A DNA stretch of 32,451 nucleotides from Oscillospiraceae bacterium (GTDB taxonomy: Bacteria > Bacillota > Clostridia > Oscillospirales > Ruminococcaceae). Below are positions 1 to 32,451 of the stretch, piece by piece. Every line of letters begins with the position of its first letter. Position 1 is the stretch's first letter. Made by a program: the position numbers and the translations under genes. Under the pieces are notes generated by a model. It had not been told where the DNA came from. It did not search any database and worked only from the letters and a program-made list of their open reading frames with translations. The stretch covers positions 1 through 32,451 of the forward strand of contig JAITFZ010000028.1 in NCBI GenBank assembly GCA_031280965.1. Reading direction: 5' to 3'.

Positions 1-11
1 ATAAAACTACT

Positions 12-83
12 TAACACGATTGTGTTGATTTAGCGGGATTAAAAGGGACTTCTTAACACGATTAGGGATTAGCTAACACGGTC
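12..83. repeat. Three phased direct repeats next to the tRNA fragment
   Basis: The decamer TAACACGATT occurs at 12-21 and 54-63, with a variant (TAACACGGTC) at 74-83. The first copy also forms a small hairpin, AACAC-GATT-GTGTT. Offsets of 42 and 20 bp are close to four and two DNA turns, so the copies lie on the same face of the helix. They abut a tRNA 3' half, as arm-type integrase sites would. The repeats are seen; the integrase role is inference, and no integrase gene lies in the window. Confidence 0.45.
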
Positions 84-91
84 AGTATAGA

Positions 92-136
92 ATTGGTAAG
101 GACGAGGTCAACGGTTCGATTCCGTTTGGAAGCTCA
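92..136 (+). tRNA. 3' half of tRNA-Thr(GGU), fragment
   Basis: The sequence starts in an anticodon loop (TTGGTAA, anticodon GGT), continues with the 3' anticodon stem GGACG and variable loop AGGTC, then a perfect T-arm (AACGG, loop TTCGATT, CCGTT at 110-126) and the 3' acceptor strand TGGAAGC. The bases before the loop do not pair with GGACG, and no 5' acceptor or D-arm is present. It is therefore a half gene and not a functional tRNA. Fragments that run from the anticodon loop to the 3' end are typical of the att-site copy left at one end of an element integrated into a tRNA gene. The Thr identity comes from the GGT anticodon and is fairly safe. Confidence 0.65.
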
Positions 137-140
137 CGAA

Positions 141-190
141 AAACCCGCATAGCGGCGCACTGCGCTTGGCTTATGCGGGTTTGATAATTT
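141..190 (+). terminator. Intrinsic terminator behind the tRNA-Thr fragment
   Basis: AAACCCGCATA (141-151) pairs perfectly over 11 bp with TATGCGGGTTT (172-182), followed by GATAATTTTT. Its place just behind the tRNA 3' end suggests that the native tRNA terminator was carried along with the fragment. Confidence 0.7.
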
Positions 191-195
191 TTGTC

Positions 196-239
196 AATGG
201 GTAAATTTCCGTACCCATTATACTGGGTATTAATGGGTA
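196..239. repeat. Two mutually exclusive hairpins sharing one arm
   Basis: AATGGGTA (196-203) pairs with TACCCATT (212-219). The same TACCCATTA (212-220) can instead pair with TAATGGGTA (231-239). The two hairpins cannot form together. The arrangement could be an RNA switch or a pair of operator dyads, and it lies just downstream of the small membrane-protein gene on the minus strand. Function is unknown. Confidence 0.5.
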
Positions 240-269
240 AATAAGGACAGGCTTCATATATCCTGTTCA

Positions 270-536
270 TCAGGCTTTTATTCGTTTAACTTTTTCCTCT
301 GCGGCTTCCATTTCTTTATAATGGTTTATTATCATGTTATTATGTTGGTTTATCAAGTTATTCCGGTTTATTGTAATGCTGTCACGGCTAATTCTTAAAA
401 TTAAGTAATAAACAGCTACATTTACTACAAATAAAGCCGTTATTGATAGGATAATAAAAAAATCATCTTCTTGATAAGGCAAAGTTATTTGAACATACCC
501 TGCGGCTATCATTACAATCATGGATATTACAGACAT
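270..536 (-). CDS. Small two-TM membrane protein, unknown function
   Basis: I do not recognise the family. The protein has 88 residues from the chosen ATG at 536. There are two hydrophobic segments, one at the N-terminus and one around residues 26-47, joined by a short acidic loop (QEDDFF). The C-terminal half is a polar, charged helix rich in Asn, Glu and Lys that is probably cytoplasmic. The reading frame extends to a GTG at 575, but a consensus-like promoter overlaps that codon, so transcription would start inside it. The ATG at 536 has a GGTGGG ribosome site 11 nt upstream. It stands alone between the tRNA scar and a transposase fragment, so it is probably accessory DNA. Confidence 0.5.
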   Translation of the reverse strand: MSVISMIVMIAAGYVQITLPYQEDDFFIILSITALFVVNVAVYYLILRISRDSITINRNNLINQHNNMIINHYKEMEAAEEKVKRIKA

Positions 537-563
537 TATTCCCGAAACCCACCAATAACCTTT

Positions 564-594
564 ATTATATATCACACCTTTTCCCGCTTGTCAA
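564..594 (-). promoter_or_regulatory. Sigma-A-type promoter of the small membrane protein
   Basis: On the minus strand TTGACA (589-594) is followed after 17 bp by TATATA (566-571), or after 19 bp by TATAAT (564-569). It overlaps the upstream GTG of the reading frame and so supports the ATG at 536 as the start. Confidence 0.6.
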
Positions 595-652
595 GCGTAA
601 TTCGACAAATTTCGCAAATAAAGTCGGCGGTCTCCCGCCGTTAATGTGCCTT

Positions 653-769
653 TTAAGGTAGTTCCTCCGTTAAAATCGCAACCATCTCTGCAAAAGTTTC
701 TCGTTTCACCCTGATGAGTTGCTTGAAATCTTTATCGCTTAATTTCTTTGATTTTTCATATACTGACAT
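653..769 (-). pseudogene. N-terminal fragment of an IS5-type transposase
   Basis: A 38-codon frame starts at ATG 769 and stops at 653. Its KKLSDKDFKQL...VKRETFAEMV pattern is that of the N-terminal helix-turn-helix segment of IS5-type DDE transposases (HTH_Tnp_4 / DDE_Tnp_4 kind), which are normally several hundred residues long. The rest is absent. Just beyond the stop lies a small GC hairpin, CGGCGG-TCTC-CCGCCG (about 634-650). The right end of the window carries the C-terminal end of a transposase of the same kind. The family is recognised from memory of the motif, not from a search. Confidence 0.5.
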
Positions 770-911
770 TTTTAACGCCCTGACCTAATTATGCCGCTAA
801 AATTCGCTACTGTCAAGTGATTTTCTGAAATTTATAAGGTTTCCGTGGAGGTCTATTGATGAATTGTTTGCAGGCAGAAAGTATGCACATTAAACCGACA
901 CGGTTTTGCTT

Positions 912-1043
912 TTATTTAGGCTTTCTTTTTGTATTAGGACCAAGCGGAACCTGCTTCGAGTCGTGATTTTGATTGAGGTTATCACGCGGAGATGTGTTCA
1001 TAAAATCTTTTAGCTTTCGTTGTTTATTTTTACTTTTGGACAT
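912..1043 (-). CDS. Very small basic protein (43 aa), unknown
   Basis: The ATG at 1043 is preceded by AAAGGA with a good distance, and the frame runs 43 codons to TAA at 912. The product is highly polar: a Lys/Arg-rich start (KSKNKQRKLK), an Asn/Asp/His-rich middle and a basic tail with LGPNTKR. There is no membrane segment and no Cys. I cannot name the family; the PLGPNTKR-type ending resembles short uncharacterised clostridial proteins. The gene lies downstream of radA on the same strand and no terminator separates them, so cotranscription is possible. The strong ribosome site is the main evidence that it is real. Confidence 0.55.
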   Translation of the reverse strand: MSKSKNKQRKLKDFMNTSPRDNLNQNHDSKQVPLGPNTKRKPK

Positions 1044-1121
1044 AATTGCTTCCTTTCATTCCGGATAATTCGCGAGTGATTATTAACCGTTTATGTAATA
1101 AGTATGTGTTTTATATGCTTA

Positions 1122-2504
1122 TTATATACGCGGTACGCTTCCGAGCGCACTAAACATCTGTTTTAAATTTGCCGCGCCTGTTATATTTATGCCGTAATCC
1201 TCGCGCTTGTCAAGGTTTTTAAGTGCGGCTTTAGGGACAATCACCTTGTTAAACCCCATGCGCTTACACTCACGTACGCGCTCTCGAATATCGCGGATAT
1301 TGCGTATTTCGCCGCCAAGCCCGATTTCTCCGAAAACAGCTACATCCTCCGGCACAACTAAGTCGGTTAAACCGGAGAACAGCGCAAGAGCAATCGCCAA
1401 ATCTGCCGCCGGCTCTTCAATTTTAAGACCGCCGATTATATTTATGTAAACATCGTATGTTCCGAACAACAGCCCCGTGCGTTTTTCGAGAACTGCGAGA
1501 ATAAGGCAGAGACGGTTATAATCAAAGCCGTTAGCGACGCGCCTTGGCTGTCCGAAGCCTGTTTTGCTGACCAGCGCCTGTACTTCCGCGAGAATCGGGC
1601 GCGAACCCTCCATTGTACAGAGTATTGAAATGCCCCCTACTCCGCTCGGTCGCCCCGAAAGCAACATCGCAGACGGGTTTGTGACTTCGGCGAGACCTGA
1701 GGTTTGCATTTCAAACACGCCTATTTCATTAGTAGAACCGAAGCGGTTCTTAGCCGCCCGCAAAATACGATATGAAAGCTGCTTGTCACCTTCAAAATAA
1801 AGCACCGCATCCACTATGTGTTCGAGAACTTTTGGACCGGCAACGCCGCCGTCCTTGTTCACGTGACCGACTACGAACACTGCCGTTTCATCGGTTTTCG
1901 CCATTCGCATAAGCAGGCTCGTACACTCGCGTACCTGCGTAACACTGCCGGCTGTCGAGTTGATTCCGCTGATGGTGATAGTTTGAATTGAGTCGATAAT
2001 AAGCACATCTGCCTTACTTTCCCTCGCCGCATTTACTATGGCTTCACAGTCGGTACTTGCCGCAATCAAAAGATTCCCGGATTTTATGCCGAGCCTGTCC
2101 GCACGCAGTTTAATCTGCCGCTCGCTTTCCTCTCCCGAAATGTAAAGCACCTTTAAATTCTTACCTAAAAATTCACAGATTTGCAATAAGAGCGTGGATT
2201 TTCCGATACCCGGGTCGCCGGATAAAAGGACTAACGAGCCTTTTACCAGCCCGCCGCCTAAAACGCGGTCAAGCTCCGACATCCCTGTGCCGAAGCGTGT
2301 TTCGCCGCCGTCTTCGTTTATCTCCGAGAGCGTATGTAAGTTTAGTTTTTCTGCACTGCCTGATGATTTTATTTCATCTCTCTCTTTAAATTCAGCAAGC
2401 GTGTTCCACTCGCCGCAACCCGCGCACTTTCCGCTCCATTTCAAGTGTTCGTGTCCGCAGTCACTGCATAAATAATATACTTTGGCCGCTTTGGTTTTGG
2501 TCAT
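1122..2504 (-). CDS. radA: DNA repair protein RadA
   Basis: RadA is a RecA-like ATPase that helps process recombination intermediates and branch migration. The order is standard: an N-terminal zinc finger (C13, C16, C27, C30), a RecA-type core with Walker A GDPGIGKS (about 96-103), the RadA-specific KNRFGS motif near 260, and a C-terminal Lon-protease-like domain (IIGGLKIEEPAADLAIALAL, then GEIGLGGEIR). The length of 460 aa is usual. The frame extends 8 codons further to 2528, but GGAGG (2511-2515) lies 6 nt before the ATG at 2504, which fixes the start there. The start overlaps the 3' end of the amidase gene by 44 bp, so the two are probably translationally coupled. Confidence 0.95.
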   Translation of the reverse strand: MTKTKAAKVYYLCSDCGHEHLKWSGKCAGCGEWNTLAEFKERDEIKSSGSAEKLNLHTLSEINEDGGETRFGTGMSELDRVLGGGLVKGSLVLLSGDPGIGKSTLLLQICEFLGKNLKVLYISGEESERQIKLRADRLGIKSGNLLIAASTDCEAIVNAARESKADVLIIDSIQTITISGINSTAGSVTQVRECTSLLMRMAKTDETAVFVVGHVNKDGGVAGPKVLEHIVDAVLYFEGDKQLSYRILRAAKNRFGSTNEIGVFEMQTSGLAEVTNPSAMLLSGRPSGVGGISILCTMEGSRPILAEVQALVSKTGFGQPRRVANGFDYNRLCLILAVLEKRTGLLFGTYDVYINIIGGLKIEEPAADLAIALALFSGLTDLVVPEDVAVFGEIGLGGEIRNIRDIRERVRECKRMGFNKVIVPKAALKNLDKREDYGINITGAANLKQMFSALGSVPRI

Positions 2505-3258
2505 CTGTGTCCTCCGTTTGTACATCATTTGAATTATTTTTCCGGTTCAGGAATTCAATCAATCCTCTGTAAATCGTAAAAGATACTTCTTTTTGATAAT
2601 CACTGTTGCCGAGCCGTCCTGCGTCATCTGCGTTAGACAGGAAGCCGCATTCAATTAAAAGTGCCGGTTGCGGCGTACTTTTAAACAGATACAATTCACC
2701 GTCAATCAGCTTCGCTTCCCTGTTGTTTTCGGGGTGAAGCTCACGGAATTTACTCTGCATTATTTGAGCTAAACTGAAATTATTTCTGTTGACCGTTGAA
2801 TAAAACATCTGCGCGCCGAAATACTGCGGCTCCGTGAATTGATTCTGATGGATTGAAATAAAAACGCTGTCAGGATAATTTCGGACGATTTCTTTACGAT
2901 TTTCCATATCGGAAAGCTTTTGCCCGCGAAGCCCCTCAATACCCTCATCGTGAATAGATATGTCAGTTTCTCTCGTCATGATAACCGTAAAGCCCGAAAA
3001 TTCTAATAATTCCCGCAAGTTGAGCGCAATAGCAAGATTGATGTTTTTTTCAAGTTCGCCGCTTACACCGACGCAACCGGGGTCAGCGCCGCCATGTCCC
3101 GCATCAATAACTATAATCGGTCTTGCGCTATTCACCCCTGCCGTTGCGGGGATTGAGGGTGCGCGGCTATTCGCAGTCAGTGCGACTATTACAAAACAAA
3201 CCAAAAATGCTAATGTAAGCGGTAGCTTTAAATTTCCCGTACTCATAATTTTTTTCAT
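2461..3258 (-). CDS. cwlD: N-acetylmuramoyl-L-alanine amidase, CwlD-like
   Basis: This is a zinc amidase of the Amidase_3 family that cleaves the bond between MurNAc and the stem peptide. The likely zinc ligands and catalytic Glu are visible: H55 in DAGHGG, E70 in LEKN, H137 in SIHQN and E203 in LIECGF. An N-terminal hydrophobic segment (about 10-28) makes it exported or membrane-anchored. The GAQMFYS stretch and the overall length (265 aa) resemble B. subtilis CwlD, which makes muramic delta-lactam in the spore cortex; the sporulation role here is inference. The ATG at 3258 is chosen because GGGGAG lies 11 nt upstream; the GTG at 3270 leaves no room for a ribosome site. The C-terminus is a polar Asn/Asp/Gln tail overlapping radA. 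Confidence 0.82.
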   Translation of the reverse strand: MKKIMSTGNLKLPLTLAFLVCFVIVALTANSRAPSIPATAGVNSARPIIVIDAGHGGADPGCVGVSGELEKNINLAIALNLRELLEFSGFTVIMTRETDISIHDEGIEGLRGQKLSDMENRKEIVRNYPDSVFISIHQNQFTEPQYFGAQMFYSTVNRNNFSLAQIMQSKFRELHPENNREAKLIDGELYLFKSTPQPALLIECGFLSNADDAGRLGNSDYQKEVSFTIYRGLIEFLNRKNNSNDVQTEDTDDQNQSGQSILFMQ

Positions 3259-3357
3259 AAACTCGGACACTCCCCATGCTTGTCAATAGTTGTCTTATTT
3301 ATGAGTATGAGGAGGAGAGGGGATTTATTCCGGTTGAAAACCCAACATTCTTCTTGT

Positions 3358-3580
3358 TTATTTTTGATAAAGAGCATAATTTCGGGAAATTTCATCGTAA
3401 GTACCCTTATTTGTAATTTTCCCGTCTTCGATTATGATAATTTTATCGCAATACTGAACAGTTGCAAGCCGTTGTACGACAATTATTTTTGTTGCCGGAA
3501 TATCTTTTAGTTTTCTAAAAATCTCACTTTGCGAAACATTGTCAAGTGTACAAGTTACTTCGCTGAAAATAATCCCAAAT
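3358..3580 (-). pseudogene. C-terminal remnant of an ABC exporter ATPase
   Basis: The minus-strand frame ending at TAA 3358 reads like the last 70 or so residues of an ABC nucleotide-binding domain of the exporter or peptidase-exporter type. It has a decayed Walker B / D-loop (IIFSEVTCTLDNVSQ where IFDEATSALDN is expected), then a switch region with Gln in place of the His (VVQRLATVQYCDKIIII) and the usual ending EDGKITNKGTYDEI. No start codon, Walker A or signature motif remains upstream. It is a truncated and already degenerate gene. The family call is firm; substrate cannot be told. Confidence 0.72.
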
Positions 3581-3705
3581 TCTTAAACACCAAAATTAAT
3601 AATGCAAAGAAACTTGTAAAGAAAAATCCCGAAATAAGCGCACATTCGTTAGCTTATACGTCCATGCCGGAAGCCGCAAAAGCCAATCCTCACGCCAAAC
3701 AATAA
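3552..3705 (+). pseudogene. Orphan 3' coding tail, unknown
   Basis: A plus-strand frame open from about 3552 to TAA at 3705 has protein-like composition (NPKFLNTKINNAKKLVKKN, then SLAYTSMPEAAKANPHAKQ). It lacks a convincing start and ribosome site and abuts the ABC ATPase remnant on the other strand. I read it as the 3' end of a lost gene joined to the ABC remnant by a deletion or insertion. The family is not recognised. It could be a chance open frame. Confidence 0.35.
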
Positions 3706-3715
3706 TCAACGGCTT

Positions 3716-5368
3716 TCAAAACCATTTCGCTTCCCTAAAAATAACCGCCCCCGTAAACGGGTTATAAATCAATCCTTCGCTTCTCCTGTTGTAAAAAAAC
3801 ATCTCGGTTTGATAGCAAATCGGAATGAATACCGCCTGTTCCAAGAGCAAAGTCTCGGCTTGCTTAAAAAGCCGAGCGCTTTCTTCTGTATCCGTGGTGC
3901 GCCTTGCTTCCGAAAGAAGCTCATTGAACGCGGAAGCGGGTGCGGGCGTGCTTCTTCTGATTGCTCCGCCGAATCTGCTTAAATACGCATCGGGACTGTT
4001 GTACTCGCCGGTAAGCCTTGTCATTGCTATATCATATTCCCCCGCCGCAAGAGCAGAAGCGAAATCGTCCTCCGAAAGCGTCTGTATACTGCAAAAGAAG
4101 CCGAGATTCACCTGCCAGTGTTGTAAAATCCTGCTGAGATATTCATGGGCTGTGTTGGTTGCATCTGCAGGTATAATCACACGCAGTCCCGTCAGGTTCT
4201 CGCGTCCGACGGCAACAGCGCCCCTTTCGTAAGCTACGCGGGCTTCTTCGGGTCGGAATTCTATTATACCCGCTTCTCCCGCTAAAACGCGGTACGGCTC
4301 ACCCGTGTGATTAATGATGGGGGGAATCACATCCCGCGCTTCACGCCAGCCGTTTTTTTTTATATTAACCGCACTCCTGTCAATTGCCGCCGCAAGCGCA
4401 AACCGTAAGTCCTCGTTCCTGAAAACCCGCCTTGCTCCCGTATTAAAAGCAATCCCCCAAACAATGTTCTCATAACCGTCATAAGGATAATTCCGCGACA
4501 TCAGGAATTCCGCGTCCTCTCCCTCTGTAATGAGAGCCTGCACGGTATTTTCCAATAAATGCTCAAGCGGGTCGTGATAGCCTATAAAGAAGTTTAAACC
4601 GCGCGGATAAATCATCTCGGCTTCGCTGTTTTTCTCGTTACGTCGCATAATTATGATGTTGTTGTTACTGCTGAACGGGTCGAAGTTCCACCTTGATATA
4701 AAGAACGCGCCGTTTGAGGGTATGCTCTTGTCGTTCAGCCCGTAACGTCCTTCTGTTTTGTTGAAAAGCTCCTCATTGCAAGGCATGGCGGGTGATGTCG
4801 TGAGCAGAAAGGGCAACAGAGGATTAGGCTCTTCAAGTGTAATTATAAGTTCAAAATCGCCGACGGCTTCAACACCGATTGCGTCAAGGTGCGGAATTTC
4901 ACCCGAATGTACTCCGCGCGAATTTTTGATGCTGTAAAAAAGCGGAGCGTTTTCAGACTTGACAGCGGGATTGAACAGCCGTCTAAACGCGAAAACAAAG
5001 TCCCGCGCTGTACACGGGACGGAAAAATCCCCGTCATAATGCCAGTAGACATCATCTCTCAGCATAAATGTATAGGTCAGCCCGTCCGCCGAAACAGAAT
5101 ACTCTAAAGCGATATTCGCAATAACGCTTCCGTTGCGGTCAACCTTGAGCAATCCGTCGAACAAATTCGCAATCAGAAGCGCCTCGGTCTTCCCTGTTGC
5201 GGTCTGCGGGTCGAGTGTGCGCGGATTTACGGGAATATCATACTTAAATATGTAGCCGCTTCCGTCTTTTTCACCGCACCCTGTTACAAATGTGCAGATT
5301 AGCGCAATAATAACAAGGCTGATTGTTATTTTCGGGCGAATGTACAATCCGCTCCTACATTTTCTCAA
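3716..5368 (-). CDS. Oligopeptide-type ABC solute-binding lipoprotein
   Basis: The 550-residue product is a family 5 extracellular solute-binding protein (SBP_bac_5, DppA/OppA kind). It begins with a lipoprotein signal peptide ending in the lipobox VTGC (Cys31), then the family start pattern (NPRTLDPQTATGKTEALLIANLFDGL). The C-terminal third carries typical closing segments (IAMTRLTGEYNSPDAYLSRF, ARLFKQAETLLLEQAVFIPI). It should capture peptides outside the cell. No permease or ATPase genes adjoin it, so it must work with a transporter encoded elsewhere. The chosen TTG start (5368) has GAGGAGAGG about 9 nt upstream and overlaps the end of nrdG by 14 bp, suggesting coupling. A later TTG after AGGAG is possible, so the exact start is uncertain. 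Confidence 0.85.
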   Translation of the reverse strand: MRKCRSGLYIRPKITISLVIIALICTFVTGCGEKDGSGYIFKYDIPVNPRTLDPQTATGKTEALLIANLFDGLLKVDRNGSVIANIALEYSVSADGLTYTFMLRDDVYWHYDGDFSVPCTARDFVFAFRRLFNPAVKSENAPLFYSIKNSRGVHSGEIPHLDAIGVEAVGDFELIITLEEPNPLLPFLLTTSPAMPCNEELFNKTEGRYGLNDKSIPSNGAFFISRWNFDPFSSNNNIIIMRRNEKNSEAEMIYPRGLNFFIGYHDPLEHLLENTVQALITEGEDAEFLMSRNYPYDGYENIVWGIAFNTGARRVFRNEDLRFALAAAIDRSAVNIKKNGWREARDVIPPIINHTGEPYRVLAGEAGIIEFRPEEARVAYERGAVAVGRENLTGLRVIIPADATNTAHEYLSRILQHWQVNLGFFCSIQTLSEDDFASALAAGEYDIAMTRLTGEYNSPDAYLSRFGGAIRRSTPAPASAFNELLSEARRTTDTEESARLFKQAETLLLEQAVFIPICYQTEMFFYNRRSEGLIYNPFTGAVIFREAKWF

Positions 5369-5849
5369 CTAAAACAACCTCTCCTCGTTTCAGACTTTCT
5401 TTGCAGCTTATGAAGCGCTGGTTTTTACTGCCCTTGAATTTAAGCTCATAACTCGCCTGTTCTTCAAAAAATCTGCCGTCAATCAGCACATCAATTTTTT
5501 TAAGAAGGGCGTGAACTGCGGGATTTTCGTTGCTATGCAATTCCTCAAAGCCGTAACCCGTAAAGCACCATATATTATATTCCGCAAGGTTTTCCGCGAT
5601 TTCAAAAAATGCCTCCGGCTGACAAAAAGGTTCGCCGCCCGTGAAAGTAACGCCGTCAATTAAAGGGAGCGCTTTCACTTGTTTTACTATGTCTGCGGTA
5701 TCATAAATCTGACCGCCGGCAAAGTCGTGGGTGTGCGGGTTGTGGCAACCGGCACATTTGTGCGGGCAACCCTGCGCGAATATGGCGAAGCGGTAGCCGG
5801 TACCGTCTACTATTGATTCGGGGACGAGCCCCGCTAATTTGATTTGCAT
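5355..5849 (-). CDS. nrdG: Anaerobic ribonucleotide reductase activating protein
   Basis: This radical SAM enzyme installs the glycyl radical on class III ribonucleotide reductase NrdD. The 164-residue protein carries the cluster motif CX3CX2C as C28-PHK-C32-AG-C35, followed by the SAM-binding GG motif (VTFTGGEP) and the family ending (KNQRF). AAGGAA precedes the ATG at a normal distance. nrdD, its substrate and usual neighbour, is not in the window; nrdG lies between polC and a peptide-binding lipoprotein, an unusual place. An 88-nt gap to polC holds a perfect hairpin. The gene implies an anaerobic lifestyle. Confidence 0.9.
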   Translation of the reverse strand: MQIKLAGLVPESIVDGTGYRFAIFAQGCPHKCAGCHNPHTHDFAGGQIYDTADIVKQVKALPLIDGVTFTGGEPFCQPEAFFEIAENLAEYNIWCFTGYGFEELHSNENPAVHALLKKIDVLIDGRFFEEQASYELKFKGSKNQRFISCKESLKRGEVVLVEKM

Positions 5850-5902
5850 AGTAATTTCCTTGTTTTATAAATGTAGGTAATATTTATACTGCGATGGATT
5901 GT

Positions 5903-5924
5903 ACTTTTTGCACGAGCAAAAAGT
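5903..5924. repeat. Perfect 9-bp hairpin between polC and nrdG
   Basis: ACTTTTTGC and GCAAAAAGT enclose the loop ACGA. No T-run follows on the minus strand, so it is not a standard terminator. It may be an RNA processing or stability element in the polC-nrdG transcript. Confidence 0.5.
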
Positions 5925-5938
5925 GACGTCCTTCGTTC

Positions 5939-8900
5939 TCAAAAATCAAATAAAGACAACTGCGCCGACTGCGGCAGTCCGTCGAAAACGTTCATAGCGC
6001 CAAGCCGCTCCATGACAGTGTTATTAAGTCCGGATTTATGTTTAATATCGTCCACGCTGATAAAATCGCCGGAATTGATTACATCTACCACGCGGTTCGC
6101 GGCGTTCTCACCGCAACCGTCAATTGCAAGGAACGGCAGACGCAGATGTCCTTCTTCTATTATGTAGCGCGAAGCCGCAGATTTATTATAGCGCACAGGC
6201 AGGAATTTGATTCCCCGGCACAACATCTCATAAACAAGATACAGCGCTTCCTGAACGGATTTATCTTTTGCCTTTGCCTCGGAGTCTTGAGAAATTGCCT
6301 GTATTCGCCGTCTTACCGCTTCCTTACCGGCGAGAACACAGTCTACATCAATGTTCTCCGTGTGCTTTGTCAGTATGGCAGAATAGAATTCAACAGGATA
6401 ATTGACCTTGAACCAGCCGAGCTTCACCGCGCCTGTTACGTAAGCTGCCGCGTGTGCTTTCGGGAACATGTACTTGATTTTTTTGCAGCTCTCTATGTAC
6501 CACGGTTCTATGTTGCAATCCTCGAAAGCTTTGTAAATCTCATCGTTAAACTGCTCCTGCGCACCGCCCTTTCGGGTGATTTCAGTGATTTTGAACGCCA
6601 TTGACGGTTCCATACCCTTGTGCATGAGATATACCATGATGTTATCGCGGGTTCCTATAACAGTCGAAATTGTGCATTGCCCGCTTTTGATTAACTCCTG
6701 CGCGTTGCCGAGCCATACGTCCGTGCCGTGTGAAAGCCCCGAGATTTGCAACAGGTCGGAGAACATTCTCGGCTTGGCTTCACTAAGCATGTTGATTACA
6801 AAGTTAGTGCCGAATTCCGGCAATCCGTATGTGCCGAGCGGAATCAGCATCTTGTCATAATCATCGGAGAGTTTAAGCGCGTCAGTCGATGTAAACAGGC
6901 TCATGACCGCCTTATTCGAGGTCGGAACTTCCGAAATTTTTACGCCTGTCAAGTCCTCGAGATACTTATACAGCGTCGGAACATCGTGTCCGAGTTCATC
7001 TAACTTTAAAATCGTATCATGAAGTGCGTGGAAATCAAAGTGCGTGGTAATTATATCTTTACCCGCGTCGTCAGCCGGGTGCTGAATCGGCGTAAAGTCA
7101 TAAACCTCGTATTCAGCCGGCACAACAACCATTCCGCCCGGATGCTGACCGGTCGTTACTTTTACGCCTGTACAACCCTTGACTAAGCGGTTTATCTCCG
7201 CTTTATTTACTGCAATATTCCGCTCCTCCAAGTACTTCTTCACGAAACCGAAAGCAGTCTTGTCCTGAATTGCGGAAATCGTACCCGCCTTGAATACAAA
7301 GTCTTTTCCGAACATTTCCTCGGTGTGGCGATGCGCCTGCGCCTGATATTCACCGCTGAAATTGAGGTCTATGTCGGGGGCTTTATCCCCCTTAAAGCCC
7401 ATGAAAGTTTCAAAAGGAATATCGTGACCGTCGCCAATCATTGAGGTTTGACAGTTCGGACAGTTTTCGGGCGGCAGGTCATAGCCGGACTGAACAGAGC
7501 CGTCTTCGATGAAGCGGCTGTACTTACAATCGGAATCAGGGCAACGGTAATGCGGCGGGAGCGGATTTACTTCGGAAATACCAAGCATTGTCGCCGCAAA
7601 AGACGAGCCGACCGAACCCCTTGAACCGACTAAGTAGCCGTTCTCTTCCGAGCGCTTGATAAGCTTGCGTGCGATTATATAAAGCCCCGCAAAACCGTTC
7701 CCTACAATCGCCTCTATTTCCTTTTCAAGCCGCTTTTCTACGATTTCCGGCAACTGCTCACCGAATAATTCCCGTGCCTTTTCATATGCGAATTTTCTCG
7801 TTTCTTCTTCAGCGCCCTCAACTTCAGGTGTGTAGGTGCCCTTTGGAATCGGACGAACCTGTTCAATTTCATCGGCTATTTTATTAGGACTTACAACAAC
7901 CGTATCAAAAGCAATATCCTCGCCGAGATATGCAAACTCCTCCAGCATTTCATCAGTTGTCCGGAAGTACAGCGGCGCCTGACTTGAAGCGTCCGTGTAT
8001 CCCTGCCCCGCCTGTAAAATTTCCCTGAAAATACTATCACTTTTATTTTTGAAATGAACATCGCAGGTTGCGATTACGGGCTTGTTTAATTTCTTTCCGA
8101 GTTCTACAATTTTGCGGTTAAAAACTTGCAGTTTCAGTTCAGAATCCACCCTGCCGTTTCTCACTAAAAATGCGTTGTTTTGTGTCGGCTGAATTTCAAA
8201 GTAATCGTAAAGCCCGGCTATTTCTATAATTCTCTCCTCGGTCATTCCCTCTAAGACCGCATTGTATAATTCGCCCATCTCGCAAGCGCTTCCGAGAATT
8301 AGCCCTTCTCTGTGCTTTTTGAGTTCCGATAACGGAATACGCGGTTTCTTATAAAAATAATTAAGATTGGAAAGCGAAACAAGTTTATAAAGGTTTTTTA
8401 AACCTGTTTGATTCTTCACTAAAATGATTATGTGATATGTTTTCTCTTTTTTAAAGTCTACACATCCGAATATAGTATTTAAGTCGCCAAGACGTTCAAG
8501 CTTCCCGCCGCCTCTGACCGCGTCCTCGGTCAGCTTTTTGAAAATTCTCGCCAAAACCTTCGCGTCGTCGCAGGCGCGGTGATGGTTAAAGTCGCCGAGT
8601 TTGTAATGCTTCGCCATAGCGTCAAGGGTATGGGCTTTATTGCCCGGCACTGCGGCACGGCATAACTTAACTGTGTCAATCGTATTAAAATCAAAGCTGA
8701 TTCCGTTTCTTTTACATGCCTCCCGAATAAACCCTGAGTCAAAGCTTGCGTTATGCGCGATTAATGGCGGTCGGGAGCCATGTGCGGCAATCCCGCCGCA
8801 GAATTCTGCGAACTTCCGCAAAGCTTCCGCTTCGGACGGCGCGTCTTTAACCATATCATCGTTAATTCCGGTAAGCTGCGTAATGTGGTCGGGTATTGGC

Positions 8901-10309
8901 TTTTCGGGGTTAACGAAGGTGTCGAATTCCGCAACCGGCTCAAGATTCACAAGCTTTACCGCACCTATTTCGGTTATTCGCTCCGATGTCGGTGAAAGTC
9001 CCGTGGTTTCTATATCAAAAACAATTAACTCGCCGTTAACAGGATAATCCGTGCATCCTTCAATCAGCGCCTTGCCGTCATGCACGAAATACGCTTCAAC
9101 ACCGTAAATCACCTTGAAATCAGCGTCCGCGTTTTTCTTCATAATCGCTTCATAAGCGTTCATGGCTTCGGGGTATGCCTGCAGGTTTCCGTGGTCTGTG
9201 ATTGCGATTGCGCGATGCCCCCACTTGAACGCCTGATTAATCAGGTCTTTAGCGGGCGTAATCGCATCCTTGTCGGACATGTTTGTATGAACGTGCAGTT
9301 CGCAACGTTTTATTGTAGAATTATCATTACGCTCATGAGTTTTCACAATCATAATGGATTTCGGTTCAATCAGCGGCTCTTTCTCGTACTGGTCGTGCTT
9401 AACATCGCCATGAATTAAAATCGCACTGCCTTTAATAACCTTAAACCCGCCGGCTTTCTCGGCAGACGTGAAAATCTTTATAGTCTGTGACGAGGTATAA
9501 TCAGTGAAGCCGATAAAAATAATCGCGCTCCTCCCCTGCCTTACAGACTTTATTTCAAAACTGAAAACCTCACCCCAAAGCACCGCATCTACAACCTCGC
9601 CGGCTACGCTGAGCATCTGCATGGGAGGTTTGGTAATAGGTTTGCCGTAAATTAACTTAGCTTTTTTTGAAAAGCTGTCATGCTCAAAAGACAGTTCTGT
9701 TTCTTTAGGCTCGGCTAAAACTTCGGGGTTTCTTCTGCCGCCGCCGAAATAGCCGTTAGCGTTTTTAGGCTTTTCCGATTCTTTTGGTGTCGGCGGTTTA
9801 GTTGAAACAAAGACAGGAACAGGCGCTTCGGGAGCCGAGCTTTCAGGCTTTACGGCGTTTGTGAATTCTACCTTTATATCAACACCGAAAAATCCGCGCG
9901 CCAACTTCTCTATTTCATTATCTAACTTTTCGGCAAGCAGAATCTCCCGTCCTCCCGAACCGAGCGTGATTTCAAAAACCTCGCCGTCATCGCTGATTTC
10001 AATGTCGTCGAGAAAGCCGTTCACAACAACGGGATTATATTTCATCAAGCCGATTATTTCCGATATGTATTCAGAGCAGAAAAGCCCGGCGGGATATTTC
10101 GGATAAATCCGCGCAACGCTAATACCAAGAAAATCTTTAATGCTTTCCGCCGCTTTATTTATACATTCGGCAGAAATAAGCTCATCTGCTTCAATTTGCA
10201 GCATAAATGAATTATTTCCGCTTTCGTGTACAGCAGAAATAACCTGCCTGTCCGCTATTTTAGGGTCGAATTCCAACCCCTCGAATAATAAAGAAAGCTT
10301 CTCGCTCAT
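5939..10309 (-). CDS. polC: DNA polymerase III alpha subunit, PolC type
   Basis: This is the replicative polymerase of low-GC Gram-positive bacteria, 1456 aa against 1437 in B. subtilis. In order: an N-terminal domain; an OB fold (about 235-320); the first PHP segment (ELHVHTNMSD, about 334); a DEDD 3'-5' exonuclease inserted near 425-600 (FDIETTG); the second PHP segment; and the polymerase core with GSRGSVGSS (about 896), a C4 zinc pair (CPDSDC, CPNC) and the catalytic Asp segments PDIDLNFSGEYQ (about 978) and FDFHALHD (about 1091). GAGGGA lies 5 nt before the ATG, which overlaps the ispG stop as ATGA, so the two are coupled. It ends the isoprenoid-lipid gene run, as in many Firmicutes. Confidence 0.97.
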   Translation of the reverse strand: MSEKLSLLFEGLEFDPKIADRQVISAVHESGNNSFMLQIEADELISAECINKAAESIKDFLGISVARIYPKYPAGLFCSEYISEIIGLMKYNPVVVNGFLDDIEISDDGEVFEITLGSGGREILLAEKLDNEIEKLARGFFGVDIKVEFTNAVKPESSAPEAPVPVFVSTKPPTPKESEKPKNANGYFGGGRRNPEVLAEPKETELSFEHDSFSKKAKLIYGKPITKPPMQMLSVAGEVVDAVLWGEVFSFEIKSVRQGRSAIIFIGFTDYTSSQTIKIFTSAEKAGGFKVIKGSAILIHGDVKHDQYEKEPLIEPKSIMIVKTHERNDNSTIKRCELHVHTNMSDKDAITPAKDLINQAFKWGHRAIAITDHGNLQAYPEAMNAYEAIMKKNADADFKVIYGVEAYFVHDGKALIEGCTDYPVNGELIVFDIETTGLSPTSERITEIGAVKLVNLEPVAEFDTFVNPEKPIPDHITQLTGINDDMVKDAPSEAEALRKFAEFCGGIAAHGSRPPLIAHNASFDSGFIREACKRNGISFDFNTIDTVKLCRAAVPGNKAHTLDAMAKHYKLGDFNHHRACDDAKVLARIFKKLTEDAVRGGGKLERLGDLNTIFGCVDFKKEKTYHIIILVKNQTGLKNLYKLVSLSNLNYFYKKPRIPLSELKKHREGLILGSACEMGELYNAVLEGMTEERIIEIAGLYDYFEIQPTQNNAFLVRNGRVDSELKLQVFNRKIVELGKKLNKPVIATCDVHFKNKSDSIFREILQAGQGYTDASSQAPLYFRTTDEMLEEFAYLGEDIAFDTVVVSPNKIADEIEQVRPIPKGTYTPEVEGAEEETRKFAYEKARELFGEQLPEIVEKRLEKEIEAIVGNGFAGLYIIARKLIKRSEENGYLVGSRGSVGSSFAATMLGISEVNPLPPHYRCPDSDCKYSRFIEDGSVQSGYDLPPENCPNCQTSMIGDGHDIPFETFMGFKGDKAPDIDLNFSGEYQAQAHRHTEEMFGKDFVFKAGTISAIQDKTAFGFVKKYLEERNIAVNKAEINRLVKGCTGVKVTTGQHPGGMVVVPAEYEVYDFTPIQHPADDAGKDIITTHFDFHALHDTILKLDELGHDVPTLYKYLEDLTGVKISEVPTSNKAVMSLFTSTDALKLSDDYDKMLIPLGTYGLPEFGTNFVINMLSEAKPRMFSDLLQISGLSHGTDVWLGNAQELIKSGQCTISTVIGTRDNIMVYLMHKGMEPSMAFKITEITRKGGAQEQFNDEIYKAFEDCNIEPWYIESCKKIKYMFPKAHAAAYVTGAVKLGWFKVNYPVEFYSAILTKHTENIDVDCVLAGKEAVRRRIQAISQDSEAKAKDKSVQEALYLVYEMLCRGIKFLPVRYNKSAASRYIIEEGHLRLPFLAIDGCGENAANRVVDVINSGDFISVDDIKHKSGLNNTVMERLGAMNVFDGLPQSAQLSLFDF

Positions 10310-11340
10310 AATAATCCCTCTATTTCTTTTTTCAACACTTCAAGTATTTTATCTTCGCTTACTTTTGCGACAATTTCGCCCTTTCTGAAAAGCACACCGC
10401 CGGAATCTCCGCCCCCGAACGCTATTCCGATATCGGCTTCACGCGCTTCGCCGGGTCCGTTAACGACACAGCCCATAACAGCAATTTTAAGCGGCTTTTT
10501 AATCCCCGCCGCTAACTTCTCGACTTCACCGACAAGTTTAATTATATCAGTCTTAGTTCTGCCGCAAGTCGGACAGCTAATGATTTCCGGGGTTTTACCA
10601 AGCCCTAAAGCCGTCAGTAAATCACGTGCCGCGTAAATCTCCTCTAAAGGCTCGTCCGTGAGCGAAACACGGATTGTATCTCCTATTCCGTCGCATAAAA
10701 GCGAGCCGATTCCCGCCGCTGATTTTAATATGCCGATTCGCTTGGTTCCCGCTTCGGTTACGCCGATGTGAAGCGGATAATCGCATTTCTTATGTAAAAG
10801 CCTGTATGCGTCAATCGTCATTTTCACGCTCGACGCTTTAACCGACAGAATAATATCATTAAAACCGATTTCTTCCAAAAGCTTAGCGCTCCTAAGCGCG
10901 CTTTCAACAAGCGCTTCGGCGCAAACCCCGTGTTTTTGCAGAATTTCTTTTTCAATCGAGCCGGCGTTAATGCCTATTCTGATTGGAATTCCGCGCTTTT
11001 TACATTCCCTCGCAACCGCTTCTATTTTATCGGGTTCAAGATTACCGGGGTTAAGGCGTATTTTATCCGCGCCCGCCTTAACGGCTTCAAGCGCGATATT
11101 ATGGTCAAAGTGAATATCCGCGACTACAGGAATTGAAAGCCGCTCCTTCAGTGCGTAAATCAAACCGACATCCCTTACTTCGGGAACCGCCGCTCTTATT
11201 ATTTCACAACCCGCTTCCTGTAATTCGAGTGCTTGTTTTATGCTTCCCTCAATATCGCGGGCAGACTTTTTCAACATCGTTTGAATATAAACGCCGCCAC
11301 CGCCGAGAGTTACGTTTCCGACTTTAACTTTCTTTCTCAT
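10306..11340 (-). CDS. ispG: 4-hydroxy-3-methylbut-2-enyl diphosphate synthase
   Basis: IspG (GcpE) carries out the penultimate step of the MEP isoprenoid pathway, converting ME-cPP to HMBPP with a 4Fe-4S cluster. At 344 aa it is the short bacterial form. The TIM-barrel start (VGNVTLGGGG..IQTM) is followed by conserved VADIHFD and RLNPGN. The cluster ligands sit in SCPTCGRTKTD (near 252) and MGCVVNGPGEAREADIG (near 287). TAGGAG precedes the ATG at a normal distance, and only 10 nt separate it from rseP. It is coupled to polC downstream. The window also holds dxr, another enzyme of the same pathway. Confidence 0.96.
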   Translation of the reverse strand: MRKKVKVGNVTLGGGGVYIQTMLKKSARDIEGSIKQALELQEAGCEIIRAAVPEVRDVGLIYALKERLSIPVVADIHFDHNIALEAVKAGADKIRLNPGNLEPDKIEAVARECKKRGIPIRIGINAGSIEKEILQKHGVCAEALVESALRSAKLLEEIGFNDIILSVKASSVKMTIDAYRLLHKKCDYPLHIGVTEAGTKRIGILKSAAGIGSLLCDGIGDTIRVSLTDEPLEEIYAARDLLTALGLGKTPEIISCPTCGRTKTDIIKLVGEVEKLAAGIKKPLKIAVMGCVVNGPGEAREADIGIAFGGGDSGGVLFRKGEIVAKVSEDKILEVLKKEIEGLL

Positions 11341-11350
11341 TGTGAAACTC

Positions 11351-12424
11351 CTAACTGATTAGCTTCCCTATATCAAGCACGGTTATTAACAGCATAAACA
11401 ACATCAGAGCCGCAAATCCGATAAAGTGAATCATGCCCTCAACTTCGGCTTTGAGCGGCTTTCTGCGAATCGCCTCTATAATGAAGAATACAATCCGCGC
11501 ACCGTCAAGCGCGGGAATCGGAAGCAGATTGAAAATCCCTACATTCACGCTTATCAGCGCCGCCATAAACAGCGCGCTTTTTATTCCCGCAATAAAGCTT
11601 TCTGCGAACCCTTTTGAAGAAACCTCGCCGATTGCGCTCACAACACCTACGGGGCCTGCGATGTCGTTAAGTCCGTAGGTACCGCGGATTAGGTCGAAGA
11701 GCGTCATTATGATAATCCGTGAAAGGCTTATCGTTTCCCCTAACGCCCGCGAAATTACATTGAAGAATGTCTTATCCTCAAACACCATTCCGAAATCAAG
11801 GACTATTGCCATTTTTCCTTCCTCTGACCTGCTTGGACGCGTCAGAAAAGGTACATCGTGTAAATGCACCTTTTCGCCGTTTCTGATAACAGTAAAATCG
11901 AAAACCACCGTATATTCGTCTTCAGCCATTTTCATTTCGGTATTCACAAATTGATAACTTACGTCCATCCATGTAAAAATCCTCATGCCGTTTATATGGG
12001 TGATTCTGTCGCCTGCTTGAAGCAGTTGATTGGAAACCGCACCTTCGCGAAAGCCGCGTATTTCCGTAGTGTCAACCCGTTCGTTCATAGAGGTGATAAT
12101 CAGGCACAAAACGAATCCGAGGACTATATTCATGACCGCGCCCGCTACTATAACAATGGCTCTTTGCCAAACAGGCTTGTTACGAAAAGCCCGCGGGTCT
12201 TCAGTTTCTTCATCTTCGTCTTCGCCGAGCTGAACAGAACCGCCGAACGGAATCGCTTTAATCTGATAAACCGTTTCCTTGCCGCGCTTCCGCAACAGCA
12301 CGGGTCCCATACCGAGATTAAAAGAAAAAACGCGCATTTTAAAGAGTTTCGCGGCGGAAAAATGCCCGATTTCGTGAATTAATATGATTAGTGCGAATAT
12401 TAGTATAGCTATGACTACTGACAT
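11351..12424 (-). CDS. rseP: Site-2 membrane metalloprotease RseP
   Basis: This is an intramembrane zinc protease of the S2P / M50B family. The first transmembrane helix carries the zinc motif HEIGH (residues 17-21). A PDZ domain follows (REGAVSNQLLQAGDRITHING, about 130-155), then further membrane helices and the second active-site motif NLLPIPALDGAR (near 300). In Firmicutes such enzymes clip anti-sigma factors and remnant signal peptides; the substrate here is unknown. The length of 357 aa is lower than the E. coli enzyme, consistent with one PDZ domain. The start overlaps the dxr stop by one base (TAATG). Confidence 0.94.
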   Translation of the reverse strand: MSVVIAILIFALIILIHEIGHFSAAKLFKMRVFSFNLGMGPVLLRKRGKETVYQIKAIPFGGSVQLGEDEDEETEDPRAFRNKPVWQRAIVIVAGAVMNIVLGFVLCLIITSMNERVDTTEIRGFREGAVSNQLLQAGDRITHINGMRIFTWMDVSYQFVNTEMKMAEDEYTVVFDFTVIRNGEKVHLHDVPFLTRPSRSEEGKMAIVLDFGMVFEDKTFFNVISRALGETISLSRIIIMTLFDLIRGTYGLNDIAGPVGVVSAIGEVSSKGFAESFIAGIKSALFMAALISVNVGIFNLLPIPALDGARIVFFIIEAIRRKPLKAEVEGMIHFIGFAALMLFMLLITVLDIGKLIS

Positions 12425-13560
12425 TATTTTAGTTTCCCTTTCACATATTCTATTGCCGCCGCAGAATCTTCAAATATAGTTTGCAGGCTGACGCTTTTAT
12501 TTGCCGATACGTTTTCAAGCGCATCGTTCACAAGTTCCGAAATTCTGTAAAACTCTAACTTGTCCTCTAAAAACGCCGCTACTGCCGCTTCGTTTGCGGC
12601 GTTTAGAACAGCGCAGGCGTTATTTCCCGCAACGGCCGCTTTCTTCGCGGCGGGAAGGCAGATAAATGTTTCCTCGTCAGGTTCTTCAAAAGTAAGGTTG
12701 CCTGTTTCGGTAAGCGAAAGCCTCTTTGCGCCGCTCTCAAATCGCAGAGGTTCGGTCAGCGCGTACCCTATCGGCACCCGCATATCGGGAACGCCCATCT
12801 GCGCTATTATCGAGCCGTCCGCAAATTCAACAGCCGAATGGACTATGCTCTGACGATGAACCACAACTTCGATTTGCTCCGGCTTCGCACCGAAAAGCCG
12901 CATAGCTTCTATGAATTCTAATCCCTTATTCATCAATGTTGCGCTGTCTACCGTGACTTTTCCGCCCATATTCCAGTTAGGGTTATGAAGCGCCTGTTCT
13001 TTTGTGACTGTTTTTAGCATGTCTTTGCTGTAACCATAAAATGCCCCGCCCGATGCGGTCAGAATAATCTTAGTGAAGCTGTTTTTATTATTGCCGGAAA
13101 GGCATTGAAAAATCGCGGAATGTTCGCTGTCGATTGGTACAATTTTCACATTTTTTTCTTCCGCCCGCTTCATTACAAGTTCGCCGCCCGCCGCAAGCGT
13201 TTCCTTATTGGCAAGCGCGAGTTTGTTACCACTTTCGATTGCGGCAATGGTGGGTTCAAGTCCCGCCATGCCGACAACCGCGTTCACTACCATATCGCAA
13301 TCCACGGAAGCAAGCTTGCATAAGCCCGCTTTCCCGCATAAGACTTCAACCCTCATATCGGCAAGGCGAGTTTTCAAATCCATGTAACAGCTTTCATCAT
13401 AAACGCAGACAAAACGCGGCTTGAACTCCCGTGCCTGATACTCGAGCATTTTTACATCGCTCCTGACCGCCAGACCTTCTATCTTGATTTTATGCCGACG
13501 GACAACGTCTAATGTCTGCAAACCGATTGAACCGCTTGAGCCGAGTAAAACTATGTTCAT
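12424..13560 (-). CDS. dxr: 1-deoxy-D-xylulose 5-phosphate reductoisomerase
   Basis: Dxr converts DXP to MEP with NADPH, the first committed step of the MEP pathway. The 378-residue protein opens with the Rossmann motif GSSGSIG (6-12). It has NKETLAAGG and the metal/substrate region IDSEHSAIFQCL, and closes with the expected helical domain (AANEAAVAAF). The frame extends 8 codons upstream to 13584, but AAAGGA lies 12 nt before the ATG at 13560, the same spacing and almost the same sequence as at pyrH. It is coupled to rseP by TAATG. The leader carries a hairpin and a 40-bp repeat shared with pyrH. Confidence 0.96.
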   Translation of the reverse strand: MNIVLLGSSGSIGLQTLDVVRRHKIKIEGLAVRSDVKMLEYQAREFKPRFVCVYDESCYMDLKTRLADMRVEVLCGKAGLCKLASVDCDMVVNAVVGMAGLEPTIAAIESGNKLALANKETLAAGGELVMKRAEEKNVKIVPIDSEHSAIFQCLSGNNKNSFTKIILTASGGAFYGYSKDMLKTVTKEQALHNPNWNMGGKVTVDSATLMNKGLEFIEAMRLFGAKPEQIEVVVHRQSIVHSAVEFADGSIIAQMGVPDMRVPIGYALTEPLRFESGAKRLSLTETGNLTFEEPDEETFICLPAAKKAAVAGNNACAVLNAANEAAVAAFLEDKLEFYRISELVNDALENVSANKSVSLQTIFEDSAAAIEYVKGKLK

Positions 13561-13594
13561 ATTTTTAAAAAGTCCTTTATTCATAACAGAGGAT

Positions 13595-13615
13595 AGCTTC
13601 GTTTAAAAACGAAGC
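13595..13615. repeat. Hairpin in the dxr leader
   Basis: GCTTCGTTT and AAACGAAGC form a 9-bp stem with a two-base loop. It lies between the 40-bp shared repeat and the dxr ribosome site and is absent from the otherwise similar pyrH leader. Confidence 0.55.
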
Positions 13616-13655
13616 GAAAACAACATTTTCCCCGTTTCAGTTGTATTTTGTTTCA
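13616..13655 (-). repeat. 40-bp leader repeat, copy 1 (dxr)
   Basis: This stretch matches 17145-17184 at 38 of 40 positions (differences CAGT/CGGC only). Both copies lie upstream of genes in the same operon and in the same orientation. On the minus strand the end of the repeat can form a small hairpin, GAAAA-TGTTG-TTTTC. It is noncoding. It may be a short dispersed element or a regulatory leader. Confidence 0.75.
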
Positions 13656-13676
13656 AACTTATTTATCCTTTTTACT

Positions 13677-14540
13677 TTATAAAGCAATCAACGGAATTTT
13701 TTCTTGTATCGGAAAATAAAAATGCAGAATCTGATACATGAACGGAGCCGCGAACAGTACCGAATCGAACCTGTCAAGCACACCGCCGTGACCGGGCATG
13801 ATGTTACCGAAGTCTTTGACCGCGCACTGCCTTTTCACAAGAGACGCGGAAAAATCGCCGACAACACCGAGTGCAGAGCAGATTATTGCCGTCCCTGCAA
13901 AGAATATTTTATCAGTTTCTATGGTAACTCCGCCCGTTATAAAGGAGTAAATTATTTCATAACCGAAAGGTACAATAAATCCCGCTAAACCCGAACATAC
14001 AAGCCCGCCGATAAAACCCTCCCATGTCTTTTTAGGGCTTATTTTAGGTGCGATTTTATGTTTGCCGAGGAACGTTCCGACAAAATACGCGCCCGCGTCC
14101 CCTATCCAAATCGCCACCAAGGTAAATATCATTAAAAACATACCGTGAGCATCGGAAAGCAGATTTATAAATAAAAGACAGCTAAGTGAAAGCGGTATGC
14201 AAATTGATACAAAACCGACTAATGAAACCGCCTCAAATGAAACTTTTTCGTGCATATAAATCATTACAATGAACAGCAGGAACAAAAATGCCGAGCAGAT
14301 TATCGGCAGATTCGCTCTCAACCCTTCGACAATAAAAACAAGCGGTACAGAAAATACAAAAAACAGGCTGATTACTGAAAGCACCTTGTTTTTTATATAC
14401 TTTGTAGCCACAAGCAGTTCATAAACCGCGACCACCGACAAGGCAGAAATCACGGCTATATAAAGAGGAAGAAAATCGACAATTAAAACGAGAATCGCCA
14501 AAAATGCAGCTATAGCCGCCGAGATTATTCGTCGAATCAA
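13677..14540 (-). CDS. cdsA: Phosphatidate cytidylyltransferase
   Basis: CdsA makes CDP-diacylglycerol from phosphatidic acid and CTP at the membrane, the entry to phospholipid synthesis. It is an integral membrane protein with many hydrophobic segments. The Prosite-type signature is complete near the C-terminus (SLVKRQCAVKDFG, then MPGHGGVLDRFDS), preceded by SPKKTWEGFIGG. The frame runs back to a GTG at 14591, but AAAAGGAGG at 14550-14558 lies exactly 9 nt before a TTG at 14540, giving 287 residues. I take that TTG as the start. Normally cdsA directly follows uppS; here a MITE-like element and a small membrane-protein gene separate them. Confidence 0.93.
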   Translation of the reverse strand: MIRRIISAAIAAFLAILVLIVDFLPLYIAVISALSVVAVYELLVATKYIKNKVLSVISLFFVFSVPLVFIVEGLRANLPIICSAFLFLLFIVMIYMHEKVSFEAVSLVGFVSICIPLSLSCLLFINLLSDAHGMFLMIFTLVAIWIGDAGAYFVGTFLGKHKIAPKISPKKTWEGFIGGLVCSGLAGFIVPFGYEIIYSFITGGVTIETDKIFFAGTAIICSALGVVGDFSASLVKRQCAVKDFGNIMPGHGGVLDRFDSVLFAAPFMYQILHFYFPIQEKIPLIAL

Positions 14541-14574
14541 AGGTTTATGCCTCCTTTTCAAATTATATAATTTT

Positions 14575-14955
14575 TCATTCTGAAAAACCACACTTTTTGC
14601 AGACGCGATTTATTTTTGTTATAGTTTGTTCTACTTCACCAGCACCATAAACATCTTCAACATAAGTTACTGTAGATTCATTAATTATCCAATCGTGTCC
14701 TTTTTTAGCGCATTTCATATATCTTACAAATAAACATATGCCGTATAATGCAAAATACATAATTACACCAAGTAGCCATAACGATGCTATCCAAATATCG
14801 ACCCCTATTCTGGATATCCTCTCGGATTCTCTAATTAATTTTTGAATTCCTGAAAACCCAGCCCCACCCGCAGAAAGCAATATGATGAATGAAAAGATGA
14901 CACCAAATACAATTAATAATACTCCCAATAATTTAAAAACTAATTTCATAAGCAA
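14575..14955 (-). CDS. Small membrane protein with C-terminal Cys pairs, unknown
   Basis: The family is not recognised. The 126-residue product has two transmembrane segments (about 5-30 and 53-78). They are followed by a soluble tail with Cys-Lys-Lys-Gly-His early and CKKCG at the very end, which looks like a zinc-ribbon half pair. The region is AT-richer than its housekeeping neighbours. A TTG at 14955 lies 6 nt after AGGAGG; an ATG two codons later is the alternative. It is inserted between uppS and cdsA together with the MITE-like palindrome, so it is probably a late arrival in this conserved run. It could bind metal; nothing else can be said. Confidence 0.7.
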   Translation of the reverse strand: MLMKLVFKLLGVLLIVFGVIFSFIILLSAGGAGFSGIQKLIRESERISRIGVDIWIASLWLLGVIMYFALYGICLFVRYMKCAKKGHDWIINESTVTYVEDVYGAGEVEQTITKINRVCKKCGFSE

Positions 14956-14996
14956 TGGTACCCTCCTAACTTATGTAAATACTATACTCTTCAGGC

Positions 14997-15109
14997 AACC
15001 ACCCCGTCGGGCTACGCCCGCCACCCCTTCGAGGAGGGGAATTTCTTTTTAATTTTTCAATACCTAATTCCCCTCTTTGGAGGGGTGCCGCTTTAGCGGC
15101 GGGGTGGTT
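14997..15109. mobile_element. MITE-like 113-bp palindromic element
   Basis: The two ends are inverted repeats beginning AACCACCCCG. Each arm folds into two hairpins: CGGGC-TAC-GCCCG (15008-15020) and CCCCT-AGGGG (15024-15039) on the left; CCCCTC-TTTG-GAGGGG (15070-15085) and GCCGCT-TT-AGCGGC (15087-15100) on the right. The arms differ in sequence but keep their pairing, which is compensatory change. There is no coding capacity. The right end overlaps the uppS stop codon. I infer a miniature transposable or REP-like repeat, which should be multicopy in the genome. Confidence 0.65.
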
Positions 15110-15794
15110 AAACCCCTCCGAATCTTCTGCTTCTCTCCGAAAATTCTTTCAGCGCCTTTTCAAGTTCTTTCTTCCCGAAATCGGGCCACAGCGTATCTGT
15201 GTACACGTATTCCGCATACGCCGCCTGCCAAATAAGGAAGTTCGACAGACGCCGTTCGCCGCCGGTACGAATAATTAAATCCACATCGGGCATACCGGCA
15301 GTATAAAGATACCCGCCGAAGTCTTCTTCGCTGTATACATTTTTCCCTTCGGAAATTATTTTCCCGACCGCGTGAAGGATTTCGTTCCTGCCGCCGTAGT
15401 TAAGTGCGAGCGTGCAGGTTAATCCTGTGTTTTTCGCCGTAGCTTCTTCAGCTTCCCTCATTTTTTTCTGCGTGCTTTCAGGGAAAAAGCCGAGGTCACC
15501 GATGAAGCGAAGCCTCGCGTTCTTATCGTCCATCTCCCGAATATCATCGAGATATTCGTCGAACAGCTTTAACAGTGCTTCGATTTCATCTTTCGGGCGT
15601 TTTTGATTTTCGGTGGAAAAAGCATAAAAGGTCACATGGTTTAAACCCAGCTCAATGCAGTCATCGACACATTTCTTAAAGGCTTTTCCGCCCTCCCGAT
15701 GCCCAAACTTACGCGGAAGCCCGCGTTTCTTCGCCCAGCGCCCGTTTCCGTCCATTATAAAACCTACATGAACAGGTAAGTTTTTATGAATCAT
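15108..15794 (-). CDS. uppS: Undecaprenyl diphosphate synthase
   Basis: UppS adds eight isopentenyl units to farnesyl diphosphate to make the C55 lipid carrier for peptidoglycan and surface glycans. The 228-residue protein has the cis-prenyltransferase start MDGNGRWAKKR with catalytic D15, then the conserved YAFSTENQKRP, and the C-terminal substrate site RTGGERRLSNFLIWQAAYAE. The ending RRFGG is usual for the family, so the palindromic element directly behind it has not truncated it. AAGGAA precedes the ATG. Its product is also needed by the sugar-transferase operon at the right end of the window. Confidence 0.96.
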   Translation of the reverse strand: MIHKNLPVHVGFIMDGNGRWAKKRGLPRKFGHREGGKAFKKCVDDCIELGLNHVTFYAFSTENQKRPKDEIEALLKLFDEYLDDIREMDDKNARLRFIGDLGFFPESTQKKMREAEEATAKNTGLTCTLALNYGGRNEILHAVGKIISEGKNVYSEEDFGGYLYTAGMPDVDLIIRTGGERRLSNFLIWQAAYAEYVYTDTLWPDFGKKELEKALKEFSERSRRFGGV

Positions 15795-15824
15795 ATTTTT
15801 TTCCTTAATTGAGTATAATATCCG

Positions 15825-16379
15825 TCACACTTTCATGACTTCTTTTTCTTTTTCCGCACAGACTTTATCAATGTTTTCGATACCTTTGTCTGTGAGTTTC
15901 TGCATTTCTTTTTCGTAATTCTTCATGTCGTCTTCGGTTATTTCAGACTTTTTCTTCATATCCTTGAACTTTTCGAGAGCGTCGCGGCGGGCATTGCGAA
16001 CGGCAACTTTAGCATTCTCGCCGTACTTGCCGATTTGCTTGCAAATATCCTTTCTGCGCTCTTCCGTTAACTGCGGGAAAACAATACGCAGAGCCTTTCC
16101 GTCGTTGGTAGGATTAATCCCTATGTCGGATGCCATGATTGCTTTCTCGATAGCTTTAAGCGCGGTAGCGTCCCACGGCGTTACAACCAATATGCGCGCT
16201 TCCGTTACGGAAACTGCCGCCAGTGCGTTTATTGCGGTTGGCGCGCCGTAATAGTCCACGTTGATTTTGTCAAGTACTGCGGGATTTGCGCGTCCTGCTC
16301 TTATTGTGGAGAATTCAAACTCAAGCTGACTTATGATTTTCTCCATTTTTTCTGTTGCTTTTTTTACGATTTCACTCAT
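15825..16379 (-). CDS. frr: Ribosome recycling factor
   Basis: RRF splits post-termination ribosomes together with EF-G. The 184-residue protein shows the family features: EFSTIRAGRANPAVLDKI near the start, YYGAPTAINALA, then LTEERRKDICKQIGKYGENAKVAVRNARRD, and a long C-terminal helix. The length is typical. AAAGGA lies upstream of the ATG, and 19 nt separate it from pyrH and 30 nt from uppS, so the three are almost certainly cotranscribed. Confidence 0.97.
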   Translation of the reverse strand: MSEIVKKATEKMEKIISQLEFEFSTIRAGRANPAVLDKINVDYYGAPTAINALAAVSVTEARILVVTPWDATALKAIEKAIMASDIGINPTNDGKALRIVFPQLTEERRKDICKQIGKYGENAKVAVRNARRDALEKFKDMKKKSEITEDDMKNYEKEMQKLTDKGIENIDKVCAEKEKEVMKV

Positions 16380-16398
16380 TGTTGTATATTCCTTTCTG

Positions 16399-17109
16399 TT
16401 AAATTATAGTCGTTCCTATTTTTTCACCCATGACCGCGCGATAAATGTTATCGGGGTCGTCAAGGTTAAATACAATCAGCGGTATGTTATTTTCAAGGCA
16501 CATCGCCGCCGCCGTGCCGTCCATAACGCGCAGACCGTTGACTAAAATATCCTTATGCCTTAGATTTTCGTATTTTACCGCGTCCTTGAACTTATTCGGG
16601 TCTTTGTCAAAAACACCGTCAACCATAGTGGCTTTGAGCATTATGTCCGCTTCAAGCTCTGCCGCGCGCAATGCCGCCGCCGAGTCAGTAGAGAAGAACG
16701 GGTTGCCCGTACCGCATCCGAAAATGACAATTCTGCCTTTTTCAAAGTTCCTGAGTGCTTTCTGCCTTATGTAAGGCTCGGCAATTTGTGACATGTGAAT
16801 CGCCGTCTGTACCCTAACCTCGCATCCGAGGCTTTCAAGCGCGTCCCCGATTGCAAGCGCGTTCATCGCCGTAGCGAGCATACCAATCTGGTCGGCGCGG
16901 ACTTTATCCATGTTCACGCTGGTTCTGCCCCGCCAGAAGTTGCCGCCGCCAACGACAACGCCGATTTGCGCTCCTTTTTCATGGCACTTCTTTATGCTTT
17001 TGCAAATTGAAGTGACCGTTTTCATGTCAAGACCAATCTTTTTGTTTCCTCCGAGTGCTTCACCGGATAACTTCAGAACCACCCGCTTGTATTTAAGTTC
17101 CTCGCTCAT
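16399..17109 (-). CDS. pyrH: UMP kinase
   Basis: PyrH phosphorylates UMP to UDP in pyrimidine nucleotide synthesis. At 236 aa from the chosen start it has the amino-acid-kinase fold motifs VVLKLSGEAL, VVVGGGNFWRG, FGCGTGNPFFSTDSAAALRA, and the C-terminal VFNLDDPDNIYRAV. The frame extends 9 codons upstream to a TTG at 17136, but AAAGGA lies 12 nt before the ATG at 17109, copying the arrangement at dxr. Its leader contains the second copy of the 40-bp repeat, and about 100 nt separate it from hom. Confidence 0.96.
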   Translation of the reverse strand: MSEELKYKRVVLKLSGEALGGNKKIGLDMKTVTSICKSIKKCHEKGAQIGVVVGGGNFWRGRTSVNMDKVRADQIGMLATAMNALAIGDALESLGCEVRVQTAIHMSQIAEPYIRQKALRNFEKGRIVIFGCGTGNPFFSTDSAAALRAAELEADIMLKATMVDGVFDKDPNKFKDAVKYENLRHKDILVNGLRVMDGTAAAMCLENNIPLIVFNLDDPDNIYRAVMGEKIGTTII

Positions 17110-17144
17110 ATTTTCATAAAGTCCTTTCTTCACCAACGAGAAAT

Positions 17145-17184
17145 GAAAACAACATTTTCCCCGTTTCGGCTGTATTTTGTTTCA
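17145..17184 (-). repeat. 40-bp leader repeat, copy 2 (pyrH)
   Basis: The partner of 13616-13655 (38 of 40 identical). A second, shorter block of similarity covers the ribosome site up to the start codon (AAAGGACTTT followed by AAAATATG). The middle parts of the two leaders are unrelated. The shared architecture therefore consists of two conserved blocks around a variable spacer. Confidence 0.75.
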
Positions 17185-17212
17185 CCTTTGATTGTTATCA
17201 GGACTTCGCGCC

Positions 17213-18427
17213 CTACGTTATATCTAAAATTTGTATTTTCCCTTTTACATCTAAGTTTTCGCATTTTCTGTCAAGTTCTTCTCGTGTTATTTCCGCTGTC
17301 ACAAAGGCGATTTCGCCCTCCGGCGTGTTCTTGCGATTCAGGAAAGCGACTTCACCAAACAACGCTTTAACATTTTTTCTGCTCGTATTCATCAGGCGCA
17401 GATAGAATCTGTGCTTCTGCTTTCTGTAATCGGCAACGCAACCGGCGCGGTAAGCGTCCCAAATAAGGCTTTTGCTTTCGGATTTTAAGGCGTTCAGAAT
17501 ATCCGCGACAACTGCGCTTGCCGTCGGGTATTTACCCGCGCCTCTACCGTAAAATACGACTTCCCCCGTTGCCTCGCCCCTGACTAAAATTGCGTTGAAT
17601 ACATCATCTACACCGGAAAGCTGACTTTCAAACGGCACGAAATTCGGACATACGGTAATTTCCAGCTTTTTATCATCAATCCTGCAAGCCGACGCAATGA
17701 GTTTAATCACACCGCCCCAGTCCGTGGCGTACTCGGCGTCTTCTTTGGTTATTGACGTTACACCCTCGGTGTATACATCTTCAGGGTAAATATGGTTTCC
17801 GAAGATGAGCGACGCCAATATACAGATTTTACGACAGGCATCCCCGCCGCTTATGTCGGCTTCGGGGTCACGCTCGGCATAACCCAGTTCCTGCGCTTTT
17901 GCAAGAACCTCCGAGAACTCCGCGCCCTCTTTCAGCATTTTTGTTAAAATATAGTTAGTTGTGCCGTTGAGTATGCCGGCGATTGAAATTATTTCATCGG
18001 ACATAAGGCATTGCCCGAGCGGTCTTATTATGGGGATTCCGCCGCCTACACTGGCTTCAAAGAAGAAGCTGACGTTCTTCTCACGCGCAATCTTCAAAAG
18101 CTCCGCGCCTTTGGTTGCAACGAGTTCCTTATTAGATGTGACAACGCTCTTCCCCGCTTCAAGGGCACGCTTTACGCAATCATACGCAAAGGTGTTCCCG
18201 CCTATCAGCTCGGCAACGACCGTAATTTCGGGGTCGTTTGCGATTACATCAAAGTTTTTGACGAATTTATCCGCATAAGGACTATCGGGGAAATCCCGAA
18301 TATCAAGAATGTATTTTATATCAAGCTCTTTACCTATATTTTTTTCGTAACTGCTTTTGTTTTTGCAGAAAACCTCGACCGTTCCCGAACCTACGGTTCC
18401 AAATCCGAGTATTGCGATTTTTGACAT
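17213..18427 (-). CDS. hom: Homoserine dehydrogenase
   Basis: Hom reduces aspartate semialdehyde to homoserine on the way to threonine and methionine. The 404-residue protein has the N-terminal NAD(P)-binding GFGTVGSG (8-15), the substrate-domain signature GILNGTTNYIL and the catalytic region GYAERDPEADISGGDACRK. The C-terminal 80 residues look like an ACT regulatory domain (YLRLMNTSRKNVKALFGEV), suggesting threonine feedback inhibition. AAAGGA precedes the ATG. No thrB or thrC adjoins it. I see no T-box or other leader structure in the 29-nt gap upstream. Confidence 0.95.
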   Translation of the reverse strand: MSKIAILGFGTVGSGTVEVFCKNKSSYEKNIGKELDIKYILDIRDFPDSPYADKFVKNFDVIANDPEITVVAELIGGNTFAYDCVKRALEAGKSVVTSNKELVATKGAELLKIAREKNVSFFFEASVGGGIPIIRPLGQCLMSDEIISIAGILNGTTNYILTKMLKEGAEFSEVLAKAQELGYAERDPEADISGGDACRKICILASLIFGNHIYPEDVYTEGVTSITKEDAEYATDWGGVIKLIASACRIDDKKLEITVCPNFVPFESQLSGVDDVFNAILVRGEATGEVVFYGRGAGKYPTASAVVADILNALKSESKSLIWDAYRAGCVADYRKQKHRFYLRLMNTSRKNVKALFGEVAFLNRKNTPEGEIAFVTAEITREELDRKCENLDVKGKIQILDIT

Positions 18428-18456
18428 TTATTCTTATCCTTTCAACTGCTGTAGTA

Positions 18457-19326
18457 TTAATGATTCCTTCCGAAATGCTGAACATAATACCGCCGCCCGT
18501 CCATATCGTATGCCGCCACACCTAAAAGGTCAAACTTTTCCGCTAATATATTCTGCCTGTGCGTGGGTGAGTTCATCCAGCTTTCCATGACTCTCTCCGG
18601 GTCGTACCATGCCGCGCCTTCATGTGAATGTCCGCCGTTTGCAAGATTTTCCCCCGCTGACTGATAGTTTATGCCCAATTCCTGAATCGAGGTTATATAT
18701 CTGGTTCCGTCGGGTCTGTTGTGTCCCAAATCGGTGTGCGCGGCGTGTTCAATTACTCTGATTTTCGCGGAAACAGTATAATTTTCGTCCCACCTGAGCT
18801 TGTGTAATCCCGCCTTTACCCTCTCCGCGTTAACCATCGTGAAAATTTCATATGCTATATCGTCTTGAAAAATTCCGTTGCCTGCAGGCGGCGGGGTTGC
18901 CGAAGTTACCCGAGTTGTGGTTGCGGGCGGGGCGGTAGTGGTGATGCGGGTTGTGGTTGTAGTTGTTGCGGGAGGAGTGGTCGCTGTGGTTGCGGGAGGA
19001 GTGGTCGCTGTGGTTACGGGAGGAGTGGTCGCTGTGGTTGCAGGAGGAAGTGTGGTGGTGGTGGTGGTTGTAATCGTTGTAATCGTTGTAGTTGTTGTAG
19101 TTGTTGTAGTTGTTGTAGTTGTAGTTGTAGTTGTAGTTGTAGTTGTTGTAGTCGTTGTGGTCGCGGGCGGAATGGTGGTTACAGGCGGGATTTCGGGTAC
19201 TGCGGGAACGGGGTCAGCCTCTGCGATTACGGAATAGGTTTCCGCAGTTTCCAACTCATTCAAACCACAGGAACAAACCATCATCAAAGCTATACACATA
19301 ATCATACATAAATATGCTTTTCTCAC
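18457..19326 (-). CDS. CAP/SCP-domain lipoprotein with poly-Thr stalk
   Basis: The product (289 aa) has three parts. First is a lipoprotein signal with a lipobox-like VCSC. Next comes a Thr/Pro-rich stalk of about 90 residues containing some 26 consecutive Thr and then TTATTPPA-type repeats. Last is a C-terminal CAP (SCP/PR-1) domain with the family's MVNAERVKAGLHKLRWDE start, IEHAAHTDLGHNRPDG and ESWMNSPTHRQNIL. Such bacterial proteins are surface-displayed and of unclear function; the stalk probably spans the wall and may be glycosylated (inference). GGAGG at 19336-19340 directly touches the ATG at 19333-19335, too close to serve it, but lies 9 nt before a GTG at 19326, which I take as the start. 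Confidence 0.87.
   Translation of the reverse strand: MRKAYLCMIMCIALMMVCSCGLNELETAETYSVIAEADPVPAVPEIPPVTTIPPATTTTTTTTTTTTTTTTTTTTTTTTTTITTITTTTTTTLPPATTATTPPVTTATTPPATTATTPPATTTTTTRITTTAPPATTTRVTSATPPPAGNGIFQDDIAYEIFTMVNAERVKAGLHKLRWDENYTVSAKIRVIEHAAHTDLGHNRPDGTRYITSIQELGINYQSAGENLANGGHSHEGAAWYDPERVMESWMNSPTHRQNILAEKFDLLGVAAYDMDGRRYYVQHFGRNH
18960..19165. repeat. Trinucleotide and 24-bp repeats in the CAP protein gene
   Basis: From about 19050 to 19160 the plus strand is an almost pure run of GTT, GTA and GTG triplets. From about 18965 to 19045 a 24-bp unit containing GGAGGAGTGGTCGCTGTG is repeated three times. All of it encodes the Thr/Pro stalk. Such tracts tend to change length by slippage. 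Confidence 0.85.
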
Positions 19327-19350
19327 GCTAAACATCCTCCGTGAAAAATT

Positions 19351-19390
19351 GAAATAAAAATAAAAAACGTGCTACACCTAAGTATAGCAC
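19351..19390 (-). terminator. Intrinsic terminator of uvrA
   Basis: On the minus strand GTGCTATAC-TTAG-GTGTAGCAC forms a 9-bp stem (one G-T pair) directly followed by GTTTTTTATTTTTATTT. It lies 14 nt behind the uvrA stop and separates uvrA from the CAP lipoprotein gene. Confidence 0.9.
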
Positions 19391-19403
19391 ATTTCCCACT
19401 TTT

Positions 19404-22301
19404 TTACAAGTCCTTTTTTCTTTTCGCGGTTTTACTTTCTGCTTTTTCGACTTTACCTGCTGTTTTGCTCATTGTTCTGCCGTTGAACGCCTTCTTCAAA
19501 TACTGCCCCGTAAAAGATTCCTTCTTCTTCGTTAACTCCTCCGGCGTTCCCTCCGCTATGACGTAACCGCCCTTATCGCCGCCTTCCGGTCCGAGGTCTA
19601 TTATATAGTCGGCAGTTTTGATTATATCCAAATTATGCTCGATTACAACAACCGTGTTCCCGCCCTCAACAAGCTTTTGAAGCACATCGATAAGCTTATG
19701 CACATCGGCGGTGTGAAGTCCCGTTGTAGGCTCGTCAAGAATGTAAATCGTGCGTCCCGTTGCCCTTTTCGCGAGTTCTGCGGCAAGCTTGACCCGTTGC
19801 GCTTCACCTCCTGATAGAGTGGTAGCCGATTGTCCGATTTTTATGTAACCAAGCCCGACATCATAGAGGGTTTGCATTTTCTTCGCAATTCGCGGGATAT
19901 TCTCGAAGAAGCTGATTCCCTCCTCAACAGTCATTTCAAGCACTTCATATATGTTCTTGCCTTTGTACACGACTTCGAGAGTTTCGCGGTTGTATCTCTG
20001 CCCCTTGCAAACATCGCACGGCACATAAATATCAGGCAGAAAGTGCATTTCAATCTTGATAATACCGTCACCCTCACACGCTTCACATCGTCCGCCGCGC
20101 ACGTTGAAAGAGAAGCGGCCGGTCGAAAAGCCTTTCATCTTAGCCGTATTTGTAGACGCATAAAGGTCGCGTATGTCGGTGAATACTCCGGTGTAAGTCG
20201 CGGGGTTGGAACGCGGGGTTCTGCCTATTGGCGACTGGTCGATGTCGATAACCTTATCAAGATGTTCCTCGCCTGTAATTCGCGAGAATTTCCCGGGTTT
20301 TGTACGAGCGCGGTTAAGCCTGCCTACGAGATATTTAAAGACAATTTCGTTAATTAAAGAACTCTTTCCGCTCCCCGAAACACCCGTCACGCAAGTCAGA
20401 ATACCGAGCGGAATCTTCACGTCTATGTTTTTGAGGTTGTTTTCCTCTGCGCCGCGTACTTCAAGACAACGACCGTCGGGCTTTCGGCGAGTTTTCGGAA
20501 CCGGAATCTTCTTCTTGCCCGAAAGATACTGACCTGTCACGGAATTCCCGCAGTTAAGAACGTCATCCATATTGCCGGCGCAGACTATTTCGCCGCCGTG
20601 AATTCCCGCGCCCGGACCGATGTCTACTATATAGTCAGCGGCGTACATGGTTTCTTCGTCGTGTTCAACCACAATAAGCGTGTTGCCGAGGTCGCGCAGA
20701 CGCTTTAAGGTCGCGATGAGCTTGTCGTTGTCGCGCTGGTGCAGACCTATGCTCGGCTCGTCAAGAATATAAAGTACACCCATCAGCGAGCTTCCTATTT
20801 GCGTAGCAAGGCGAATCCGCTGGCTTTCACCACCGGACAGCGTTCCCGCCGCCCGTGATAAATTCAGGTAGCCGAGCCCCACACTTCTCAGGAAGCCGAG
20901 CCGCTCCATAATTTCTTTGATAATCTGCTCAGCGATAAGCGTTTCCCGTTCCGACATTTCAGCGTTCTCACTGAACACAAGCGCTTCCTCTATGCTCATC
21001 TTACAAAAATCGCTGATATTTATTCCCGAAACTGTGACGGAGAGCGCCTCTTTGTTAAGCCGCTCGCCTTTACACGACGGACAAAGCACATCGCTCATGA
21101 GGAGTTGTATTTCTTCGCGTGAATGGTTGCTGCCCGTTTCGCGGAAACGCCGCTCAAGATTGTTTACAAGCCCCTCAAATTCAGCCGTGTACTTTCCGCG
21201 ACCGTTTTCGTATGAACGCTGAACTTCTATTTTTTCGCCGTTTGTACCGTAAAGGATGACGTTGAGCGCGTCTTGTGAGAGTTTCTTCACCGGCGCGGTT
21301 AACGAGAACTTGTAATGCTTAGCTAACGCATCAAAGTACATCTGAGCAATCGAACCGTCGGTATAAGTCCAGCCGGACGCTCTGATTGCACCTCCTTTGA
21401 TTGAAATGTCTTTGTCGGGCATAATCAGTTCGGGGTCAATCCGCATGAACGTGCCGAGCCCCGAGCATTTCTGACACGCGCCGTAAGGGTTATTGAAAGA
21501 GAACATACGCGGTTCCAGCGCCTCAATGCTTACGCCGTGTTCGGGGCAGGCGTAATTCTGCGAGAAGCTGAGTTCCTCGTCCTCTCCTGTATCCACGAAA
21601 ATCAAACCGTCGGTCAGGCTCCCCGCAGTTTCCAAGCTTTCGGAAAGGCGCGATTTAATGTCAGGTTTAATTACAAGCCTGTCAACCACGACTTCTATGT
21701 TATGCTTGATGTTCTTGTCAAGCTTGATTTTCTCGGAAAGGTCGTAAATACTGCCGTCGATTCTGACACGAACATAACCCTGTTTGCGGATTTGGTCTAA
21801 TTCTTTCTGATACTCACCTTTTCTTCCGCGTACAATAGGCGCTAAAATCTGAATCTTCGCTCCTTGCGGCAGAACGAGAATTTGGTCAACAATTTGGTCT
21901 ATTGTCTGCTGTTTTATCTCTCTGTTGCAGACGGGACAATGCGGTATTCCTATTCGCGCATATAAAAGCCTCAGATAGTCATAAATCTCTGTGACTGTTC
22001 CGACTGTGGAACGCGGGTTGCGCGAGGTTGTTTTCTGGTCAATGGAAATTGCGGGACTAAGCCCCTCGATACTATCTACGTTCGGCTTTTCCATCTGCCC
22101 CAAAAATTGCCGCGCATAGGACGAAAGACTCTCAATATATCTTCTTTGCCCGTCGGCATAAATAGTGTCAAACGCAAGCGAGGACTTTCCTGAACCGGAA
22201 AGCCCCGTCATAACGATTAACTTATCCCTCGGCAGTTCGAGGTCTATGTTTTTCAGGTTGTGTTCACGTGCGCCGCGGATTGTGATTTTACTGATTGGCA
22301 T
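19404..22301 (-). CDS. uvrA: Excinuclease ABC subunit A
   Basis: UvrA is the damage-sensing ATPase of nucleotide excision repair. The 965-residue protein has two ABC ATPase modules with Walker [10 protein letters not shown] (near 33) and GVSGSGKSS, signature motifs TLSGGESQR and TLSGGEAQR, the first zinc module starting CPVCNREI, and the second zinc finger CEACEGDG...CDVCKGQRY. The C-terminus has a basic Lys/Arg tail. uvrB and uvrC are not adjacent. The ribosome site AGGAGA lies 13 nt upstream, a little far. A strong terminator follows the gene. Confidence 0.97.
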
Positions 22302-22321
22302 ATAAACTTTTAGTTCTCCTG

Positions 22322-22846
22322 TTATTTTTCTATATAAATTCCATAGTCAAGAATTACGTTTCCGTCACTGTCTTTTTCGCTAAAGCGCGGACAATTATAA
22401 CGTTCAAAGTGATAAAGATATTTTTTATCGTCGTACTTGAAATTTCCCATATTATTTTTCTTTAATTCTTCTGCGCATTTTTCGTGCATGCCGTAAATAC
22501 TGCCATCGTCATGACTACCCTTAATCCAGCAGATTCCGACGTCGCCGCCCTCTAAATCAAGAAATTCGTAACCCTCGGGGACATCGGTGTCCGGCGGCAG
22601 GAACATACCTATCCAGTACTCGAAATCATCGTCAGTCCTGTTGCAGCGCATAAAACCGAGACAGCCGTTTTCGATGTTCTCCGTTGTGCCGAGTTTTTCG
22701 AGAACCTCGAACCGGTCGTTTGGAAACCACTCACTCCATTTTGCACCGTACCCGCCGTTTTCATCCCGGTCTGAATTCTTATAGCGCTTACCGATTAAGC
22801 GCAGTGCGGGAAGGCTTTCCTTGTAGGTTTTAATAATTTCTGCCAT
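22322..22846 (-). CDS. GyrI-like / AraC effector-binding domain protein
   Basis: A 174-residue stand-alone protein of the GyrI-like, bacterial transcription-activator effector-binding fold. Recognisable parts are the start ([11 protein letters not shown]), the middle [34 protein letters not shown] split over two strands, and the ending FERYNCPRF...[10 protein letters not shown]. No DNA-binding domain is attached, so it binds a ligand without being a regulator itself. A ribosome site AAAGGAGG precedes it, 16 nt after the DUF3788 gene. It is the last gene of the accessory set before uvrA. The substrate is unknown; such folds bind hydrophobic cationic compounds. Confidence 0.8.
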
Positions 22847-22862
22847 TTTTCCTCCTTTGGAA

Positions 22863-23294
22863 TTAATTTTTCGGCTTTAATTTAACCCCGCAAAGCCGTT
22901 TAAAATCCTCAAATTCTGATTCTTTTTCAATTCTGAACATGAAATATTTCCCGACTTTCATGAAGTCGCCTGCGTTTTGGTAGCAATCACGAATTTCCGC
23001 CGAAAGCTCCGGCAGAATCGCTTCTGCTTCTTCACTGAGTTTATATGCTATTACCATAAAGACAGAGAAACCGCCGACCTCGGGATAAAACGTACCGAGA
23101 GCCTGTCCGCTTTTCTGAAATTTTACATTCCAGCCCGGCGCGCCCGAACAAACGCTGAACGTCATTTTCGGTTTTGCTTTGTAAGTATTCTCCATAAAGT
23201 CAAACAGAGATTTCCACAGGGGATTATTGATATAATTCTCAATTTCCTCGTATCGGGGCTGGTGCGAAGCGGGAAATAAAACGTGCCAATCCAT
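22863..23294 (-). CDS. DUF3788 family protein
   Basis: A 143-residue cytoplasmic protein with the hallmarks of DUF3788: an early NPLWKSLFDFMENTYKAKP, the GAPGWNVKFQKSGQALGTFYP core and a basic ending. Function is unknown; the fold is thought to resemble small ligand-binding domains. It starts three bases after the PPOX gene stops and is followed closely by the GyrI-like gene, so it belongs to the same transcript. Confidence 0.75.
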   Translation of the reverse strand: MDWHVLFPASHQPRYEEIENYINNPLWKSLFDFMENTYKAKPKMTFSVCSGAPGWNVKFQKSGQALGTFYPEVGGFSVFMVIAYKLSEEAEAILPELSAEIRDCYQNAGDFMKVGKYFMFRIEKESEFEDFKRLCGVKLKPKN

Positions 23295-23297
23295 CTT

Positions 23298-23705
23298 TTA
23301 TAATCCGCCCTTTTCTTCAATCCAATCAATAAATAAAGAATACCTTTTTGTTGTGAATTTCATGACGCAGTAATCCGGGTCATCGTGTCCTTTGAAATGA
23401 TGTTCCAACCCCTCGTACCACATTTCTTTTTTAACATCAGGGTCGGTTAGGATTTCAATGTCGCCGGAAAACGAAACGCTGTAGCTTTCCGAGCCGAAGC
23501 ATACGCAGGCACGGTTGCAATTTTCAATGCGTTTTGCCTTATTGCTGCCAAGTCCTCCGCAGAATATAATCGACTTAATGCCGTCCGCATGTGAAACGGT
23601 CAGAACGGATGACGAGGGATAGCCGTCCTTATCAATGAGTGTGAGTACGCAGTCGCGCTGTTTAAGTATAATTTCCGCCGCTTTTTTAGTTAATTCTTTA
23701 TCCAT
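23298..23705 (-). CDS. Pyridoxamine 5'-phosphate oxidase-fold protein
   Basis: A 135-residue split-barrel flavin-binding protein of the PNPOx-like kind (general stress protein 26 type). Seen are the N-terminal helix and first strands (AAEIILKQRDCVLTLIDKDG, PSSSVLTV), the SNKAKRIENCNRACVCF segment and the ending KFTTKRYSLFIDW. It probably binds FMN or F420; the substrate is unknown. The frame could start at a GTG (23717), but the ATG at 23705 overlaps the stop of the zinc-ribbon gene as TGATG and has GGTGG 8 nt upstream, so translation is coupled. Confidence 0.82.
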   Translation of the reverse strand: MDKELTKKAAEIILKQRDCVLTLIDKDGYPSSSVLTVSHADGIKSIIFCGGLGSNKAKRIENCNRACVCFGSESYSVSFSGDIEILTDPDVKKEMWYEGLEHHFKGHDDPDYCVMKFTTKRYSLFIDWIEEKGGL

Positions 23706-23968
23706 CAGCTCGCCCACCTTTTTAGCTTAGGATAACTCAACAGCATATCCTTCCTCGCCTCGTCAGCAGTTTTAAACACACCCGCTTCAATTACGTAAGG
23801 AATACAAAGCTCAACCATTTGCTCCATAGTCGTGCTTTCATCTGTGAACGCACCGTCTTTGTAGCAGTAATGGCAATAATCCGCGCTCATGCTCCCGTCC
23901 TTTTCCGTGCCGTATTGTTCGCCCTGCATGGGCATCATGCAACTTTGACAAAAAATTATTTTTCCCAT
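23705..23968 (-). CDS. Putative zinc-ribbon protein
   Basis: An 87-residue protein with C-QS-C near the start (FCQSCMMPM) and a second pair YCHYCYKDG, the pattern of the putative zinc-ribbon family (zinc_ribbon_2, PF12674 kind). The C-terminal half is helical. A textbook AGGAGG ribosome site precedes the ATG. It is the first gene of the four-gene set zinc ribbon - PPOX - DUF3788 - GyrI-like. Function is unknown; these small proteins often accompany effector-binding or stress genes. Confidence 0.82.
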   Translation of the reverse strand: MGKIIFCQSCMMPMQGEQYGTEKDGSMSADYCHYCYKDGAFTDESTTMEQMVELCIPYVIEAGVFKTADEARKDMLLSYPKLKRWAS

Positions 23969-24012
23969 GTTTTCCTCCTATAAAATATAATATTCTGATT
24001 TTATCATATTGA

Positions 24013-24043
24013 ATAGGACAACTGTATGTCATATTTGAAATAA
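24013..24043 (-). promoter_or_regulatory. Possible promoter of the zinc-ribbon gene set
   Basis: On the minus strand ATGACA is followed after 18 bp by TATGAT, upstream of the AGGAGG-ATG of the zinc-ribbon gene. The -35 box is imperfect and the region is AT-rich, so this is tentative. Confidence 0.4.
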
Positions 24044-24068
24044 ATTTTATGCGCCGTTAAAATATATT

Positions 24069-24833
24069 TTAATATATGTTGCTCCCCGAAAAAATCTCAA
24101 TCATCTCCTGCCTTAAATTGTTCATAATATCTAATCTCGTCTTGGGCGGGATTTCATAAACATCGGCATTGAACAGATAATTCTGCAAATCTATATCCTT
24201 AATCAGCATTTTTGTATGAAAAATGTTAGAATGATAAACATTCACGTCCACCGCATCATATTTGGCTAATGTCGCCGTGTCGATATACTCCTGTATACTC
24301 GTGATTTTATGGTCGATGAACAGCTTTTTCCCGTCAACCTCACGTGTGAAGCCACGTACACGGTAATCCATCGTTATTATATCAGAATCGAAACTGCCGA
24401 TGAGATAATCCAATGTTGACAGCGGCGTAATCTCGCCGCATGTAGTCACGTCGATGTCCACCCTGAAAGTCGCAAGGAATGTTTCGGGGTGATATTCAGG
24501 GTAGGTATGAACGGTGACATGGCTCTTGTCTAAGTGCGCGATAACCTTATCGCCCGCTAAATTCTTAACCATGCTCTCTTCGGCAATCAGAATCGTAACG
24601 CTTGCGCCCTGCGGCTCATAATCAGCGCGCGAAATGTTCAGCACCTTCGCCCCTATCATGTCCGTGACTTCGGTAAGAATATTTGTCAGGCGCTCGGAGT
24701 TGTATTGCTCGTCAATATAGGCGATGTAGTCGCGTTGCTCACGCTCGGTCTTAGCGTAGCAAACATCGTAGATATTGAAGCTGAGGGATTTTGTAAGGTT
24801 GTTAAAACCGTAAAGTGTAAGTTTATTTTCCAA
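24069..24833 (-). CDS. speD: S-adenosylmethionine decarboxylase proenzyme
   Basis: SpeD produces decarboxylated SAM, the aminopropyl donor for spermidine. The 254-residue protein is of the E. coli-like class. Self-cleavage should occur before S104 in [13 protein letters not shown] to create the pyruvoyl cofactor, and the active-site Cys is in [11 protein letters not shown] (C132). The start is a TTG at 24833 with AAGGGG 9 nt upstream. It is preceded by its own promoter and a leader hairpin. The usual partner speE is not in the window, so the aminopropyltransferase or an alternative route must lie elsewhere. Confidence 0.93.
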
Positions 24834-24856
24834 TTTGCCTGTCCCCTTCTTTGTTT

Positions 24857-24884
24857 AGCAGGGACGCCGCATATGACGCCCTGT
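24857..24884 (-). promoter_or_regulatory. Hairpin in the speD leader
   Basis: On the minus strand CAGGGCG pairs with CG-T-CCCTG (one bulged T) around a 10-nt loop, between the speD promoter and its ribosome site. It could stabilise the mRNA or take part in regulation; no known riboswitch is recognised. Confidence 0.4.
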
Positions 24885-24892
24885 AAAATGAA

Positions 24893-24921
24893 ATTATACT
24901 ATATTTTTATCAGAAACGCAA
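24893..24921 (-). promoter_or_regulatory. Promoter of speD
   Basis: On the minus strand TTGCGT (24916-24921) is followed after exactly 17 bp by TATAAT (24893-24898), about 60 nt before the TTG start. Confidence 0.7.
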
Positions 24922-24929
24922 GATTTTTT

Positions 24930-25916
24930 TTAAAGACTGATTCCGTATTTTTTATTAAGTCTTATGTCCTCGCCGCAGAATATTAACCACTCCATAGTTG
25001 TAAATCTCGACATAATCCTGTCATCGTAACGTTTTTTGAGTTGTGCGCGGTCTAAATTAGTACTAATCACAGTCGGCAACCCTGCGTTAATGCGGGAATT
25101 AAGCAGATTATAGAAATCAGAAACATAATATTGATTCTCAATCTCTGCGCCCAAGTCGTCAAAAATCAGCAAATCCGCAATTTGAATCAATCCCATTGTA
25201 TCCGCTTCCGAATCACTTTTAAACCGCTCGTTTCCTATTTTGCGAAGTAAATCGGGGGCGGAACCGTAAATAACGCTGTAGCCCTTTGAAATAACCGTCC
25301 TCGCTACGGCAAGGGAAAGATGTGTTTTTCCCAAGCCGGTTTTACCCTGCATTATTATTCCTTCGCAAGGTAAATGAAAGTTTTCCGCATACTCCTTACA
25401 AAAATTTTTATTACGTTCCATCATACTTCTTATATTTTTGCCCGAATCCGTATCTGTCCGGTCGGGGTAAAAGACTGTATTAAAAGTATCAAAGCTGCTT
25501 AGCTTGATGGGCGAAGCAGCGTTTAACTCCTCTGCCGAGAGCCTTTTAACTATTTCCCTGAAGCATGAACAGCGGCGATTCTGATAAACTCCGGTATCAC
25601 GGCACTTTTGGCAGGAATAAATCTCGCTCAGATAATCGGGAGCGTACTTATACCCTATCAGCAGAGCCTTAACCGCTTCCTGCGCCGCTAAGTTTTCCCG
25701 CTGAAGCCTTTCAAGCTTTTCGTGCGGTCTGTCTCCGCTTAGAATAATCCCGTAAAGCTTCTCCCCTGTTTTTGCCATTTCGCGTTTTATCGCCTTGTAT
25801 TCGGGGATTGCTGTTTCGATTTCGCGCTTTCTCAAATTGAGTTTTTCGGTGTTTATTTCACGGCGGCGGCTTATTTCTTCTTCTGCCTGCGAGTAAAACC
25901 TTTGATTTAAACCCAC
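24930..25916 (-). CDS. DnaC/DnaI-type helicase loader ATPase
   Basis: A 328-residue AAA+ protein of the DnaI / DnaC / IstB-like kind that loads the replicative helicase. A coiled-coil-like N-terminus is followed by a zinc module (C102, C105, C116, C118: SCQKC...RCSC), Walker A GKTGLGKT (191-198) and Walker B LLIFDD (249-254), then the sensor region STNLDRAQLKKRYDDRIMSRF. The zinc motif and the DnaD gene directly upstream (12 nt) argue for a chromosomal DnaI rather than a transposon IstB. No terminator is seen behind it. Confidence 0.9.
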   Translation of the reverse strand: MGLNQRFYSQAEEEISRRREINTEKLNLRKREIETAIPEYKAIKREMAKTGEKLYGIILSGDRPHEKLERLQRENLAAQEAVKALLIGYKYAPDYLSEIYSCQKCRDTGVYQNRRCSCFREIVKRLSAEELNAASPIKLSSFDTFNTVFYPDRTDTDSGKNIRSMMERNKNFCKEYAENFHLPCEGIIMQGKTGLGKTHLSLAVARTVISKGYSVIYGSAPDLLRKIGNERFKSDSEADTMGLIQIADLLIFDDLGAEIENQYYVSDFYNLLNSRINAGLPTVISTNLDRAQLKKRYDDRIMSRFTTMEWLIFCGEDIRLNKKYGISL

Positions 25917-25928
25917 TTTATTTCCCCC

Positions 25929-26906
25929 TTAATACTTTTCGTTAATCAGACGAGATAATTTATCCATATCGAAAGAAGATTCATCATCTTTTTCGCTTTT
26001 GCTTTTCTTTTTGTGGAGTTTTTGCGCTTTTTCAAGCTGTTCCCTGCTCCTGATTCCCTCGGCGTTCCATTTCTCTATAATCTTATTCATATACGGAAAA
26101 GCCATCTTCCCTGTTTTATCAAGTGTAATCTGATAAGCTTCCGACAACATGTCCTCGCCGTAGCCTAAATTACTCCACTTCATAATCAGTTCTTTCTGTG
26201 CTTTTGAGAACGCGCTGTTCATCTCAAAAAGTTTCTTCAGCTTGCTTTCAAGGCTGTTCATCTCGCGCAAGATTTTGATTTCATCCTCAACCGCACCTAT
26301 TGACATAATTCCGCGTTCGAGCCAATCTGCGGCGATTGCTTTCATATAGGACGGTGTTGCCTTCTCTGCCGTGAAACAATATTCAACGAGCATTAATGCA
26401 CATTCGGCAGGAATTCCGGTTTCTTCGGTAATAAGCATCAGCGAATTTTGTTCGTTGTGTTTAAGTGTTCTGCCGAATATCCGCTCACATTCCTTGAAAA
26501 GGAAGTTCATGCCCTTATCGTCGCGCACAGCTTGCGCGATTTCTTTCGGGTAGAAGCGGGGTGAACGTTCAAGGTCGATTTTCTTTATATTTGCAACAGC
26601 GGGTTCAAAGGGACTTATAACCGCATAGCCCGCTATTGCCCCTGTAGTTCCGGGGGTAATTTCACTTTCATTAAAGGCGAGCAGTCCCGTTTGCTCCCAA
26701 AAAAGCAGTGCGTCTTTAACATCATCGGCGCCTACTCCGGTTTTGGCAGAGATTTCATCAGCCGCAAATTCATACCCTGCGTTTCTGAGAACAAACAGCA
26801 GAATTTTAAGGTTATTCCCGCCCGCTAATTTGATGTAGTTATCAACGACCGCCGCTGGAACCGCGAAAACGCTGTTCCACGCGCCGAGATTAAGTTTGTA
26901 GTTCAC
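25929..26906 (-). CDS. DnaD-domain replication initiation protein
   Basis: This 325-residue protein belongs to the DnaB/DnaD primosome family of Firmicutes. The N-terminal winged-helix half includes LKILLFVLRNAGYEFAADE. The middle part carries the DnaD-like domain (ILREMNSLESKLKK through KWSNLGYGEDMLSEAYQITL, with the closing FPYMNKIIEKW). The tail is basic and Lys/Ser/Glu-rich. It precedes the helicase-loader gene by 12 nt, so the pair forms a helicase-loading operon. The start is a GTG at 26906 without a clear ribosome site; no better in-frame start is apparent. Confidence 0.87.
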   Translation of the reverse strand: MNYKLNLGAWNSVFAVPAAVVDNYIKLAGGNNLKILLFVLRNAGYEFAADEISAKTGVGADDVKDALLFWEQTGLLAFNESEITPGTTGAIAGYAVISPFEPAVANIKKIDLERSPRFYPKEIAQAVRDDKGMNFLFKECERIFGRTLKHNEQNSLMLITEETGIPAECALMLVEYCFTAEKATPSYMKAIAADWLERGIMSIGAVEDEIKILREMNSLESKLKKLFEMNSAFSKAQKELIMKWSNLGYGEDMLSEAYQITLDKTGKMAFPYMNKIIEKWNAEGIRSREQLEKAQKLHKKKSKSEKDDESSFDMDKLSRLINEKY

Positions 26907-26944
26907 TTGTGCGCTTTACCGCCTTTCCCAAGGGAGTGCAAAAA

Positions 26945-26953
26945 TAAGTATAA
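26945..26953 (-). promoter_or_regulatory. Extended -10 element upstream of dnaD
   Basis: On the minus strand TGTTATACT fits an extended -10 (TG-N-TATACT). No -35 box is seen at the right distance, where an A/T run lies instead. Tentative promoter of the dnaD-dnaI pair. Confidence 0.4.
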
Positions 26954-27004
26954 CATATATTGAAAAAAAATGCTATAGTTTTCCGAAAACTTTCCGAAAT
27001 TTAT

Positions 27005-27741
27005 ATAAAACCGAAACCCGTGCGGTTAAACCGCACGGGTCGCTATATTAAATTTTCTTCCTTTAATGCACTATGGAAGTTGCACTTGAAACTTTACATT
27101 TTTTATTTAAACGCATTAGCGATTAATCCGGCGCACCATGCCGCCCTTGTCTTGGGGTTTCTTTACACCCCCGACTGAAGCTTACCGTGCTTTTAATTTG
27201 CCGGCATATAAATTTTCAAGCCTATTTCGCGGTTCCGCTCCGAATTTCTTTACACTCTCGGCGGTTTTCCGTTTACACGGGTTTCCCGCTAAATATAGCT
27301 ATAACGCTGATGCGATTGCGGTTTTGCGTTTATATTAAGCGTTTTCCCGGTAAAAGTACCGAACCTAAATCCTTTAAATCAGAAAAGACCGTGTGAGCCT
27401 TTCGATTTACAGCGATTTCAAGTGTTGCTTAATCGTGCGCGAGCCGCAATTGCTCTCAGCACTTTGAGTTCTGCATCCATTGGACTCGCCACCCTTTCCC
27501 GGTCAAATTTACATAATTTCCATACGTTCAGAATTTATGTATTTTGGCTCTTTCTCCGGCTTACCTTGCTTTAACTTTTGCAGTCATGTTCAACCGGTTC
27601 GTTACTCCAAATATATTTGAAGCCAGCCCTGCCTCGGTTCTTTCTTACTCGCTTTCCTTCTACGGTTTTCCGGTAGTTTCACCATCGTTACTCTTACCGC
27701 ATTATCCCGTTATCGGGTTTTGCTTTGTGAATTTCTTCCGT
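27005..27741 (-). ncRNA. Candidate large structured non-coding RNA (about 735 nt)
   Basis: No credible protein gene lies between 26906 and 27946. The minus strand has a promoter (27748-27777) and ends in a terminator hairpin (27016-27040). Between them many local stems can be read: 27706-27717, 27660-27676 (one bulge), 27608-27619, 27510-27516 with 27535-27541, 27435-27462, 27348-27361, 27287-27297 with 27331-27341 (10 of 11 bp) enclosing 27303-27307 with 27326-27330, 27146-27180 (three helix blocks), 27130-27145, and 27064-27069 with 27113-27118. A possible closing pair joins the 5' CACGGAAG to the 3' CTTCC-ATA-GTG. Loops on the minus strand are purine-rich (GAAA, AAAA), which fits RNA in that direction. 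RNase P, tmRNA and 6S hallmarks are absent. The size recalls ROOL or GOLLD RNAs, but I cannot match it. Confidence 0.62.
27010..27040 (-). terminator. Terminator of the candidate large RNA
   Basis: ACCCGTGCGG and CCGCACGGGT form a perfect 10-bp stem with a 5-nt loop (27016-27040). On the minus strand TTCGGTTTTATATAA follows. The T-run is interrupted, but the stem is very strong. Confidence 0.75.
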
Positions 27742-27747
27742 GACTAT

Positions 27748-27777
27748 ATATTACCATATAATGTATACGAATGTCAA
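27748..27777 (-). promoter_or_regulatory. Promoter of the candidate large RNA
   Basis: On the minus strand the perfect -35 box TTGACA (27772-27777) is followed after 18 bp by TAATAT (27748-27753). No open reading frame or ribosome site follows. Confidence 0.7.
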
Positions 27778-27889
27778 TAGTCATAATAACCAAATATTTT
27801 CACAGTTGTTTGTTGATTTTGCCTGTAATGAATATATTCTTTAAAATTTCTGCCCTGAGGCGAGGGTGCTTTCTCTATGGAATTTATCC

Positions 27890-27918
27890 TTGTTTTTCCA
27901 ATAATGATGTGGTATAAT
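27890..27918 (+). promoter_or_regulatory. Promoter upstream of the yigZ remnant and ygjP
   Basis: TTGTTT (27890-27895), 17 bp, TATAAT (27913-27918), with a TGG before the -10 giving an extended -10 element. Confidence 0.6.
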
Positions 27919-27945
27919 AGGTGACAGAGCCGAAACAAACATCGT

Positions 27946-28107
27946 ACCGCGCTTCTTGGCACGTTGCAACAGCGATATAGGAAATATATGAAGCGGGGTT
28001 TTATCGTAGTTGTAGTGGTTAGGTATTTCGGCGGTACGCTTTTGGGGAAAGGCGGCTTGATTCGGGCTTACGGTAAGACGGCGGGGCTGGCTCTCGAAAA
28101 TTTATAA
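27946..28107 (+). pseudogene. C-terminal remnant of a YigZ/IMPACT family protein
   Basis: A frame of 53 codons ending at TAA 28107 contains VVVVVRYFGGTLLGKGGLIRAYG, the core signature of the YigZ/IMPACT (UPF0029) family, followed by a short helix and stop. The normal N-terminal part, about 80 residues, is missing. A piece resembling the preceding D-G-E-P motif (EPKQT, about 27926-27940) is visible in another frame, so the gene suffered a frameshift or deletion. The promoter upstream survives and now probably serves the YgjP-like gene 13 nt downstream. Confidence 0.75.
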
Positions 28108-28120
28108 GGATTTTATAAAA

Positions 28121-28798
28121 ATGGACATTGCATACATTTTGAACCGCTCAAAGCGGAGAACCATAGCAATCTATATCCGTGACGGCGGCGTTGAAGTCCG
28201 CGCACCTATGCGAACGTCCGTCCGCGAGATTGAGCAGTTTTTATCAGAAAAACAAAAGTGGATATTAACACATCTTTCGCAATCTAAAGAGCAGTCGGAA
28301 AGAAAACAAGGCTTCACACTTAATTATGGTGACAAGGTGCTTTACAGCGGGAAACAATATGCGATTACACCGAGCAGCAGCGGAAGGATTGGCGTGAGCA
28401 ATGACAGTTTCTATATTCCTGCCGGTTTGCCGTGTGAGCAGATTAAATCTGCCTGTGTTGAAATTTACAAGATTCTCGCCAAGAGTGATTTTACGCTTAA
28501 AGTCTATGATTATGCCGCAAAGATGAGCGTAATGCCGACCTCGGTAAGGGTCAACAGCGCGACTTCGCGATGGGGTTCATGCTCTGCGAAGAAATCGCTG
28601 AATTTTTCGTGGCGGCTGATTATGGCTGACGATGATGTGATTGATTATGTCATCGTTCACGAACTGGCGCATTTGCTTGAAATGAATCATTCTGTCCGGT
28701 TTTGGGCTGTAGTAGAGCGGGTTATGCCCGATTACCGTGAACGAAAAGTAAAGTTGAAAGAATTACATCAGAAGCTGAATGTTGAGGATTGGGAGTAA
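28121..28798 (+). CDS. YgjP-like (SprT-type) zinc metallopeptidase
   Basis: A 225-residue protein of the YgjP / COG1451 (DUF45) family. The zinc site HELAH is at 180-184 with a third His in EMNHS (H190), and the family motif RWGSCS stands at 150-155. AAGGA precedes the ATG by 10 nt, overlapping the end of the yigZ remnant. The N-terminal half (about 1-80) is the usual beta-rich part. The substrate is unknown; relatives are thought to act as peptidases or in nucleotide metabolism. It is the first plus-strand gene after a long minus-strand block. Confidence 0.9.
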   Translation: MDIAYILNRSKRRTIAIYIRDGGVEVRAPMRTSVREIEQFLSEKQKWILTHLSQSKEQSERKQGFTLNYGDKVLYSGKQYAITPSSSGRIGVSNDSFYIPAGLPCEQIKSACVEIYKILAKSDFTLKVYDYAAKMSVMPTSVRVNSATSRWGSCSAKKSLNFSWRLIMADDDVIDYVIVHELAHLLEMNHSVRFWAVVERVMPDYRERKVKLKELHQKLNVEDWE

Positions 28799-28864
28799 AT
28801 GGCGAATGTGTTACCTGTGTCTTGACTTTTAACATTGTCCACACCCCCAAAATAGAAAAAAGTA

Positions 28865-28893
28865 TTGACAAATGAATTTTGATATGTTAAAAT
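28865..28893 (+). promoter_or_regulatory. Consensus promoter of the surface-glycan operon
   Basis: TTGACA (28865-28870), exactly 17 bp, TAAAAT (28888-28893). The first intact gene starts 410 nt downstream. The leader holds two gene scraps (29017-29273); its first 120 nt show no feature I can name. Confidence 0.75.
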
Positions 28894-29016
28894 TAAATTT
28901 ATTATGTAATATTTTTCTAAAATAGTTATATTTTTGATGTGTAAGGCATAAGGGGAGCAGTGTTTACGTGCGGCATGTTATGAACAGTAATTATTCTTTT
29001 TAGGTAGGTATGTGAA

Positions 29017-29124
29017 GTGATTTATTCGTTCATTAAACGATTCGGCGATATTATGCTGTCGTTAATCGGGATTATAATTTTATCACCTTTGTTGTTACTT
29101 GTAAGTATTTTAATAAAAATATGA
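29017..29124 (+). pseudogene. Truncated sugar transferase (N-terminal helix only)
   Basis: A 35-codon frame from GTG 29017 to TGA 29124 encodes only the N-terminal membrane helix of an initiating sugar-phosphate transferase (IKRFGDIMLSLIGIIILSP). It ends precisely where the cytoplasmic catalytic domain should begin (after LIKI). It resembles the start of the intact gene at 30419 (FKRLFDIIFSALALIALSP) without being identical, so it is a remnant of a second transferase and not a recent duplication. Confidence 0.72.
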
Positions 29125-29273
29125 CCGTTACTTCAGTTACCGTAACAAAAGGCGGCTTCCCGCTCGGGCGATGGATTAATTCGCAGAAACTTGCGTATAA
29201 CGGCTACAAAGGAAGAAAGACGTTAGCACCGGAGAAAACTAAGCGGCTTGGAAAGTATAGGAGTAGTTTTTGA
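29121..29273 (+). pseudogene. Scrap resembling a helicase-associated (HA) domain
   Basis: A 50-codon frame whose ATG overlaps the previous stop (ATGA). It contains PLGRWINSQKLAYNGYKG and LAPEKTKRLGK, which recall the LG-W-QR...L-eR-L repeat of helicase-associated domains. There is no ribosome site of its own and the product is too short to be a whole protein of that kind. It may be the 3' end of a lost gene fused to the transferase scrap. The family is tentative. Confidence 0.4.
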
Positions 29274-29303
29274 TGCAATAAGCAATAGGGAAAGTGATTA
29301 GTT

Positions 29304-30419
29304 ATGAATAAAAGAATCTGGCTCTCCGCACCTGCGATGTGCGGAAAAGAGATTGAATTTATAAATCAGGCATTCAAAGAGAATTGGGTTGCCCCGCTCG
29401 GTCCAGATGTCGATGCTTTTGAAGACGAAATGTGCAACTATATCAGCGCGAAGCATGCAGTTGCGATGACGACCGGTACGGCGGCAATTCACATGGCTTT
29501 GAAGTATATCGGTGTTGAAAACGGTGATGTTGTTTTCTGCTCTTCTTTGACATTTGCGGCAAGCTGTAATCCTATAATGTACCAAAATGCAGTACCTGTG
29601 TTCATAGACAGCGAGCCGGAGACGTGGAACATGTCGTCGGTAGCATTGCAAAAAGCATTCGATAAATACCCAAATCCCAAGGCAGTAATTGTAGTTAATT
29701 TATATGGGCAATCCGCCGATATGGATAAAATACTTGAAATATGCGATAATTATAATGTACCTATAATTGAAGATGCGGCTGAAAGTCTTGGTGCGATATA
29801 TAAAGGTAAAGCGAGCGGTACGTTTGGAAAATTTGGAGTGTTATCGTTTAACGGTAACAAAATTATCACAACTTCGGGTGGTGGGATGTTAATTTGCCCT
29901 GATGAAATTTCAAAAAAGAGAATACTAAAATGGATAACTCAAAGCCGCGATGAAGCAAGGCATTACGAACATAGTGAACTCGGTTTTAACTACAGAATGT
30001 CAAACATATGCGCGGGAATCGGGCGTGGGCAGCTAACGGCGATTGGCGAGCGAATCAGCAGGAAAAAAGAGATTTATGATACTTACAAAAAGGCTTTTTC
30101 TAATATTAACTCAATTGAGATGATGCCGGTTTGTGACTACGGAGAGCCGAATTACTGGCTGTCTTGCATGACAATAAAAGTAGGTTGCAAAATAAATCCG
30201 ACAGATATAATTGACGCGCTGGAAAAAGAAAATATTGAAAGCCGTCCGATTTGGAAGCCGATGCACTTACAACCTTTTTATAAGAAATACGATTATTTTA
30301 CACATGACAGCGATGTTTCGGCAGATATTTTCGAGCGCGGCTTATGTTTTCCCAGCGATGTGAATATGACAAACGATGATGTACAAAGGATAATTGAGAT
30401 TATACGAGGGCGCTTCTAA
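29304..30419 (+). CDS. DegT/DnrJ/EryC1 sugar aminotransferase (PglE-like)
   Basis: A 371-residue PLP enzyme of the DegT/DnrJ/EryC1 family that transaminates nucleotide 4-keto-sugars. The PLP lysine is K186 in SFNGNKIITTSGGG, and D157 in IIEDAAES should bind the pyridine ring. The start LSAPAMCGKEIEFI resembles PglE of the bacillosamine pathway, which makes the 4-amino sugar from UDP-4-keto-6-deoxy-GlcNAc. The dehydratase that supplies the substrate (PglF kind) is not in the window. The stop overlaps the start of the transferase gene as TAATG. GGGAAAG precedes the ATG. Confidence 0.9.
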   Translation: MNKRIWLSAPAMCGKEIEFINQAFKENWVAPLGPDVDAFEDEMCNYISAKHAVAMTTGTAAIHMALKYIGVENGDVVFCSSLTFAASCNPIMYQNAVPVFIDSEPETWNMSSVALQKAFDKYPNPKAVIVVNLYGQSADMDKILEICDNYNVPIIEDAAESLGAIYKGKASGTFGKFGVLSFNGNKIITTSGGGMLICPDEISKKRILKWITQSRDEARHYEHSELGFNYRMSNICAGIGRGQLTAIGERISRKKEIYDTYKKAFSNINSIEMMPVCDYGEPNYWLSCMTIKVGCKINPTDIIDALEKENIESRPIWKPMHLQPFYKKYDYFTHDSDVSADIFERGLCFPSDVNMTNDDVQRIIEIIRGRF

Positions 30420-31054
30420 TGTACAGAAAATGTTTTAAGCGTTTATTTGACATAATATTTTCTGCGCTTGCGTTGATTGCGCTTTCGCCGGTTATGTTGA
30501 TTGTAGCCATACTTGTTAGAATTAAGCTCGGTAGTCCTGTTATATTTAAACAGCAGCGTCCGGGCATTGACGGGAAAATATTCACGATGTATAAATTCAG
30601 AACGATGACGGACGAACGTAACGAAAATGGCGAACTGTTGCCGGATGATATAAGACTTACAAAGTTTGGAAAGTTTTTAAGAAGCACGAGCCTTGATGAA
30701 CTACCGGAGTTATGGAATATCTTGAAAGGCGATATGAGCGTTGTGGGACCGCGACCTTTGTTGGTGGATTATCTTGAGCATTATAATGAGTTTCAAAGTC
30801 GCAGGCATGAGGTAAGACCGGGACTGACGGGACTGGCGCAGGTTAATGGCAGAAATGCAACGACATGGGATGAGAGATTTAGTTTTGATGTGCAGTATAT
30901 AGAAAATGTAAGTTTAGTGCAGGATATTAGGATTGGTTTTTTGACAATTGGTATGGTATTTAAACGTGAGGGAATAAGCCCTGAAAATAGCGTGACGATG
31001 GAGAGTTTTGTTAAGAGCAAAGAAAGTAAACATGAGAAAGTATATAGGTCATAA
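30419..31054 (+). CDS. Initiating sugar-phosphate transferase (PglC-like)
   Basis: A 211-residue monotopic phosphoglycosyl transferase that moves a sugar phosphate from UDP-sugar to undecaprenyl phosphate. It has the N-terminal re-entrant hydrophobic helix (LALIALSPVMLIVAILV) and the catalytic Asp-Glu dyad in SLDELPELWNILKGDMS. It also shows VGPRPLL and RPGLTGLAQVNGRN. The C-terminus is Lys/Ser-rich. It couples to the aminotransferase by TAATG and lies 3 nt before the formyltransferase frame. With its neighbours it fits the start of a bacillosamine-type glycan. Confidence 0.93.
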   Translation: MYRKCFKRLFDIIFSALALIALSPVMLIVAILVRIKLGSPVIFKQQRPGIDGKIFTMYKFRTMTDERNENGELLPDDIRLTKFGKFLRSTSLDELPELWNILKGDMSVVGPRPLLVDYLEHYNEFQSRRHEVRPGLTGLAQVNGRNATTWDERFSFDVQYIENVSLVQDIRIGFLTIGMVFKREGISPENSVTMESFVKSKESKHEKVYRS

Positions 31055-31057
31055 ATT

Positions 31058-31748
31058 ATGAATAAAAACAATAAACAGGTTATTTTCTTTGGAAAAAAGA
31101 ATGATGAATGGTGTAAAAAAGCATTAACTTTATATTCTAAAAAATTTTGAGAATGTTGAATATTATCTTGGTAATTGGGGCGACTCGTTCCCAGACGGCG
31201 CAGGCTACGCGCACGCGGGGGCAGATTATATCATTTCCTACCTTTCGCGTTGGATTATCCCCGAATATTTACTGAAAAAGGTGAAGACGGCTGCTATAAA
31301 TTTTCATCCCGCTTCGCCCGCATATCCGGGAATAGGTTGTAATAATTTCGCGTTATATGAGGGTGCAAAAGAGTATGGCGTTACTTGTCACCATATGCTC
31401 GAAAAAGTTGACACAGGAAATATTATAGCCGTTAAGTATTTTCCGATATTTCCTACAGATGATGTTGAATCATTACTATTAAGAACTTATGATTTTCAAC
31501 TTGTTTTGTTTTATGAAATTGTAGGAAAAATATTAAACGGCGAAAATCTTCCGTTATCATCAGAAAATTGGGACCGAAAACCGTTTTCACGAAAAGAATT
31601 TAATGAGCTAATAAAAATAACATCTGAAATGGATAAAAATGAAATCGAGAGACGTATTCGCGCAACTAATTATCAGCAATTTAAACCTACTATACAGATA
31701 GATGATTATATATTTGAATTTAAAGGACTGAGCGAGGATGCAAAATAA
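31058..31748 (+). pseudogene. Sugar N-formyltransferase, frameshifted
   Basis: An ATG at 31058 opens a frame (VIFFGKKNDEWCKKALTLY) that stops at 31148-31150 just after an A6T4 run (31139-31148). The protein continues one frame over (ENVEYYLGNWGDSFPDGAGY) to TAA at 31748. The continuation carries the formyltransferase active site NFHPASPAYPG...CNNFALYEG, with the N and H of the N-H-D triad and the Asp in VDTGNI. Total length is 691 nt, one base more than a multiple of three, so removing a single A or T would restore about 229 residues. It is related to Met-tRNA formyltransferase and to VioF-type enzymes acting on 4-amino-sugars. The frameshift may be a real inactivation, a phase-variable state or a sequencing error. 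Confidence 0.75.
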
Positions 31749-32379
31749 CGTGATAATTATCGGCGCAAGCGGTCACGGCAAGGTTATAGCAGATATAGTT
31801 GTCAAGTCGGGGGATTATTTGTTAGGCTTTCTTGATGATAAATTGCTAAAAGATGATATGGTTTTAGGTTATCCAATATTAGGTAAAACAGAAGATGTTT
31901 ATAAATTTGATGATACTGTAAAGTTTATTATAGGCATAGGAAATAATTACACAAGAAAGAAAATAGTTGAAAAATATAGTGTTAATTGGCATACCGCTAT
32001 TCATCCGACTGCTGTTGTGGCTATTGATGTAAATATTGGTGAAGGCACTGTTGTCATGGCAAATACCATTATTAATACATCAACAAGAATCGGAAAGCAT
32101 TGTATACTAAACAGCGGTGCGGTTGTTGAGCATGATAATATGATTGAGGATTATGTTCATGTTTCACCGAATGCTTGCACAGGTGGGACTGTTGTTGTGG
32201 GTGAGCTTACGCATATCGGGATTGGTTCGACTGTGAAGAATAATGTTACAATTGCATCGGATTGCGTAGTCGGCGCGGGGGCAGTTGTTGTGAAGGATAT
32301 TATTGAAAAAGGGGTTTACGTTGGGGTGCCGGCGAAGAAAAAGCAGAAAACAAACGACTTTCGCAGGAGCGTATACTGA
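31738..32379 (+). CDS. NeuD/PglD-type sugar O/N-acetyltransferase, altered 3' end
   Basis: An N-terminal Rossmann-like part (VIIIGASGHGKVIADIV) is followed by a left-handed beta-helix of hexapeptide repeats and the EHDN motif, whose His is the general base in PglD. Acetyl-CoA is the expected donor and a UDP-4-amino sugar the acceptor. The start overlaps the formyltransferase end by 11 bp with AAAGGA 10 nt upstream. The usual ending after GVPAKK is replaced by a short run that is out-of-frame transposase sequence, so the last 10 or so residues are probably foreign. The catalytic part is whole and activity may survive. Confidence 0.85.
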   Translation: MQNNVIIIGASGHGKVIADIVVKSGDYLLGFLDDKLLKDDMVLGYPILGKTEDVYKFDDTVKFIIGIGNNYTRKKIVEKYSVNWHTAIHPTAVVAIDVNIGEGTVVMANTIINTSTRIGKHCILNSGAVVEHDNMIEDYVHVSPNACTGGTVVVGELTHIGIGSTVKNNVTIASDCVVGAGAVVVKDIIEKGVYVGVPAKKKQKTNDFRRSVY

Positions 32380-32451
32380 TTGAAAATGTTAATGCGAAAA
32401 TTAAAGTTTTCAAAATCGTGGCGAATAAATACCGCAACCGCCGTAAACGAT
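32334..32451 (+). pseudogene. 3' fragment of an IS5-type transposase (runs off the window)
   Basis: In the frame starting GAA at 32334 the sequence reads EEKAENKRLSQERILIEN, then KVFKIVANKYRNRRKR, the C-terminal signature of IS5-type DDE transposases. It overlaps the last codons of the acetyltransferase in another frame, so the join lies near 32335. The 5' part of the transposase is absent. The fragment continues past the window end. It is of the same kind as the N-terminal scrap at 653-769. Confidence 0.7.

Follow-up and report, generated by a model that had tools for sequence, protein, structure and literature searches.

The window, by which we mean the whole 32,451-nucleotide stretch of DNA analyzed, carries on its minus strand a stand-alone unit for a structured RNA, with its own promoter and terminator (Table 1). 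A preliminary description made from the letters alone had proposed such an RNA, and the two signals that it named, a TTGACA/TAATAT promoter and a terminator stem, were both located. The promoter-like sequence agrees with the consensus at 10 of 12 letters and has a TG ahead of the -10 element; relatives have versions resembling TTGAC-N-TATGGTATTATATAGTCAAGGAA. Our scan returned 4 promoter-like sites compared to 2.8 (sd 1.9) in shuffled sequences, and 5 terminator-like sites compared to 1.8 (sd 1.6). The promoter is credible because it recurs in relatives, upstream of 40 of 53 named loci by regular expression, and not because of the scan. After the promoter, the 5' end reads CACGGAAG. The region had been described as free of protein genes, and there were indeed no minus-strand ORFs of at least 60 aa within 27005-27742.

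Other features were noted in the same genome. A second, partial copy of the promoter and 5' part lies at a contig end in a different neighborhood (G000 contig C5:2-179, L002), covering 176 of 791 query bases at 92% identity. Between the RNA and a YgjP-like gene, positions 27890-28107 (+) hold an apparently broken gene, which we take to be part of a YigZ/IMPACT-type protein (motif RYFGGTLLGKGGLIRAYG). A sugar-modification cluster occupies 29304-32379 (+), with DegT-type aminotransferase, bacterial sugar transferase, formyltransferase-like and PglD-like genes.

Table 1. Features of the RNA gene and its neighbor in the window. A2 is the alignment of five close sequences described in the text.
Feature	Positions	Strand	Remarks
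Promoter TTGACA-18-TAATAT	27748..27777	-	Promoter scan; recurs in relatives
Predicted transcript, about 728 nt	27015..27742	-	Conserved CA[CA]GGAA 5' end to terminator; both ends predicted
5' hairpin GCGGUAAGAG..CUACCG	27671..27700	-	A2 helix 2; two-sided change in one pair, GC to AU
Start element AAAGGGUGGCGAGUCCA	27481..27497	-	Shine-Dalgarno plus GCGAGUCC immediately before AUG
Hairpin across mini-ORF start, 5' arm GCGAGUC	27483..27489	-	
Core mini-ORF, 20 codons plus stop, MDAELKVLRAIAARARLSNT	27418..27480	-	Own start element
Hairpin across mini-ORF start, 3' arm GGCUCGC	27439..27445	-	Inside mini-ORF, 35 nt after AUG; p 0.015 vs shuffles
Conserved small hairpin CGGUACUUUUACCG	27348..27361	-	A2 helix 15
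3' domain, GCUUGAAAAUUUAUAUGCCGGC paired with GCCGG and AUGUAAAGUUUCAAGU	27084..27221	-	A2 helices 16, 17 and 19
Hairpin GGGGGUGUAAAGAAACCCC	27154..27172	-	Triple-block stem of the preliminary description; absent or altered in some relatives
Terminator hairpin	27015..27041	-	11-12 bp stem, T-rich tail; two-sided changes in 2 of 11 pairs (A2)
DnaB_2 (DnaD-type) replication protein gene	25929..26906	-	Pfam; neighbor outside the RNA, beyond the terminator, same direction

The RNA matches no described RNA family. When 4227 Rfam families were compared to the window, none matched at gathering score; at E<=10 the region gave 7 matches (best E 0.49), every one below its family's gathering score. The RNA was likewise unmatched at gathering score in 40 homologous loci, where the only matches were the neighboring 6S RNA and one T-box. 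The hallmarks of tmRNA and 6S RNA had been reported missing, and this was borne out: ARAGORN found no tRNA or tmRNA gene in the window, the Rfam tmRNA model was unmatched, RF00013 did not match the RNA, and 6S RNA was absent from the window at gathering score.

A resemblance to ROOL and GOLLD had also been suggested. These RNAs and OLE, which are typified by homo-oligomeric complexes, are like the studied RNA in being large, stand-alone, structured bacterial RNAs. ROOL and GOLLD are described as forming RNA cages, ribosomes as binding GOLLD in pull-downs, and ROOL as present on phages or prophages, in many cases close to tRNA clusters (PMC12286853). A likeness beyond size was not supported. 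No ROOL, GOLLD or OLE model appeared among the relaxed matches for the window (E<=10) or for five full-length homologues (E<=3), and the studied RNA differs from all three in lacking an Rfam match, in bearing a start element and mini-ORFs, and in being chromosomal, with no occurrence in phage DNA as far as searched. The window has no tRNA gene; blastn against 50,697 phage records gave no match; a pattern scan of viral contigs gave 3 matches, all inside a 63-aa ORF and none of them the studied RNA; and a protein search of viral contigs with the neighboring DnaD-type gene gave nothing. Phage origin was rejected on these grounds. The literature retrieved described neither this RNA nor any mini-ORF array, which does not prove that no such description exists.

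Homologues, which the preliminary description had proposed to collect, were found in related genomes. Within the genus, blastn matched 20 of 71 genomes; in five of these the match covered all or almost all of the RNA, with approximately 70-78% identity over the aligned pieces. Alignment of the relatives yielded the core AAAGG-N2/3-GCGAGUCC-A-AUGG. Searched as a pattern with one mismatch, this start element occurred in 42 of the 71 genus genomes (31 of the 41 good ones), once per genome, compared to no matches for the reversed pattern. Across the order it occurred in 37 of 394 genomes compared to 4 reversed-pattern matches in three genomes, and the carriers extend to at least one further family, whose members L110-L112 and L114 show the same promoter. 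Our first family-wide search, with two mismatches, matched 21 of 297 genomes, a yield about equalled by reversed-pattern matches; that result was set aside, and only promoter-bearing loci were retained from it (12 of 21, the window included). A class-wide draw matched 13 of 393 genomes, 8 of them in the order. Outside the order, 5 of approximately 371 genomes matched compared to 4 reversed-pattern matches, which we took as chance level, and spread beyond the order was rejected. One locus outside the order (L165, G889) has a short ORF with AAGGAGGUGAGUCCAAUGG ahead of a gene read as MgtE-like.

An exact pattern scan of named genomes gave the 53 loci mentioned above, most of them titled Oscillospiraceae, Ruminococcus, Ruminiclostridium, Acutalibacter or uncultured Clostridia. 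Acutalibacter sp. 1XD8-36 and Candidatus Soleaferrea massiliensis are among the named carriers. Six (L061, L064, L073, L089, L091, L101) were judged unrelated because they have no promoter, and most also come from other organisms or have longer ORFs. Five other promoter-less loci (L085, L088, L093, L094, L097) were kept nonetheless, and L055 and L070 were excluded for want of a promoter, although the genes they hold had also been seen as copies (L046, L012). The RNA at L077, from a record titled Bacteroides sp. isolate NALB_7961_8, is the same as that of G037, a member of the window's genus, and the public name looks wrong. Judged by sequence comparison, the family is almost certainly real. 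We take it to be a new family of RNA genes belonging to a single bacterial order, probably Oscillospirales to judge by the names of its members.

The best-conserved part of the RNA is, as read from the sequence, a translation start. Inside the RNA, the preliminary description had overlooked an ORF of 20 codons that comes with a ribosome-binding site of its own (core mini-ORF, Table 1). Among 45 distinct relatives with a readable stop, all 45 kept this ORF at 15-27 codons, compared to 8 in the +1 frame, 10 in the +2 frame, and a mean of 11.1 (maximum 22) in dinucleotide shuffles; a 46th, L076, ends in frame and was excluded from the length and codon-position tables because the contig stops before the frame does. 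We chose the range with the lengths already in view; however, the +1 and +2 frames give anything from 2 to 57 codons, and no choice of range would make the frames alike. In an enlarged table, the ORF was 15-30 codons in 75 of 75 homologues, with 74 ATG starts and one GTG (L135, same element). The relatives were found through the start element, and conservation of the AUG itself is therefore biased.

The peptide, in contrast, drifts. Substitutions numbered 61, 74 and 87 at codon positions 1, 2 and 3 (31 pairs), and conservation of the core peptide was rejected on these counts. A protein frame conserved across homologues, which the preliminary description had named as evidence against its structured RNA, is thus present in start and length and lacking in peptide. 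Because the start and length of a short ORF are kept, the RNA is not purely noncoding. A short ORF with a ribosome-binding site and in-frame conservation, as found here, is the pattern of leader peptides and uORFs.

The GCGAGUC of the start element doubles as the arm of a hairpin whose partner (e.g., GGCUCGC) lies 31-49 nt past the AUG. The pairing was significant in only 26 of the 45 relatives, and the 5' arm belongs to the search pattern, which biases any covariation of this stem. The GGCUCG arm falls in different frames in different groups. Since the hairpin reaches across the start site and over a large part of the ORF, it must be opened by any ribosome that translates the ORF.

Attenuators are typically built from a short leader ORF and hairpins, and the RNA could be such an attenuator, or a leader, acting in cis on the gene that follows, which in the window is the DnaD-type gene. 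A similar element, AAGGAGGGGAGUCC(A/G)AUGGCUCAU, opens a 7-12 codon ORF shortly upstream of protein genes at L117, L118 and L120 (genus g145, family f20), where it looks like a related leader element acting in cis; several matches occur in some genomes (six in G617, five in G628, three in G638). However, an attenuator would have a constant regulated gene downstream in the same transcript, whereas here a terminator closes the unit and the downstream ORFs vary (DnaD-type, Sir2-like, sigma-like and others by reading the ORFs, with the Pfam check covering the window's DnaB_2 gene only). Given the terminator and the changing neighbors, we regard control of the next gene in cis as highly improbable. 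Upstream, 6S RNA lies on the opposite strand at gathering score in 11 of 20 loci, in 1 of 20 in another set, and below gathering score beside all five full-length homologues. A loose motif placed a DUF1292 gene upstream in 16 of 58 homologues, and Pfam confirmed it in 4 of 4 examples tested.

Complementarity of the start element to the 3' tail of 16S rRNA extends past the normal Shine-Dalgarno. The 16S rRNA 3' end is the usual one in 2 of the 71 genus genomes, the only ones in which our pattern found it. UCC-N-AUG stands ahead of 44 of 102 mini-ORFs compared to 3 of 373 ordinary ORFs of at least 100 aa in the same loci. For the core elements, the predicted duplex with the tail was -14.9 kcal/mol compared to -11.2 kcal/mol when the middle, the stretch between Shine-Dalgarno and AUG, was shuffled, and it was stronger in 67 of 69 elements (6 of the 75 were dropped for having no A[AG]GG upstream). 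In 56 other copies the values were -14.5 and -9.8 kcal/mol. Relative to a perfect complement of the tail, the element has one extra G, and the core version also has a C-A mismatch; the tail pairing is indistinguishable from a weak local GGA/UCC hairpin, which explains the UCC equally.

The motif GG..GAG[UA]CC gave 81 overlapping matches in sense, single sites being counted up to three times, and 0 in antisense; a start codon follows 29 of the 81. Because it recurs without an AUG, tail binding may matter without initiation, or there may be another binder. The GGAGUGAGUCC repeats could accordingly form a platform that binds a protein or another RNA in trans, the AUG being an optional extra, and the strand bias and the AUG-less copies are what such a platform would produce. 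It leaves the short in-frame stops after the AUG-bearing copies unexplained, and we consider it very unlikely.

At least one further mini-ORF beyond the core was present in 35 of 46 distinct relatives. In the 33.3 kb of these 46 relatives, 87 AUGs outside the core are preceded at good spacing by a Shine-Dalgarno of at least 5 nt, compared to 21.7 (sd 4.4, maximum 38) in shuffled sequences and 2 in antisense. The resulting ORFs are at most 15 codons long in 82 of 87 cases, compared to 59 in the +1 frame and 60 in the +2 frame. At GG..YCC-N-AUG sites, 58 of 83 ORFs have at most 4 codons, several being simply AUG-stop, and none exceeds 30; the corresponding counts were 24 of 82 and 12 in the +1 frame, and 17 of 82 and 9 in the +2 frame. 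The stops are TAA in 32, TGA in 30 and TAG in 21, and they swap after the same codons (AUG-GCA-UAA/UAG/UGA; AUG-GAC-AGU-UAA/UAG/UGA). Up to the next long ORF, with a Shine-Dalgarno of at least 4 nt and mini-ORFs counted by stop, the 13 loci examined hold 2-14 each, with ten or more in 8; when at least 5 nt are required, L037 alone has as many as ten (11). Since the relatives are not independent, the counts should not be read as probabilities. In the window RNA and the five full-length relatives nearest to it, no AUG beyond the core has a Shine-Dalgarno of at least 5 nt, the window having one mini-ORF; the array is therefore not needed for the family.

Some of the arrays may also make peptides. 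In their 3' part, 12 relatives (L054, L056, L063, L069, L082, L083, L090, L092, L095, L098, L099 and L037) carry an HDLN mini-ORF of 11-24 aa that looks conserved at the protein level. Three of its four codons vary; CAC/CAT, CTG/TTG and AAT/AAC are synonymous, and AGG (HDRN, in L090) is not. The whole RNA could then be a polycistronic messenger for tiny peptides (e.g., of 11-14 aa ending in (Y/F)HDLN(I/L)), its fold being secondary, which would also suit the long arrays with alternating basic peptides of 10-14 aa. However, a messenger of this kind does not fit sites that mostly encode at most 4 residues, a core peptide with no clear third-position excess whose frame over the GGCUCG arm differs between groups, or a window copy that has none of the HDLN or array peptides. 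We find this explanation unlikely.

The fold of the RNA was assessed by stability and by covariation. The minus strand of 27005-27745 folds at -220.9 kcal/mol (z -5.2). The plus strand of the region folds as well (z -6.1), and z therefore cannot pick the strand. With the terminator removed, the window RNA has z -2.8, and 24 relatives have a mean z of -1.9 (range +0.3 to -5.8). Stability as proof of a structured RNA was rejected, as the opposite strand folds equally and the relatives are modest. For covariation, which the preliminary description had proposed as a check, we used alignment A2 (the window, L071, L005, L006 and L075). Its consensus fold has 136 pairs, of which 25 show two-sided compensatory changes, compared to 11.4 (sd 2.2) in shuffles, with 0 of 500 reaching 25, and 3-7 in slid structures. 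The count in this close group thus exceeds both controls; these are five related sequences from which the structure itself was derived, and relatedness alone can beat shuffles.

Individual helices fared differently. The triple-block stem reported earlier is the hairpin at 27172-27154, and a proposed 5'-3' closing helix is faintly borne out by helix 1, with 80% of cells paired and two-sided change at 1 of 5 pairs. The 3' domain, which encloses the hairpin AUUAAUCGC..GCGUUUAAAU, has little covariation because it is nearly invariant in the five sequences. An AUG-UAA near 27098-27103 was rejected as a start-stop ORF, as it lies in a helix strand and has no Shine-Dalgarno.

The compensatory changes, the size and the stand-alone unit are all what would be expected of a purely structural noncoding RNA of the ROOL, GOLLD or OLE sort with an incidental mini-ORF, and the window's own group has only one mini-ORF. 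However, the frame-specific ORF length and the interchange of all three stops would have no structural reason, and the stability is ordinary in many relatives. A purely structural role is, in our estimation, distinctly unlikely.

Taken together, the sequence comparisons show the gene, its spread, the fold in the close group and the frame-specific ORF lengths. Translation of the mini-ORFs is likely, and from these patterns we infer expression, actual translation and a purpose. The best explanation is a ribosome-loading RNA, because start sites, frames and stops are kept but peptides are not. We assign a probability of roughly 0.45 to this reading, in which the family consists of stand-alone folded transcripts whose function would be the loading rather than the peptide. 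An RNA of approximately 730 nt, folded and standing alone, would be meant to be entered by ribosomes. Its AAAGG-N2/3-GCGAGUCC-A-AUG would pair with the 16S rRNA tail beyond the normal Shine-Dalgarno, and the GCGAGUC of this element would pair again within the mini-ORF of 15-30 codons, 31-49 nt from its start. An initiating ribosome would have to read through the hairpin and would stop soon after. Many relatives have further start sites of this kind strung along the RNA, and an ORF of 1-15 codons begins at each. The RNA might thereby hold or count initiating ribosomes, as a decoy or as a translation sensor with an occupancy-dependent fold.

More specific versions are put forward tentatively. 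The RNA may represent an order-wide, chromosomal, highly promoted class in which an array of extended Shine-Dalgarno sites captures and releases initiating ribosomes through mini-ORFs of 1-30 codons, a proposal that we think somewhat more apt to fail than to hold. Under capture and release, the job could be that of a decoy, a parking lot or a translation sensor, with similar reserve. With comparable caution, the window's lineage may keep a single hairpin-guarded site in a large folded RNA.

Parts of this arrangement are familiar. Dual-function sRNAs are defined by demonstrated base-pairing targets together with a conserved peptide. Those of the RNAIII type also combine a long structured regulatory RNA with a short ORF; unlike the studied family, RNAIII keeps one peptide and is not known to have an array. 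Known uORF motifs hide their ribosome-binding sites, and odc1, like the studied RNA, has a short ORF with the ribosome-binding site within a conserved hairpin; odc1 keeps its peptide and acts in cis, whereas the studied RNA has a drifting peptide and is closed by a terminator (PMC8632094). The axe-txe toxin-antitoxin operon holds a two-codon minigene and likewise uses two-codon ORFs as regulatory elements; it is a single minigene in a protein operon, in contrast to an array on its own RNA (PMC8708949). Extended Shine-Dalgarno starts of Staphylococcus aureus share start-codon-proximal extended pairing with the 16S tail and small ORFs, but are reported at ordinary mRNAs rather than on a dedicated RNA (PMC13009471).

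If the ribosome-loading reading is true, one of the major orders of gut bacteria maintains an RNA dedicated to being entered by ribosomes for almost no product. Translation would then be sensed or buffered in a new way, beside hibernation factors and 6S RNA, the latter adjoining the RNA gene in many genomes. The family would also be a warning that intergenic RNAs called noncoding can be arrays of mini-ORFs far below the cut-off of gene finders. Even should its purpose prove to be another, it offers natural ORFs of one to four codons in a compact set that can be tested.
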